Positions 1-46,827 of a stretch of DNA of 46,827 nt are shown piece after piece. Below the pieces are notes generated by a model, which had not been told where the DNA came from, searched no databases, and saw only the letters and a program-made list of their open reading frames with translations. Every line of letters starts with the position of its first letter. Position 1 is the first letter of the stretch. This DNA comes from a virus, in IMG/VR virus record IMGVR_UViG_3300046000_007986, positions 1-46,827 of that record; one strand, 5' to 3'. Both the position numbers and the translations under genes were made by a program.

Positions 1-364
1 ACGAGTTCCCGGATGCCGCGTTCTCACAGGTGTCGGTGACGACCCAATTCCAGCCTTGCTTCTTTGCATAGGCCAGGCGTTGCTTGATTAGCTTCTTCTG
101 CAACCCACAGCCACGAAACTGCTCCAACACCCCCGCCCTGCTGAGATACCCACCATGCTCAGAGTTGGACGAAGGCTTGATCGCGCAATAAGCGGCTGGT
201 GTGCCTTCTGAATAGACGATCCACCAGGCACCTGAGTTGTCGGTTAGGGCCGGCGCGTCATACCCAAAGCATTCGTGATCCATTTGAACAATGAGCGCCC
301 AAGTCTTTGGATCTTCCGCATCAACAGAACGAACACGAAACTTATTGTGAAGTAGGTCATTCAT
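1..364 (-). CDS. GNAT-family N-acetyltransferase, C-terminus cut by window edge
   Basis: The open frame runs from an ATG at 364 off the left edge, about 121 codons, so the C-terminus is missing. The stretch GVLEQFRGCGLQKKLI matches the acetyl-CoA binding motif A of GNAT enzymes (Q/R-x-x-G-x-G/A), preceded by a beta strand YLSRAG and followed by a helix with a YAKKQGWNWVVTDT strand, the usual fold order. The family transfers acetyl from acetyl-CoA to amines; the substrate here is unknown. The start overlaps the end of the upstream ParB-like gene by 8 nt, so it is the distal gene of that cluster. The family call is fairly firm from the motif; the role in the phage is not known. Confidence 0.75.
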   Translation of the reverse strand, partial: MNDLLHNKFRVRSVDAEDPKTWALIVQMDHECFGYDAPALTDNSGAWWIVYSEGTPAAYCAIKPSSNSEHGGYLSRAGVLEQFRGCGLQKKLIKQRLAYAKKQGWNWVVTDTCENAASGNS

Positions 365-1022
365 GACTTAGATCGCCAATCAAGCCTTTGATGAAGGCGA
401 TCAATGCTTCTTCACCCTTCAGACCTGATTGCGCCTCTACCTGCGCCATGAACCGCGAAACATAGATTTCATCGGAACCGAGAATATCCTTGAAGCCAAA
501 CGCCTTGATGATCGGCACCCTGCGTTGACCCAAGGCATCGACCATCGCGTGTGTTGCGGCTTCTTGCTCCGTAACGGCACCGCCCACATCATCGATAAAG
601 GCATCTGTGTTCATTGCACCAAGATCGGCGGCAGTAAAGACAAGTTCCTTTTCGTCAAAGAACAGCTTCATCTTGTCCATGTCGTAGTCCAGCGACAGCA
701 ATTCTGCGCGGAACATCTCGGTATCAATATCACCCACGGCCACACGGTTGTCAGCAAGGCGTGAGGCACGAACCTGCATGGCACTCAGATCGTCGCGCAC
801 CCATACCGGCACTTCCGGCAGGTTCAGTTCGATACAGGCCAGCCGGCGACCATGACCCTTGATGATGGTGCCGTTCTTGTCAACAGAGATTGGTTGATCG
901 AACCCAAATTCCTTGATGGACGCTGCGATCTTGGCGATCTGCTCAGGCGTATGCTTTTTGACGTTCTGTTCATATGGCTTGATCTTGTCGATTTTCCATA
1001 CCTGGATATTTGGCTTCATCAT
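357..1022 (-). CDS. ParB/Srx-fold (ParB N-terminal domain-like) protein
   Basis: 221 aa with two adjacent ATG codons at the start (1022, 1019). Residues about 8-85 follow the ParB N-terminal fold: an IKPYEQNVKKH start, a helix AKIAASIKEFGFDQPISVDK, then the box IIKGHGRRLACIEL that corresponds to the GERR-type CTP/nuclease motif. The following helices end in SRLADNR, also typical of phage ParB-like proteins. Homologues in phages are annotated as ParB-like nucleases or are linked to DNA methylation; there is no HTH or CTD of a segregation ParB visible. It overlaps the stop of the small upstream gene by 4 nt and is a divergent paralogue of the protein at 1186-1845. Confidence 0.8.
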   Translation of the reverse strand: MMKPNIQVWKIDKIKPYEQNVKKHTPEQIAKIAASIKEFGFDQPISVDKNGTIIKGHGRRLACIELNLPEVPVWVRDDLSAMQVRASRLADNRVAVGDIDTEMFRAELLSLDYDMDKMKLFFDEKELVFTAADLGAMNTDAFIDDVGGAVTEQEAATHAMVDALGQRRVPIIKAFGFKDILGSDEIYVSRFMAQVEAQSGLKGEEALIAFIKGLIGDLSHE

Positions 1023-1186
1023 AGGATTTCCTGTTGGGTGAATTCGGTCAGTGCATCAATATCGTCATCAATCGGTGGCTCAGAATCGTCTGCCAGGTAT
1101 TCGCTTGCTCTATGGCAACCGTCACATATTTCTGGCGACCGATTGTTGAAGTAACAGGTCGCGCACTGCTTGAATTTGGCTGACAC
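1019..1186 (-). CDS. 55-aa Cys4 mini-protein (putative zinc finger)
   Basis: A GTG at 1186 shares its first base with the TAG stop of the upstream ParB-like gene (TAGTG), and the stop TGA overlaps the ATG of the next gene, so it is tightly coupled on both sides. The N-terminus reads QCATCYFNNRSPEICDGC, two CxxC pairs 11 residues apart, a treble-clef or zinc-ribbon-like spacing; the C-terminal half is acidic (DDSEPPIDDDID). No named family recognised. Its conserved coupling between two ParB-like genes suggests a joint role, which is inference. Confidence 0.6.
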   Translation of the reverse strand: MSAKFKQCATCYFNNRSPEICDGCHRASEYLADDSEPPIDDDIDALTEFTQQEIL

Positions 1187-1845
1187 TATGCTGCTTTCCG
1201 GTGTTCGTTGAGGATATGAACGAGCGCATTACCGGCATTGGTCATTGCGTCGTCACTGGTGAAACTTTGTTTTTGAGTAACCTGTTCGATTGCGAGTGCA
1301 ATCCAGGCTGCGTCGGCTACAGGAATCTTGAAGCGCATGATCTGACTGGTAGGCGCTGGTCGTTCAGGAGGTAGAGATGCCACCCCGTCGTCGCTGATTT
1401 CCAAGTCACCAAGAGCTATACTTGATGCTGAGAAGATCGCATTGATTTCGTCGTCGTTGTAAGGCAGAAAGGAGTTCATGTCCTCGATGGTGCCAAGCTC
1501 TTTCAGCAAGTCCGAAAGTGCCAGCGTGTCGTCATGACCGTATTTGGCGTTGTCTGCAAGACCGATCTCTTTGGCCTTCTTGTCGCTGACCTTGCCGAGG
1601 TTGAATACCGGAACATCGGACTTCCCCATCTTCTTGAGAACTTCCCACCGGTGTTGACCACCAAGGATTTCGAGCTTGTCGTCTTTCTCACGCACAAGGA
1701 TGGGTTTGAACATGCCAAGACGGGTAATACTGGCCTGGACACGGGCTTCGTTCTCAGGGGTCATGATGTTGGTGTTCCACGGGTTCGCCACCAGGCGGTC
1801 GATGGACACAACATCATTCATTGTTACTTTGGGTTGATTTGCCAT
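1186..1845 (-). CDS. ParB N-terminal domain-like protein (second copy)
   Basis: 219 aa starting at ATG 1845. Residues about 10-110 carry the ParB N-terminal pattern: SIDRLVANPWNTN, a helix EARVQASITRLGMFKPILV, the box ILGGQHRWEVLK and the ending GLADNAKYGHDD. It resembles the 357-1022 product in layout but with low identity, so an old duplication or two separate recruitments. The C-terminal ~80 residues contain a helix pair (IALAIEQVTQKQ, ALVHILNEHRKAA) of unknown role. First gene of a minus-strand unit whose promoter must lie in the 80-bp divergent region before the helicase gene. Confidence 0.8.
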   Translation of the reverse strand: MANQPKVTMNDVVSIDRLVANPWNTNIMTPENEARVQASITRLGMFKPILVREKDDKLEILGGQHRWEVLKKMGKSDVPVFNLGKVSDKKAKEIGLADNAKYGHDDTLALSDLLKELGTIEDMNSFLPYNDDEINAIFSASSIALGDLEISDDGVASLPPERPAPTSQIMRFKIPVADAAWIALAIEQVTQKQSFTSDDAMTNAGNALVHILNEHRKAA

Positions 1846-1924
1846 TGGCTTTGTATAAGGTTATAATAAGTCACCGGTGACTGTATCCGAAAACTATAAG
1901 TTTGGCAAGAGGAATCTATAAGAT
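1846..1924. promoter_or_regulatory. Divergent promoter region with palindromic operator
   Basis: This 79-bp region separates the minus-strand ParB unit from the plus-strand helicase. It centres on the perfect 12-bp palindrome GTCACCGGTGAC (1870-1881), a member of the recurring TAAGTCA/TGACTTA operator class. On the minus strand the palindrome is followed directly by TATTAT, the same palindrome/-10 layout seen at other sites; TATAATAAG on the plus strand precedes it. Which strand each box serves is inferred. Confidence 0.55.
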
Positions 1925-3643
1925 ATGACTATCCAACTCGCACATAACGCTGTCACAGCAAAGCTTTACGGCGCCGACGATGGCGCCAAGATGATCGTCC
2001 AACAAGCCCTGTCCTATGCGGTCGTGGGTCGGGACTGGACAGGTCGAAGCAGCTTTTTCAACTATGACAAAGCCACCTTCCCCGCTGGATTTGCCATGAT
2101 GATCTTGGCTCGGTTGACCCAGGCCGGCCACAAGGTTCAGCTTGTCCGGGCGCCTTTCCCGGCGCCTTTAGGCCCGATGCGTCCTGAAGTGGACGCATTT
2201 GGTTACCTGGATCGATACGACTATCAGCCTGATGTGACAACCAGGCTTCTCAAACACGGCCAGATCATTGCTCAGGTCGCTACCGGTGGCGGCAAGTCCC
2301 GAATCGCCAAGATTGCTGTCGCCACCATTAGCCGCAAGATGGCGTTCCTGACCACACGCGGCATCCTGATGTATCAGATGGCCGACAACTTCAAGTCGCT
2401 TGGACACGACGTTGGCGTGGTGGGTGACGGCACCTGGGCGCCGGCTGATCTGGTAAACGTCGGTATGGTGCAGACGCTCGGCCAAGGGGTTGAGCTTCAG
2501 ACCGATGGCGGTGAACTAAATCGCTACCTGGATAACCGGGAAGCCGCTGTCGAGCGTGATGTGGAAGAACTGACTATGGAGCTAAAGGAACAGAAAAAGA
2601 CTCCCGACCAGATCAAGCTGGCTGTCGTCAACCTGCGGAAGCTACTTGCGAAGAAAGACCGCAGCGACAAGGATCTGATCGCCTACATCCAGGCAAAGGT
2701 CATCGCCCACAATAAGCGCCGGCTTCAGATCATCGCCTGGCTCCATACCCTTGAGTTCGTGATTCTTGAAGAAGCGCACGAAGCGTCGGGTAATTCCTAC
2801 TACGAGGTTCTGAAGCACTGTAAGAACGCCCACTATCGCCTGTCCCTGACCGCAACCCCGTTCATGAAAGACGACGAGGAAGCGAACATGCGTCTTATGG
2901 CATGTTCTGGCCCTGTCGCTATCAAGGTGACAGAGAAGCTGCTGATCGACCGCGGAATCCTGGCTAAACCCTACTTCAAGTTCGTGGGCCTGCCGGCACT
3001 CCCCGCCCCTGAATACCAACCGATCGATGCCAAGGGTATCCCGAAGCTCACCAAGGAAGGTAAGCCCTTAATCGTCAAGCTCTACCGGTCAACTCCCTGG
3101 CAGAAGGCAGTCGAGGTCGGAATCGTCAATTACAAGCTACGCAACACCCGCATCATTGATGAGGCACGTCGGGCTGTCGCATACGGCATGAGCGTCATGA
3201 TTCTGGTGCGTCAGAAGGCGCACGGGAAGATCCTGAAGGAGATGCTGCTCAGGGACGGTATGACCGCAGACTACATCTTCGGGGAGGATAGCCAGGTCAA
3301 GCGTCGTGCAGCCCTCTACAACCTCAAGGAGGGCCATATCAACGTGCTGATCGGGTCAACGATCCTTGATGTGGGTGTGGACGTGCCGGCCATCGGGATG
3401 GTGATTCTGGCGGGCGGTGGCAAAGCGGAAGTCGGAACCCGCCAGCGTATCGGTCGCGGTCTACGGGAAAAGCATACCGGCCCGAACATCGCCTTTATCG
3501 TGGACTTCAACGATACCCACAACAACCACCTAAAGGATCATGCCCGTGAACGGCAGCGGATTATCGCCACCACCGATGGCTTCAAGGAGAACATCGTCGC
3601 TGACTTCAACTTCGAAAGTTTAGGATTTAAAAAAGCTGCATAA
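1925..3643 (+). CDS. DEAD/DEAH-box superfamily 2 helicase, phage T5 D10-like
   Basis: 572 aa. Motif I is ATGGGKSR at about residues 119-126, motif II is LEEAHE (DEAH-like, ~283), motif III-like LTATPF (~305), and the C-terminal RecA lobe ends with GTRQRIGRGLREK (motif VI, ~500-512) after GSTILDVGVDVPAIGMVILAG split over motif V. An inserted charged helical hairpin (~205-265) separates motifs Ia and II. The family unwinds or remodels branched DNA using ATP; T5 D10 and UvsW-like enzymes act in recombination and origin processing. It is one of only three plus-strand genes here and starts 80 bp from the divergent ParB unit. Confidence 0.88.
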   Translation: MTIQLAHNAVTAKLYGADDGAKMIVQQALSYAVVGRDWTGRSSFFNYDKATFPAGFAMMILARLTQAGHKVQLVRAPFPAPLGPMRPEVDAFGYLDRYDYQPDVTTRLLKHGQIIAQVATGGGKSRIAKIAVATISRKMAFLTTRGILMYQMADNFKSLGHDVGVVGDGTWAPADLVNVGMVQTLGQGVELQTDGGELNRYLDNREAAVERDVEELTMELKEQKKTPDQIKLAVVNLRKLLAKKDRSDKDLIAYIQAKVIAHNKRRLQIIAWLHTLEFVILEEAHEASGNSYYEVLKHCKNAHYRLSLTATPFMKDDEEANMRLMACSGPVAIKVTEKLLIDRGILAKPYFKFVGLPALPAPEYQPIDAKGIPKLTKEGKPLIVKLYRSTPWQKAVEVGIVNYKLRNTRIIDEARRAVAYGMSVMILVRQKAHGKILKEMLLRDGMTADYIFGEDSQVKRRAALYNLKEGHINVLIGSTILDVGVDVPAIGMVILAGGGKAEVGTRQRIGRGLREKHTGPNIAFIVDFNDTHNNHLKDHARERQRIIATTDGFKENIVADFNFESLGFKKAA

Positions 3644-3655
3644 AAGTAGTATAAT
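3626..3655 (+). promoter_or_regulatory. Putative sigma70-like promoter
   Basis: TATAAT at 3650-3655 lies just past the helicase stop, with a weak -35 TTTAAA at 3626-3631 (18-bp spacer). It could drive the two small downstream genes independently of the helicase. Confidence 0.45.
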
Positions 3656-3678
3656 GTTCTTTTACATGAGAAAACATT

Positions 3679-3972
3679 ATGAACAAAGAAGATAGCTACA
3701 CCCGTATGACAATGGCGGTTGATCCTGATATCGCTAAGGTCATGAACACAGAGTCAGAAAAGCGCAATGTTTCTCGCACCAAGCTGGTCGAGGCACTGTT
3801 CCTGGGCTTGTCTGAAGATCAGATGAATGCCGCTGCAACGAAGGGGTTGAAGATTCTTGAGGAGCGCCGCACCAACTACCTGAAGAACCGCAAGACCCTC
3901 GGCAAGCACCTATCCACTATGTCGCCTGAGCAGGTGAATGAGCTGGTGAGCAAGCTCGATGCCAAGTCGTAA
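3679..3972 (+). CDS. 97-aa hypothetical protein, possible ribbon-helix-helix N-terminus
   Basis: Starts at ATG 3679, 36 nt after the helicase stop and just downstream of a TATAAT box. The N-terminal half TRMTMAVDPDIAKVMNTESE followed by NVSRTKLVEALFLG has the beta-strand plus two-helix rhythm of ribbon-helix-helix DNA-binding proteins; the C-terminal half is a basic helix and an EQVNELVSKLD helix. The RHH assignment is tentative and made only from pattern. It overlaps the next gene by 14 nt. Confidence 0.6.
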   Translation: MNKEDSYTRMTMAVDPDIAKVMNTESEKRNVSRTKLVEALFLGLSEDQMNAAATKGLKILEERRTNYLKNRKTLGKHLSTMSPEQVNELVSKLDAKS

Positions 3973-4150
3973 GAAGGCACCGCCCTCATTCGGAGGGGTG
4001 ATCCGCAACAACAAAGGTGAAGTAGTCCCCGCTGATGAATTTGACGAGGACGAGGGTCAGTTAGACCCGTTCCATATCGCGCCTCCAAAGCCTCCGAAGG
4101 TAGCAAAGGTGAAGCTCGAACCGAAGCCTGAAGGATGGGGTTCTTGGTGA
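3959..4150 (+). CDS. 63-aa hypothetical protein, basic then acidic then Pro/Lys-rich
   Basis: Overlaps the upstream gene by 14 nt in another frame. The product begins MPSRKKAPPSFGG, has an acidic middle (DEFDEDEGQ) and a PPKPPKVAKVKLEPKPEGWGSW tail of low complexity, so probably disordered. No family recognised. Last of the plus-strand genes; the 480-nt repeat-rich gap follows. Confidence 0.5.
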   Translation: MPSRKKAPPSFGGVIRNNKGEVVPADEFDEDEGQLDPFHIAPPKPPKVAKVKLEPKPEGWGSW

Positions 4151-4628
4151 TGGCCCTCCTCACGCGAAATTTTTACCTATAAGCAATCCCAACGAAGATG
4201 CGTGGCGCCCGAACTTGAACCGTCCTGATGATGCGCCCTTGCGCGATAGCTGGTAACTGCGGGAACCGGTAGACGCCCCAAGCTGAAATGCTGGTGGAGT
4301 GTCAAAGCATCGAACCCTCTATTCAGAGAACGTGTCTACTTTTTGGCGTTTTCTCGACATATCATCCCGATATGTCTACTCATTCGACATGTTCACCAGT
4401 GGTGGACAGCGACCAATCGTGGACATGGAAGTATAAGGAGCGGCTATACGCCATTCTCTATTCTCGAATAGCGAATGGATGGTGCTGGAAGTATAAGGAA
4501 GCGCCTACGCCGGGTTCCTGGCAGGAACTATAAGGAACCGTTTTGGGAATTGGTGGATTTTTTTCAGGGTGGGCATCGCTGCCCGAAAAACCCTTCTAAG
4601 GTATCGGGTATTACTGGTTCCCTGTTAG
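4151..4628. repeat. Non-coding 478 bp between convergent genes, with direct and inverted repeats
   Basis: No convincing gene. It holds three copies of a GGAAGTATAAGGA-like element (around 4427, 4488 and 4525), the first two followed by GCGGCTATACGCC or GCGCCTACGCC. Small inverted repeats include GACATATC-atccc-GATATGTC (about 4352-4372), CTATTC-tc-GAATAG (about 4457) and GTTCCT-ggc-AGGAAC (about 4515). The two flanking genes converge on it, so part may act in termination; the repeats could also belong to an origin. Confidence 0.45.
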
Positions 4629-4790
4629 TTATTCGCTATCACCTGCGCTCATGCTGAAGTCTTGCGCTATCGCGAAACATGCGCTCACGTCGGGCTGATT
4701 ATCATCGGGCAATTCACGCGAAAGCATAGCGCGAAAGTCTAAGCATTCGGTTTCGTATTCTGCACCAGTAAAATTTAGGTTTCGGTTCAT
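4629..4790 (-). CDS. 53-aa acidic hypothetical protein
   Basis: ATG at 4790 is preceded by an AGAGGGA ribosome binding site nine bases upstream. The product MNRNLNFTGAEYETECLDFR... is acidic (several Asp/Glu) with a helical C-terminal half. No family recognised. It lies just beyond the hairpin that ends the 4861-5451 gene, and is read in the same direction. Confidence 0.55.
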   Translation of the reverse strand: MNRNLNFTGAEYETECLDFRAMLSRELPDDNQPDVSACFAIAQDFSMSAGDSE

Positions 4791-4821
4791 TTTAAAATCC
4801 CTCTAGGTTTCGTTAGAAAGG

Positions 4822-4849
4822 GCACCAGTGCAATGCTTTGCACTGGTGC
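4822..4849 (-). terminator. 12-bp perfect hairpin, probable terminator
   Basis: GCACCAGTGCAA and TTGCACTGGTGC form a perfect 12-bp stem with a 4-nt loop, 12 nt past the stop of the 4861-5451 gene. On the minus strand it is followed by CCCTTTCT, a weak U tract, so termination may be partial and allow read-through into the 53-aa gene. Confidence 0.6.
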
Positions 4850-4860
4850 GAGTATCGCTA

Positions 4861-5451
4861 TTACTTAGCGGGATGAAGCAGGTTAAACGCGCTAACGTAG
4901 AAAGGGGAAACCTTGTTGATAACGACCGCTTTATCGGTTGACCGTGAAACCATGCCCAGATATTGCAAGTAACCGTTTTTCCCTGCACGGTTTGAGATCA
5001 TTGAAAGGGCTGTTTTTGCGCTCATACGACGCTGCGCCCTGATAATCCCTTTGCCCTTTGTCATATCGCTTATACCTTCGGTTTCCCGTGCGGTAATGGT
5101 CTGGTGTTTCACCAGTTCAAGGGGAAGGGTATCGCTATCAATTGCCCTTGATGTTTCAATGAGAGCTTGTGCAATCAGGTCACCACCTAATGACTTGTCG
5201 AGACTGGTTACACCAGACAAAAAGTTAATTGCCCTCATGATGCTCTTGCAGGGTGCGGTCTCTACCCATGCAGCAAAATCGGTTTTTTCGCATTCGATCA
5301 GGTAAGCAGAAACCGCGTCGTTTACTTTCTTTTTGCTACGGGTAACGTCATCGGGATAAACCGCATTCTCTGCGAAGTGAGTAGCGATTTTTTTGTCGAG
5401 AGCTGCAATGATCATCGCGGTAAATTCGTTAGCTTTAACTTGGTTTTTCAT
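4861..5451 (-). CDS. 196-aa hypothetical protein beside origin-like repeats
   Basis: Starts at ATG 5451 with AAAGCAAATC upstream; a perfect dyad CTGCATCA-ag-TGATGCAG lies in its leader. The sequence is mainly helical and basic; the C-terminal ~60 residues (RAQRRMSAKTALSMISNRAGKNGYLQYLGMVS...) look like a compact DNA-binding-type domain, but no family could be named. Codon and base use are more AT-rich than the neighbours. Its place between a perfect-hairpin terminator and a large non-coding repeat region makes an initiator or repeat-binding role conceivable; this is inference. Confidence 0.6.
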   Translation of the reverse strand: MKNQVKANEFTAMIIAALDKKIATHFAENAVYPDDVTRSKKKVNDAVSAYLIECEKTDFAAWVETAPCKSIMRAINFLSGVTSLDKSLGGDLIAQALIETSRAIDSDTLPLELVKHQTITARETEGISDMTKGKGIIRAQRRMSAKTALSMISNRAGKNGYLQYLGMVSRSTDKAVVINKVSPFYVSAFNLLHPAK

Positions 5452-5470
5452 GATTTGCTTTCTAGTAACG

Positions 5471-5488
5471 CTGCATCAAGTGATGCAG
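5471..5488. promoter_or_regulatory. Perfect 8-bp-arm dyad upstream of the 196-aa gene
   Basis: CTGCATCA-AG-TGATGCAG lies 20-37 bp upstream of the ATG at 5451, a good position for an operator controlling this gene. It differs from the TAAGTCA operator class. Confidence 0.5.
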
Positions 5489-5614
5489 TGACCGAATAAT
5501 GAAGCATAACAAAACATTACACAAGGTTTTTATGCACGACAAGAATTATGCAGTTTGTTAATATTATTCAGTTGACTTTATGCAAAAAACCTGATAGGTA
5601 ATAACCTTGCATAA

Positions 5615-5742
5615 CAATGCACTATTAAGTTTTCAGGTATAGAACGTGCTAGGTAATTACCTTTAACTTTTTCAGGTATAGATTTTGCTAGGGAAATTTC
5701 TATACCTGAAAAAATAATAGTGCATTGAAATAATAGTGCATC
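5615..5742. repeat. Nested perfect inverted repeats, origin candidate
   Basis: An outer 12-bp inverted repeat CAATGCACTATT (5615-5626) / AATAGTGCATTG (5716-5727) encloses an inner 15-bp perfect inverted repeat TTTTTCAGGTATAGA (5668-5682) / TCTATACCTGAAAAA (5699-5713) with a 16-nt loop. A further direct copy TTTTCAGGTATAGA lies at 5630-5643, and ATAATAGTGCAT is repeated at about 5714 and 5731. The stretch is AT-rich and contains no plausible gene. Such nested repeats are typical of replication origins or large regulatory hairpins. Confidence 0.65.
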
Positions 5743-5761
5743 AAGGCGAAGGGTTATTCCC

Positions 5762-5790
5762 GAATACCCGACTAGGCTTGTCGGGTATTC
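5762..5790. repeat. 11-bp perfect inverted repeat
   Basis: GAATACCCGAC (5762-5772) and GTCGGGTATTC (5780-5790) are separated by TAGGCTT. No T tract follows on either strand, so it is a cruciform/hairpin element of the same non-coding region rather than an obvious terminator. Confidence 0.6.
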
Positions 5791-5819
5791 CCGCCCTGTA
5801 GGATTTTGGACGTGGCTAT

Positions 5820-5928
5820 CAAGGAAGCTAGCCGAACAGCCGACTACCTCCATAGCCGAACATCCGAACATCGCTCTACCTCCACAGCCGAACATCCAAT
5901 TACCAACCTAGCCGAACAGCCGAACATG
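5820..5928. repeat. Cluster of AGCCGAAC(A) short repeats
   Basis: At least six copies of AGCCGAACA or close variants occur here (for example around 5828, 5854, 5883, 5910 and 5919), spaced about 8-30 bp. The same word recurs in other intergenic regions at about 7235-7290, 8215, 8288, 18727 and 18755, often next to GGTTGGT or CCAACC. It may be a protein-binding word or a mobile short repeat. Confidence 0.55.
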
Positions 5929-5932
5929 TGAA

Positions 5933-5959
5933 AAGGGCCAACCTTGTGAGTTGGCCCTT
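5933..5959 (-). terminator. Rho-independent terminator
   Basis: AAGGGCCAAC / GTTGGCCCTT form a 10-bp stem with a 7-nt loop, followed on the minus strand by TTTTC. It lies about 40 nt past the stop of the 5997-6179 gene. Confidence 0.75.
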
Positions 5960-5996
5960 CTATTGAGTGTCGAATGTCTGAGTATCCGAGCGACCT

Positions 5997-6179
5997 CTAC
6001 CGGTCTTTTGAACCGATCCGAACACCATCATCAAACAGCACCTTGCGGCGTCGCATGGGCACTACCGACTGGCTACACTCCCCGTTGTAATTGGATTTGC
6101 GACCGTAGTCGCGTTCCATGATTGGTTGGGCGGGGCCGAGTTGAAAGTCAGTCGGTTCGTCCATGTGACGTTGCTTCAT
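5997..6179 (-). CDS. 60-aa hypothetical protein
   Basis: ATG 6179 follows an AGAGAGGAA ribosome binding site. The product is polar and basic at the C-terminus (VPMRRRKVLFDD) with no recognised family. It follows a TCATACTGAAT promoter-like motif at 6213-6227 and is ended by the hairpin terminator at 5933-5959, so it may be a single-gene unit. Confidence 0.6.
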   Translation of the reverse strand: MKQRHMDEPTDFQLGPAQPIMERDYGRKSNYNGECSQSVVPMRRRKVLFDDGVRIGSKDR

Positions 6180-6212
6180 GATTCGTTCCTCTCTGTGGTT
6201 GTTGCGTTAAAA

Positions 6213-6227
6213 ATTCAGTATGACCGG
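6213..6227 (-). promoter_or_regulatory. Recurrent CCGGTCATACTGAAT motif (-10 like)
   Basis: Minus-strand CCGGTCATACTGAAT lies 34 nt upstream of the 60-aa gene and includes the stop codon of the preceding gene (Ser-Tyr-stop = TCATACTGA). The same word precedes many small genes in 6-20 kb. Confidence 0.5.
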
Positions 6228-6418
6228 TGGTTCTTGGGGCGTCGCATGTAACTTTCGATATACCAGAGGGGCAAAATGGCAATCACCGCAGTCGCCCCAA
6301 GTCGTAGTGCGAAGGAGAAGTCATTTGGCGCAATGCTCGCCAGGTAGACGCCGCCAATCATGATTACGGCGATCCAACCGAACATGACCGCCAATATCTC
6401 GCCCGTTGTGTGTCTCAT
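6215..6418 (-). CDS. 67-aa membrane protein, two TM segments
   Basis: Start chosen at ATG 6418 (MRHTTGEILAV), because it sits 2 nt after the stop of the upstream membrane gene. Two hydrophobic spans are visible: about residues 7-29 (ILAVMFGWIAVIMIGGVYL) and 38-56 (FALRLGATAVIAILPLWYI), followed by a basic tail RRPKNHRSY. Likely an inner-membrane protein of unknown role, co-expressed with the neighbouring TM mini-protein. Confidence 0.65.
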   Translation of the reverse strand: MRHTTGEILAVMFGWIAVIMIGGVYLASIAPNDFSFALRLGATAVIAILPLWYIESYMRRPKNHRSY

Positions 6419-6420
6419 GC

Positions 6421-6579
6421 CTACCACCCTGTCACTGAGTTGTGCCTGACCCTGCGGTGCCTGGTGTCGGTGCCGGTCAACCAACCGAGTCCGAACATCC
6501 AGACGCTTACCCCGATCACCATGCCTGCAACCACAAGGGCTGCGCCTGACCACACGATCAATCCCATCAAGAATTCCAT
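6421..6579 (-). CDS. 52-aa single-pass membrane mini-protein
   Basis: ATG 6579 follows AAAGGAG (RBS) with good spacing. Residues about 4-34 are hydrophobic (LMGLIVWSGAALVVAGMVIG then VSVWMFGLGWL), followed by a basic tail (TRHRRVRHNS), predicting one membrane span with a cytoplasmic C-terminus. The stop TAG lies 2 nt before the next gene, so the two TM proteins form a pair. Confidence 0.6.
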   Translation of the reverse strand: MEFLMGLIVWSGAALVVAGMVIGVSVWMFGLGWLTGTDTRHRRVRHNSVTGW

Positions 6580-6591
6580 TATAGCTCCTTT

Positions 6592-6640
6592 GTCACGGGT
6601 GACTTACCCTAACTACTACAATAAGCGGTCAGGGTAGGCC
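6592..6640 (-). promoter_or_regulatory. Promoter/operator region with GTCACGGGTGAC palindrome
   Basis: The near-palindrome TAAGTCACCCGTGAC (minus strand, 6592-6606) lies directly before the RBS of the TM pair; upstream TATTGT (CGCTTATTGTAG, about 6619-6630) is a candidate -10. Same operator class as at 12099 and 1870. Confidence 0.5.
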
Positions 6641-6646
6641 CATCAA

Positions 6647-7024
6647 TCACTCACCGACCAGATCACCATATTTCCGGTCGTAACCGTTCGCGTAGAAATG
6701 GTCGAGTGCAATTCCTATCGCTTCTTGCTGATCTCGCAGACTTGCCCAATCACCGTTGTTGACGGAAATCGAAGTGTCGAAGCAAGGCGGGTTGCCCTCC
6801 CCCAATTCGATATCATCAAGCGAAATCGTCACTTCAAGTTCATCGGAACCGCTATTCACCGTGTAGGTGAATTCGATACCGGCCCAATACGGCCCATGAA
6901 GTGCAAGAATCTGTTCATCGGTCAGTTCAGGCGCACATTCGGCGCGATACTGCTTATACCGTTGAAGAAAGGCTTGCTTCTGTTCATCGGTTGTCTGAAT
7001 GGTCGGCTGGTCGCAGAGTTGCAT
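6647..7024 (-). CDS. 125-aa acidic hypothetical protein
   Basis: Start chosen at ATG 7024 (MQLCDQPTIQ) preceded by ACGGGAATC. The product is acidic with an N-terminal helix (DEQKQAFLQRYKQYRAECAPELTDEQILALHG) and a beta-rich middle (FTYTVNSGSDELEVTISLDDIEL). No family recognised. A promoter-like GGTAGACTTATACATG motif lies at about 7066-7082. Confidence 0.6.
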   Translation of the reverse strand: MQLCDQPTIQTTDEQKQAFLQRYKQYRAECAPELTDEQILALHGPYWAGIEFTYTVNSGSDELEVTISLDDIELGEGNPPCFDTSISVNNGDWASLRDQQEAIGIALDHFYANGYDRKYGDLVGE

Positions 7025-7065
7025 AGGATTCCCGTTTGACTGTCGCGGGTTGATTCCCGCGACAT

Positions 7066-7082
7066 GTATAAGTCTACCGACC
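7066..7082 (-). promoter_or_regulatory. Promoter-like motif TAGACTTATACATG
   Basis: Minus-strand GGTCGGTAGACTTATACATG, with TTATAC as possible -10, lies about 40 nt upstream of the 125-aa gene. It belongs to the GGTC..ATACT group that precedes small genes in this region. Confidence 0.4.
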
Positions 7083-7217
7083 GAACATCGGCTTTCGGTG
7101 TTTCTCGCTACGTTGCCAATCATTCTTCCGATCCCGATGGCGAGATCCACCTGGGATGGGTTGGCGGCGCCCCTTCCATACCGGTATTGGCTCTTTCTCT
7201 GCCATAGCCCTTGCCAT
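7074..7217 (-). CDS. 47-aa basic hypothetical protein
   Basis: Start chosen at ATG 7217 because AAAGGAGATAGGAAC precedes it. The product MARAMAEKEPIPVWKGRRQP... ends in an Arg/Lys-rich tail (RHRDRKNDWQRSEKHRKP). No family recognised; small and nucleic-acid-binding by charge only. Confidence 0.45.
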   Translation of the reverse strand: MARAMAEKEPIPVWKGRRQPIPGGSRHRDRKNDWQRSEKHRKPMFGR

Positions 7218-7232
7218 GTTCCTATCTCCTTT

Positions 7233-7292
7233 GAGTCCGGTAGCCGAATACCAACCTAGCCGAATACACGCCTGACTAGGTTGGTAGCCGAA
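7233..7292. repeat. Three AGCCGAA repeats with CCAACCT/GGTTGGT flanks
   Basis: GGTAGCCGAATACCAACCTAG, then CCGAATACACG, then AGGTTGGTAGCCGAACGG occur within 60 bp; ACCAACCTAG and CTAGGTTGGT are inverted to each other, forming a hairpin around 7245-7280. Related to the cluster at 5820-5928. Confidence 0.5.
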
Positions 7293-7296
7293 CGGT

Positions 7297-7548
7297 TTAG
7301 AAGCTGTGATTCCAGGGGTCGTTCGACAAAGCACCCACTTCCACAATCCCTTCCACAATCTTCTTCGCTTCGAGTAAGCCGAAGCCCGTTTCTTCGCGCA
7401 CCATCTTGATCGCCAGAACGATCTTGCCATTAAGATTCAGCGCCCGAATAACATCCACCTTGGTTCTGGTAGGCGAGTAGGTCGAGCTGCCGTAGCTGAC
7501 ATTCGTCACTGTCTGAATCACTGCGCCACTTCCCAGTTCTCTTTTCAT
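7297..7548 (-). CDS. Ribosomal L7/L12 C-terminal domain-like protein, 83 aa
   Basis: Start chosen at ATG 7548, preceded by AAGGGGATTGGC. Residues about 39-69, LNGKIVLAIKMVREETGFGL then LEAKKIVEGIVE, match the alpha-turn-alpha face of the ribosomal L7/L12 C-terminal domain (K-x-x-x-I-K-x-V-R-E-x-T-G-L-G-L-x-E-A-K-x-L-V-E), which recruits translational GTPases. The N-terminal 35 residues are Ser/Thr-rich and lack the L7/L12 dimerisation domain. Similar L7/L12-CTD-like proteins are known in phage and bacterial accessory genes; the function here is unknown. A Cys-rich open stretch continues in frame upstream to 7677 but lacks an RBS. Confidence 0.7.
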   Translation of the reverse strand: MKRELGSGAVIQTVTNVSYGSSTYSPTRTKVDVIRALNLNGKIVLAIKMVREETGFGLLEAKKIVEGIVEVGALSNDPWNHSF

Positions 7549-7576
7549 GCCAATCCCCTTATAGGTGGGCCAACGT

Positions 7577-7726
7577 TTACCGCAGGTTGAGCAAGCACAG
7601 AGCGTGGCTTGCGGGAACCTTCCCGTGTGCCAACACCAACCCTGCACCGTATGCGCCGAAGTTCCGGTGCACGCCACGTATCATTGCCAAGAACTTCGTG
7701 GTGTAGCGGGTTCCGTCGATACGCAT
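7577..7726 (-). CDS. 49-aa hypothetical protein
   Basis: ATG 7726 overlaps the TGA stop of the upstream gene (TGATG) and follows GGAGGTGGT, so translation is probable. The product MRIDGTRYTTKFLAMIRGVHR... has no recognised family. Part of the same DNA in another frame encodes a Cys/Trp-rich stretch (WCWHTGRFP...CSTCGKRW), so a frameshifted fusion is an alternative. Confidence 0.45.
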   Translation of the reverse strand: MRIDGTRYTTKFLAMIRGVHRNFGAYGAGLVLAHGKVPASHALCLLNLR

Positions 7727-7860
7727 CACACCACCTCCGAGTCGAGAATGGTGAAGGTGGTGGTGCCGCCAACCGGTCGCACCAGTGCCCCGCCCTCGTA
7801 TGCTTCCAGAACCACAACGTCGTAGCCCTTGTTGATCCGAACGATCTGACCCTTGCTCAT
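7726..7860 (-). CDS. 44-aa KOW/SH3-like mini-protein
   Basis: ATG 7860 preceded by AAGGAGCAGGCAC. The product MSKGQIVRINKGYDVVVLEA... reads as a small beta barrel: G-Q-I-V-R-I start, a turn, then GGALVRPVGGTTTFTILDSEVV. This is the look of small SH3/KOW-like 'regulates charge and hydration' folds seen in phage accessory genes, not a firm family hit. Coupled to the next gene through TGATG. Confidence 0.5.
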   Translation of the reverse strand: MSKGQIVRINKGYDVVVLEAYEGGALVRPVGGTTTFTILDSEVV

Positions 7861-7885
7861 GTGCCTGCTCCTTGTGTAAGGTGAT

Positions 7886-7916
7886 TCATTAATGACTTAA
7901 CCAACAGAACCGAGTA
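7886..7916 (-). promoter_or_regulatory. Promoter with downstream TAAGTCATTAATGA operator
   Basis: Minus strand: GACCGATATACTCGG (-10 TATACT) followed 15 nt later by TTAAGTCATTAATGAATC, the recurrent palindromic operator (core at 7886-7899), then the RBS of the 44-aa gene at 7860. Confidence 0.55.
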
Positions 7917-7933
7917 TATCGGTCAGTTCTTGG

Positions 7934-8077
7934 CTAGTAATGCCCTTCGATGATTCTTCCTGCAAGTAGGCGCAGTCGCTTCTCTGCCTGGGGATTCCAG
8001 AGCTTGCTCTTGCCTGGGGTGCCTGGTGTGCCCCTCCAATAGATCATCGCTTGTAGCAGTTGGGCGCCGATGCTCAT
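7934..8077 (-). CDS. 47-aa basic hypothetical protein
   Basis: ATG 8077 follows ACGGAGACAGACACC. The product MSIGAQLLQAMIYWRGTPGT...KRLRLLAGRIIEGHY is basic, with two helices around a GTPGTPGKSK turn. No family recognised. Confidence 0.5.
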   Translation of the reverse strand: MSIGAQLLQAMIYWRGTPGTPGKSKLWNPQAEKRLRLLAGRIIEGHY

Positions 8078-8448
8078 GGTGTCTGTCTCCGTGGTTACTC
8101 GTTCACTGCAACCTTCATTCTGACCGCTGAAACTAGGCGCGTATGCTTATAGTTCAAGCCTATATTTGAGGGTTTCCAATCTGGAATTTGACTAGCCAAT
8201 CTTCACCGCATACAGGTTGGTAGCCGAACATCTCCACATTGGATTTGGCTGTGCCTATGGGCCAAATAATGCTGCATATACAGGGTTGTAGCCGAATATA
8301 TGGGTGGGAATGTGTAAGGCGAAATGGGTGCCTAATAGGATGCGACAGAAAGAGTGTGAGGGTGCCCCGCCAATAACATTCCCACATTTAGTGGCCCTTA
8401 CACTTATACAAGCATGGCTCTTACACTACATGCCTACCCATACTCCCC
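8078..8448. other. 371-bp non-coding gap with short repeats
   Basis: No convincing gene. It contains two AGCCGAA-type repeats (about 8215 and 8288, each after GGTTGGT or GGGTTGT) and a repeated word on the minus strand, AGTGTAAGAGCCA and AGTGTAAGGGCCA, at about 8390-8430. GGGTGGGAATGTGTAAGG and TGTGGGAATG words also recur. Confidence 0.4.
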
Positions 8449-8784
8449 CTACTGTCTTGCCTTGAACGTCAGCCTACCCATCATGTCGAACTTCGCTATG
8501 TCCTTCCCCTTCCCCTTCCCCTTCCCCTTCCCCTTCCCTACTGTATCTGGATGCTGGTCGATGAATGGAAAGGTCAGATCACTCAGCCTGGTGGGTGGGT
8601 TCTGAAGATCCATCTGCTCCCCTATTCGCATTGAGAGCCGAGACTTCCGTTCCCTTGCTGCTTCCTCTACCCGTGCCTTCTCCATACTGGCGACGATGGC
8701 TACCAGTTCATCCCTGTAGGTTCCGGGTCTGGTGTGGTTCATGACTGCCTTGTGGAGTTCTCTGGTTTCGTGGAGGAATATCAT
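8449..8784 (-). CDS. 111-aa helical protein with (GK)6 repeat
   Basis: ATG 8784 preceded by GAAGGAGATAAGCAA. The N-terminal two thirds is a charged helix (ELVAIVASMEKARVEEAARERKSRLSM split), and the C-terminal part contains six Gly-Lys pairs, GKGKGKGKGKGKD, encoded by a perfect hexanucleotide repeat. The basic tract may bind nucleic acid or simply vary by slippage. No family recognised. Starts 4 nt before the stop of the upstream gene region. Confidence 0.65.
   Translation of the reverse strand: MIFLHETRELHKAVMNHTRPGTYRDELVAIVASMEKARVEEAARERKSRLSMRIGEQMDLQNPPTRLSDLTFPFIDQHPDTVGKGKGKGKGKGKDIAKFDMMGRLTFKARQ
8504..8538. repeat. Hexanucleotide tandem repeat (TTCCCC)n
   Basis: Five full TTCCCC units and a partial sixth lie inside the 111-aa gene, encoding (Gly-Lys)6. 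Copy changes of a 6-bp unit keep the reading frame, so the tract could vary in length without inactivating the gene. Confidence 0.85.
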
Positions 8785-8788
8785 TTGC

Positions 8789-9148
8789 TTATCTCCTTCT
8801 ACAGTTGCCGGTTATTCGGTGCTTCTGCTGTGCCTGTAAGGTTCTCCGTGCCTGCTTCTGTGCTTGGAGGTCTATGCCTTGGTTCTGTTTGATCTTCAGT
8901 GCCTTCTCGTTCAGCAGTGGCGGTTTGTCCCGTATCGTGAAACGGTGCCATTCATCCATCACCATCGTCGTCGGGTTTGCGCCGGTGTAGCGTTGGGTTG
9001 AACTGTCATCATTGTTGGCAATTGTGATGTTCGCGCCAAGCTCCCTCATGGCCGCTATGCGTTGCAACAGGCGCATGTTGGTAGAGCCGCCAATTATGAT
9101 GATTGTGGATCTGGTTGCTGTGCCACCGTCGGTGTCGTCTACTACCAT
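8789..9148 (-). CDS. 119-aa hypothetical protein
   Basis: ATG 9148 overlaps the end of the upstream gene by 7 nt. Residues 13-45 (RSTIIIIGGSTNMRLLQRIA...GANITIANNDD) look like a Rossmann-like beta-alpha-beta start with an IIGG loop, and the C-terminal third is a Lys/Gln/Arg-rich helix (ALKIKQNQGIDLQAQKQARR). The nucleotide-binding idea is only from pattern. Unknown role. Confidence 0.6.
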   Translation of the reverse strand: MVVDDTDGGTATRSTIIIIGGSTNMRLLQRIAAMRELGANITIANNDDSSTQRYTGANPTTMVMDEWHRFTIRDKPPLLNEKALKIKQNQGIDLQAQKQARRTLQAQQKHRITGNCRRR

Positions 9149-9351
9149 TCCGAGTTCTTCTTCATCTTTCGGGCCTGCCGACGTGCCTTCTCATGCGTGA
9201 GCGCCTCAAAGCGTTCTCGTTCCATGATTTCCTCTAATGCCTTGATTTTCTGCTCACGGGCGATTGTCGCCATTCGCTCGTTCTCGGCTTCAGTGAACAC
9301 CAGATCCTCAAGCATTTCATCGGCAATGGTTTTGGGTAGCGTTTTGGACAT
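9142..9351 (-). CDS. 69-aa charged helical protein
   Basis: ATG 9351 shares a base with the TAA stop of the upstream gene (TAATG). The product is nearly one amphipathic helix rich in Glu, Lys and Arg (EAENERMATIAREQKIKALE, then RARRQARKMKK-like end). Possible coiled coil; no family recognised. Confidence 0.6.
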   Translation of the reverse strand: MSKTLPKTIADEMLEDLVFTEAENERMATIAREQKIKALEEIMERERFEALTHEKARRQARKMKKNSEW

Positions 9352-9650
9352 TAAACGCCATCATTCAGTGAGTTAGCTGCTTCCACGAATACCTTCCCGA
9401 ACATACCGCTGCCTTTGAAGTCCTGAAGCAGCTTGATCCAATTCTCGTTGCTTAAAGCGGCGATCTCCTTGCGTTTCTGAGCCATCGTTCCCCTGACGGC
9501 TTGGAGGTAGTTCGACTGGAACTCCTTCAAGGATGTGCCTGTGTTGCAAGCGTCGATTCCGTGCTTGTTGACGATGCCTAGCATTACGACTGTCTGGAAG
9601 TTATCCAGGATCACTTCGGTCATCTGCCCTCGGCTTAATCTCATGTGCAT
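9351..9650 (-). CDS. 99-aa hypothetical protein
   Basis: Starts at ATG 9650 (or ATG 9644) after AAAGGCACC. All-helical, with a conserved-looking KEIAALSNENWIKLLQDFKG segment. First gene of a four-gene coupled set (9650 down to 8449) with a promoter/operator at 9705-9730. Confidence 0.6.
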   Translation of the reverse strand: MHMRLSRGQMTEVILDNFQTVVMLGIVNKHGIDACNTGTSLKEFQSNYLQAVRGTMAQKRKEIAALSNENWIKLLQDFKGSGMFGKVFVEAANSLNDGV

Positions 9651-9704
9651 TTGGTGCCTTTTGATCGTTTCATTGCAGGTTTCAGGTTATATGCTGGTGG
9701 TTGG

Positions 9705-9730
9705 CAAGTATAGTCACTAATTACTTATCC
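9705..9730 (-). promoter_or_regulatory. Operator-overlapped promoter, TAAGTAATTAGTGAC then TATACT
   Basis: Minus-strand GGATAAGTAATTAGTGACTATACTTGCC: the palindromic operator is followed immediately by the -10 TATACT (about 9707-9712). It drives the four-gene set beginning at 9650. Confidence 0.65.
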
Positions 9731-9920
9731 GTGCAAGCGATTTAAGGGGTCAGGGCAGCGTCCATTTGGTCAGGGAAGGGTCATGTATCGGGTAATCAAT
9801 CGGAATGCGTCTGAGAGCGTTTTAACCGCTTGGCTACCTTATATTAAGGGGTCAAAAACACCTTATACATACGACCTCTTTTTGCCACTTTGGAAGATGA
9901 TTTCGAAGCAGTAGTGTCCA

Positions 9921-9975
9921 AAAGTGCTTCGAAAGTGCTTCCAAACTGCTTCGAAAGTGCCTCCAAGGTGCCTCG
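9921..9975. repeat. Five tandem 11-bp repeats (iteron-like)
   Basis: AAAGTGCTTCG, AAAGTGCTTCC, AAACTGCTTCG, AAAGTGCCTCC and AAGGTGCCTCG follow each other without gaps; a decayed sixth begins AAATG. The 11-bp period is one helical turn, so a protein binding each unit would line up on one face of the DNA, as in iteron origins or multi-site operators. Confidence 0.8.
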
Positions 9976-10017
9976 AAATGTTGATTTGGCGGCACCTTGA
10001 AGCGATTTGGCGGCAGT

Positions 10018-10308
10018 TTATGGCTCGATTTCGTAGAATTTGTCGGACTCAGCCGGCAATTCGGTGATGAAGTAGCCAATGCGATTGACGTAGTGGTAGC
10101 CATTGGTGATTACCAGATCGCCTTCGTCGCCTTCAACCACCGTCCAGACCCGTAGCGGGTGAATCCCGGCTAGCTCCTGAACCTTGCTGTGTTCGTCGCC
10201 ATAGGTTTCGAACATCAAGCCGTCGTATGGTGCATCCTGGTTAAAGAGATTGGCGATCGGCTTGAACTGCTCAAGCCACTGTTCCCATGTCAGTTTGATT
10301 GGTTCCAT
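10018..10308 (-). CDS. 96-aa acidic hypothetical protein
   Basis: Start chosen at ATG 10308 (MEPIKLTWEQW) preceded by AAGGGAGACAAGC. Acidic, mixed alpha/beta; VVEGDEGDLVITNGYHYVNR is the most structured-looking part. Many small plasmid and phage proteins have this WTVVEGD...NGYHYVNRIGY look, but no named function is known to me. Confidence 0.65.
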   Translation of the reverse strand: MEPIKLTWEQWLEQFKPIANLFNQDAPYDGLMFETYGDEHSKVQELAGIHPLRVWTVVEGDEGDLVITNGYHYVNRIGYFITELPAESDKFYEIEP

Positions 10309-10467
10309 GCTTGTCTCCCTTGTGTAAGCCTGATTCAACTGCCGTGTGAGTCTGAGGGTTCGTGAGGCTCCCCCTCTTTGCCATCCTCACAATGACCGCC
10401 CTTATTTGTGGATTTGGGCGCTCACACGACAGATGAATCGGGCCTACTTCAACCCGATTCAGTTCCG

Positions 10468-10698
10468 TTATCCCTGTGCTGCTTCGATCAGGCGGCGACT
10501 GCCCTTCGGCTTGCCCTTCGACACGTAGCCGCTTTTCGCGTTCGCTTCTGCTAAGAGTGCGCTGGCTTGGGCACGGGTCAGCTTGCTTTGCCGATGATCT
10601 ACACCGGTGGCGAGCTTGAGCGCCCATGTCATCTGGCTCGACGCGGGTTCGTTGGCTCGCGGGTCAACAACGGGTGCTGCTACGGAGGCTTGGTTCAT
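10468..10698 (-). CDS. 76-aa hypothetical protein
   Basis: ATG 10698 preceded by AAAGGGAACGCCAA. Ala-rich N-terminal part, then a basic Lys/Gly tail (YVSKGKPKGSRRL). No family recognised. A GGTCATACTTGAATC motif lies just upstream at 10735-10752. Confidence 0.55.
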   Translation of the reverse strand: MNQASVAAPVVDPRANEPASSQMTWALKLATGVDHRQSKLTRAQASALLAEANAKSGYVSKGKPKGSRRLIEAAQG

Positions 10699-10726
10699 TT
10701 GGCGTTCCCTTTGTGGTTGTGGTTCG

Positions 10727-10752
10727 TTTCGACAGATTCAAGTATGACCGAC
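10727..10752 (-). promoter_or_regulatory. GTCGGTCATACTTGAATCTGTCG promoter-like word
   Basis: The 23-bp stretch around the CATACT box is identical to that at 14162-14184 and lies about 40 nt upstream of the 76-aa gene, so it is a duplicated leader/promoter. Confidence 0.55.
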
Positions 10753-10779
10753 AGGTGTTGGCGTGTATCCCTGGACGAA

Positions 10780-10944
10780 TTATTTCCGGTAGAACACCAC
10801 CGCCTTGTGGCTTGCACCACAGATCGGACATTCGAAGGTCAGCGTATCCCTGCCATAATCATCTTCTTCGATGTTCAGGAACTTCACTGAACTCACTTGG
10901 GCTTCTTCCCCGTTACACTCCAAAACCACATAATGCGGATACAT
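10780..10944 (-). CDS. 54-aa protein with CxxC (zinc ribbon half)
   Basis: ATG 10944 overlaps the TGA stop of the upstream gene (TGATG). The product contains LTFECPICGASHKAVVFYRK, a CPxC knuckle near the C-terminus, plus a Cys at position 10 (VLECNG), so it may bind a metal or dimerise. No family recognised. Confidence 0.55.
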   Translation of the reverse strand: MYPHYVVLECNGEEAQVSSVKFLNIEEDDYGRDTLTFECPICGASHKAVVFYRK

Positions 10945-11201
10945 CAGCGCAACCTAAATGATGGAAGATTACGAATGGGTGTATTTTCCTGGTGTATCTC
11001 GTTGAAGTCCAAAAGTTCGCCTTTCTCTTCCTTTGCCTTAATAAAGATCGGGGCATCGCAATCTTCTTCCAGATAGACGTAGCTTCTATCTTGGTAGGAG
11101 CAATTACTGATCTTGTAAATGATGCCGAGCGCGATCAGTTCGGCACGTTCGACCTTGAGCCAACCATGCCCAGGATCACTGATGAAGTCGTATTTCTTCA
11201 T
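10944..11201 (-). CDS. 85-aa hypothetical protein
   Basis: ATG 11201 overlaps the stop of the upstream gene by 4 nt. Mixed beta/alpha, with GHGWLKVERAELIALGIIYK and an acidic YVYLEEDCDAPIFIK strand pair; plausible small single-domain protein. Family not recognised. Confidence 0.6.
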   Translation of the reverse strand: MKKYDFISDPGHGWLKVERAELIALGIIYKISNCSYQDRSYVYLEEDCDAPIFIKAKEEKGELLDFNEIHQENTPIRNLPSFRLR

Positions 11202-11590
11202 GGCTTGAACGCCTCCTCTGTTTCGTAGGTCATCTGGCTCATGAACAACAGAGTCAGGACGCGCCCACGCTGTGCCTGGTTCTGAGTGAGATAGTGTTGA
11301 TCTTCCTCGAAATCAGTGGCGTAGTTCATGCCCCAATATAGGGTGCGAGGGCCATGGATTCGTGCATCTTTGGCATAGAATTCATTCAGCCACGATTCAC
11401 CAATTCTGAACAAGTTATCGGCTGCGACAACCGACGGCGTGCCACGTTCATGAAATATCAATGAACACGCATCCCACATCGCGCTACACATGCCGGGGTG
11501 AAGTGGGTTTTCGCCATGCTCTCGCACAATTCTCTCGTCCATCCTCTCTGCTGCACGTTCGAACATCTGGCTCAGTAGCGATTGCGTCAT
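11198..11590 (-). CDS. 130-aa hypothetical protein
   Basis: ATG 11590, overlapping the upstream peptidase-like gene by 4 nt. Helical and rich in Met/Glu, with HPGMCSAMWDACSLIFHERG near residue 30-50. No family recognised. Coupled in a four-gene set (12039 down to 10780). Confidence 0.6.
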   Translation of the reverse strand: MTQSLLSQMFERAAERMDERIVREHGENPLHPGMCSAMWDACSLIFHERGTPSVVAADNLFRIGESWLNEFYAKDARIHGPRTLYWGMNYATDFEEDQHYLTQNQAQRGRVLTLLFMSQMTYETEEAFKP

Positions 11591-12039
11591 GCTGGCACCT
11601 CCTCAATGTATAAGTATTCCTTCACCCGCTTCCACTTGCTGCCCACAGGCAATGTGGCAAATTTCTTAACCGCACCCTGCGTATAGGCAGAGTCGCAAAT
11701 CTCGTCGCCCTGAATGGCAACGAAATGGTGCGTGACCAGTGCCAACATGAACTGCTGGCGTTCAACCGGTGTGCGGCGTGTGACTAACTGCGATATCGTC
11801 GGCAGATGCTTTTGCAGATACAGGTTTTCGCTTCGAACCCTGTAGCCGAGTTTCACCAGCACTGCCTGTAACTCATACAGGTAGGCGACACTTTTGAACG
11901 GCTTCCCGCGCACTGTTTCGATTGCCTGCACCATCTCGGCGTATGACTTACCGGTGATGGCACACAGGGCGGTCGGCCCACACCACCGTCGTTCCGATGC
12001 GCTACGTTCGGCTTCACAGAGCTTCCCACTGGCGTTCAT
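11587..12039 (-). CDS. 150-aa putative papain-fold (C39-like) cysteine peptidase
   Basis: Residues 18-26 RRWCGPTAL match the catalytic Cys motif (C-G-P-T-A/S) of C39 and related papain-like peptidases, with C20 as candidate nucleophile. Further on, THHFVAIQGDEICDSAYTQG supplies a His (HHFVAI) and an Asp/Asn position in the expected order. No N-terminal signal peptide is seen, so it would act in the cytoplasm. The family call is from motifs only; it might instead be an inactive relative. Leads a coupled four-gene set. Confidence 0.55.
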   Translation of the reverse strand: MNASGKLCEAERSASERRWCGPTALCAITGKSYAEMVQAIETVRGKPFKSVAYLYELQAVLVKLGYRVRSENLYLQKHLPTISQLVTRRTPVERQQFMLALVTHHFVAIQGDEICDSAYTQGAVKKFATLPVGSKWKRVKEYLYIEEVPA

Positions 12040-12064
12040 CGTCGTTCCCTCGTTTCGTTTCAGT

Positions 12065-12110
12065 GAATTCAGTATGCCCGTTATCCTTTGGAACGTGTGT
12101 CACGGGTGAC
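12065..12110 (-). promoter_or_regulatory. CATACTGAATTC box and upstream GTCACCCGTGAC palindrome
   Basis: Minus strand: AGTCACCCGTGACAC (12099-12110) then, about 30 nt later, GGGCATAC-TGAATTC (12065-12077), then the RBS of the peptidase-like gene. Both recurrent motifs occur together here, as at 16410-16440 and 6592-6640. Confidence 0.55.
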
Positions 12111-12120
12111 TGATTTCCTA

Positions 12121-12804
12121 TTACCAATCTTCCATCGCTGCCTGGGTAATCCAAGTCCTCTGTGTGCCTTGCTTGAGATTGATGGAGACATGCAGAATGT
12201 CGCCTATCTGTGCATCCTCAAGCAAATGGTCAGACTGTTTGGAGATCTTGTCGAACAGACCGTATGCCAAGTGGTAAGTGTCGCAGTGGTAATACCTTGA
12301 CCGTGCGACCTGTATTCCACGTCGAAGCCAGCCCGTATATCGACGTTTATTCTCGTTGGATAAAACCTCGTCAACAGTCTCGCTGCTATACCCGCGATCC
12401 GGTAACTCGCCGCGAAGCTCTTTCCATGTGTGCTGAACGCACTTCTGGACACAATCCTCATCAAACTCGTTGTGTAGCCGATAGGTGCAACCTGGATCTT
12501 TGAGGGTCTGCTCTTGCTCCAAGATTCGACAGAATATGTCAGGCATGTCTGATGCCATATGAACATGTGGCGGGTTGACGTTCCCGTTGCGCTGAAAGTA
12601 GCCGTTGTCGCCGCGAATCACCCACGCACCGCCCATCGCCATGATTTCATCCTCCGCACCACCGTCACCGCCTGGTGGATGCTCAAGAATGTCATGCGGC
12701 ACAGCGATGCCCGTATAGGCGTCGAAGTGTGGTTGCCAGCTTTGGCGCCACCCCTTCTCGCCAAAGTTCTGGTTCATTTCGCAGACGAACGTCCGATTAA
12801 GCAC
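12121..12804 (-). CDS. 227-aa hypothetical protein
   Basis: Start is GTG 12804, overlapping the upstream gene by 8 nt; an internal ATG nine codons on is an alternative. Rich in Cys and His (CRILEQEQ, GCTYRLHNEFDEDCVQKC, RYYHCDTYHLAYG), which could bind metal, and with an acidic Gly loop near residue 48. No family recognised; one of the larger accessory genes. Confidence 0.6.
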   Translation of the reverse strand: MLNRTFVCEMNQNFGEKGWRQSWQPHFDAYTGIAVPHDILEHPPGGDGGAEDEIMAMGGAWVIRGDNGYFQRNGNVNPPHVHMASDMPDIFCRILEQEQTLKDPGCTYRLHNEFDEDCVQKCVQHTWKELRGELPDRGYSSETVDEVLSNENKRRYTGWLRRGIQVARSRYYHCDTYHLAYGLFDKISKQSDHLLEDAQIGDILHVSINLKQGTQRTWITQAAMEDW

Positions 12805-13048
12805 GGGGAGTCGCCTTCGGGTCGATCAGCTTGGTGCTGATGATCCACTTAGCAATGTTCATGTGCTGCCGTGCAGCATCGGCGTGACCCATAGCCAGTA
12901 ACTCTTGACCGTCCGAAAGCTGTGACATGGCTACCATGCCCCAATTACCGTCACCGCACTTGAAGCTGGATGACATTTCAACGGACTTTACGAAAAGTTC
13001 GATGGGCGTTCCGTAGCACTGGCGTTCCCATTCAATTGATCTCGGCAT
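12797..13048 (-). CDS. 83-aa hypothetical protein
   Basis: ATG 13048 preceded by CAGAGAGAACCGAG and overlapping the upstream gene by 17 nt. Contains MSQLSDGQELLAMGHADAARQHMNIAKWIIS, a helical hairpin. No family recognised. Confidence 0.6.
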   Translation of the reverse strand: MPRSIEWERQCYGTPIELFVKSVEMSSSFKCGDGNWGMVAMSQLSDGQELLAMGHADAARQHMNIAKWIISTKLIDPKATPRA

Positions 13049-13193
13049 CTCGGTTCTCTCTGGTTGTTTGCGACAGGTTCAAGTATCGCAGACGCTTCTT
13101 GGCGCGTCGTCGCAGGGCTTGGATAAGTTTGCGTCTGCCCGTCCTTCCCGACGCACCACCGCCATACCATGCCTTGATGCGGTCGTATTTCAT
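13032..13193 (-). CDS. 53-aa very basic hypothetical protein
   Basis: ATG 13193 overlaps the TGA of the upstream gene (ATGA), supporting translation. About a third of the residues are Arg or Lys (SGRTGRRKLIQALRRRAKKR), suggesting nucleic-acid binding. A CGATACTTGAACCTGTCGC promoter-like word lies inside the gene at 13072-13090. Confidence 0.5.
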   Translation of the reverse strand: MKYDRIKAWYGGGASGRTGRRKLIQALRRRAKKRLRYLNLSQTTRENRDAEIN

Positions 13194-13336
13194 ATTCCCA
13201 GGCTTTTGTAGCGTGCGCCTCTGGTGTAACCCCACCAGAACTCCGCATTGTCGATGTAATGTGGAAACACATGTTCAACACAGTGTTCCAAACTACATGT
13301 GCGAGCCGCGAACCACCCGGCAGCGTCGTCGGTCAT
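13190..13336 (-). CDS. 48-aa hypothetical protein
   Basis: ATG 13336 overlaps the stop of the upstream gene by 4 nt and its own stop overlaps the next start, so it is one of a chain of coupled mini-genes. MTDDAAGWFAARTCSLEHCV... is rich in aromatics with three Trp, and has Cys/His that could bind metal (CSLEHCVEHVFPH). No family recognised. Confidence 0.55.
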   Translation of the reverse strand: MTDDAAGWFAARTCSLEHCVEHVFPHYIDNAEFWWGYTRGARYKSLGI

Positions 13337-13632
13337 GCTGCTGGCCCGTGCCGGTATCCTTCGCAGAGAATGCGAATTTTGCCGCCACCCATATCGAACG
13401 TCATCGGCTTCAATGCTGTCATGAATTCGATTGAGTCCAGAAGCAGACCGATGGGGATGCGGCAACGCTGATCGTAAACAGCGTTGATCGGCCCACGCCA
13501 ATCATTCTTATTACACACGGTTTCGAACGCCGCACGGTAGATTTGACCCATTTCAAACTCCGTCATCAGACGCTCTGGCTGTTGGCCGGCAGTGCGCTTG
13601 AGTTTGGCTTCGCGTAAAGCTTCGATGGACAT
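13333..13632 (-). CDS. 99-aa hypothetical protein
   Basis: ATG 13632 shares a base with the TAA of the upstream gene. The N-terminus is helical and basic (ALREAKLKRTAGQQPERLM), the C-terminus beta-rich around FDMGGGKIRILCEGYRHG. No family recognised. Confidence 0.6.
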   Translation of the reverse strand: MSIEALREAKLKRTAGQQPERLMTEFEMGQIYRAAFETVCNKNDWRGPINAVYDQRCRIPIGLLLDSIEFMTALKPMTFDMGGGKIRILCEGYRHGPAA

Positions 13633-13832
13633 TATGCTGCCTCCAAGTTTTCTGGTTTAACCCAACGGGAATGCTGCCTGTTCTCAGACACTACAAAGAC
13701 GCCAGGGCCGTTCTCAAAGCAGATCACACGCTCCGAACGCAAGACCTCGATCCAAATAGCGCCATGCTCCTTAATCAGTTGCTTGGTTCGCTTGTCGCAC
13801 GGCTTGAGCCTGACCCTTAGTTCCAGTGACAC
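13632..13832 (-). CDS. 66-aa hypothetical protein
   Basis: ATG 13832 overlaps the upstream gene by 16 nt. A likely all-beta mini-protein with strands RVRLKPCDK, AIWIEVLRSERVICFE and GVFVVSEN. No family recognised. Confidence 0.6.
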   Translation of the reverse strand: MSLELRVRLKPCDKRTKQLIKEHGAIWIEVLRSERVICFENGPGVFVVSENRQHSRWVKPENLEAA

Positions 13833-14146
13833 GCTGACTCCTTCTTCAGCCTGAACTGCATGTTGACTGATCTCTCCATGTTGCCGCCCAAATTAACCAG
13901 CGCCACTTCAAGGTGCGGCGTTCCCTCGCAACAGCAAAAATCACCACCACCACTCCAATTGACGAAGTAGCAGGACATGCCGGGATACCGATGGAAGTGG
14001 GTCACATGGATCGTGTGACCACCAACCTTGACGCACACATCGGCGTCATACTCCCCTTCCGTGGTGACTTCAACTTCCACATCGTTGGGTTTACCCAACA
14101 GCGCGAGTGCGGCGAGAAGCTTTCGCAGTGCATCTTGGTGGCACAT
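13817..14146 (-). CDS. 109-aa hypothetical protein, beta-rich with CCC motif
   Basis: ATG 14146 after ACGGGAGATTTAA. The product has an N-terminal helix and beta-strand core VEVEVTTEGEYDADVCVKVG, a HVTHFHRYPGMSCYF segment and three adjacent Cys (FCCCEG). Unknown function. Leads the coupled set 14146 down to 12121. Confidence 0.6.
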   Translation of the reverse strand: MCHQDALRKLLAALALLGKPNDVEVEVTTEGEYDADVCVKVGGHTIHVTHFHRYPGMSCYFVNWSGGGDFCCCEGTPHLEVALVNLGGNMERSVNMQFRLKKESACHWN

Positions 14147-14161
14147 TTAAATCTCCCGTTT

Positions 14162-14186
14162 CGTTTCGACAGATTCAAGTATGACG
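14162..14186 (-). promoter_or_regulatory. CGTCATACTTGAATCTGTCG promoter-like word
   Basis: Same 23-bp core as at 10727-10752, lying 20-40 nt upstream of the 109-aa gene; it includes the stop codon of the preceding gene (His-Thr-stop). Confidence 0.55.
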
Positions 14187-14369
14187 AACCGATGTAGGCC
14201 CGTCGCGCAGTGCCTTGGATCTTTCTTCGAACTCGGCATACTGAGCGCACCACAACATGTGTGGATATATTGATTTGGATCGCTCAGTCATGCCGTGTGC
14301 ATAGCCGCCACAGTTGCATGGGTGGCTATACGACTTCAGATTGACAGCTTCTTCGTAGGTCACGTCCAA
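14175..14369 (-). CDS. 64-aa Cys/His-rich hypothetical protein
   Basis: ATG 14369 overlaps the upstream gene by 10 nt. SHPCNCGGYAHG followed by HMLWCAQYAEFEER gives three Cys and three His that could form a small metal site. No family recognised. Confidence 0.55.
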   Translation of the reverse strand: MDVTYEEAVNLKSYSHPCNCGGYAHGMTERSKSIYPHMLWCAQYAEFEERSKALRDGPTSVRHT

Positions 14370-14584
14370 CAGCCTCCGAACTCGTCAATCAGTTCGATAG
14401 CTGCCTTAATGCGAGCCGCCTTATTACGCAGAATTTCAGCAGTGGCGGTATCGCCCTTCTGTGCCATTATCTCCGCAATCATTTCGTCTTGACGCATTCT
14501 GGATTCCATGATTGACGCAGCCATCGTCACGATCATGTCGTTTCTGGTGCCCGTGTCCACGCGATGCTTACGATCCATTGTCAC
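14360..14584 (-). CDS. 74-aa helical hypothetical protein (GTG start)
   Basis: GTG 14584 overlaps the TGA of the DUF2958-like gene and lies eight bases after GGAG; ATG 14578 is an alternative. Predominantly helical with SRMRQDEMIAEIMAQKGDT and ILRNKAARIKAAIELIDE. No family recognised. Confidence 0.6.
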   Translation of the reverse strand: MTMDRKHRVDTGTRNDMIVTMAASIMESRMRQDEMIAEIMAQKGDTATAEILRNKAARIKAAIELIDEFGGCWT

Positions 14585-14991
14585 TTCTTGATCTCCGACA
14601 GCTTCTTCGGCGTGAAGTGGTAGTCCAGTTCGATGTTGTTCTCAAGTAGCTCCACGATGCTGATGTAGCCGAGTTCACCACCGTAGCCGAGGTTTGCGAG
14701 TCCGAACGCCTGGTGCTGGCCCGGTTCTTCAACGTCGCCCACATCCTTCTCGGTGATATACCAGTCCATGTTGCCGAGAAAGTAATGCAGGTAGGCAATC
14801 GGGTCGTCGCTTTCGCTCTGTTCGCCGGTCTTGGGCATCGTGGTAATCAAGGCGGCAAGCTCCACCATCTTGTCCATGAAGAACTGCCCTTCCTCACCCC
14901 GACACAGACCGCCGGTAAACGACAACTGGCGCGGGTTGATGAACTCTTTGAGGATCAGTGCCGCAGTAGCAGCTTCTCGCATTCCGTTCAT
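14581..14991 (-). CDS. DUF2958-like protein, 136 aa
   Basis: Start chosen at ATG 14991, whose ATGA overlaps the upstream stop. The C-terminal half AYLHYFLGNMDWYITEKDVG, GLANLGYGGELGYISIVELLE and ELDYHFTPKKLSEIKK follows the known DUF2958 pattern (W-Y-x-T-E ... ELGYxSLxEL ... DxxFxPxxLSEI). DUF2958 proteins occur on plasmids, phages and integrative elements, often beside other anti-defence genes; the biochemical role is unknown. The N-terminal ~45 residues are an added helix. Confidence 0.7.
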   Translation of the reverse strand: MNGMREAATAALILKEFINPRQLSFTGGLCRGEEGQFFMDKMVELAALITTMPKTGEQSESDDPIAYLHYFLGNMDWYITEKDVGDVEEPGQHQAFGLANLGYGGELGYISIVELLENNIELDYHFTPKKLSEIKK

Positions 14992-15188
14992 ACAGCCTCC
15001 AATTCTCCGTTGACCCATTTGTAATTCACCGGCTGGTCAGACTCGACAGCCCGACAGTCAGTGACCAGCATCCAACGCTGCATCAGTGCCTTCGCATTCG
15101 CTTCCGCTTCTTCACGGGTGGCAAACGCAAGGTTGTTGCCGTAAAACTCACCGCTACTGTCCGCTACCACTTCTGGCTTAAAGCTCAT
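14988..15188 (-). CDS. 66-aa conserved mobile-element-type protein
   Basis: ATG 15188 preceded by CGGGAGAAGGCAC. The middle LAFATREEAEANAKALMQRW and ending VTDCRAVESDQPVNYKWVNG form a compact alpha/beta protein of a type often found next to DUF2958 genes on mobile elements. Function unknown. Confidence 0.6.
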   Translation of the reverse strand: MSFKPEVVADSSGEFYGNNLAFATREEAEANAKALMQRWMLVTDCRAVESDQPVNYKWVNGELEAV

Positions 15189-15214
15189 GTGCCTTCTCCC
15201 GTTCGTTGTGGTCA

Positions 15215-15234
15215 GACTTCATAGTAACGACCGG
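15215..15234 (-). promoter_or_regulatory. CCGGTCGTTACTATGAAGTC promoter-like word
   Basis: Minus-strand TACTAT -10-like box in the GGTC-n-ATACT context, 27-46 nt upstream of the 66-aa gene. Confidence 0.4.
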
Positions 15235-15236
15235 TT

Positions 15237-15452
15237 CTAGGACTGTTCAGCGTTCTTGCTCAGGCAGAAGTGAACGTCCTTGTCCACAATCATGTCGCAG
15301 TGCGACAGTGGCGACGACACACATTGATCGACCGTAATCTTGCCTTTGGTCTTGATCCTCATGGCTGTGCCGCCGATGGTGTCGTGAATCCAGATCGTGT
15401 TGCCGCCGATATCGAACTCAAGCGCCAAAAGCGGGATGGTTACGCGGCTCAT
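15237..15452 (-). CDS. 71-aa hypothetical protein
   Basis: ATG 15452 overlaps the upstream stop by 4 nt. Beta-rich (IPLLALEFDIGGNTIWIHD, TAMRIKTKGKITVDQC). It resembles the upstream 90-aa protein in composition, as if both were carbon-storage-regulator-size beta proteins, but no family is recognised. Confidence 0.6.
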   Translation of the reverse strand: MSRVTIPLLALEFDIGGNTIWIHDTIGGTAMRIKTKGKITVDQCVSSPLSHCDMIVDKDVHFCLSKNAEQS

Positions 15453-15721
15453 GACTGCACCCCGCCACTGACTTCGGTCAGTGCATCCTTGTCAAAACAC
15501 ACGCTGACACCCGCTTCCAAGTCTAATTCGCCATCTACGTCACGCTTGTAGAGGCAAATCTGGCCCTTATGGGTGCCGCCAAGGTGCAACAGGTCGATAC
15601 CAATTGTGTGTCCACAATCAGTCTCGATCACCAGCATGTCGCCTACGCCCCAATCATCGACGTAGACTTTGGTGAAGCCTTCAGGCAATGGCCCTGTCAG
15701 TAATTTCGGTCTTGCGGACAT
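15449..15721 (-). CDS. 90-aa hypothetical protein
   Basis: ATG 15721 after ACGGGGAGAAATTC. Beta-rich: FTKVYVDDWGVGDMLVIETD, GHTIGIDLLHLGG and ICLYKRDVDGELDLE. No family recognised. First gene of a coupled pair with the 71-aa protein. Confidence 0.6.
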   Translation of the reverse strand: MSARPKLLTGPLPEGFTKVYVDDWGVGDMLVIETDCGHTIGIDLLHLGGTHKGQICLYKRDVDGELDLEAGVSVCFDKDALTEVSGGVQS

Positions 15722-15746
15722 GAATTTCTCCCCGTTTGGTTTCGAT

Positions 15747-15941
15747 TCAGTCAGTGTATGGTGTAGAGATAGGCGCTACTACCGCATCTTCTGCGCCATG
15801 TTTCACCACCGAATCCAATGCCTTCTTGGACATACGACGCAGCTTGCGTTCGTTGGCGTTCTGCACCTGATGACCGGCATCGGTGCGCTTACCACGCATA
15901 CACTGGCTACAGCTACAGCCCTTGTGGAAGGTGCCTTTCAT
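15747..15941 (-). CDS. 64-aa basic Cys-rich protein
   Basis: ATG 15941 overlaps the upstream stop by 4 nt. The N-terminus MKGTFHKGCSCSQCMRGKR has a CxCxxC cluster followed by an Arg/Lys helix (NERKLRRMSKKAL). This small protein type (KGTFHKGC-x-C-x-x-C-R) is common in phages and plasmids of pseudomonads; the function is unknown. Nucleic-acid binding is plausible from charge. Confidence 0.65.
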   Translation of the reverse strand: MKGTFHKGCSCSQCMRGKRTDAGHQVQNANERKLRRMSKKALDSVVKHGAEDAVVAPISTPYTD

Positions 15942-16264
15942 TTGATATCAACCCCCTTAGTAGTGCCGACAAATTGACAATTGCCGTTCTTGAACAGCAT
16001 GTAATAGCCGGTAAATAGGTAAGCATTGCCTTCTTCAGTTTCGGCTGATGCCACAAAGTCGGTGATGTGGTTGTAGAACCACGGTGAACTTGGCACATTG
16101 AATGTGCTACGGACGATTGTGATATCCCCGTATTCACCGTGGACGAACAGAATGGTGCCTGGGTATTTCTTGCGTGGTTCTGGCGCAAGGTGCCCGAACG
16201 TGGCGTGCATCACCCTGTTCTTGAAGTCGGCCTCTGCCGGCGCGAGCGCGGAAGCGACGCTCAT
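15938..16264 (-). CDS. 108-aa hypothetical protein
   Basis: Start chosen at ATG 16264 because it overlaps the upstream TGA. The product has an Ala-rich helix then a beta-rich domain (TILFVHGEYGDITIVRSTF, YLFTGYYMLFKNGNCQFVG). No family recognised. Confidence 0.6.
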   Translation of the reverse strand: MSVASALAPAEADFKNRVMHATFGHLAPEPRKKYPGTILFVHGEYGDITIVRSTFNVPSSPWFYNHITDFVASAETEEGNAYLFTGYYMLFKNGNCQFVGTTKGVDIK

Positions 16265-16398
16265 ATCACCCGCAGCTCCAATTTGTATTTGAAGATACGT
16301 TCCATGTTTGCCCAATACTTCTCGGCAAACTCACGGTCGATTTCGATGATGCCGATATCCCGCCCGTTGATGTAGACCGCTGCTTTCCAGGCTTTCAT
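16261..16398 (-). CDS. 45-aa hypothetical protein
   Basis: ATG 16398 follows GAGGCGATT; its TGA overlaps the next start. MKAWKAAVYINGRDIGIIEI then DREFAEKYWANMERIFKYKL forms a beta hairpin plus helix. First gene of a three-gene coupled set. Confidence 0.55.
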   Translation of the reverse strand: MKAWKAAVYINGRDIGIIEIDREFAEKYWANMERIFKYKLELRVI

Positions 16399-16409
16399 AA
16401 TCGCCTCGC

Positions 16410-16440
16410 TAAGTCATTAGTGAAGTATTCAGTATGACCG
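16410..16440 (-). promoter_or_regulatory. CGGTCATACTGAAT box with downstream palindromic operator
   Basis: Minus strand: CGGTCATACTGAATACTT (16427-16440) then CACTAATGACTTA (16410-16422), ending 12 nt before the ATG of the 45-aa gene. It shows the -10 word and operator arranged so that a bound repressor would block transcription just past the start. Confidence 0.6.
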
Positions 16441-16474
16441 AAAAAAGACGGCTGCGATACCGTCCCGATTGGAT

Positions 16475-16789
16475 TTAACGACCCCAGGCCCGTGCCAGGC
16501 GATCAAGGTTGTCCATGCAGTATGACCACCCCGCCATGTATGCGTCCTGCTTCGTGTTGGCGATGTTGTAACCGAAGTCGATGGCGTATTGGTCAATCGG
16601 GGCGGCATAGCCACCCATCGCTTTAGGCTTTTCACCCATGCCACGCTTCAGTTCGAATGCTTGAACGCCTGAATTACCTAATTCCCGGCAGATCGCCATT
16701 CTACTGTTCGTTTCACTGTAGCTGGACTGTGCCACCGCCAGGGTCGGGAATGTGATGCCGATAATTACTGCCAAGATCATCTTTTTCAT
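16475..16789 (-). CDS. 104-aa exported protein with signal peptide
   Basis: Starts MKKMILAVIIGITFPTLAVA with a clear signal peptide cleaved after AVA (residue 20-21), so the mature ~84-residue protein should be periplasmic. Two Cys remain after cleavage (ICREL, SYCMDN) that could form a disulfide. The rest contains repeated-looking YAIDFGYNIANTKQDAYMAG. Unknown role; an envelope-directed exclusion or lysis-timing role is possible. A TATAAT box at 16811-16816 lies 20 nt upstream of the ATG. Confidence 0.7.
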   Translation of the reverse strand: MKKMILAVIIGITFPTLAVAQSSYSETNSRMAICRELGNSGVQAFELKRGMGEKPKAMGGYAAPIDQYAIDFGYNIANTKQDAYMAGWSYCMDNLDRLARAWGR

Positions 16790-16810
16790 AAGTGCCTCCG
16801 TTAGGTTGTC

Positions 16811-16816
16811 ATTATA
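16811..16816 (-). promoter_or_regulatory. TATAAT -10 box
   Basis: Minus-strand GGGCTATAATGACAACC, about 22 nt upstream of the signal-peptide gene, giving a short leader with an ACGGAGG RBS. No good -35 is visible. Confidence 0.45.
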
Positions 16817-16963
16817 GCCCTGTTCGCATTTCTCGGAGCTATTTGAGGGTCGCTACGATGCGCTACAGCGCGTTCCGATAGTCGGGTTGATGGGCAGGTA
16901 TCACCCTAAAACAGGGCACCAAGCCAAGCGTTTAAATCAATCATGCCAATCAACCTTTTCAGC

Positions 16964-16998
16964 CAAAAAAAGGGGAAAGGCTTGCGCCCTTCCCCTTT
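16964..16998 (-). terminator. Strong Rho-independent terminator
   Basis: AAAGGGGAAGG / CCTTTCCCCTTT form an 11-bp stem with one bulged base, followed on the minus strand by a T7 run. It lies 22 nt after the stop of the 298-aa gene. Confidence 0.85.
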
Positions 16999-17020
16999 GA
17001 GGACTACAGCAGCGTAACTC

Positions 17021-17917
17021 TTACAGCCCCAACTGCCCGTTCACCTTCATCAGGATCAGGGAGTCGGCGTTCGGGGTGTAGACACCCTTCTCGCCAACCA
17101 AGACTTTGAGAGTCTTGAGCATGTTGACCGTGTTGCCACCCATTGCCCGTGCCGCAGCAGCCGAGTAGGGTCGGGCGATCAGGTTCAGGTGGAGGTTGCC
17201 CTTGTCACCTGTCGTGATCTGGCCGTCCTTCTTGAGGATCTTGAAGGCGCGTTCGACCACTTCGTTCAGCTTGCCGCCGCTGTGCATGTAGGTCATCAGG
17301 AAGTTCGCCCGATTTTTGACCTTCTGGCTCATGCCGTCGATGGTCGCCAGGGTTTCAGCTTGCTTCGCAGCGAGTTCATCACCGGAGAGCGCGGCATCAG
17401 CCACTTCGAGAACCATGAAGTCACCGAGGTTCGCACCCAGGCGGGCCTTCATCAGGTCGGTCTTGTTCTCGTATTTGACACGCGGAGCTTTGGGCGGCTC
17501 TGCGGCTTTTGCGGCAGCTTTTGCAGCTTTCGCTTCGGCACGGGCGGTCGCTTTGGCAACCTTCTCGTCGGCTTTCACCTTGTCGGCAGCTTCTTTCGCG
17601 GCTTTCTTAATCGCGTCAGCGGCAACCTTCGCAGCGGCTTTTTCGGCGGCTTTCGCAGCTTTTGCATCGGCAGCGTTCACTTCGACGGTTTCGACCGTTT
17701 CGGCGCTTTCCAGCGACTCGACAGCGGCAGCGATATCGCTGTCAACCGGCGATGCGTCGGACTCGATGGTTTCGGTGGAAGGTGAACCCGGAGCGATACT
17801 GTTCAACAGATCGTTCAGGGCGGCATCTTCCGGGCTGGTCATCGCGGCGACGGTCATCGCAGCAACGACCGGCGCGAGAGACTTGGTGGAGCGTTTGGTG
17901 CTTTTCGTTTTGCTCAT
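17021..17917 (-). CDS. 298-aa protein with Ala/Lys-rich helical linker
   Basis: Residues 85-143 are almost only Ala, Lys, Glu and Asp (for example KAAKAAEKAAAKVAADAIKK), a histone H1-like or stalk-like helix. The N-terminal 85 residues are Ser/Thr/Glu-rich and likely disordered. The C-terminal ~150 residues (from YENKTDLMKARLGANLGDFM) form a compact domain ending VYTPNADSLILMKVNGQLGL. No family recognised. It is a stand-alone gene with its own strong terminator, which suggests high expression; binding to DNA, RNA or ribosomes through the basic stalk is only a guess. Confidence 0.7.
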   Translation of the reverse strand: MSKTKSTKRSTKSLAPVVAAMTVAAMTSPEDAALNDLLNSIAPGSPSTETIESDASPVDSDIAAAVESLESAETVETVEVNAADAKAAKAAEKAAAKVAADAIKKAAKEAADKVKADEKVAKATARAEAKAAKAAAKAAEPPKAPRVKYENKTDLMKARLGANLGDFMVLEVADAALSGDELAAKQAETLATIDGMSQKVKNRANFLMTYMHSGGKLNEVVERAFKILKKDGQITTGDKGNLHLNLIARPYSAAAARAMGGNTVNMLKTLKVLVGEKGVYTPNADSLILMKVNGQLGL

Positions 17918-18031
17918 AGCGTTTCTCCTAGTAGGTAGGTCGGTCGGTTGTGGTTCGGTTTGTGTATCTATGCAACAGACTACATAGTAAACATCGAAGC
18001 TCGGAGCTAGTAGCTCTTTGCTCGGATATCT

Positions 18032-18298
18032 TTAGGTCGCCCTGGCATCTGAAACCATGACGAACTCGTTGTATTTCTGGAAGTTCAAGTCATCGACGAA
18101 TGCGGCGATTTGCTTGTCTCCCAATGTGGTGTAGTCGGACGACTCACCGATCAGATACTTCTTGGCGAACGAAGGAATCGCATTCCCGTGGAAGCCACGC
18201 CCTGCATTGTTCGGAACCGCAGCTTGAATCCGAAACCCGATTGTTTCTTCGGAGATCGGGTGCTTGGTGGCTTTGATCTTCAACAGTGCTTGGCACAT
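18032..18298 (-). CDS. 88-aa hypothetical protein
   Basis: ATG 18298 preceded by AAGGGAGACAGAA. Mixed alpha/beta; KYLIGESSDYTTLGDKQIAA then FVDDLNFQKYNEFVMVSDAR. No family recognised. A TATAGTGATGACTG promoter-like word lies at about 18327-18347. Confidence 0.6.
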   Translation of the reverse strand: MCQALLKIKATKHPISEETIGFRIQAAVPNNAGRGFHGNAIPSFAKKYLIGESSDYTTLGDKQIAAFVDDLNFQKYNEFVMVSDARAT

Positions 18299-18326
18299 TT
18301 CTGTCTCCCTTGTGGTTGACTTTCTG

Positions 18327-18347
18327 CAACAGTCATCACTATAGAGA
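18327..18347 (-). promoter_or_regulatory. TATAGT -10-like box
   Basis: Minus-strand CTCTATAGTGATGACTGTTG, about 35 nt upstream of the 88-aa gene; related to the ATACT-n-GA words of this region. Confidence 0.4.
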
Positions 18348-18374
18348 GCAGAGCTTGGAGGTCATACGCGGTGT

Positions 18375-18701
18375 CTAGGAAAGATTTGAACCGCTTGGGG
18401 CGGGGTCTGGTGCGTTACTAATAGACCACCGCGCACCCGCACACGCGCACGAATACTGCGGGAATCGTGGAGCGTCAACAGGTAGGTTAAGTGTCCAGTC
18501 CAGATAAAGCATGGAGACAATCTTCAGCACAATCGGTGCCTCAAACTCCTCATGTTTATCTTGCAAGTCCAGGTTCAGGTAATGGAGTGCAATACACTTG
18601 AAGCCAGCTTCACCTTCCTCTGAATTGGCGGTCTTGAGCGCCTCTATAAAGTCCTTTGTCATATGTTTAAAGGCTTCAAGCCTAATAGCGGGTAAGCTCA
18701 T
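18375..18701 (-). CDS. 108-aa hypothetical protein
   Basis: ATG 18701 after AAAGGAACTTGG. Helical N-terminal two thirds (DFIEALKTANSEEGEAGFKC), then a Cys-containing Pro/Ser tail that is probably disordered. AGCCGAA repeats lie just upstream at 18727 and 18755. Confidence 0.6.
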   Translation of the reverse strand: MSLPAIRLEAFKHMTKDFIEALKTANSEEGEAGFKCIALHYLNLDLQDKHEEFEAPIVLKIVSMLYLDWTLNLPVDAPRFPQYSCACAGARWSISNAPDPAPSGSNLS

Positions 18702-18719
18702 CCAAGTTCCTTTCCATTT

Positions 18720-18762
18720 AGGTTTGTAGCCGAATGTCTATACATACTGGAAGGGAGCCGAA
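18720..18762. repeat. Two AGCCGAA repeats
   Basis: GGTTTGTAGCCGAATGTC and GGGAGCCGAATATC lie in the gap between the 108-aa and 184-aa genes, matching the dispersed repeat described at 5820-5928. Confidence 0.45.
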
Positions 18763-18764
18763 TA

Positions 18765-19319
18765 TCACCAGCTACCAATCGCGGCTTCATCGATTTCGGC
18801 AGACACAATGGGCATGTCCTTTGATGGGGGCGCCAGCTTGTTGCCACGCACCAGCAGATGCACAGTCGGGTTGCCGAAGTCGTCATTGCTGCCTGGGAAG
18901 AACTGACAGCCGCCATGTCGAACAAGCAAGTCCTCATAACTATTGATTGCTTCCTGCATGGTGCGAAACGAATTGCTGGCATCAACATCCTTACATCGTG
19001 CTGGCACTGATAGAACCATGCCTTCAGGATCAGTGGTCATGATGTTTTCGACCACCAGCTTGAATGGCATCCAATGTTCAGCAGGGATATCAGGCGTTAT
19101 GACAACTGGACTAAACGTGATCCTGGCAAATAGGGTGTCGTTCTCAAACTCACGGATCACCGTGAAGTCACGACCCATTGTTCTGCTCAATAAGTCAGCC
19201 TGAGCCATCGGTATCCGGTTCAGGTTGTGGTCGATATAGATTGTCGGCTTTTTCATGGCATCTGCTTTCATTTGTCTTAGACCGAAGGCGATCTTGGACT
19301 CACCCTCTGACAGGTTCAT
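18765..19319 (-). CDS. 184-aa hypothetical protein
   Basis: ATG 19319 lies 3 nt after the stop of the HD-protein gene, with AATCGCCCATG overlap-type spacing. Alpha/beta, with a central strand pair FARITFSPVVITPDIPAEHW and a helix FRTMQEAINSYEDLLVRHGG. No family recognised. An internal ATG at residue 22 (MKKPTIYIDHN) is an alternative start. Confidence 0.6.
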   Translation of the reverse strand: MNLSEGESKIAFGLRQMKADAMKKPTIYIDHNLNRIPMAQADLLSRTMGRDFTVIREFENDTLFARITFSPVVITPDIPAEHWMPFKLVVENIMTTDPEGMVLSVPARCKDVDASNSFRTMQEAINSYEDLLVRHGGCQFFPGSNDDFGNPTVHLLVRGNKLAPPSKDMPIVSAEIDEAAIGSW

Positions 19320-19321
19320 GC

Positions 19322-19849
19322 CTAATCGCCCATGCAGCAGGTTGTGCCTGAGAGCGCAATGTCGCCTGAGAGCACGCCATGATTGGGCAGCAGTGCCTCA
19401 AGTTCCGCTATGGTGCCGAGATATCGCTTCTCCAAGCCCTTCTCTGCATCGGGCAACGTCGCCGTGCGTGAGGGTGCGGAATTGTCGAACGAATCAGCCA
19501 GCTTGAGTCGCCATAGACGAGTGTCGCCACTGTCAAGGATTCGGTCGATATATTGGTTATACGTTTCCCCAGGCCGGTCAGAGAATGAGAACTTTTTGTG
19601 CCTGGTCATGCCCCACACCAAACTCAAAATAAGTTGTGAGTAACCCAATGCCTCAAGCATGGATATGGTTGCATGGGTATCTTCCAGAACGTCATGCAAC
19701 AGGGCTGCGTGGTGTTCTGGCCCTGCGCCTCGACCTAGACGCTGCATCACCCGTAGCGGGTGGAGGTAGTAAGGCTGTCCCGATTTGTCCTTCTGCCCAT
19801 GATGGAAGAACTTCATCAGCAGGATCGTCTGTTCGATATTCGGATTCAT
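19322..19849 (-). CDS. HD-domain (p)ppGpp-hydrolase-like protein (MESH1/SpoT type), 175 aa
   Basis: Start chosen at ATG 19849, overlapping the upstream TGA. Residues 15-34 (FHHGQKDKSGQPYYLHPLRV) match the first hydrolase motif of RelA/SpoT enzymes (H-x-x-Q-x-R/K-x-SG-x-PY-x-x-HP-x-x-V), residues 46-58 (HHAALLHDVLEDT) carry the HD and ED metal motifs, and residues 115-123 (LKLADSFDN) match the distal KLADR-x-x-N motif with Arg replaced by Ser. The family uses Mn2+ to remove pyrophosphate from ppGpp. At 175 aa and with no synthetase domain it fits a small alarmone hydrolase. Substrate is inferred. Confidence 0.75.
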   Translation of the reverse strand: MNPNIEQTILLMKFFHHGQKDKSGQPYYLHPLRVMQRLGRGAGPEHHAALLHDVLEDTHATISMLEALGYSQLILSLVWGMTRHKKFSFSDRPGETYNQYIDRILDSGDTRLWRLKLADSFDNSAPSRTATLPDAEKGLEKRYLGTIAELEALLPNHGVLSGDIALSGTTCCMGD

Positions 19850-20079
19850 GGCTGAACCTTGTCGAAACAATCGTCAAAAATGAGGAAGAAATTGATCTCC
19901 TCGTTGTCCACTTCAACCGGATACGTTTCTTCAGGCGAAGTCAGGGACACAGGATCAACGTGGGTGATCCTCATTTGTAGGCCCTTCATGCGTGTCAACC
20001 CCCTTGAGTTGCCGAAGATGACCTCCAATCCGGTGTCATTCAGCGCGACCAGATCGCCTACCTTTACTTTGGCGCTCAT
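19846..20079 (-). CDS. 77-aa SH3-like hypothetical protein
   Basis: ATG 20079 preceded by ACAGGGGAACAGC. MSAKVKVGDLVALNDTGLEV... is all-beta with the KVGDLVAL opening seen in small SH3/KOW-like barrels. Coupled through ATGA to the HD-domain gene, so they are made together. Confidence 0.6.
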   Translation of the reverse strand: MSAKVKVGDLVALNDTGLEVIFGNSRGLTRMKGLQMRITHVDPVSLTSPEETYPVEVDNEEINFFLIFDDCFDKVQP

Positions 20080-20108
20080 GCTGTTCCCCTGTCTGGTATG
20101 TCGTAAGC

Positions 20109-20122
20109 ATTCAGTATGACTA
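20109..20122 (-). promoter_or_regulatory. TAGTCATACTGAAT promoter-like word
   Basis: Recurrent -10-like word 30 nt upstream of the 77-aa/HD gene pair; TCATACTGAAT is identical to 6213 and 16427. Confidence 0.5.
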
Positions 20123-20138
20123 CCGAACGTTGGAGTGA

Positions 20139-20408
20139 CTACTTATCGTCAATCATGCCGGTGTCATATTCCAACTGCTCTTGCTTGGTCATCGGACGAC
20201 CTGTGAGTTCGCCCATAAACCCCAAGATCACAGTCCGCACCATGCAGACGATGAACGTAAAAATGCCATACACCAGAGGATCAATGATGTGGTTCCAGAG
20301 CATCCTTGGCAGCAGAATGACCGGTGCGGTGATGCCTATGAAAAGGCTACGAACGTAACTTGGGTTCGTTTCCTGAAACACCTGTTCTAACTTAGGAAAC
20401 CAGAGCAA
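20139..20408 (-). CDS. 89-aa membrane protein (TTG start)
   Basis: The start is TTG 20408, seven bases after GAGGAG and inside the end of the exonuclease gene (17-nt overlap). Two hydrophobic spans are visible, about residues 19-36 (YVRSLFIGITAPVILLP) and 42-66 (IDPLVYGIFTFIVCMVRTVI), with an acidic C-terminus. Inner-membrane protein of unknown function. Confidence 0.6.
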   Translation of the reverse strand: MLWFPKLEQVFQETNPSYVRSLFIGITAPVILLPRMLWNHIIDPLVYGIFTFIVCMVRTVILGFMGELTGRPMTKQEQLEYDTGMIDDK

Positions 20409-20970
20409 TTTCTTTCTCCTCGATTTGAATGGTTGGGAAGAAGCCTTTCTTAATACCCATGAAGTAGCACTCCATCATCACCTGAACGTCGTAGAGGGCC
20501 GCGTGAGCCTTCGTCGGGTCATATTCCACGCCAAGTGAGAAGCACAATTCAGCCAGCTTGGGAAACTTGCCGTTAGGCGTTGCCCACCGTGCCTCGGTCA
20601 TGGTGTCCACCATCGGCATCTGTATGGGAGACAAGCCGATTCTGACCATTTCAGCGTCAATGAACGGTTTATCGAAGCCGATACCGTTGTGCGTGATAAG
20701 CAGGTTGGTCGATTTGAGGACTTTCCCCACGGTCGGGGCGACAGCTTCCCAAAGGGCTTCCATCGCTAGTTCATCGAAAGATATGTGGTGAACTGCTTGG
20801 GCGCCAGGGTCGATTGGACGTTGAGGGTTAATGCGTTTTTGCCACTGACCCTTGAGGGTAATGCTGTCCGGCCCTTGATAGTCGTAGAGGAGCGCCGCAA
20901 CCTCGATGATTCGGTGGCCCTTAGCCTGGTCAAGTCCTGTGGTTTCAATGTCGAGTCCGGTGATAATCAT
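20392..20970 (-). CDS. DnaQ-family DEDDh 3'-5' exonuclease, 192 aa
   Basis: Exo I is GLDIETTGLD (D7, E9), Exo II is LITHNGIGFDKPFID (central Asp at ~106), and Exo III is KAHAALYDVQVMM (His-x4-Asp at ~155-160), the DEDDh set for two-metal 3'-5' exonucleolysis. The length fits a stand-alone epsilon-type proofreading or RNA-trimming nuclease. It could edit the phage polymerase or trim RNA (RNase T-like); the sequence does not decide. It is coupled on both sides to small membrane-protein genes. Confidence 0.88.
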   Translation of the reverse strand: MIITGLDIETTGLDQAKGHRIIEVAALLYDYQGPDSITLKGQWQKRINPQRPIDPGAQAVHHISFDELAMEALWEAVAPTVGKVLKSTNLLITHNGIGFDKPFIDAEMVRIGLSPIQMPMVDTMTEARWATPNGKFPKLAELCFSLGVEYDPTKAHAALYDVQVMMECYFMGIKKGFFPTIQIEEKEIALVS

Positions 20971-21113
20971 GATGAACGCCTACAGGTTGAGATATCGTCC
21001 TTAGCGACCACGGCCCTAAAGAAGCCATAAGTCGCCACGCTGAACATTAATGCCGCACAGATAAGTAAGGCTACTGCCCACTGACTATCTGTGCGCTTGC
21101 GAAGCCAGGTCAC
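20967..21113 (-). CDS. 48-aa single-pass membrane mini-protein (GTG start)
   Basis: GTG 21113 overlaps the TGA of the pilin-like gene (GTGA) and its own TGA overlaps the ATG of the exonuclease gene. One hydrophobic span, about residues 11-33 (QWAVALLICAALMFSVATYG), with positive residues before it, predicts an N-in/C-out or reverse membrane anchor. Physically linked in translation to the pilin-like protein, so a membrane partner for it is conceivable. Confidence 0.6.
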   Translation of the reverse strand: MTWLRKRTDSQWAVALLICAALMFSVATYGFFRAVVAKDDISTCRRSS

Positions 21114-21295
21114 TTGCGAACTGCGCCATCGCTTTTGGTAGCGACCGACTTTTTACAGGCACCTTGGCTTTTCTCTTTCATTTCCTCGGTGCAGCCGATG
21201 CCTATCGCAGGTAATACAATTGCTGCCAGAATGCCGACAATCGCCACAACGATCAGAAGTTCGATCAGAGTGAAGCCTTTGCTGAATGATTTCAT
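21110..21295 (-). CDS. Type IV pilin-like mini-protein with prepilin cleavage motif, 61 aa
   Basis: Start chosen at ATG 21295 after GAGGAGATTCAT. The N-terminus MKSFSKGFTLIELLIVVAIV, followed by GILAAIVLPA, is a textbook type III (prepilin) signal: short basic leader, Gly7 before the cleavage site, Phe at +1, Glu at +5 and a hydrophobic alpha-1 helix. The mature part is only ~54 residues with two Cys (C35, C47), far shorter than a real pilin, and ends in a basic tail. Host prepilin peptidase could process it and the pilus machine might incorporate it. A role in blocking pili or superinfection is inference. Confidence 0.85.
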   Translation of the reverse strand: MKSFSKGFTLIELLIVVAIVGILAAIVLPAIGIGCTEEMKEKSQGACKKSVATKSDGAVRK

Positions 21296-21314
21296 ATGAA
21301 TCTCCTCAAAAGAA

Positions 21315-21347
21315 AATGGGTAAATCATTGCTGACTTACCCATTATA
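21315..21347 (-). promoter_or_regulatory. TATAAT promoter whose transcript starts in an operator hairpin
   Basis: Minus strand: TACTATAATGGGTAAGTCA then GCAA then TGATTTACCCATT. The -10 (21342-21347) runs into a 13-base inverted repeat with one mismatch (21315-21344), so the mRNA of the pilin gene would begin with a stem-loop. Nearly identical to the site at 24076-24112. Confidence 0.65.
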
Positions 21348-21368
21348 GTATCAAAACACCGGAAAGTG

Positions 21369-22199
21369 TTACTTGGAGGCGTTGACGTTCAGAAGCGTTC
21401 CACCGGAACTACCGACGATCATTGTGCAACCTGTGCGTTTGGCACATTCGTTGAGGGCCGTGTTGTATTCATGTTGCAGGTATTCGCGGGTCAGGCTGTT
21501 GTTGATGATGCCATTCGCTTTTGCAATACCCTCGGCTTCAGCGATCTTGACCTGAGCATCCTTCTTAGCGATCAGAATGGCGTTTTCCTTGGTTTCCAGT
21601 TGCTTCTGACTCTGAACCTGAGCCTGAATCGCCTGTTCGATGGTTGGGTCGGTCGCTACGGCCCTGATAGTCACCCTCGTCACCACGAACGCGCCCGGAT
21701 CGTTGGCGTTCAACTCTTGTTGGAGGTTCTTGAGAATTTCGGCTTCCAGCCCGTTCCGTTGGGTGTGAATCACCAGACTGTCGATCTTGGCTGTTTCCGC
21801 GTAGATCACGCTTCTCGCCACGTTCTCGACCAGGAAGTATGCCGGCAGATAGTAGGAATCCCCTTTCAATTGCGCCGACTGACCGGCGTATTTGGTGTAT
21901 AGCCCAACGATCTTGTCCGGCGCCGCCTTGTAGTAAACGGTAACGTCCAGATCCTTGAGGCTCAGGTTGTCTTTCGCCTTCGGCGTCAGGTTGTTCATTT
22001 CGATGGCGTTCTCTTTGCTTGAGAATTCGTCCACTGCCGTAAAAGGGCGAATATAGAATCCCGCCTGTTCTACGGTCGGACTCACCGTTCCCATGAACGT
22101 CTTGATGCCGACGTTACCCGTTTCGATAGTGCCCATGCCGCAACCGCCAAGCATCAGCGACAGAACGGCAATCGATGCTGCCACAAACAGTTTTTTCAT
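21369..22199 (-). CDS. SPFH/band-7 (prohibitin-like) lipoprotein, 276 aa
   Basis: The N-terminus MKKLFVAASIAVLSLMLGGC ends in a lipobox (L-G-G-C20), so a membrane-anchored lipoprotein. Residues ~25-190 follow the SPFH/band-7 domain (TIETGNVGIKTFMGTVSPTV, then strands and RNGLEAEILKNLQQELN, FVVTRVTIRAVATDP), continuing into the Ala/Glu/Gln coiled-coil typical of prohibitins (QAQVQSQKQLETKENAILIA). Phage prohibitin-like proteins form membrane-associated rings; suggested roles include control of FtsH-type proteolysis and superinfection exclusion. The C-terminal two Cys (NECAKRTGC) could form a disulfide. Confidence 0.82.
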   Translation of the reverse strand: MKKLFVAASIAVLSLMLGGCGMGTIETGNVGIKTFMGTVSPTVEQAGFYIRPFTAVDEFSSKENAIEMNNLTPKAKDNLSLKDLDVTVYYKAAPDKIVGLYTKYAGQSAQLKGDSYYLPAYFLVENVARSVIYAETAKIDSLVIHTQRNGLEAEILKNLQQELNANDPGAFVVTRVTIRAVATDPTIEQAIQAQVQSQKQLETKENAILIAKKDAQVKIAEAEGIAKANGIINNSLTREYLQHEYNTALNECAKRTGCTMIVGSSGGTLLNVNASK

Positions 22200-22208
22200 T
22201 TACTTCTC

Positions 22209-22403
22209 CTATGAATTTAACAACGAAAGTCCAACTATAAACAGCGTGGCGATACCAATGCCGAATGCCGCTACGCCAGTGAAGATCACGACACGCACCC
22301 CAATTTTGATATTGGTATGAATATCCTGATTCATCAGGAACCACATCGTTCCGCCAGCAATAAATGCCAGAATTAAAGCCAACGACAGCAATTGGATAAT
22401 CAT
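22209..22403 (-). CDS. 64-aa membrane protein, two TM segments
   Basis: ATG 22403 shares a base with the upstream TAA (TAATG) and follows AGAGGAG. Two hydrophobic helices: residues 1-24 (LLSLALILAFIAGGTMWFLM) and 34-62 (VRVVIFTGVAAFGIGIATLF). It precedes the SPFH lipoprotein by 9 nt and may act with it in the membrane. Confidence 0.65.
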   Translation of the reverse strand: MIIQLLSLALILAFIAGGTMWFLMNQDIHTNIKIGVRVVIFTGVAAFGIGIATLFIVGLSLLNS

Positions 22404-22588
22404 TACTTTGCTCCTCTCGTTAGGGTCACTGCGCCCTGATATACGTCATGTTGACGCTTACAGCTTGGACATGTGTGAAAAAGTTTCTCGCTCCAATGTG
22501 CGGCGACCCATACACCGAATTCATGGAATTCGCCGCACTCACACTTGAAGCCCTTCGGCATGTCCTTTTTAGGCGAATTCGGTGGCAT
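22403..22588 (-). CDS. 61-aa zinc-ribbon protein
   Basis: Start taken as ATG 22588, inside the end of the RNA ligase gene (20-nt overlap); ATG 22561 right after AAAAAGGAC is an alternative. The fold signature is KCECGEFHEFGVW, then FHTCPSCKRQHDVYQG: a CxC and a CPxC knuckle about 25 residues apart, a zinc ribbon. Family not recognised; located immediately downstream of the RNA ligase, so an RNA-related role is conceivable. Confidence 0.6.
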   Translation of the reverse strand: MPPNSPKKDMPKGFKCECGEFHEFGVWVAAHWSEKLFHTCPSCKRQHDVYQGAVTLTRGAK

Positions 22589-23744
22589 CTGCGCTCTTAC
22601 GAAGCAGGTAGGCAGACGACACGCTCTTGGCGATTTTGCGACCGTAATGCGGGTGCGGCGTTTCAAAGAAATGTTTCACAACCACGCCTTCCCGAATGTG
22701 GGAGTTCAGACCGCTTACCGTTTCTGTGCCATCGGTCAGTTCAAGCATTTTGGCTTCACTGAACGGGCCGCAGTAAAGGGTCGGCACCCTGAAGATTCCC
22801 ATGTCGGACATGATTCGCTGGAACGTGTCATGGTCAAAGTAGGAAAGGTTGTCGCGCTCACCAAACGCCAGGTCGAAGGCAAGAAACTGAAGCTCCTTGC
22901 CGCCGTAGGTCAAGTCTTGAACACCCTTCCCGCTTGGCATGACTCCAAACACTTCACCCATCAGATAGACAGCCCTGCCCATTGCAATCTTGCCATCGGC
23001 AAAGCGGTCAAACATTTTGTCCAGCAAGCCGAACTTGGCGACCGCCTGGGCATAGACATTCCCTTCCTCAAGCGGGTCAAGCAGCCAACCTTTCGCAGAC
23101 ATGCCTTTGCTGGACATGATGACGCGGCCCTTGTAATACTTCTCGTCTGCTTTGTCGGGCGGCAGCACGCCAATCACCATGAACGTCCCGTGGATCTTCT
23201 CGGTGATGGCTACGTGTTCACCTTGTTCGAACATCGAAGGATTCTTTTTGATGTTCTCAAAGTCGTATTTGATCGTGTTGGCGTAATCGACCCCGACCAC
23301 CCTGCCGGCCATGTGGGAAGGTAGTGCTGGCTCGTATTTGACGATACCCAGGAATTCAGCAACGTCATCATCTTCGTTGAAGGCTTGTGAATGATGAACA
23401 CTCAACTCGGCATCGCTACTGTTCGTAACGAGAAGGAACGAAGGCTTAATATCGTCGCCATGATTCCCTGCCAATACCAACCCTTGCGACACGATGCCAC
23501 GCAGCTTGATCGCCTTAACGCGATTCTTGGCACCACCCGACAGCTTGCCGGTAAGCCCCATCTTCTCAAGTAGCCAATCGGGAACAATAGCCTGTTCGGG
23601 AATGTAGACCGCCAGATCGCCGGTCTTGAAGTCGCCCTTGCGGACGATAGCCTGATAGCCACCAACCCGTGCCAGTTCGATTGCATCGGCGTTCGGGTGG
23701 GGTTCGATGGTGAGGCGCACCACATTGCACTGGAAGTCGCTCAT
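22569..23744 (-). CDS. RNA ligase, DRB0094/Rnl5-type (TIGR02306-like), 391 aa
   Basis: Start chosen at ATG 23744, overlapping the upstream TGA. The N-terminal ~150 residues are the OB-like module special to the Deinococcus DRB0094 family (NVVRLTIEPHPNADAIELAR...GDLAVYIPEQAIVP). Motif I is TEKIHGTFMV with K183 as the AMP-accepting lysine, motif IIIa-IV regions include GRAVYLMGEVFG and REGVVVKHFFE, and motif V is RKIAKSVSSAYL. The family seals 3'-OH/5'-PO4 RNA ends, preferring nicks. With RtcB at 25306 the phage carries both major RNA end-joining chemistries, fitting repair of cleaved tRNAs. Confidence 0.87.
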   Translation of the reverse strand: MSDFQCNVVRLTIEPHPNADAIELARVGGYQAIVRKGDFKTGDLAVYIPEQAIVPDWLLEKMGLTGKLSGGAKNRVKAIKLRGIVSQGLVLAGNHGDDIKPSFLLVTNSSDAELSVHHSQAFNEDDDVAEFLGIVKYEPALPSHMAGRVVGVDYANTIKYDFENIKKNPSMFEQGEHVAITEKIHGTFMVIGVLPPDKADEKYYKGRVIMSSKGMSAKGWLLDPLEEGNVYAQAVAKFGLLDKMFDRFADGKIAMGRAVYLMGEVFGVMPSGKGVQDLTYGGKELQFLAFDLAFGERDNLSYFDHDTFQRIMSDMGIFRVPTLYCGPFSEAKMLELTDGTETVSGLNSHIREGVVVKHFFETPHPHYGRKIAKSVSSAYLLRKSADATEFA

Positions 23745-24055
23745 TGCAAGCCACCCGCATCTGCAATCGCAGCCGCAAAACACATGGCTACGACACGGTG
23801 GTTGGTGACTTGTTCTTCACAGAACAACGAGTCATTTTCGAAATCTTCTGGCAAAAGCCAGTCACCCTCCAAACTTCTGTTACGCGGCGCAATCAGTTTC
23901 GCGTAAAACAGTTCAGCTTTAGGATAACCAGCTTTATCTCTCACACCTCCACCAAGGACAGCGAGGCAAGAATAGCGTTCGCCACCTTCTTCAACCAGCT
24001 TTGCGCCTGATCGAATAATGTCGCCAAACGTTCTACCGTTTTCTTCAAGTTCCAT
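23741..24055 (-). CDS. 104-aa hypothetical protein
   Basis: ATG 24055 after AGGGAGAAAT; its TGA overlaps the RNA ligase start. Acidic helical N-terminus and a basic middle (YAKLIAPRNRSLEGDWLLPE), ending AVAMCFAAAIADAGG-like. First gene of the RNA ligase operon, downstream of the 24076 hairpin promoter. No family recognised. Confidence 0.6.
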   Translation of the reverse strand: MELEENGRTFGDIIRSGAKLVEEGGERYSCLAVLGGGVRDKAGYPKAELFYAKLIAPRNRSLEGDWLLPEDFENDSLFCEEQVTNHRVVAMCFAAAIADAGGLQ

Positions 24056-24075
24056 ATTTCTCCCTTATGCCTGAA

Positions 24076-24112
24076 AATGGGTAAGTCACTCACTGCTGAC
24101 TTACCCATTATA
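24076..24112 (-). promoter_or_regulatory. TATAAT promoter with 13-bp perfect inverted repeat in the leader
   Basis: AATGGGTAAGTCA (24076-24088) and TGACTTACCCATT (24097-24109) are perfect 13-bp arms around an 8-nt loop; TATAAT (minus strand, 24107-24112) overlaps the outer end, so transcripts of the RNA ligase operon would begin with this hairpin. On the minus strand it is followed by TTTTC, so it could also terminate read-through from the 24146-24574 gene. Confidence 0.7.
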
Positions 24113-24145
24113 GCGACGAATTACCGGACTGTTACCCTGAATTGG

Positions 24146-24574
24146 TCATCCGAACATGCGCTTCATCTGGTCGATCAGTTGGGCTGTGCCATGCTCTGCC
24201 AGCGTTACATCACGTTCCCGCCCTGCATCGGGGATGGCAATGGTGCCAGGAAGGGCCAGGAACGACGCAGCGATAGCCTCAATCATTTCCCGACGCGCAG
24301 CTAACAATGCGGTCTTGGAATTGAACAGCGGGTTTCCTGCGTAGAGTGTGCTTACACTGTCCTCTGCCGTGGTGCCTGGGACGATTTCGAGGACACGATC
24401 CGGGAACTGGTCATCGGTGAACAGATAGACACTACCAGCAACAGGGTCTTTGGCACGATACTCTTGCGCCTTCTTGAAGGACAGGGTTGTAACCTGGCAC
24501 TGAATCGTCATCACGCACTGGTCGTCCGTGACCGGACGAATGTTCTTGTATTTCTCATAAATGGCTTTGCTCAT
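24146..24574 (-). CDS. 142-aa hypothetical protein
   Basis: ATG 24574 after GAAAGGCAACAC. Alpha/beta N-terminal half (VMTIQCQVTTLSFKKAQEYR), a long helix (TALLAARREMIEAIAASFLA) and a charged end DQMKRMFG. No family recognised. Confidence 0.62.
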   Translation of the reverse strand: MSKAIYEKYKNIRPVTDDQCVMTIQCQVTTLSFKKAQEYRAKDPVAGSVYLFTDDQFPDRVLEIVPGTTAEDSVSTLYAGNPLFNSKTALLAARREMIEAIAASFLALPGTIAIPDAGRERDVTLAEHGTAQLIDQMKRMFG

Positions 24575-24584
24575 GTGTTGCCTT

Positions 24585-24833
24585 TCATTTAAGTGTGTCT
24601 ACATCAACGAATTCGACCATCCCAAGCCTCTGTGCTACTTGGCCCATAGGAAAGTCATCTTTATGTGCCTGCCAAAAGCCGCGACAGCACACGTCATCCG
24701 AGTGATGGCATATGCGGTGGCCCTTCAAGAAGCCATGTTTGTCGGTTACGTCGGCTTCTAGCTTTTTCAGGTCGAGAGAGGAGTCCGGCCTGTAGATACA
24801 GGTCGGACACATTCTCTTTTGGACTTTGAACAT
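24585..24833 (-). CDS. 82-aa Cys-rich zinc-binding-type phage protein
   Basis: Start chosen at ATG 24833, overlapping the upstream TGA (TGATG). Contains CPTCIYRPDSSLDLKKLEAD, then GHRICHHSDDVCCRGFWQAH: about five Cys and several His arranged as two metal-binding clusters. This CPTCI(Y/F)RP...HR-x-CHHS-x-x-x-CCRGFW arrangement is a conserved small phage/actinobacterial protein; the function is unknown. Confidence 0.68.
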   Translation of the reverse strand: MFKVQKRMCPTCIYRPDSSLDLKKLEADVTDKHGFLKGHRICHHSDDVCCRGFWQAHKDDFPMGQVAQRLGMVEFVDVDTLK

Positions 24834-25030
24834 CAGGCTACTTTCAAAGGCTTTTCGTTCCAGATCGGGTTCACGGGCCGAGAACATACCCACTGATTCA
24901 CCTGTTCAGGCGTATAGCGCCCTGTGGTTTCCCATACAGTGCCGTCACTGTTACGCATCACCCAACGGGTGCCGAAGGGTGGGCCTGCTTTCCCGTTGCC
25001 TTGCGGCCAGTTTGCGCTCTCGTCGGTCAT
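24833..25030 (-). CDS. 65-aa hypothetical protein
   Basis: Start chosen at ATG 25030 after AAGGAAAACAAT. Contains GTRWVMRNSDGTVWETTGRY, a beta hairpin, then a short helix (TPEQVNQWVC). Coupled to the Cys-rich protein. No family recognised. Confidence 0.55.
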   Translation of the reverse strand: MTDESANWPQGNGKAGPPFGTRWVMRNSDGTVWETTGRYTPEQVNQWVCSRPVNPIWNEKPLKVA

Positions 25031-25040
25031 ATTGTTTTCC

Positions 25041-25301
25041 TTAGATGATTTTCTGCACAGATACCAGTGTATCGGGCGGTTTTTGGCTGCGTAAGTGATA
25101 TAACCAGAAAACAAATTCCACAAAGGTTCCGTTCAATGTCACCTGACGATACTTTCCCCAACGGCCAGACGTGGGCCATATATCTACTTTCATGAAGCCG
25201 TCATCGATGCGCCAGTGACACCACGAAAACTTGTGGACAATAAAGCCGTGCCTGGTCAGTTCTTCAATCGCAAGATCAAGGTTCCACTTGTGCTTGCTCA
25301 T
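25041..25301 (-). CDS. 86-aa hypothetical protein
   Basis: ATG 25301 lies 2 nt past the RtcB stop region (GGAACGTAATGCC). Aromatic-rich alpha/beta protein: LAIEELTRHGFIVHKFSWCH, WRIDDGFMKVDIWPTSGRWG and a FVEFVFWLYHL helix. It resembles small phage proteins seen with RNA ligases only in location; no family recognised. Confidence 0.6.
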   Translation of the reverse strand: MSKHKWNLDLAIEELTRHGFIVHKFSWCHWRIDDGFMKVDIWPTSGRWGKYRQVTLNGTFVEFVFWLYHLRSQKPPDTLVSVQKII

Positions 25302-25305
25302 GGCA

Positions 25306-26571
25306 TTACGTTCCCTTCACATTCAGCACGGCACGAAGCGTATGCTTGATGCCTACCAAGTCCTTCTGGTTTTCCATCACCACGTCGATATCCTTGTAAG
25401 CGCCCTTGATTTCATCAATCAGCGCCTTGTCGGTGCTGCACTCAACGCCGGCGCTCTGGTCGATCAAGTCCTGGTGGCTGAACGTTGCACGGGCCGCAGT
25501 TCGGCTCATGACCCGCCCTGCCCCGTGTGAGCAGGAGCAATACGATTCCTTGTTGCCCTTGCCACGAACGATGTAGGACTTCGCACCACGGGCGCCGGGG
25601 ATGATACCTAGCTGACCCTCACGGGCGCTTACGGCACCCTTACGGGTGATCCACAGGTTCTCCCCGAAGTGGTTCTCACGGGTGGCGTAGTTGTGGTGAC
25701 AGTTGATCGCCTCGCTGGTGACGTTCCATTTGGTCGGAATGTGACGCGCAAGCGCCTCAAGAACCAGTTCCATCATTACCGCCCGATTCTGAAGCGCGTA
25801 GTCCTGCGCCCACATCATTCCGTCGATATACCGCTGAAACTGTGCGCTGCCTTCGGGAACGTAGGCAAGGTTGTTGTCGGGAAGCTGGATGAAATACCGC
25901 TCCATTTCTTCCTTCGCTTCCTTGATGAAGTGACTACCGATGATGTTGCCGATGCCGCGACTGCCTGAGTGCAGCATGACCCATACGTTGTCGGCTTCGT
26001 CCAGGCACAGTTCGATGAAGTGGTTTCCCCCGCCGAGCGAGCCGAGTTGTTGCGCGGCCTTGTTGTGCAAACTGGTAATGGAATGACCTTTGGTGATATA
26101 CCCAAAAGTCTGTTCTGCCATATCCCACTGAATCGAATCCGCCATAAAGCGGGAAAAGAACCGCGCCTTAGTATTAGGCTCATCCAGGTTGTGACCAGCC
26201 TGACCAAGCGGAACGTCACGCTCAATCTGAAGGCGAATGTTACGAAGGCTATCGGGAAGGTCAGATGCCTTCAGGGACAGCCGAATTGCGTTCATACCGC
26301 ACCCGATATCGACACCGACTGCGGCGGGGATAATTGCCCCCTTGGTGGCGATTACAGACCCTACAGTGCTGCCGATACCACCATGAACGTCAGGCATCAC
26401 TGCTAGACCGTTCTTGTGGATGAAGGGCAGCTTGGCGGTGTTTTCAAGCTGACTCATTGCGGAATCTTCGATATCCGGCAGGATTTTCAGTTCGCCATTG
26501 ATGATGGTGCTACCCGCACGTCCTACCCATGCCTTAATCGGCACCGAACCTTCAGTTTTGACTACGATCAT
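25306..26571 (-). CDS. rtcB: RNA-splicing ligase RtcB, 421 aa
   Basis: Full-length and with the full set of RtcB landmarks: DVHGGIGSTVGSVIA (~61-75), AAVGVDIGCGMNAIR with the metal-binding DxGCG (~84-97), SLGGGNHFIEL (~173-183), VMLHSGSRGIGN (~195-206), TRKGAVSAREGQLGIIPG and YCSCSHGAGRVMSR with the GMP-accepting His (~350). RtcB joins 2',3'-cyclic phosphate (or 3'-P) to 5'-OH ends using GTP and Mn2+, and repairs cleaved tRNA. It starts with TAATG overlap from the 145-aa gene. Two ligase types close together suggest defence against anticodon nucleases. Confidence 0.95.
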   Translation of the reverse strand: MIVVKTEGSVPIKAWVGRAGSTIINGELKILPDIEDSAMSQLENTAKLPFIHKNGLAVMPDVHGGIGSTVGSVIATKGAIIPAAVGVDIGCGMNAIRLSLKASDLPDSLRNIRLQIERDVPLGQAGHNLDEPNTKARFFSRFMADSIQWDMAEQTFGYITKGHSITSLHNKAAQQLGSLGGGNHFIELCLDEADNVWVMLHSGSRGIGNIIGSHFIKEAKEEMERYFIQLPDNNLAYVPEGSAQFQRYIDGMMWAQDYALQNRAVMMELVLEALARHIPTKWNVTSEAINCHHNYATRENHFGENLWITRKGAVSAREGQLGIIPGARGAKSYIVRGKGNKESYCSCSHGAGRVMSRTAARATFSHQDLIDQSAGVECSTDKALIDEIKGAYKDIDVVMENQKDLVGIKHTLRAVLNVKGT

Positions 26572-27008
26572 TAGACCTCCTGGTATCCGTCGTTAATAAC
26601 CCCGTTCACCAGAAGATCCATCGCTGCCGCAGCTTTCTTCGCGGGAATGATGGCTTCAGGGAACTCCTTGTTGATGACTGTTGGAATCGCTACGCCCTGC
26701 CGCATCTTGACGATGGTCAGTCGTTCTCCCTGCGAGTGCCGACAGATGGAGAAAACCTCACCCGTGAGCCGCTTCCAAAAGACTCGCTTGGTGTCGAAGG
26801 TTCCGTCCCGTTCGGGGTCGGCAGATTCGAGGGCGAGGATGATTGCTTCTGGAACCAGGCCGCTGACGACTTGAAAGATCGCTTGAATCGAGGAAGCAAG
26901 TTGTGCCTTTGTGATCTTTCCCTGCTCAAACGCACGGACAACCCGTTCGAAGTGATCGACGGATTTCCGTTCAAGTTCGGCAGCAATGGTGGGGAGTTCT
27001 TGGTTCAT
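26571..27008 (-). CDS. 145-aa hypothetical protein
   Basis: ATG 27008, one base after the upstream stop; its stop overlaps RtcB. Helical N-terminal part (KSVDHFERVVRAFEQGKITK), then a beta-rich part with VFSICRHSQGERLTIVKMRQ and a final helix. Conserved-looking single-domain protein; not recognised. Possible RtcB partner by position only. Confidence 0.6.
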   Translation of the reverse strand: MNQELPTIAAELERKSVDHFERVVRAFEQGKITKAQLASSIQAIFQVVSGLVPEAIILALESADPERDGTFDTKRVFWKRLTGEVFSICRHSQGERLTIVKMRQGVAIPTVINKEFPEAIIPAKKAAAAMDLLVNGVINDGYQEV

Positions 27009-27009
27009 T

Positions 27010-27213
27010 TCAGACCCCTACAGCAGCCTCAAACGTGCTGAGTCCGGTATTGAGCAGCAGACGCTCCATATCGTCGTCACACTCGGAGGCAACCTCTGCG
27101 TCCATACGCAATAAGCCTTCGATGTGAACCTTATCCACCTTGCCGGCCTTGACCCGTTGTGCGTATGTCTCAGCCTGATGCTTGATGTAGTGGACTGCTT
27201 TCTCTACGTTCAT
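27010..27213 (-). CDS. 67-aa hypothetical protein
   Basis: ATG 27213 lies six bases after AAGGGG (GTG 27216 is possible). Helical, acidic in the second half (LRMDAEVASECDDDMERLLL). First gene of the unit leading into rtcB, behind two candidate promoters at 27241-27284. Confidence 0.6.
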   Translation of the reverse strand: MNVEKAVHYIKHQAETYAQRVKAGKVDKVHIEGLLRMDAEVASECDDDMERLLLNTGLSTFEAAVGV

Positions 27214-27240
27214 CACGTTCCCCTTGTTGCGTTGTCGATG

Positions 27241-27284
27241 TATTCAATATACCGACCGATGCTTGGATTGTAACTCACTGCTTA
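27241..27284 (-). promoter_or_regulatory. Two tandem promoters with operator for the rtcB unit
   Basis: Minus strand: AAGTAAGCAGTGAGTTACAAT (operator then -10 TACAAT, 27267-27284) and, 15 nt on, CGGTCGGTATATTGAATAC (-10 TATATT, about 27243-27258). Both recurrent motif classes occur together upstream of the 67-aa gene. Confidence 0.6.
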
Positions 27285-27307
27285 CTTCTCCTGCAAGGCA
27301 AATAAAA

Positions 27308-27934
27308 TCAGTGGATGTGCAGCCCGTTATCTACTGCCTGCTGGATCTGTGCATCGAAGCGTTCACGGGACTTCCTTACTGAGAAGTCAATACACCGACA
27401 GCGACGTTCCAGATCGAGCATGGCGCGGGGAACGAAGTAATGCACCGCCTCTACGTCCTCATGCACCACCAGGCCCATAATCAGGTTGGCAATATGCTCG
27501 ACGTAACCGAAGTCGGCCCGTGCCTTGCCCGGCTCGTCAATCGACGCGATGCCTGGTTGAACGACCACAAGGGTAGAAAAGTGGCTGTTGCAGACCGTAA
27601 AGCAGTCCTTCATATATTGCCGAAGAACCTTCTCGTCGTCCGAGGACAGGTTTTGACGCTGCACATCGGCCAGGGTATAGGCAAGGTAATCCAGCGGAGT
27701 GCGGTCGGTGATGAAGGTTTTCCCGGCACCACGGTATAACTTTTGTGCGGCGTCAAGAATGTGCCTCTGGATATCGAGCCGAACAGGGAACGGGTAATCC
27801 GTCCGTGGATCAAGTTGGAGCTTCTCGTAGACCGCAGAAGCGCCAGTTGCCACGAACGGGATTTCCGCCATTTCAGCGTATTTCTTTGCCAGCGTCGTTT
27901 TACCAGTGCGATGTGCGCCGGGGAGTCCAATCAT
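27308..27934 (-). CDS. P-loop NTPase, AAA_28/NadR-kinase-like, 208 aa
   Basis: Walker A is GAHRTGKTTL at residues 6-15, at the extreme N-terminus as in nucleoside/nucleotide kinase-like ATPases. FITDRTPLDYLAY (~73-85) is the second conserved block (D-R-T/S-x-x-D) of the NadR-type/AAA_28 family, and VVVQPGIASIDEPGKAR is the later strand plus lid. Likely phosphorylates a nucleotide or nucleoside, but the substrate is not identifiable; a polynucleotide kinase role in RNA repair near the ligases is possible though unproven. Confidence 0.75.
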   Translation of the reverse strand: MIGLPGAHRTGKTTLAKKYAEMAEIPFVATGASAVYEKLQLDPRTDYPFPVRLDIQRHILDAAQKLYRGAGKTFITDRTPLDYLAYTLADVQRQNLSSDDEKVLRQYMKDCFTVCNSHFSTLVVVQPGIASIDEPGKARADFGYVEHIANLIMGLVVHEDVEAVHYFVPRAMLDLERRCRCIDFSVRKSRERFDAQIQQAVDNGLHIH

Positions 27935-27979
27935 AGTGTTGCCCTTTCATGTTGCTTTTATTGTAGCTCGGAAAGAGCG

Positions 27980-28864
27980 TTATTTGACGATGACGGTGAA
28001 TCCTAACGACTTCATCACATCAGCAGCCTCCCGGCCCTTAACACCGTATATTCCCAAGGTGTTGAGGACATGGGTCTGCGTGTATTCGCTGCGAATAAGG
28101 GCCTGAATCGCCTCAATCGCTTTGCCGCTGAACTTCACGGAATTGAACGAATGGTTCAACCAGGCGGCGTAGGTGATCGGCACCCACTGCTTGATGATGT
28201 TGACGATGATATCGGCATACACCCGAATCTCATATTGAGCATGAGGATCGGCACGTAGCTTCAGGAAGTGCATCAGGTTGTGTAGGTTGACCTTCCAATA
28301 CCACTCGGTATAGGTGGACACCGGCAGGTTGATACGGGCGAGTTCCCGCGCCATACCATTGTCGGTAGAGTGCTTGTAGAGGTCATAGGACGCCGTGTTG
28401 AGCAAGTCTGACCCGATCAGCCAGTCTTTCATCGTCTTGTCGTCCAGCAGCCCTTCCCGACCCTGCTTGTTGACGTTTGACTGCGCCAGAATATTGACCT
28501 TCTCCGGCACGTAGAACTCGTCCTTCAGAATTGAATAACGGGCCGAGTATTCGTTGATACTGGCGGTGCGGTGCCGAACCCACTGGCGGGCGATGAACAT
28601 CGGCATTTTGCAATGCAGCTTCAGTTCGCACATTTCGAACGGCGTAGTATGCGCGTGGCGAAGAAGGTAGTTGGTGAGCGCCTCGTCGTCGCTCAACTTG
28701 GTAGTGCCTTCGCCATACGAAACTCTAGCGGCCTGAACGACAGCGGCATCGTCGCCCATGTAGTCGATCACCCGAACAAAGCCATGATCTAGCGCCTTGA
28801 ACTGGTGTCCGAGAATAGCGTCCAACGCTTCGCAGCGTGGACGATTGAGAGTTTCCTGGCTCAT
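27980..28864 (-). CDS. thyX: Flavin-dependent thymidylate synthase ThyX, 294 aa
   Basis: The signature RHRTASINEYSARY (residues 97-110, consensus RHRxxSxNExSxRY) is intact, preceded by TTPFEMCELKLHCKMPMFIA and followed by the substrate-site block ARINLPVSTYTEWYWKVNLH. The enzyme makes dTMP from dUMP with FAD/NADPH and methylene-THF. At 294 aa it is a little longer than the usual 210-260. It works with the class II ribonucleotide reductase further on to feed phage DNA synthesis. It borders the tRNA array. Confidence 0.95.
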   Translation of the reverse strand: MSQETLNRPRCEALDAILGHQFKALDHGFVRVIDYMGDDAAVVQAARVSYGEGTTKLSDDEALTNYLLRHAHTTPFEMCELKLHCKMPMFIARQWVRHRTASINEYSARYSILKDEFYVPEKVNILAQSNVNKQGREGLLDDKTMKDWLIGSDLLNTASYDLYKHSTDNGMARELARINLPVSTYTEWYWKVNLHNLMHFLKLRADPHAQYEIRVYADIIVNIIKQWVPITYAAWLNHSFNSVKFSGKAIEAIQALIRSEYTQTHVLNTLGIYGVKGREAADVMKSLGFTVIVK

Positions 28865-28880
28865 TTAGACCCCTTAAAAT

Positions 28881-28968
28881 TGGTGCGTCGTGATGGATTC
28901 GAACCACCGTAGCCCCGGAGGGCGGCTGCTTTACAGGCAGCTAGTTTTAACCACTCACTCAACGACGC
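28881..28968 (-). tRNA. tRNA-Tyr(GUA)
   Basis: Acceptor GCGTCGT/ACGACGC with A73 and encoded CCA; anticodon loop CTGTAAA (GUA); long class II variable arm as expected for Tyr. First tRNA of the array in map order. Confidence 0.93.
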
Positions 28969-28974
28969 TTTGTT

Positions 28975-29049
28975 TGGTATCCCCGGAGAGACTCGAACTC
29001 TCTAAATCGGCTTGAAGGGCCGCTCACTCGTCCTTTTGTATTCGGGGAT
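28975..29049 (-). tRNA. tRNA-Glu(UUC)-like, unusual (A8, C33)
   Basis: Acceptor ATCCCCG/CGGGGAT, A73, CCA encoded, T arm GAGAG/CTCTC. The anticodon loop reads CCTTCAA, giving UUC with C instead of U at 33, and position 8 is A, not U. D stem is only 3 bp. Charging identity is therefore uncertain; may be functional or decaying. Confidence 0.6.
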
Positions 29050-29054
29050 GCTTG

Positions 29055-29273
29055 TTACAGTGAAACCAAGGACACCATGATGTTGACGTTGCCGCCGTTG
29101 TCATCAACATGTCCGTGTGAGATAACCTGAATCTGCTTGCCTGAAACCATATTCGGCAACAGTGCGACCGCTTGGATAACCGATTGCTGAACCAGCGAGT
29201 CAACCGGCTGTGCAGCGATCATTTCCATCGCTTGTGCCTTCGATGCTGCTTTGAAATTGAAACTCCATGACAT
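29055..29273 (-). CDS. 72-aa hypothetical protein
   Basis: Start chosen at ATG 29273 after AAGGAGAAGCGC. MSWSFNFKAASKAQAMEMIA... followed by a QVISHGHVDDNGGNVNIMVS strand pair: a small alpha/beta protein of a kind widespread in phages. It sits between two tRNA genes on the same strand. Function unknown. Confidence 0.62.
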   Translation of the reverse strand: MSWSFNFKAASKAQAMEMIAAQPVDSLVQQSVIQAVALLPNMVSGKQIQVISHGHVDDNGGNVNIMVSLVSL

Positions 29274-29294
29274 GCGCTTCTCCTTGTAAAAACC

Positions 29295-29364
29295 TGGCGC
29301 CCCGTGAGAGATTCGAACTCCCGTAACCGGCTTCGTAGGCCAGTATCCGTCCACCGGACGGGGC
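29295..29364 (-). tRNA. tRNA-Arg(ACG), shortened D arm
   Basis: Acceptor GCCCCGT/ACGGGGC, G73, CCA; anticodon loop CTACGAA (ACG) on a CTGGC/GCCGG stem; T arm intact. Only 14 nt lie between acceptor and anticodon stems (normal ~19), forming TCCG-GTGGA-CGGA, so the D arm is minimal. Confidence 0.75.
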
Positions 29365-29370
29365 ATTGTT

Positions 29371-29447
29371 TGGCGGAACGTGAGGGATTCGAACCCCCGA
29401 CAAGCGGAGTAGAAGTCCGCTGCTCTATTCCACTGAGCTAACGTCCC
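29371..29447 (-). tRNA. tRNA-Arg(UCU)
   Basis: Acceptor GGGACGT/ACGTTCC (one G:U), G73, CCA; anticodon loop CTTCTAC (UCU); D and T arms standard. Confidence 0.92.
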
Positions 29448-29891
29448 TTACATATCAAGGATCAGATCCTCTACTTCGGCGCTGAAGGCACGGAACGGGT
29501 CAAAGGTTTCCAGCATGAAGCGACTTTGACTGAGTTCCATGTCAGATGAAGGCTTCGCAATCGACACACACTCGCCCATCGAAAACGCCTGGGCAGCACG
29601 ATCACGACCTTCACGCTTGCAGAACGTGTCCAGCGGATTACACAAGGCGGTCGAGAACTTGATGACACTGCCCTTGCGCGTCTTGACGTGATTCGACGTG
29701 TAGGCAATCGTCATCCCGCCATTCGGCAGCGTCACCAATTCTTCGCCGTCGATTGCGTAATCCCGAACGTGCAGAAAGCGCAGGTTGTGGCGTTCGACCA
29801 ATGCAGCCGTATGCTGACGCTGAAGAACATCCTTCATTTTCGCGTCCATGCGTTTGGCATCGTTGACAAGTTGTTGCGTTTCTTTTTCCAT
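29448..29891 (-). CDS. 147-aa hypothetical protein within tRNA array
   Basis: ATG 29891 after ATAGGAGATGGATT. Coiled N-terminal half (LVNDAKRMDAKMKDVLQRQH), beta-rich middle (VTLPNGGMTIAYTSNHVKTR), acidic end. Its stop is adjacent to the 5' end of tRNA-Arg(UCU). No family recognised. Confidence 0.65.
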   Translation of the reverse strand: MEKETQQLVNDAKRMDAKMKDVLQRQHTAALVERHNLRFLHVRDYAIDGEELVTLPNGGMTIAYTSNHVKTRKGSVIKFSTALCNPLDTFCKREGRDRAAQAFSMGECVSIAKPSSDMELSQSRFMLETFDPFRAFSAEVEDLILDM

Positions 29892-29916
29892 AATCCATCT
29901 CCTATTGTTGAAAATC

Positions 29917-29991
29917 TGGTGCCCTCGGTAGGAATCGAACCCACGACCTACTGCTTACAAAACAGCAGCTCTGCCACTGAGCTACAAGGGC
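29917..29991 (-). tRNA. tRNA-Thr(UGU)
   Basis: Acceptor GCCCTTG/CGAGGGC, A73, CCA; anticodon loop TTTGTAA (UGU); D arm GCTC/GAGC. Confidence 0.92.
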
Positions 29992-30003
29992 AATTCTTAA
30001 AAC

Positions 30004-30077
30004 TGGCGACCAGTGAAGGAATCGAACCTCCGTAAGCGGGTTTGGAGTCCGCAACTCTGCCACTGAGCTAACCGGCC
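30004..30077 (-). tRNA. tRNA-Trp(CCA)
   Basis: Acceptor GGCCGGT/ACTGGTC, G73, CCA; anticodon loop CTCCAAA (CCA). Pair 31-39 is an A/C mismatch, otherwise standard. Confidence 0.9.
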
Positions 30078-30247
30078 TAATCGAACGTTTTGCTGACCTT
30101 ATCGACGCCTGACTCGATTCCGCTAACCACACCTGTCACGACCTTGATACCCATCTCAGGCGCTCTCACAACCGTTTCTACGAGCTTCTCAGCTACGTTT
30201 CCGGGCAGGTCGATCAGACCATCTAGCATTGCGTCAAAAAGTCCCAT
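30077..30247 (-). CDS. 56-aa hypothetical protein
   Basis: ATG 30247 (MGLFDAMLDGLIDLPGNVAE...) with ATATAAGGATTACAA upstream. Amphipathic helices rich in Val/Gly (VVTGVVSGIESGVDKVSKTF) resemble small helical membrane- or protein-binding peptides. The stop overlaps the tRNA-Trp 5' end by one base. Confidence 0.55.
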   Translation of the reverse strand: MGLFDAMLDGLIDLPGNVAEKLVETVVRAPEMGIKVVTGVVSGIESGVDKVSKTFD

Positions 30248-30303
30248 TTGTAATCCTTATATCTGGTGAAAAAGTTGACAAAACCCGCGCCTAGATCCTT
30301 CTT

Positions 30304-30561
30304 TTAGGCAGCGGCCTTTGCTAGTGCTGCATCAACCGATGCAAAGTGACGCGCTTGCTCCGCAGCCTTCTGGTAGCGACCGAACACATCGGCTTCATGA
30401 CGCGCCTTCTCACGACCGGTGCCATGCGAAGTGACCTTGCCGGCAGCGATACGGGCGGCTTTCTTGGCTACCGCTTTATCGTGACGCGCCTTACGATTTA
30501 CCTTGGGGCGAGCCACCGCTACTGATTTGACTGCACCACCTTTGACATTACCTTTTGCCAT
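30304..30561 (-). CDS. 85-aa Lys/Arg/Ala-rich basic protein
   Basis: ATG 30561 after AAAGGGGAGAAGAAC. Strongly basic with repeated Ala/Lys/Arg segments (VNRKARHDKAVAKKAARIAA), probably nucleic-acid binding. Lies 15 nt after the endolysin stop, same strand. Confidence 0.6.
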   Translation of the reverse strand: MAKGNVKGGAVKSVAVARPKVNRKARHDKAVAKKAARIAAGKVTSHGTGREKARHEADVFGRYQKAAEQARHFASVDAALAKAAA

Positions 30562-30575
30562 GTTCTTCTCCCCTT

Positions 30576-31067
30576 TTAGGAATCTTCAGCCGCAAAGATA
30601 AGATTCTCCGCAGCCCTGTTTGCCCAACCTTTGCCAAAGGACTCCCACGTTGAGAGCTTTGTCCAAAACCTGATGCGGTAGGCAATGAACAGCATCAGCA
30701 TGTCCGTCACCGACTTCGCATTGACCGCATTCACCGTGACAGGCCCGATATGACCGTCATCAGCGACACCAGCCGCCTTCTGAAGCATTCGAATCGCGTT
30801 GCCGATACCGTGGTTGACCGCAGCATCGAAAGCCTGAAATGCGATTGCAGCGTGAAACTGGCTCATGCTCCCTGCACGCCAAAAGTCGTCCCAATAGATG
30901 ACCTTGGCTTGTTCACGGGTCAGGTTCTTGATATCCACGTTCGGGTATGTCCGTTTGCTGATACCGAACTTTGTCTCGCCACCAGGATCACGGGGATGGT
31001 TTACATAACCACCCTCATTGGTAATGAGGCGATCAAAAGATTTATCGAAACCAATTTCGTATGACAT
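30576..31067 (-). CDS. Endolysin, GH108-type N-acetylmuramidase, 163 aa
   Basis: The N-terminal block FDRLITNEGGYVNHPRDPGG followed by ETKFGISKRTYP is the catalytic signature of glycoside hydrolase family 108 (E18 in the E-G-G-Y motif), and the C-terminal part is the paired peptidoglycan-binding-like helical end (GHIGPVTVNAVNAKSVTDML...). The family cleaves the MurNAc-GlcNAc bond and typically lyses the host at the end of infection. No signal peptide, so a holin would be needed; none was recognised in the window. Confidence 0.88.
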   Translation of the reverse strand: MSYEIGFDKSFDRLITNEGGYVNHPRDPGGETKFGISKRTYPNVDIKNLTREQAKVIYWDDFWRAGSMSQFHAAIAFQAFDAAVNHGIGNAIRMLQKAAGVADDGHIGPVTVNAVNAKSVTDMLMLFIAYRIRFWTKLSTWESFGKGWANRAAENLIFAAEDS

Positions 31068-31080
31068 GGACTTCCTTATT

Positions 31081-31156
31081 TGGTGGTAAGTGCAGGCATC
31101 GAACCTGCGACCTATCGGTTATCGACCGATTGCTCTGCCAACTGAGCTAACTTACC
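31081..31156 (-). tRNA. tRNA-Ile(GAU), C33
   Basis: Acceptor GGTAAGT/ACTTACC, A73, CCA; anticodon stem ATCGG/CCGAT with loop TCGATAA (GAU). Position 33 is C rather than the near-universal U; otherwise standard. The upstream operator/-10 at 31165-31183 probably drives it. Confidence 0.88.
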
Positions 31157-31164
31157 GATGTTAT

Positions 31165-31183
31165 TCACTAATGACTTATTGTA
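31165..31183 (-). promoter_or_regulatory. TACAAT -10 followed by AAGTCATTAGTGA operator
   Basis: Minus-strand GCTACAATAAGTCATTAGTGAATAAC lies immediately upstream of tRNA-Ile; the recurrent palindrome overlaps the expected start of transcription. Confidence 0.6.
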
Positions 31184-31195
31184 GCTTGAAATGCT

Positions 31196-31288
31196 TGGGG
31201 TGACTGGTGGGATTCGAACCCACGCGGGGGATTTCTCCCACTTCCAGGATCACAACCTGGAGGCTTCGGCCTCTTGCTGACAGTCACC
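31196..31288 (-). tRNA. tRNA-His(GUG)-like with extra long variable region
   Basis: Acceptor GTGACTG/CAGTCAC with the extra G-1:C73 pair that marks His, CCA encoded; anticodon CCAGG-TTGTGAT-CCTGG (GUG); T arm GTGGG/CCCAC. The variable region is ~20 nt (with hairpin GGGA-gaaa-TCCC) and the D region AGGC-cgaa-GCCT is offset by 8 nt, giving 90 nt before CCA instead of ~74. Confidence 0.7.
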
Positions 31289-31297
31289 ATTGAAACT

Positions 31298-31372
31298 TGG
31301 CGGGGCTTAGGGGGTTCGAACCCCTGGCTTCCAGCTAGACAGGCCGGCACTCTACCGCTGAGTTAAAGCCCC
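31298..31372 (-). tRNA. tRNA-Asp(GUC)
   Basis: Acceptor GGGGCTT/AAGCCCC, G73, CCA; anticodon loop CTGTCTA (GUC) on CCGGC/GCTGG. Confidence 0.92.
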
Positions 31373-31473
31373 AATAAATTCTTGAACCATCTTTTGATTC
31401 GATACCACCGAAGCCTTCGCTTCTGTTCAGCGAAGGCTTCTTCCTGACTTATATCGTCCTCCCATATCGGCAT
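31363..31473 (-). CDS. 36-aa basic mini-protein overlapping tRNA-Asp
   Basis: ATG 31473 follows a strong AAGGGGGAG RBS at six bases. MPIWEDDISQEEAFAEQKRR then LRWYRIKRWFKNLLGL: an acidic start and basic, Trp-rich amphipathic end. The TAA lies inside the tRNA-Asp 5' end. Its DNA also forms an 11-bp perfect hairpin (31411-31441), so an RNA role is possible instead. Confidence 0.5.
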   Translation of the reverse strand: MPIWEDDISQEEAFAEQKRRLRWYRIKRWFKNLLGL

Positions 31474-31829
31474 AACTCCCCCTTTAGGTTGCGCTTTCTA
31501 ACCTACTCCATCCGAGCAGTGGTTTTTAGCCGGTCTGCTCACCCTCGGTGCTACTCACAACCAGCCCCTCCCCACGGAGGGTAGAAACAACCAGCGCAAT
31601 CTTGCAGAGTAGGCGTGTAACGACGCCTCGTGTTATTTGCTCCGCATCCATCTGCGGCTACCTTGCAGGCATCCAATGTGGGCGCGGTCAATGAACCCCT
31701 CTAGTAAGTAAAGGACGTTCAGCCTACCCACACTGGAAGTCACCCCGCAAGCTCTCTGCGTATTCTTCCACGGTTACGATTCCGTGTTGCACTCATCGGC
31801 AACGATTTCTATACACGCCACGACAAATA
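31474..31829. other. ~355-nt ORF-free, hairpin-dense region downstream of tmRNA coding piece
   Basis: No open frame is supported on either strand. Perfect stems include AGGTT/AACCT (31486-31504), GAGCAG/CTGCTC (31514-31540), CCCTCC/GGAGGG (31566-31581), AGGCGT/ACGCCT (31611-31628), CCGCA/TGCGG (31642-31657) and TGTGGG/CCCACA (31678-31733). It is probably RNA: either the 3' part of the tmRNA coding piece or one or more separate structured RNAs. No RNase P or group I intron core was recognised. Confidence 0.6.
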
Positions 31830-31891
31830 AGACCCGCCTTTGGTTGATAAGGCATTGCATTGCTGCAACGGGCGGGGGAACCCCAGGAGGC

Positions 31892-31933
31892 TTAAGCGGC
31901 TAGCTTAAGTTCTCCGTAGAACGCATCGTTTGC
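31892..31933 (-). CDS. tmRNA proteolysis-tag frame, ANDAFYGELKLAA
   Basis: Resume codon GCA at 31933-31931, then codons for Ala-Asn-Asp-Ala-Phe-Tyr-Gly-Glu-Leu-Lys-Leu-Ala-Ala and TAA at 31894-31892. Tags typically start A(A)ND and end in (L/V)AA, as here; the middle differs from the common DE/DNYALAA types. The Leu-Ala-Ala end is the ClpXP/Tsp degron. Confidence 0.8.
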   Translation of the reverse strand, partial: ANDAFYGELKLAA

Positions 31934-32021
31934 ATTTACATGCTTGCTCCTTTAACGTCGGTCGCCTGACGTGTCGTAATCTCTAGCTTCGCGGCGCCCA
32001 ATCGATATCCAGGTCGCCCCC

Positions 32022-32110
32022 ATCATATGAACACTGGCGGGTGGAGTTGAACCACCTAATCCGGTTAGCAGAGCCAGCTTTTGCCGGGTGCCGTTCAGCC
32101 AATGTGCAGG
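32022..32110 (-). other. tmRNA intervening segment with tRNA-like hairpin
   Basis: An 8-bp helix ACATTGGC (32105-32098) / GCCAGTGT (32038-32031) closes the segment a few bases from both mature ends (32111 and 32021) and encloses a perfect T-arm-like hairpin GGTGG-TTCAACT-CCACC (32056-32040) and a CCGGC-aaaa-GCTGG hairpin. A complete tRNA could not be folded and no CCA is encoded. Probably removed by RNase P and tRNA 3'-end enzymes during maturation. Confidence 0.65.
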
Positions 32111-32219
32111 TGGTGGAGGCGGCGGGAATTGAACCCGCGTCTTGAACGCTTTCCACTTTCGACTTTCATGCCCTATCATCAGCCGCTAACACTTGATAGT
32201 CGGCCAAACCTACGGGCAC
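32111..32219 (-). other. tmRNA acceptor piece with pseudoknot
   Basis: Upstream of the T arm, GTGCCC (32219-32214) pairs with GGGCAT (32073+100 region, 32173-32168) and encloses interleaved GCCG/CGGC and CTATCA/TGATAG helices, i.e. a pseudoknot as found before the tRNA-like domain of tmRNAs. The piece begins just after the stop of the HNH gene, so its 5' end lies between about 32219 and 32232. Confidence 0.65.
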
Positions 32220-32232
32220 ACACAACAATTCT

Positions 32233-32691
32233 TTACGATTCACTGGCTGCTCTAGTTAAACATCTTTGAAGATTGTGAAGATGCCAGTTGCAATTATTTA
32301 CCGTTTTAATGCCAATTCTATTTAGCTCGGACACTATTGCGCGCTGCGATATTTCCTTCACTACACCGCGCTTAGATATTTTTCTGTTCTCATCCTTAAT
32401 TTTCAAAATCATCGGCATCATTGAATCTGCAAATTCTTTTGCATATTTCTTTCTCGCAGCACTTGCGTTGGCGAGATTTGCTATACCAGAACTTCCTAAT
32501 TTAACGCCTCTTTCTTTTGCTTTTTGAAGTCCAAGAATTGTTAATTGCCTATGCCCTTCTCGACCTTCGAATCCATGAGCTAATCCATGACAACCTGAAC
32601 ATAGCGGGATTGTCTTGGTGCCACCAACCAACCTTGGAACAACATGGTGTTCATGATCTGATTCCTTTCCACACTCAAAGCATAGTTTCAT
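32233..32691 (-). CDS. HNH endonuclease (homing type), 152 aa
   Basis: Start taken at ATG 32691 (MKLCFECGKESDHEHHVVPR). The zinc/HNH block is CFECGKESDHEHHVVPRLVG then TIPLCSGCHGLAHG, with two Cys pairs and the HHVVP ββα-metal core. After it comes LGLQKAKERGVKLGSSG, a resolvase-type DNA-binding AT-hook/helix often fused to phage HNH enzymes, and a C-terminal basic helix region with ISQRAIVSELNRIGIKTVNN (winged HTH-like). The DNA is far more AT-rich than its neighbours, indicating recent arrival. It abuts the acceptor piece of the permuted tmRNA. Confidence 0.85.
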   Translation of the reverse strand: MKLCFECGKESDHEHHVVPRLVGGTKTIPLCSGCHGLAHGFEGREGHRQLTILGLQKAKERGVKLGSSGIANLANASAARKKYAKEFADSMMPMILKIKDENRKISKRGVVKEISQRAIVSELNRIGIKTVNNCNWHLHNLQRCLTRAASES

Positions 32692-32697
32692 GCAACC

Positions 32698-32719
32698 ATT
32701 ATAGCTCACTACTGACTTA
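32698..32719 (-). promoter_or_regulatory. TAAGTCAGTAGTGAGC-TATAAT promoter, leaderless start
   Basis: Operator (32706-32719) followed by TATAAT (32698-32703); the HNH ATG at 32691 is only six bases past the -10, so if this promoter is used the mRNA is leaderless or nearly so. Confidence 0.65.
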
Positions 32720-32737
32720 TTTATGCTACTTCTAACT

Positions 32738-32812
32738 TGGCTCCAAAGGAAGGGATCGAACCTTCGACCAACGGATTAACAGTCCGCTGCACTACCGCTG
32801 TGCTACTTTGGA
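32738..32812 (-). tRNA. tRNA-Asn(GUU)
   Basis: Acceptor TCCAAAG/CTTTGGA, G73, CCA; anticodon loop CTGTTAA (GUU). Confidence 0.92.
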
Positions 32813-32967
32813 TCTGACCTGTGAAACTCTACCCATGCCGCAGTCCATTTATCCATCGACTCTTGATAACCAGGATTGCCGGCACCGATACGTTTGGATT
32901 CCTTACGCGCTTCTGCCATTAACTTCATGAGCCGCTTGTATTCAGGATTATTTCTGTCTCTGGTCAT
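32803..32967 (-). CDS. 54-aa charged helical protein
   Basis: Start taken at ATG 32967 (MTRDRNNPEYKRLMKLMAEA). One charged helix plus WTAAWVEFHRSDPK. Its TAG stop lies inside the first 10 bases of tRNA-Asn. No family recognised. Confidence 0.5.
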   Translation of the reverse strand: MTRDRNNPEYKRLMKLMAEARKESKRIGAGNPGYQESMDKWTAAWVEFHRSDPK

Positions 32968-32980
32968 AAGTTTCTCAATT

Positions 32981-33057
32981 TGGTAGGGGCGGTAGGATTC
33001 GAACCTACGAATGCAGGAATCAAAATCCTGTGTCTTAAGCCTCTTGACGACACCCCA
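32981..33057 (-). tRNA. tRNA-Gln(UUG)
   Basis: Acceptor TGGGGTG/CGCCCCT, with a U1/U72 mismatch (Gln tRNAs have a weak first pair), A73, CCA; anticodon CAGGA-TTTTGAT-TCCTG (UUG). Confidence 0.9.
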
Positions 33058-33149
33058 ACTGACTGCAAAAAATCTGAAAGTCACCTACCGTATGGATTAC
33101 GCGTCCTGTCATAGCAGAGCCATCTTTAACCATCGGCAACTTCCATTTC

Positions 33150-33225
33150 TGGTGGAGAAGGTCGGGTTCGAACCGACGACATCCTGCTTGCAAAGCAGGC
33201 GCTCTCCCAACTGAGCTACGACCCC
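33150..33225 (-). tRNA. tRNA-Ala(UGC)
   Basis: Anticodon CCTGC-TTTGCAA-GCAGG (UGC); G3:U70 present; A73, CCA. Acceptor pairs 5-68 and 6-67 are mismatched (GGGGTCG/CTTCTCC). Confidence 0.88.
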
Positions 33226-33263
33226 ATTCTGTTAGGCACTAAACGACTTAACGCCTAATAGAA

Positions 33264-33340
33264 TGGTCTGGATGGTAGGATTTGAACCTACGACCTCTCG
33301 CTTCCAAAGCGAGAACGCTACCGGACTGCGCTACACCCAG
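33264..33340 (-). tRNA. tRNA-Pro(UGG)
   Basis: Acceptor CTGGGTG/CATCCAG, A73, CCA; anticodon CTCGC-TTTGGAA-GCGAG (UGG). Confidence 0.92.
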
Positions 33341-33412
33341 ATTGAACTGCTTGCTGCACAAACTACATATTACCGACTGCATCTTGGAACTACTTGAGGC
33401 AACTGCAACTAC

Positions 33413-33504
33413 TGGCGGAAGGTGTAGGGATTGAACCCACGCAGCCTGGTTCACAGGCTATCTCGGTTTTCAAGACCGGTGCATTACCGCTCTGCCAACC
33501 TTCC
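33413..33504 (-). tRNA. tRNA-Ser(UGA)
   Basis: Acceptor GGAAGGT/ACCTTCC, G73, CCA; loop CTTGAAA (UGA); long variable arm with AGCCTG/CAGGCT stem. Confidence 0.92.
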
Positions 33505-33512
33505 ATGTTCTT

Positions 33513-33589
33513 TGGTGCGCCGGGTGGGGTTCGAACCCACAAAACCGGATGTTTAAGACCCGTATGTATGCCAATTCCATCACCAGCGC
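33513..33589 (-). tRNA. tRNA-Leu(UAA) lacking the long variable arm
   Basis: Acceptor GCGCTGG/CCGGCGC, A73, CCA; anticodon CGGGT-CTTAAAC-ATCCG (UAA); Leu-like D arm. The variable region is only GTTTT (5 nt), whereas bacterial Leu tRNAs normally have a long arm. Confidence 0.82.
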
Positions 33590-33597
33590 ATCGTTCT

Positions 33598-33672
33598 TGG
33601 TGGGTCGGACAGGCTTCGAACCTGTGACCAAGGGCTTATGAGGCCCACGCTCTACCCCTGAGCTACCGACCC
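33598..33672 (-). tRNA. tRNA-Met(CAU) (elongator or Ile2)
   Basis: Acceptor GGGTCGG/CCGACCC, A73, CCA; anticodon GGGC-CTCATAA-GCCC (CAU). Methionine elongator versus lysidine-modified Ile cannot be decided from sequence. Confidence 0.9.
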
Positions 33673-33677
33673 TGTTC

Positions 33678-33765
33678 TGGCGGAAGGTGAAGGATTCGAA
33701 CCTTCGGAGACTCACGCCTCTACGAGTTAGCAACCCGCTGTCATCAGCCTCTCGACCAACCTTCC
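33678..33765 (-). tRNA. tRNA-Ser(GCU)
   Basis: Acceptor GGAAGGT/ACCTTCC, G73, CCA; loop TTGCTAA (GCU); long variable arm. Its acceptor stem equals that of tRNA-Ser(UGA). Confidence 0.92.
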
Positions 33766-33815
33766 TTATACGTGTCATAAAATTCTCCAAAACCCTCGGC
33801 CAAGGCGATCATTTC

Positions 33816-33893
33816 TGGAAGTCAGAGTGGGATTCGAACCCACGGCTTTACCGCTTTGCAGGCGGTTACATTGGGCCACTCTGTCATCTGACT
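33816..33893 (-). tRNA. tRNA-Cys(GCA)
   Basis: Acceptor AGTCAGA/TCTGACT, U73 (Cys identity), CCA; anticodon ACCGC-CTGCAAA-GCGGT (GCA). Confidence 0.92.
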
Positions 33894-33900
33894 ATTGTTC

Positions 33901-33975
33901 TGGTGCCGACCCTTGGAATCGAACCAAGCTACTCCGGGGTTTCAAGCCGGCGCTAAACCACTCAGCTAGGACGGC
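33901..33975 (-). tRNA. tRNA-Phe(GAA)
   Basis: Acceptor GCCGTCC/GGTCGGC with one U/U mismatch, A73, CCA; loop TTGAAAC (GAA); pair 31-39 is C/C. Confidence 0.88.
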
Positions 33976-33984
33976 GAATAAATG

Positions 33985-34037
33985 CCTAACGTGGCGGGTC
34001 GATATTCCCGCTGACCAGGCCGGTTCGCCACGTTAGG
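33985..34037. repeat. 12-bp inverted repeat, structured element between tRNAs
   Basis: CCTAACGTGGCG (33985-33996) and CGCCACGTTAGG (34026-34037) enclose 29 nt that can itself form GCGGG-aatatcga-CCCGC with part of the stem. Not a tRNA; may be a processing signal or a decayed tRNA-like RNA. Confidence 0.6.
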
Positions 34038-34046
34038 GCTTCGTTC

Positions 34047-34121
34047 TGGTGCCTAGTGAGAGGGTCGAACTCCCGACCATCGCCTTGTAAGGGCGCTGCT
34101 CTACCACTGAGCTAACCAGGC
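34047..34121 (-). tRNA. tRNA-Val(UAC)
   Basis: Acceptor GCCTGGT/ACTAGGC, A73, CCA; loop CTTACAA (UAC). Confidence 0.92.
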
Positions 34122-34194
34122 TAATTCTAGAGAGTTCCGATATCACCCATCGTCACTCACAACCGTTGACCGGCCTTTCAGCCAGTGTTTGCTC

Positions 34195-34279
34195 TGGTGC
34201 CCAACAAGAGACTCGAACTCTCACGCCTTGCGGCACATGATCCTAAGTCATGCGTGTCTGCCAATTCCACCAATCGGGC
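34195..34279 (-). tRNA. tRNA-Leu(UAG)
   Basis: Acceptor GCCCGAT/GTTGGGC, A73, CCA; anticodon CATGA-CTTAGGA-TCATG (UAG); long variable arm GCC-gcaa-GGC, unlike the Leu(UAA) gene. Confidence 0.92.
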
Positions 34280-34299
34280 AAATCTTTACTACGAATTCT

Positions 34300-34375
34300 T
34301 GGAGCGACCAGTGGGAATCGAACCCTACTCTACACGGCTTGGAAGGCCGGCGACTGAACCCGTCAGCATGGACGC
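34300..34375 (-). tRNA. tRNA-Gly(UCC)
   Basis: Acceptor GCGTCCA/TGGTCGC with one U/U mismatch, U73 (Gly identity), CCA; loop CTTCCAA (UCC). Confidence 0.9.
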
Positions 34376-34403
34376 TTTGTTTACAACCTGATTTTTAAAG
34401 AGC

Positions 34404-34430
34404 AAAAAAAAGACGCTTGCGCGTCCTTTT
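34404..34430 (-). terminator. Rho-independent terminator
   Basis: Minus strand AAAAGGACGC-gcaa-GCGTC followed by T8. It ends transcription from the 56-aa gene, insulating the tRNA-Gly end of the array. Confidence 0.82.
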
Positions 34431-34452
34431 AGAGAAGAAAGGACTGAAACTT

Positions 34453-34623
34453 TTACTTCGTTACTTCCTTGATACTGATAACACGGTCGGCATACGCATA
34501 AGTCTCAAACAATTGACCATCCTGGAGGATTTCTAATCCCACGGGATTGCCTCGATCTGTCGTTGTCACATGGACTTCGACTGCTGCTGGACAATGTGCT
34601 TTAACCGTTACCGTTGTAGTCAT
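34453..34623 (-). CDS. 56-aa beta-rich hypothetical protein
   Basis: ATG 34623 (MTTTVTVKAHCPAAVEVHVT...). Alternating Val/Thr strands and VGLEILQDGQLFETYAYADR suggest an all-beta mini-protein. RBS AAGGCAGCATGAAGTA upstream is weak. Lies between tRNA-Met and a strong terminator. No family recognised. Confidence 0.55.
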   Translation of the reverse strand: MTTTVTVKAHCPAAVEVHVTTTDRGNPVGLEILQDGQLFETYAYADRVISIKEVTK

Positions 34624-34648
34624 TTACTTCATGCTGCCTTATGTTTGT

Positions 34649-34723
34649 TGGTTGCGATGGGTGGAGTCGAACCACCGACGAACGGCTTATGAGGCCGTCG
34701 AACTACCGTTGTTCTACATCGCA
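34649..34723 (-). tRNA. tRNA-Met(CAU), possibly initiator-like
   Basis: Acceptor TGCGATG/CATCGCA, A73, CCA; anticodon ACGGC-CTCATAA-GCCGT (CAU). D-region GTAGAACAACGGTAGTTCG and GCAACCA end recall bacterial initiator tRNA, but pair 1-72 is U:A, not the usual C/A mismatch. Confidence 0.85.
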
Positions 34724-34743
34724 TCAGAACCCTTATATTAACC

Positions 34744-34778
34744 ATTATAGCTTGGATGTGTCAAGTCATTTGTGACTT
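34744..34778 (-). promoter_or_regulatory. Operator AAGTCA-caaa-TGACTT and TATAAT upstream of tRNA-Met
   Basis: Perfect 6-bp-arm palindrome (34763-34778), then TTGACACATCC and TATAAT (34744-34749), 20 nt before the tRNA. It separates the tRNA array from the ribonucleotide reductase stop. Confidence 0.6.
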
Positions 34779-34780
34779 AT

Positions 34781-37015
34781 TTAAGCTGCCACCTTTTCTT
34801 TGAAGTCAATTGGACACGCCCCGCCCTCGCAGCCAAGGTGTTCTTTGCCAATGTCCTCTGCCATTTCGTCTATGACAGCCTGGGAGATAGCATCAAACTC
34901 TGCCTTGGTCACGCCCTGCTCCGGCACATACTCGTATGCCGTGGTGTTGGTCTGCGGCATCACAGAGCAGCACCGGACATGCGGCTGATACTTCTTCGTG
35001 ACCTCCATGAACTGTTCGAACGACACGATTTCCGGGTTGTATTTCAGGGTGTAGCTAACCTGATTGCCAGTTTCACGCAGCGCAGTGGTGCCATCTTCCT
35101 GAACACCACTGATCCAGTATTTCTCAAGCAACATCAGCCACTTGTATTGATCTTCGGGCGTTGCCTCTGCTGCCGTTACCAGCTTGTCACCCATGCCGAG
35201 GGTGCAGATCAAAGGCTGCGTCGGGAACCCTACGATGGTGTGATCCTTGTAGGTCTTGAGTTCACGAACGGGATAGCCCTTGGCACGGTAGTCGGCAATC
35301 AGCGGGTCATCGCTTCTGAACTGCACCCACCGAATATACTCACGCATCGATGGAAGGTGTGCCCCCTCAGTGAGTCCAAATAGCTTGCTGATGCTGCCAG
35401 ATGGCTTCATGGTGGTGTCGGTATGGGGTGACACCATCCCTAGCTTGGCGCTGTAGTCTACGGCCTCGTTCTGCACGGCTCGCTTGAATCTTGCCAGCAT
35501 TAACCAGAAGGGCTTGGATCTTTCCTCGTCTACCAGATCGGCCCAGGCATAACCAAAGCGTGACCAGGCGTATTCATGAATGCCAGTCATCCCAACGCCG
35601 ATACGGTTCGTGCGCTGGACTTCTTTGCTGTAGAGCGAGTCCATCTTGTTGACGCGAATCAGGGAACGGGTTACGGTGCGGAACGCATCTACCGCATCGT
35701 CATCGCTTTGTGCATGGTAAGGCACCACGTCTGCGATGATGCAATACCCGCCCATCATGGACAAAGCAATCTCACCGCATGGGTTGGTAATCATCTTGTA
35801 AGGCATCTGGCTGTAGGTGGTGGCGATATCGAACATCAGTTCTTTCGACTCCTCATCCAACTGATAGCGTTTCGACCCTGCATAGCCATCGGCGTAGAAC
35901 AGATCGATGCCTTCATCGTTCTGTGTCAGCTTGTGTTGGTTGATGAAGCCAGGTTCACCGGTGCCATCGTGGTAGCTTGCCTCACAGATAGCCCTGAACA
36001 CCCGCTTGGCATGGCTACAAGCAGCCCATTCATCCGAGTTCAGATAGGCTTGGTTCTCGGTATTAACGTAGCGCCAGAACTCGGCATCCACCGTCACGCT
36101 GTTGTTGCTTGACCAGAGTTGTCCACCCTGCTTGACCGTAATGAAGTCCAGAACCGACTGGTCACGCCAGGTCTTTGTGGACATACGGGCAGAGCGCCGT
36201 GCGCCACCGACCAGAACACATTCCGAAATGTAGTGATCGGCGTGCATGGTGGACTTCCAAGGCGGCATATCTGTATCCCGAAGCGTGGCAATCTTTTTGA
36301 TCGCCTCAATCAGGGGAGCCGGCCCGGAAGCTGGACGGTTCTGCATACCCTTGATCGGACTGTTGCGGGGGCGAACGTCAGAGAAGTCCAAGAACAGGAC
36401 TTCATCACGATGCTTCCCGGCATATGTCATTGTTTCGATCTTTTCAATCGCCTTCGCCCAACCTTCACGACTGTCAGGCACCTTGAAGGAATGGAACTGG
36501 CGTCCAAGATACGAGAGCAGACCTTCCTTGATATCGAAGCAGCCATTGATTTCGCCTAACAATACATCCTTGTGCTGGTTACTGATTACCGGCACCACGA
36601 TAGGCATCTTGCGGTAGTCCACCTTCATCAGGCAGTCATCGTATGCCCGACCTACCCCTGAGCCATTCATCAGCAGGTAGAAGGACAGAAAGGTAGAGGC
36701 AGCGGTCGAGCAGTTGGTAAAGACTTCCTGGTTGCGCTCTGGCTGGTTGTCGTCGCCGTGCTGAAGGTGGCGCCCTGACATGAGGGTAGAGGCTTGACGA
36801 AGATGGTGAGCCAAGTTGTGAAACTCACGCGGACAATCTTCGGTATGCAATGCACTGTTGCCTGCTGCTACACGGTGCCCTACTTCGGCCCATGTTTCCC
36901 TGCGGGTAGTGCCTGTGCCATCTGGATCAACGAGTCTGTTGTAGGTGCGATCTGCTACTGCGTCGCCTATGCCCTTGGCGTATGTTCTTGCCGGGGTTTT
37001 GTGTGATTGTCGCAA
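34781..37015 (-). CDS. nrdJ: Class II adenosylcobalamin-dependent ribonucleotide reductase, 744 aa
   Basis: Start is TTG 37015, six bases after AGGAG; no ATG fits. Length matches the monomeric Lactobacillus leichmannii-type enzyme (~739). Landmarks: NCST with the first redox Cys (~101), NGSGVGRAYDD (~117-127), the finger-loop NPCGEI with the thiyl-radical Cys (~411-416), partner Cys in GGYC (~424), and the C-terminal shuttle pair GCEGGACPID. It reduces NTPs (RTPR type) without a beta subunit, needing only coenzyme B12 and thioredoxin-like reductant, so it works with or without oxygen. With ThyX it supplies phage dNTPs. Confidence 0.95.
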   Translation of the reverse strand: MRQSHKTPARTYAKGIGDAVADRTYNRLVDPDGTGTTRRETWAEVGHRVAAGNSALHTEDCPREFHNLAHHLRQASTLMSGRHLQHGDDNQPERNQEVFTNCSTAASTFLSFYLLMNGSGVGRAYDDCLMKVDYRKMPIVVPVISNQHKDVLLGEINGCFDIKEGLLSYLGRQFHSFKVPDSREGWAKAIEKIETMTYAGKHRDEVLFLDFSDVRPRNSPIKGMQNRPASGPAPLIEAIKKIATLRDTDMPPWKSTMHADHYISECVLVGGARRSARMSTKTWRDQSVLDFITVKQGGQLWSSNNSVTVDAEFWRYVNTENQAYLNSDEWAACSHAKRVFRAICEASYHDGTGEPGFINQHKLTQNDEGIDLFYADGYAGSKRYQLDEESKELMFDIATTYSQMPYKMITNPCGEIALSMMGGYCIIADVVPYHAQSDDDAVDAFRTVTRSLIRVNKMDSLYSKEVQRTNRIGVGMTGIHEYAWSRFGYAWADLVDEERSKPFWLMLARFKRAVQNEAVDYSAKLGMVSPHTDTTMKPSGSISKLFGLTEGAHLPSMREYIRWVQFRSDDPLIADYRAKGYPVRELKTYKDHTIVGFPTQPLICTLGMGDKLVTAAEATPEDQYKWLMLLEKYWISGVQEDGTTALRETGNQVSYTLKYNPEIVSFEQFMEVTKKYQPHVRCCSVMPQTNTTAYEYVPEQGVTKAEFDAISQAVIDEMAEDIGKEHLGCEGGACPIDFKEKVAA

Positions 37016-37050
37016 GTGAAACTCCTGAGTTAATTTTTATGAGGCCGGTG

Positions 37051-37072
37051 AATATACATCACTGATGACTTA
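37051..37072 (-). promoter_or_regulatory. AAGTCATCAGTGATG then TATATT promoter
   Basis: Recurrent operator followed by -10 TATATT (37051-37056), 36 nt upstream of the TTG of nrdJ, whose leader carries the AGGAG RBS. Confidence 0.6.
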
Positions 37073-37093
37073 GTTACAATATAAGGCAAAGAA

Positions 37094-37654
37094 TTAAGCA
37101 GCTTGACGCCAGAAAGATTGAGCCTGTTCAAACTGTTGCGTCAAAATCCCCGCATGAATAACCGCAATGGCATCGGCCAGGTGTTCGTTTGCGGCCACAG
37201 GAGTATCCAACCCCTTGCGCTTAATGGTGAGCCAGGGGAGAAACGGATACTTCTCCATTGCCCATTCGATCATTTCTTCCTTCGACGCTTGCTTGTGACC
37301 GACAGCAGCCATCTTCACTTCATCGGGCATCACCTGAATTAAGGCGATAGGGCAACTCGCCATAACCCCAAGGGCTATACCGTTTGACATAGCGCCACGG
37401 GCTGACTGAGTGCCAGTCGGAAGCTCTGCGATTGCAATGTTCATGCCGGCACAGTATTTGATAAGCGCCTTCTGATGATGTTGCGCTCGGCTCAGATCAT
37501 CACTATTGCGGCGTATTGTCTTGTGAGGATTCTTTTCTGTTGTCACCAGTGCGATGCTCTGCATTGACAAGAGGCTATTTGATGTGTCGAAAGTTCCCTG
37601 TGCGTATCCGAAGTTACGGATTGCGGGGTCAACGCCTACGATCTTAATGTTCAT
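37094..37654 (-). CDS. RuvC-like Holliday-junction resolvase, 186 aa
   Basis: The RNase H-like fold is set by IVGVDPAIRNFGYAQG (first acidic residue D9), IAIAELPTGTQSARG with a Glu, and the C-terminal acidic pair in NEHLADAIAVIHAG. These match RuvC (D7, E66, D138, D141) in order. The middle is shorter and more divergent, as in phage RuvC-like proteins. It should cleave branched intermediates made by the recombination genes downstream. Confidence 0.8.
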   Translation of the reverse strand: MNIKIVGVDPAIRNFGYAQGTFDTSNSLLSMQSIALVTTEKNPHKTIRRNSDDLSRAQHHQKALIKYCAGMNIAIAELPTGTQSARGAMSNGIALGVMASCPIALIQVMPDEVKMAAVGHKQASKEEMIEWAMEKYPFLPWLTIKRKGLDTPVAANEHLADAIAVIHAGILTQQFEQAQSFWRQAA

Positions 37655-37660
37655 ATTTCC

Positions 37661-38047
37661 TTACCAGCTTGCGTAAGCTGGATCTTCCATTCGGTTAATT
37701 GTTGCGGCGGTTGCCGCTTCTGCTACTGCTTTGCCAAAACTGGTTTCAGAACTGTCTACATAGATCAAAAACTTATCCAGACTCTCAATAGCCTCGTCCA
37801 GAGTCATTTCCATCGTCGCCCACGGCATAGCAGAGCGAGGCTTGAAGCAAACGATAATGTCGCCACGCTTACCCAAGTAACAGGACACGGGGGCAAACTC
37901 CTCACCACCGTTTACGTCATGCTTACGGTAGGCGCCGGCCCTGCTCTTGGTCGTTAGGTTATGAGGGCCATTCAGTTTGAAGTGAGTGAGAGGCTTAAAC
38001 TCAATGAAGTGTTTCAGCCTGTCATTGGCTTCGATGGTCGCGCTCAC
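37661..38047 (-). CDS. 128-aa hypothetical protein (GTG start)
   Basis: GTG 38047 overlaps the sbcC-like TGA (GTGA). Beta-rich: FAPVSCYLGKRGDIIVCFKP, then a helical TLDEAIESLDKFLIYVDSSE. No family recognised; translationally coupled to the SbcC-like gene. Confidence 0.6.
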   Translation of the reverse strand: MSATIEANDRLKHFIEFKPLTHFKLNGPHNLTTKSRAGAYRKHDVNGGEEFAPVSCYLGKRGDIIVCFKPRSAMPWATMEMTLDEAIESLDKFLIYVDSSETSFGKAVAEAATAATINRMEDPAYASW

Positions 38048-40005
38048 GCCAGCGCACCTTCGATGTGCGACTGACCGCCTTCTTTAACCACGGTCACCAC
38101 GTTGTCGCACCAGTCAGCCAACTCGTTGTGACTGATGATAAGAACGGTGCCACGTTCACGGGCCTTAGCTTCAAGAATCCCCATGAGGCGCTCAAGACCA
38201 GGATCATCTAGTGCATGGTCAATCTCGTCACCGATCCAGAGTTCAATCGGCTTGGTCGCACGGGTGGCTACCAAGTCTTGCAGGGCCAGCATGGTAGAGA
38301 GGCGCACCTTGCGCTTCTCACCGCCTGACAGCACCCCGAAGGACTTACCACCGGTGGCATTGACCACTTCGATATTAAACTTCTCCCGAAGCTCGCCCTT
38401 GGCAGTCGTGGTCAGGGTTGACCACACGGCACTGATGTTCCCTTCGGACAGAGCAGCCAGGTAAACGGCTGTGCGCTCGTTCAGGAACGGCGTGATGGTA
38501 TCGAGGACATGGGCGCGAACCCCGGACGGGCTGAACACCGATGCAACGTTCTCGGCAAGCACATGGTCGATCTCCAACACCACCCGCTTTGAGGCGAGTT
38601 CGGACAGCTTTGAGTCTGCGGCGATAAGCTGTGCCGTATAAGCATCAAAGGTGGCTTTGTGTGGGTTGATCGCCGTCATGACGGTCGCAGAAGCGGCCAC
38701 ATTTGCCTCTACGTCTTTGACGATCAGAGCAACCTTGTTCTTGGCATCAACATAACCCTTGAGGGTTGACTGTATGACACCTACACGCGATGCCAGGGCG
38801 CTCAGGTCGGGAATGGTAGCTTCGAATGCTTGGAGTTCGTCTTGGGCGTTCTTGACGCTTTCTTCATACATCGCTACCTCTGGCATTAGGCTGTCAGCCT
38901 TAGCTTTCGCATCGTTCAGGCGAACGATAGCGGCACCCTTATACAAGCCAAGATCCTCCGGGGTGTGCGGCTTGCCACACTCAGGACATGGCTTGGACAT
39001 TTCAGCTTCGGAGTTATCGACCTGACCCTGAATTCCCATGACCACGGATACCGCGTTCGTCAGATTAGTTTTGACGACAGCCAAATGTCTGCTGTAGGAC
39101 GTAAGGTTAGCCACCAACGATAGTTTTTTGGTTTCGTAGACCTTGTTCGCAGCCAGCTTGGTCGAAATGTCCGCTAATTCGTCCGTCAGGGCCTTTTCAT
39201 TTATCCCTTTGATAACAGCCACATGCTGTGCGACTTGGGCCTTTAAAGCCTTGATCGCGTCTGCATATTTGACCGCTTCAACTGGCCGTGCCGTATCGTA
39301 TGCAGCAACCGCATCAAGCGCCTTGAGAATCTGCTGCTCGATATTGGCGCGGGTGATCTTGTCGCGGTCGAAGGCGGCATCATGAAGCTGAAGCGCCGTC
39401 GTTGCCTTGAGAGCGTTGTCTTTAGCGAGGCTGTATGCCTTTTCCAGGCGCTCTACCCCCGCAGCTTCCTCGATCAGGGTCTTGAGTTCCTTGTCGGTCA
39501 TCCCCGGCAGGTCAGGCATCATCTCCTGGCCGGCATAGATCGACGCCATAAATACCGCAGGGGAACAGCCAAGAATCTGCTGGATTACTTCCTGAGTCTC
39601 TTTCTCAATACCCTTGTCGAGTCTGGTTGGAGCAGCACCGGCATCATATGCAGCCATGTCGGGCCACATTTCGATGGTCGCCTGGTTCTTCCCTGTGGTG
39701 TGCTTGCGATACCGAATGATCCGGTAGACGATTTCGCCATCAAGCAGCCTGACGGTGACTTCACAGTTCTTTTTGGCCTTGTCGTTGACAACCGCATCCC
39801 CCGCCTCACCACGCGCAGTGATGGCGTTCAGCACCCAACACAGGGCGTCCGGTATGCTGGACTTCCCTGCCCCGTTGGACTTGGTGCTTGGGTCATCCCT
39901 GTTGTCACCGGCGATCAGCAACAGGCCACGACCGTTCAAGGACAGCAGCGGGGAGTTAGCCCCGATGGTCAGAAAGTTCTTGGCATGTAGGTCAAGGATT
40001 TTCAT
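38044..40005 (-). CDS. SbcC/T4 gp46-like recombination nuclease ATPase subunit, 653 aa
   Basis: Walker A NGAGKSS at residues 44-50, a long coiled coil with the zinc hook CPECGKPH near its tip (~345), the ABC signature VLSGGEKRKVRL (~553) and Walker B WIGDEIDHALDD (~598-609). The Walker A to signature distance and the hook define the SbcC/Rad50 family; the coiled-coil arms are shorter than bacterial SbcC, as in phage gp46. With the SbcD-like partner just upstream it forms the ATP-gated Mre11-Rad50-type complex that resects DNA ends for recombination-dependent replication. Confidence 0.93.
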   Translation of the reverse strand: MKILDLHAKNFLTIGANSPLLSLNGRGLLLIAGDNRDDPSTKSNGAGKSSIPDALCWVLNAITARGEAGDAVVNDKAKKNCEVTVRLLDGEIVYRIIRYRKHTTGKNQATIEMWPDMAAYDAGAAPTRLDKGIEKETQEVIQQILGCSPAVFMASIYAGQEMMPDLPGMTDKELKTLIEEAAGVERLEKAYSLAKDNALKATTALQLHDAAFDRDKITRANIEQQILKALDAVAAYDTARPVEAVKYADAIKALKAQVAQHVAVIKGINEKALTDELADISTKLAANKVYETKKLSLVANLTSYSRHLAVVKTNLTNAVSVVMGIQGQVDNSEAEMSKPCPECGKPHTPEDLGLYKGAAIVRLNDAKAKADSLMPEVAMYEESVKNAQDELQAFEATIPDLSALASRVGVIQSTLKGYVDAKNKVALIVKDVEANVAASATVMTAINPHKATFDAYTAQLIAADSKLSELASKRVVLEIDHVLAENVASVFSPSGVRAHVLDTITPFLNERTAVYLAALSEGNISAVWSTLTTTAKGELREKFNIEVVNATGGKSFGVLSGGEKRKVRLSTMLALQDLVATRATKPIELWIGDEIDHALDDPGLERLMGILEAKARERGTVLIISHNELADWCDNVVTVVKEGGQSHIEGALA

Positions 40006-40008
40006 GGG

Positions 40009-40290
40009 TTACTTGGCTTGCGGTTCGCGTGTGAGAACTTCAGCAGCCTTGAAGAACCAGCCCTTCAGCGTTTCGATGATGGCAAGTTCCCATCCCATGT
40101 ATTGCCATGAGACAACCATGACGTGATTCTCCTGAACGCCATGAGACAGTGCGAGGGCATTGCAAATAGCCTGCACGTCCTCGATCTGTTCGATCTTGTT
40201 CTGGTGCTTGACCAGGCGCCCTGCCTCGGTGACTTGACCGGCCTTGCCGATCTGAACCTTGTGGTAAACGTAGTAGCGGAACTTGACCAT
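40009..40290 (-). CDS. 93-aa hypothetical protein between sbcC and sbcD
   Basis: ATG 40290, 9 nt after the SbcD-like stop; ends 3 nt before the SbcC-like ATG. Alpha/beta with YYVYHKVQIGKAGQVTEAGR and ENHVMVVSWQYMGWELAIIE. No family recognised. Inserted between partners of one complex, it may act with them. Confidence 0.6.
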   Translation of the reverse strand: MVKFRYYVYHKVQIGKAGQVTEAGRLVKHQNKIEQIEDVQAICNALALSHGVQENHVMVVSWQYMGWELAIIETLKGWFFKAAEVLTREPQAK

Positions 40291-40299
40291 GTGCTTCTC

Positions 40300-41358
40300 C
40301 TAGAGAACGGTTGCTTCGGACAGTATCTTTTGACACTGCATAATTACTTGGGGCATGTCATTGAACTTGCGATCTTTGATGTATTCAGCGACCGCAACCT
40401 CCAATGACGAACCCGCCTTGACTGTGGTGCTTGCGGCCCTGACGTGCGTAGCTGCTTTGACCGAGATAATGTTCACGCCCTTGGCACCCAGGCTAATCAG
40501 ATGCTCACGAACTTCCTCTACGGTCTTGCTACCTACCTTTGAGTCGAGGCGGGCGCGACAGTAGTTCCCATCGGCTAGTTCTTTGAGGGTCATGTCATCC
40601 ATCCCCGGTTCAATGTCCACGAACTGAGGCGCATGGGTTGAATGCCATTGAACGTCGCGGTCTTTGACGATCAGAAAGCCTGCTTTGCTGCCCACATCGC
40701 TCCATGTGTGGTGCGTCAGTGCGCCAATCGAATAGACGCCATCACCGAAGTCAACATGGTTATGGTAGTGACCGGCAAAGACGTTGTTGAAACCAAGATC
40801 CTTGAGCCATTGCGGGTCAAGTCCGTGGTCGGGGATACCCTTGATGACCCCATCGACCGGCGCATGGATGATTAGATCGACCGTCGCCATGTGTGGGTTC
40901 TCGTTCGCTTTAGCGACCAGAACCGCCTTCAGTTCTTCGATATTGGCAATCCAGGGCACCATCAGGACGCTACCGAGCAGCGTCGTGCCATGTAAAACGA
41001 CTGCGTGAGGGCCAGCTACGGCCTGAACAGAGTCACCCACTTGGGATGCACCCTTGAGTTCCATGTCGTGATTACCCGGCATGAAGTAGAAAGCCATGTC
41101 ATATTTTTCACCGATGGCTTCGATAGCATGGCGGGTCGGGTTCAGCACCGAAGGCTGCACACTCCCCCGCACATGGAACAGGTCGCCGGCATGGTAGATG
41201 GTGTCGCCACCCGCAGCTTTGACAGCAGCGGCACAGCGATCAAACTCATCCAGAATGATCTGAAGGCGGGAGTTCACACCTTCAGGACTGACGGTAGAGA
41301 AAGCGTTCCACGCATGGTTGTGCGTGTCGCTGATAATTCCGTAAGGTTTAATTGTCAT
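40300..41358 (-). CDS. SbcD/Mre11/T4 gp47-like nuclease subunit, 352 aa
   Basis: Calcineurin-like phosphoesterase motifs in order: GIISDTHNHAW (motif I D/H), YHAGDLFHVRG (II), FMPGNHDMEL (III, GNHD), IIHAPVDG (IV, H), and NVFAGHYHNHVD (V, GHxH). A C-terminal capping and Rad50-binding region follows. Nuclease partner of the SbcC-like ATPase in end resection. The ATG at 41358 is only six bases past a TATAAT box, suggesting a leaderless mRNA. Confidence 0.93.
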   Translation of the reverse strand: MTIKPYGIISDTHNHAWNAFSTVSPEGVNSRLQIILDEFDRCAAAVKAAGGDTIYHAGDLFHVRGSVQPSVLNPTRHAIEAIGEKYDMAFYFMPGNHDMELKGASQVGDSVQAVAGPHAVVLHGTTLLGSVLMVPWIANIEELKAVLVAKANENPHMATVDLIIHAPVDGVIKGIPDHGLDPQWLKDLGFNNVFAGHYHNHVDFGDGVYSIGALTHHTWSDVGSKAGFLIVKDRDVQWHSTHAPQFVDIEPGMDDMTLKELADGNYCRARLDSKVGSKTVEEVREHLISLGAKGVNIISVKAATHVRAASTTVKAGSSLEVAVAEYIKDRKFNDMPQVIMQCQKILSEATVL

Positions 41359-41363
41359 GGTAT

Positions 41364-41384
41364 ATTATACTCATTAATGACTTA
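41364..41384 (-). promoter_or_regulatory. TAAGTCATTAATGAG-TATAAT promoter, leaderless
   Basis: Operator (41371-41384) then TATAAT (41364-41369); the SbcD ATG (41358) coincides with the expected +1, as for the HNH gene at 32691. Confidence 0.65.
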
Positions 41385-41792
41385 TGTTCGACGGTAAAAA
41401 ATGTGCTTGCCTATCTGTTTCACCTTCACGAATGAGCTTCGCCAAGGAGGTTTAACCACTTCGGCGTGATAGAACTCGGCACCCTCGCTCAGGTCGCCAG
41501 CAATCTTCCCCGTAAGAACAATCACGGCAATGATCTTGGCAACCTGAAAGGCATACTGTTCATTCGGATGAAAATCTTTCTTGAGTCGCGCCCTGCCATT
41601 CACATACTCAACCTTCTCGGTCGTCCATGAGAACTGCTTGGGCTTCAAGACTTGGTTACATACATCCGTGTGACTTTGCTTGGCTCGGTTCATCGTGACC
41701 TGAGCTACGGCATACTGTCCAGGGATCGGCTCTCCCCGTGCTTCAAAGTAAATGTTCAGGCTAAGGCATAGCAATGCAGTTTCTAGCAGCAT
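41382..41792 (-). CDS. SleB-like cell-wall hydrolase, 136 aa
   Basis: The signature SLNIYFEARGEPIPGQYAVA followed by QVTMNRAKQS matches SleB/Hydrolase_2 lytic transglycosylases (catalytic Glu in the EARGE motif, E18). GAEFYHAEVVKPPW is the later H-A-x-Y/V block. The short hydrophobic start (LLETALLCLSLN) may be a signal or part of the fold. It probably opens peptidoglycan, in addition to the GH108 endolysin; role in entry, spread or lysis is not clear. Confidence 0.85.
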   Translation of the reverse strand: MLLETALLCLSLNIYFEARGEPIPGQYAVAQVTMNRAKQSHTDVCNQVLKPKQFSWTTEKVEYVNGRARLKKDFHPNEQYAFQVAKIIAVIVLTGKIAGDLSEGAEFYHAEVVKPPWRSSFVKVKQIGKHIFYRRT

Positions 41793-41826
41793 GGTTTTTG
41801 CTCCCTGTTGTTATCTCACTGTAACC

Positions 41827-41855
41827 ATTCTACCATGATAAGTATGGAATGACTT
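41827..41855 (-). promoter_or_regulatory. AAGTCATTCCATACTT and TAGAAT
   Basis: A variant of the recurrent operator (41840-41855) followed by a TAGAAT -10-like box (41827-41832) upstream of the SleB-like gene. Confidence 0.5.
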
Positions 41856-41861
41856 ACTGCC

Positions 41862-42326
41862 TCAGACGCAGATCATCTTGGCGATGGAGTCGTCATACGC
41901 CTTCTTGGTTTCGTGGCTTGCATACTCGACACGCCAATGCGGGATTGGCAGATACCACTGCGCTGCACCGAACTTGCCACTGCGACCGATATGCTTTGAG
42001 TAGTCCCGTGGCACCGACTGACCATCAGGGCCAGTCTCGGAGAACTTTTCGATGCCAGTTATATAGCGATCACCATTGCTGACAGCCACCCCAACCTTCT
42101 TGATGGCGTAGCACTTGAGAACGGCAATGGTTTCCCTGTCGATGGCCCAGGCGTTCAGCTCAAGGAAGATTTCTTCGGGCTTACGAATGGCCCAATAGAT
42201 TTTCTCCCCGTTGGGGTAGTAGCGAATCTCGCCAAACAGCTTGCGGTTCTTGGTCACGCGCCGAATGTTGTAGTTCCCTGACTTATGTAGCTTCAGGGTT
42301 GCGGATACTTTGGTTTCACCGGCCAT
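41862..42326 (-). CDS. 154-aa hypothetical protein
   Basis: ATG 42326 overlaps the lipoprotein gene by 11 nt. Beta-rich with basic N-terminus (SATLKLHKSGNYNIRRVTKN), ending in an acidic helix. No family recognised. Confidence 0.62.
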   Translation of the reverse strand: MAGETKVSATLKLHKSGNYNIRRVTKNRKLFGEIRYYPNGEKIYWAIRKPEEIFLELNAWAIDRETIAVLKCYAIKKVGVAVSNGDRYITGIEKFSETGPDGQSVPRDYSKHIGRSGKFGAAQWYLPIPHWRVEYASHETKKAYDDSIAKMICV

Positions 42327-42519
42327 TGTTTACCCCTTGTGTAGTATCACACTTCAAATAGGAGTAAAAGGCGGGGTCGGATTGCCTAAGAATAGGATAC
42401 CCACCTATCTTTTCACAGGCTGCAAATTCAGCAGCACGTTTTTCCAGCACCGTTCTTTGGTCTGATTGCCCACAACCAAATACAACAAATGCCAAAAATA
42501 AAATCGTTAGCAGTTTCAT
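42316..42519 (-). CDS. 67-aa putative lipoprotein
   Basis: MKLLTILFLAFVVFGC is a lipoprotein signal with lipobox (V-F-G-C16), so the mature protein is ~52 residues anchored to a membrane. Two further Cys (FAACEK, LKCD) may pair. Between replication genes; could be a superinfection-exclusion lipoprotein, which is inference. Confidence 0.65.
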   Translation of the reverse strand: MKLLTILFLAFVVFGCGQSDQRTVLEKRAAEFAACEKIGGYPILRQSDPAFYSYLKCDTTQGVNNGR

Positions 42520-42878
42520 TTCAATCTCCGTAAATCAATGACAGTGACCTTTTTATCCACTGTCACCATCTGTGGGCCATAACGCTTCATCAATGCAGTA
42601 ACGATATTCTGACGCGCATTGCTTGGATCGTGTCGCTGATTGTGGTTCAGGTGCGCGTAGAGCTTCGCCATTTCACATAGCGTTCCCGTATGCACTCCCG
42701 TTACTCTGGCTCTCGCAAACGCAACCTTAGTCTTGTTGTCGAGGAGCAGAACGTAATCACCTTTGCTGACTCGCTTGCTCCAAGCCAAGCCTAGACGGAA
42801 GGTGTTGAACCTTCCGTCTAGTCCCTGCATCGGCGGATAGAATTCTATCGCCGGTATCGGTAGCTTGATCGGCTTCAT
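42516..42878 (-). CDS. 120-aa ASCH/PUA-like protein
   Basis: ATG 42878 shares a base with the RecA-like TAA. The central RLGLAWSKRVSKGDYVLLLD, NKTKVAFARARVTGVHTGTL has the beta-barrel rhythm of ASCH/PUA folds (G-D-x-V-x-L-x-D ... A-x-V-x-x-V). Such folds bind RNA or modified bases. Family assignment tentative. Operon with the recombinase. Confidence 0.6.
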   Translation of the reverse strand: MKPIKLPIPAIEFYPPMQGLDGRFNTFRLGLAWSKRVSKGDYVLLLDNKTKVAFARARVTGVHTGTLCEMAKLYAHLNHNQRHDPSNARQNIVTALMKRYGPQMVTVDKKVTVIDLRRLK

Positions 42879-43897
42879 TACTTCGGCAGCATTCCTACCA
42901 GCTTGGGATACAAACCTTCCTTATCGATGTGATCGGCAAGGGCGTTCAGGTGATACTTCTTGCCTTCCCATGTGATGTAGGGCTTGGAGTAATCGATCAG
43001 CGCGTTGTCCTTCATGTATTCCAGAAGGCTGGTGGTGAAATCGAACTTCACCATGCCATCGTCACCGAACTTCATGCGAAGGGTGCATGACTGGAACGGA
43101 CGTGCGACCTTGTTCTTGACTGCCTTGATCGTGATGATCTGACCGGTCATTTCCTTGTCGCTACCGGTGCCTTCCATGACGCGGGAGCGTGTCAGGGACA
43201 GGCGAATCGATGCGTAGAACTCCATCGAACTGCCACCAGGCGTTGTGGTCGGGTCGCCATACGCAACACCCGGCTTTGTCCTGACTTGGTTCAGGTAAAG
43301 CATACAGGTGTTGAAATCATTGGTCATGGCATTGACCGACTTCAGCGTGGTCGAACTGACACGGGCAAGCGCCGTGGTATCGTTCATGGTCAATTCATCG
43401 ATGCCGCGTTTCTTGCCATCCTTGTCGAAGAACACTGATTTCGGAATCATTGCGGCCACTGAGTCGAATACCCATACGACAGGCGCTTCAGGGGCGATCA
43501 GCTTGTTGCCACGAATGGCTTCAGCACCCTTCATGGCGATGGTGTTGCTTTCTTCCCACGTTTGCGGACGCTTGTAGATCCAATACGGGAAGGTGTCCTG
43601 AAGGCCGACTTGCTTTGCCATGTTCAGGTCGAACGTCTTTTCATGGTCGTTGAACCCCGCGATACCGCCCTTTGCCTGGGCCGCTGCCATGAACAGGGTG
43701 GCAATAGCGGTCTTACCCGCCGAACTTGGGCCGTAAATCTCAACGATACGGCCATAGGGCAGCGCGTGTGCGTAGCTGCCACTCATGACCATGTTCAGAG
43801 GCGGGAAGCCGCTGTCGAGCCAACCAGGAACTTCCTGAACCTCGTCGTTCTCGCCAATGGCATCGTGCATCAATTTTGCTAGTGCTGCTGCGGACAT
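42878..43897 (-). CDS. RecA/UvsX-like recombinase, 339 aa
   Basis: Walker A GPSSAGKTAIA at residues 56-66, Walker B strand VVWVFDSVAAMIP (~137-149), and the L2/MAW-region LNQVRTKPGVAYGDPTTTPG then GSSMEFYASIRLSL, which matches RecA (NQ-x-R-x-K-x-G-V-x-x-G-x-P-x-T-x-x-G-G). Shorter than E. coli RecA, lacking its C-terminal domain. Loads on single-stranded DNA and pairs homologous strands in recombination-dependent replication with the SSB, exonuclease and SbcCD. Confidence 0.93.
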   Translation of the reverse strand: MSAAALAKLMHDAIGENDEVQEVPGWLDSGFPPLNMVMSGSYAHALPYGRIVEIYGPSSAGKTAIATLFMAAAQAKGGIAGFNDHEKTFDLNMAKQVGLQDTFPYWIYKRPQTWEESNTIAMKGAEAIRGNKLIAPEAPVVWVFDSVAAMIPKSVFFDKDGKKRGIDELTMNDTTALARVSSTTLKSVNAMTNDFNTCMLYLNQVRTKPGVAYGDPTTTPGGSSMEFYASIRLSLTRSRVMEGTGSDKEMTGQIITIKAVKNKVARPFQSCTLRMKFGDDGMVKFDFTTSLLEYMKDNALIDYSKPYITWEGKKYHLNALADHIDKEGLYPKLVGMLPK

Positions 43898-43907
43898 GAT
43901 TGTTCCT

Positions 43908-44060
43908 TTATAGAACGTGAATGGTAATGAGGCCGGTTGACGCGACTGCGAACCAGAAGAAAATAGGGAAGTTCACAGCCTCGCGGTGAATGCCTTTGAG
44001 TATCAGCAGTGGTGTCAGATACATAAGGATGAAAACAAAGAAAACGCTCAAGTAGATCAT
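43908..44060 (-). CDS. 50-aa membrane mini-protein, two TM segments
   Basis: ATG 44060 overlaps the exonuclease TGA (ATGA). Two hydrophobic spans, residues 1-21 (MIYLSVFFVFILMYLTPLLI) and 32-48 (PIFFWFAVASTGLITIHV), joined by a basic KGIHRE loop; predicted membrane protein of unknown role between replication genes. Confidence 0.6.
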   Translation of the reverse strand: MIYLSVFFVFILMYLTPLLILKGIHREAVNFPIFFWFAVASTGLITIHVL

Positions 44061-44959
44061 GTGACCTTCCTCTCCCTGAACGGGAGCATGTAGTTGTCGA
44101 AGTTTTTCAGAATAGAGATAAAAGATAGGCGCTCACAGATGGCTCTGAAGGCACCTTCGTTCACCGGCCCCGTAATCACATCGATCTTGGATGCTGGCGG
44201 CTTCTCACCTAGAACCATCAGCTTCATGTTGCGTTCCCAATTCTTCCGAGCATCGCCCTTCCACAATCCCTTGAGTGCAAGAGTCTTGGGGACAAAGGTG
44301 CCTTCGTCGCATTGCTTCCAGAAGTTCTCGACGCTGCGGAACTGAGCCATGAATACGGGCGCACCTTTCTTTCCGATACCACCCACGGGCGGGATACCAT
44401 CTGCGGAGTCGCCCACTAAAGCCTTGCCCTCAATGTATTCATCAGGTGTGAAGTAGCCTGTCATTTCGTGAAAGTTATTCAGCGTCACCGTCTTACCGGC
44501 ACCGCGAGGGTCGATACAGATTGTGTTTTCATTGACCATTTGCCACCAGTCAGAGTCGCCGGTAAAGAGAATGACCTGACCTGTCCGTGAATGAACCCGT
44601 GCGAGATATCCCGCTAAGTCATCTGCCTCTAGGGATTCGGGGACGATCTGAGGGATGCCGAGCGCCTTGTAGACTGCGCGAATAAGAGGCACCTGTGCCT
44701 GGTAGTGGTCTTTCTCCACCTGTTGCTCAGGACTTGTTGCGACACGGTTCGCCTTGTATTCAGGGAAGGCTTCATAGCGAAACTGAGCCTTACCATCCCA
44801 CAGAGCCGTGAACCTGGCGTCAGGGAACTTGCCAGCCAAGTCCCGCATACGTTTTACAGTGCCGAATACGGCCTGTGTTTGAAATTTGCCTACGGTCAGC
44901 AGTGTGCCGTGATGATCGGCGTGACCCATAGCGTTCGCATCAATGATTGCGGATAACAT
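44057..44959 (-). CDS. 5'-3' exonuclease / flap nuclease (PIN-like, T5 D15 type), 300 aa
   Basis: Acidic catalytic set begins D7 (IIDANAMGH), then ESLEADDLAGYLAR (~110), VILFTGDSDWWQM (~129-141) and a helix-hairpin-helix ALVGDSADGIPPVGG with IGKKGA (~180-200), matching the 5' nuclease family of Pol I and phage exonucleases. Removes RNA primers and 5' flaps. No polymerase domain is attached; the polymerase must lie outside the window. Confidence 0.92.
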   Translation of the reverse strand: MLSAIIDANAMGHADHHGTLLTVGKFQTQAVFGTVKRMRDLAGKFPDARFTALWDGKAQFRYEAFPEYKANRVATSPEQQVEKDHYQAQVPLIRAVYKALGIPQIVPESLEADDLAGYLARVHSRTGQVILFTGDSDWWQMVNENTICIDPRGAGKTVTLNNFHEMTGYFTPDEYIEGKALVGDSADGIPPVGGIGKKGAPVFMAQFRSVENFWKQCDEGTFVPKTLALKGLWKGDARKNWERNMKLMVLGEKPPASKIDVITGPVNEGAFRAICERLSFISILKNFDNYMLPFRERKVT

Positions 44960-45030
44960 ATTGCCCCTTCTGAAAGAAAAGGAGGCGGGAACCCGGAGAG
45001 GTAGTCCCGCCTCAAACCACGACAGACTGG

Positions 45031-46065
45031 TTAGACCACTAAGCCTTCAAGGTCTTTCAGGAGTGCATCGACTTCGGCATCACCGGTCGATACTGCGGCA
45101 GCGGCAACGACAGGCGCCGGGGCTGCTACCACAGGTGCAACAGGAGCTACGGGAGCAGCAACCACGGGGGCTGCGGCTACGGGTGCAGCAACAACAGGAG
45201 CGACACCTGCGGGTGCGGCTGCGGCGGCAGCGATTGCAGCAGAGGCAGCGACAGCAGCGGCCAGAGCAGCTTGCGTTTCAGCAGACGGTGTATCGGCAGA
45301 TGGTGCAGCTTCGATACCGATTGCAGCCATCATTGCCGGCGAAGGCAACGCACCGGTGATCGCTGACACTGCAAGCAGTGCCTTACGTGCACGGTCGGCT
45401 GATTCCTGGGCAACGAACTTGTCCAGATCGTTCAGCTTCGCCAATGCTTCGGCGGGAACCGGCTGACTTGCACCGGCAACCTGCACTGAATACTGCGTGT
45501 CGAGGCCGTTACCGCTGCGTTCGATGATGATATCGTTGCCTTTGATCGGGTCGAGCAGATCAGGCCATTCGCTGAACAGGGAAATGATACCGCCCACCTT
45601 GGCACCACCGCCCTTGGATGATTTGCCGTCGAACACGCTTGGCGCGATTTCCATGATCTGCGGGATGGTCGGCGTTTTGCCGTCGATGTGCAGGACATTG
45701 ATAAGAACGCGAGCCTTCGAGGTTGCATCCTTCAGACGCTTGACCGCAACATCATCACCGCCGTTGTTTTGGGTGGCAACAATCGCTTCGGCAAGCATGG
45801 AGCAATGGTCACACGGACGACCGTAGGTTTTCTCGGTGCAGATGTAGACGGCCTTCAGAGTGCCGGCAGCGTCCTTGACGAAGTGTTGACCGAAGTCATG
45901 GTAGAACGTCGGGTCGGCTACACCGGCTGCATCCGGCTTGCGCCACGACGGGAGGATGCGGTAACGACTGCGACCCGGCTCAGGCTTGATGGTTTTCTGA
46001 TACGAGGTTGTGGCTTGCTTGCGTTGATCGAGGAGCTTCTGAAGTGCGCTTGAGGTTGCGGACAT
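45031..46065 (-). CDS. gp32-like single-stranded DNA-binding protein, 344 aa
   Basis: N-terminal OB domain with PGRSRYRILPSWRKP (~30-44), then a zinc site CTEKTYGRPCDHC (~77-89), the arrangement of phage T4/T7 gp32-like SSBs. Residues ~255-325 are nearly pure Ala/Pro/Val (VAAPVAAAPVV-type repeats), a long flexible linker, followed by the acidic C-terminal tail DAEVDALLKDLEGLVV that in SSBs recruits partner proteins. Promoter with operator at 46145-46174. Confidence 0.9.
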   Translation of the reverse strand: MSATSSALQKLLDQRKQATTSYQKTIKPEPGRSRYRILPSWRKPDAAGVADPTFYHDFGQHFVKDAAGTLKAVYICTEKTYGRPCDHCSMLAEAIVATQNNGGDDVAVKRLKDATSKARVLINVLHIDGKTPTIPQIMEIAPSVFDGKSSKGGGAKVGGIISLFSEWPDLLDPIKGNDIIIERSGNGLDTQYSVQVAGASQPVPAEALAKLNDLDKFVAQESADRARKALLAVSAITGALPSPAMMAAIGIEAAPSADTPSAETQAALAAAVAASAAIAAAAAAPAGVAPVVAAPVAAAPVVAAPVAPVAPVVAAPAPVVAAAAVSTGDAEVDALLKDLEGLVV

Positions 46066-46144
46066 GATTTGTGCCTTTATTAAGTTGATGAATTTATATG
46101 AATGGGCCGTTGCAGTTCATCTATGATCTGCTTCAGTTGTTACC

Positions 46145-46174
46145 ATTATAGCTCACTTGTGACTTATTTATCAA
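46145..46174 (-). promoter_or_regulatory. sigma70-like promoter TTGATA-N18-TATAAT with spacer operator
   Basis: -35 TTGATA (46169-46174), -10 TATAAT (46145-46150), 18-bp spacer containing AAGTCACAAGTGA. The clearest example of the recurrent operator class in a promoter spacer; drives the SSB gene. Confidence 0.75.
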
Positions 46175-46189
46175 GTCCTTATTAGGCAA

Positions 46190-46801
46190 TTATCGGGCAC
46201 CACCGGCAGCGGCCACGGCTGCTGCACGGGCATTGGCGGTATTGTTGGCAGTCTCTTTCAGATCCATGATGCGAAGCTGGCCCTTACGTTCTTCCCGACG
46301 ATCCACGCTGAGTTGGATAATCATGTCTTTGCGCTGCTCAAAGGCTGCTTTGGCGTCCCTTGCGAGGCTCCAAATCGCATGGGCATCGCTCAGGCGATTG
46401 GCACCGGCCATCCAGCGACGGTCTGTGATGATTGATTCCTTGATCTGCGCTTCGGTAGGCTTCTTGCTCCCCGCCTCTGCAACCAACAGGTCACGGTGAT
46501 GCTGGCCCAGGCGCGATTCGAGAATGGAGAATGCGTTCTTCATCTTCTCGTATTGACGTTGGGCAAGACGGGCCATGTTCGCGTAGTGAACGAACATCGA
46601 AGCGTGACTTGATACGGCATTGTCCAGTTCGTTCGGGTTGAACTCAACGTCAGCCTTGAGTTGGTCAATGTCCACGTAGTCCTTCAACGGGTTCGCCTCT
46701 TTGACAGGGGTTTTGCCAGTAGCTTCACCACTCTCTTTTTCAATCGAAGCCATTGCCTGTTCGATATCGGACAGCGGGATTTGGTTCGTTACTTCAGACA
46801 T
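46190..46801 (-). CDS. UvsY-like recombination mediator (putative), 203 aa
   Basis: Sits directly upstream of the SSB gene. Contains the helix-rich pattern ELDNAVSSHASMFVHYANMA, LAQRQYEKMKNAFSILESRL and EAGSKKPTEAQIKESIITD that recurs in phage recombination mediators annotated UvsY-like. The N-terminal ~55 residues are acidic/disordered; the C-terminus is an Ala-rich tail (ARAAAVAAAGGAR). UvsY loads the RecA-like recombinase onto SSB-coated DNA. The call rests on pattern and context only. Confidence 0.6.
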   Translation of the reverse strand: MSEVTNQIPLSDIEQAMASIEKESGEATGKTPVKEANPLKDYVDIDQLKADVEFNPNELDNAVSSHASMFVHYANMARLAQRQYEKMKNAFSILESRLGQHHRDLLVAEAGSKKPTEAQIKESIITDRRWMAGANRLSDAHAIWSLARDAKAAFEQRKDMIIQLSVDRREERKGQLRIMDLKETANNTANARAAAVAAAGGAR

Positions 46802-46827
46802 ACGTCACTCCTTAGTTAATCAATTCC

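Follow-up and report, generated by a model that had tools for sequence, protein, structure and literature searches.

The tRNA array of the phage fragment analysed here raises the question of what kind of gene places the 3' half of a tRNA-like structure before its 5' half, and of what the segment between the two halves might be. The window, i.e. the whole stretch of DNA that was analysed, is an IMG/VR virus fragment of 46,827 bases. We consider it very probable from its sequence that positions 32173-31892 of the minus strand encode a phage-borne circularly permuted (two-piece) tmRNA (ssrA), as proposed in the initial annotation. This tmRNA is a further member of a known phage class, ordinary in kind and real; the new part is the recurrent nesting of tRNAs in the spacers of phage two-piece tmRNA genes.

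On the minus strand, the 3' half precedes the 5' half and the acceptor strands of the two are complementary. The acceptor piece is transcribed first and carries an encoded CCA at its end. The parts of the locus are the following:

28881-34723, minus strand: tRNA array surrounding the tmRNA gene, 21 genes by ARAGORN and 20 by RF00005
32111-32203, minus strand: 3' (acceptor) piece of the permuted tmRNA (from 32203 by ARAGORN, from 32173 by RF04321)
32142-32149, minus strand: 3' strand of P2, GCGTTCAA, 8 bp with 32001-31994
32122-32138, minus strand: tmRNA T arm GCGGG-TTCAATT-CCCGC (sequence; RF04321 alignment)
32121-32115, minus strand: acceptor 3' strand CGCCTCC, with the discriminator A at 32114 and CCA at 32113-32111 (sequence; pairing)
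32022-32110, minus strand: intervening segment of 89 nt between the tmRNA halves, predicted to be removed
31801-32021, minus strand: 5' (mRNA-like) piece with the GGGGGCG start, resume codon, tag and 3' stems (ARAGORN; RF04321)
32015-32021, minus strand: acceptor 5' strand GGGGGCG, pairing with CGCCTCC
31994-32001, minus strand: 5' strand of P2, TTGGGCGC, pairing with GCGTTCAA
31892-31933, minus strand: tag reading frame ANDAFYGELKLAA with its stop (ARAGORN; ANDAFYGE-type start in 60 viral contigs)

Base by base, the coordinates first given for the T arm, the acceptor strands and the CCA proved correct. CGCCTCC and GGGGGCG form seven acceptor pairs including G3:U70, the alanine identity pair, and the P2 helix between the pieces, likewise proposed at first reading, has eight pairs. 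The resume codon GCA (31933-31931) lies 88 nt in and opens the short tag frame, which ends hydrophobically (LAA) and stops at 31894-31892. ARAGORN called a tmRNA* at 32203-31801 with this very tag. The covariance search that the initial annotation had suggested pointed the same way: RF04321 (Rfam tmRNA_permuted, which merges the alpha RF01849, beta RF01850 and cyano RF01851 families) matched 31892-32173 of the minus strand over its full model (1-213) with 115.7 bits and an E value of 5.2e-22, the gathering score being 47. The beta_tmRNA model RF01850 gave 82.6 bits, slightly below its gathering score of 84, and does not count as a match. In a set of 119 distinct permuted tmRNAs from phages, all seven acceptor pairs are kept except for one pair in one sequence, a conservation partly helped by ARAGORN's own selection; compensatory changes occur at pair 4 (G-C to C-G) and, in several types, at pairs 5 and 6. 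Near 31400-31600, Rfam gave weak matches to viral and lncRNA elements, which were attributed to chance.

The tRNA-like character of the intervening segment had been missed in the first reading of the sequence. It concerns one element:

32031-32104, minus strand: tRNA-like element in the spacer (shuffle test, covariance models, tRNA-Ser alignment)

Its T arm, GGTGG-TTCAACT-CCACC (32056-32040), is followed one base later by GCCAGTG (32038-32032), which forms an acceptor-like helix of 7 bp with CATTGGC (32104-32098), so that a 5-bp T arm with a TTCRANY loop abuts a 7-bp helix, as in a minihelix. From the acceptor strand to the T arm there are 41 nt, as is usual for tRNAs that have no long variable arm. 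In dinucleotide shuffles the T arm with its abutting helix never appeared (0 of 200,000) and a 5-bp T arm alone appeared in 0.03%; the test was defined after inspection of the spacer, yet by generic tRNA rules. A covariance model built from 16 tRNAs of the window (the window-tRNA model) matched the spacer weakly, at 10.2 bits with an E value of 0.03 in 1.7 kb. Among the phage's own tRNAs the best local alignment was to tRNA-Ser, and 4 of 1000 shuffles aligned as well.

A competing explanation, to which we give a substantial but smaller than even chance, is that the spacer is an ordinary hairpin of no tRNA origin whose T arm is a chance look-alike. It draws on the high diversity of phage spacer hairpins, which range from 27 to 159 nt in the ANDAFYGE tag group and mostly have no T arm there, and on the window spacer itself, in which no convincing D or anticodon arm was found. 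RF00005 gave no match to the spacer, so an intact nested tRNA is not seen in the window; tRNA-Sec RF01852 reached 17.8 bits, far under its cut-off, and ARAGORN made no call there at its default threshold and no convincing one when the threshold was lowered. A hand-drawn cloverleaf (CTGG-C-TCTGCTA-A-CCGG) was rejected, as it has no U33, is short of one pair and shows no clear D arm. The shuffle results and the tRNA spacing speak against a chance resemblance, as do the similar T arms in several other phage spacers and the intact tRNAs in others. The weak full-length match leads us to read the spacer as a decayed tRNA or a tRNA-like hairpin, and the decayed tRNA is the most likely form because intact tRNAs occupy the same place in related phages. 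Given the absent D and anticodon arms, the silence of RF00005 and the weakness of the 10-bit match, decay from a tRNA is suggested rather than proven, and we favour it by a little. The segment ends in TGAT, as do many of its relatives. Within the ANDAFYGE group, spacer interiors (e.g. L148, L128, L163) are very unlike each other, yet in most spacers a helix seems to close the segment and TGAT forms its end. The 159-nt spacer of L135 holds an open frame of 47 codons with a Shine-Dalgarno-like AAAAGGA, and the frame stops at the TGA within the conserved TGAT that precedes GGGG.

Intact tRNAs were found in the spacers of permuted tmRNA genes in about 25 other viral contigs, which clustering sorted into 14 sequence classes and whose nested tRNAs are of Asn, Tyr, Ala, Glu and Ile identity. 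They were detected by scanning viral contigs for a T loop within the spacer, with follow-up of the hits, and include the following loci:

L226 13505-13863 and L212 1264-1638: tRNA-Tyr in a permuted tmRNA gene
L197 1777-2168, L222 and L224: nested tRNA in a permuted tmRNA gene
L186 1306-1575: nested tRNA-Ala, both Rfam families above cut-off
L216, L238 and L241: nested tRNA-Ala, both Rfam families above cut-off
L219 (Glu) and L235 (called tRNA-Ile): nested tRNA, both Rfam families above cut-off

In L186, a tRNA-Ala of 70.4 bits lies within a tmRNA of 91.7 bits (Rfam). The nested tRNA-Asn and tRNA-Tyr were called by ARAGORN and the window-tRNA model inside tmRNA-model matches above cut-offs; this model scored Asn at 71.0-73.7 bits and Tyr at 42.2, within the range of the free-standing tRNAs of the same loci, and their absence from the Rfam output seems to be due to clan competition. 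L189 holds a decayed nested tRNA (43.8 bits). L112 and L190 were rejected as nested cases, since a one-piece tmRNA (RF00023 in L112, the same sequence in L190) is there followed by a tRNA, and L187, L188 and L195, for which the two-part test called a tRNA and no tmRNA, were left out of the set.

Spacers are empty in the isolates S-CAM1, S-CAM3, S-SSM7 and Sf-FS3. L226, with its tRNA-Tyr, is about 93% identical outside the insert to S-CAM1, in which TCAT (4 nt) makes up the whole spacer. The nested tRNA-Asn genes have their empty counterpart in S-SSM7, and in Sf-FS3, a relative of L224, the spacer is empty and a tRNA-Asn lies downstream at a distance of a few hundred bases. One tRNA-Tyr insert is shared by the two different tmRNA backbones of L226 and L212, which suggests exchange. 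An exact-motif pattern scan of 84,980 bacterial and archaeal genomes (species) gave four matches, none of them a permuted tmRNA. The tmRNA database paper (PMC11915505) describes a permuted tmRNA whose intervening sequence contains an intact tRNA-Ala, a single case termed unique, in the nominally archaeal MAG GCA-2688965 sp002688965, and notes that misbinning is possible for its archaeal cases; in the literature searched, no report of such nesting was found beyond this one. This single published 'archaeal' case may be a phage sequence.

Phage two-piece tmRNAs as such are known. The suggestion in the initial annotation that the locus might be an undescribed phage version did not hold, since two-piece phage tmRNAs were published in 2022 (PMC9004378) and nine isolate genomes carry one. 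In that study 18,146 phage genomes were scanned and 133 unique tmRNA structures obtained, 53 of them two-piece and 50 of these 53 from marine or aquatic samples; phage Melnitz was treated in detail. RF04321 scored above cut-off in phages of Caulobacter (CcrPW, CcrRogue), Xanthomonas (XacN1), Bordetella (PHB04), Stenotrophomonas (BUCTxx99) and Synechococcus (S-SSM7, S-CAM1, S-CAM3), as well as in Tunturi_5. The last (L263, 157899-158195; 86.4 bits) is an acidobacterium phage. Permuted tmRNA is mainly known from three bacterial groups, to which the acidobacteria do not belong. In S-SSM7 (L206 704-922) and S-CAM3 (L246 300-440), a deposited hypothetical protein overlies the tmRNA gene, which is absent from the feature tables shown. 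The permuted order with a spacer of 70-100 nt was matched at least 119 times in viral contigs, about 100 of those listed being called permuted by ARAGORN, and most of the 60 contigs with the tag start ANDAFYGE carry a permuted tmRNA, its spacer measuring 27-159 nt.

This spread also bears on whether the window gene could be a pseudogene, i.e. a host ssrA acquired by the phage and no longer used. One extra base in the D-loop region (UGGAUAUCGAUU vs UGGuUUCGAC) and a score below those of several phage relatives would fit disuse, but the gene keeps every pairing element intact, together with its resume codon, tag and stop, and the tag family recurs in many viral contigs with a conserved start and differing spacers, which makes a pseudogene improbable. 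That a one-piece tmRNA or an ordinary tRNA gene was mistaken for a permuted tmRNA is so unlikely that it can be set aside: the 120 nt upstream of the T arm contain no 5' partner for CGCCTCC, GGGGGCG can pair downstream with two G-U-rich 7-mers only (31717, 31589), neither of them adjoined by a T loop or CCA, one-piece RF00023 was not reported on the window, where the 5'-before-3' order is not seen, the permuted model fits end to end, and the window-tRNA model gives only a truncated match of 18.7 bits at the acceptor half. The initial annotation had named two observations that would contradict it, a one-piece acceptor end downstream of the tag and a normal tRNA using the acceptor at 32111-32140, and neither was made.

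A proteobacterial host is likely. The nearest relatives of the ribonucleotide reductase are in Rhizobium phages (54-56%), and those of a RecA/UvsX-like protein in Pseudomonas phage nickie and in Rhizobium and Stenotrophomonas phages (about 45%). In viral contigs, an exonuclease query found no close relatives and a ribonucleotide reductase query found five relatives of 51-56% identity, with no tmRNA in the stretches covered. Other window genes encode thymidylate synthase, SbcCD-like proteins and, near the tRNA array on the minus strand, an RtcB-like tRNA ligase (25306-26571) and an RNA ligase (22569-23783); repair of cut tRNAs is a possible role of these two ligases.

In the permuted tmRNA family, tRNA enzymes excise the spacer and the pieces remain paired and act in trans-translation. 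By analogy with this family, the transcript of the tRNA array would read through the window tmRNA gene, host RNase P would cut at GGGGGCG, and 3' nucleases or RNase Z would act at the CCA. Removal of the 89-nt spacer would leave two RNA pieces joined by the acceptor helix and P2, to be charged with alanine via G3:U70. No SmpB gene was found in the 46,827-base record, itself a fragment, so that host SmpB would serve; together with it, the charged tmRNA would enter stalled ribosomes and add ANDAFYGELKLAA, whose LAA end would lead to proteolysis. The tmRNA would presumably be made at the same time as the array tRNAs. The tRNA-like spacer may aid RNase P in placing its cut beside the CCA, or may be neutral. 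We regard it as an even bet that the spacer of phage two-piece tmRNAs is a recurrent landing place for tRNAs, in which the nested tRNA is both an extra product and a source of RNase P and 3' processing sites separating the halves, the window spacer being a decayed member kept for processing.

A proper survey of nesting in the relatives is merited. At nested genes, tRNA and tmRNA callers can mask each other. Phages place whole tRNA genes in the tmRNA gene repeatedly, with varied tRNAs and with close relatives that have no insert. With filled and empty spacers to compare, one can test whether maturation of the tmRNA is driven by the nested tRNA or the discarded spacer is a site for neutral cargo.

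Among known systems, phage two-piece tmRNAs have been little studied, and the window adds one in a large tRNA array. It shares with the RF04321 permuted tmRNAs the half order, the acceptor and P2 pairing, the resume site and a tag ending in LAA, and differs from them in its location in a phage tRNA array and its 89-nt tRNA-like spacer. The tmRNAs of mycobacteriophages (Bxz1, Wildcat and others) and Bacillus phage G are, as far as is known, one-piece, unlike that of the window. What these phages have in common with it is a phage-encoded tmRNA (PMC4131195). OM43 phage Melnitz and other aquatic phages (PMC9004378) likewise encode a permuted tmRNA, accompanied in Melnitz by a glutamine riboswitch, of which Rfam reported none in the window. 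The closest parallel to the nesting is GCA-2688965 sp002688965 (PMC11915505), where a tRNA also lies inside a permuted tmRNA spacer; its tRNA-Ala is intact, whereas the window spacer is at best a decayed form, and it is a single case, whereas nesting is seen here in about 25 viral contigs with five amino-acid identities.
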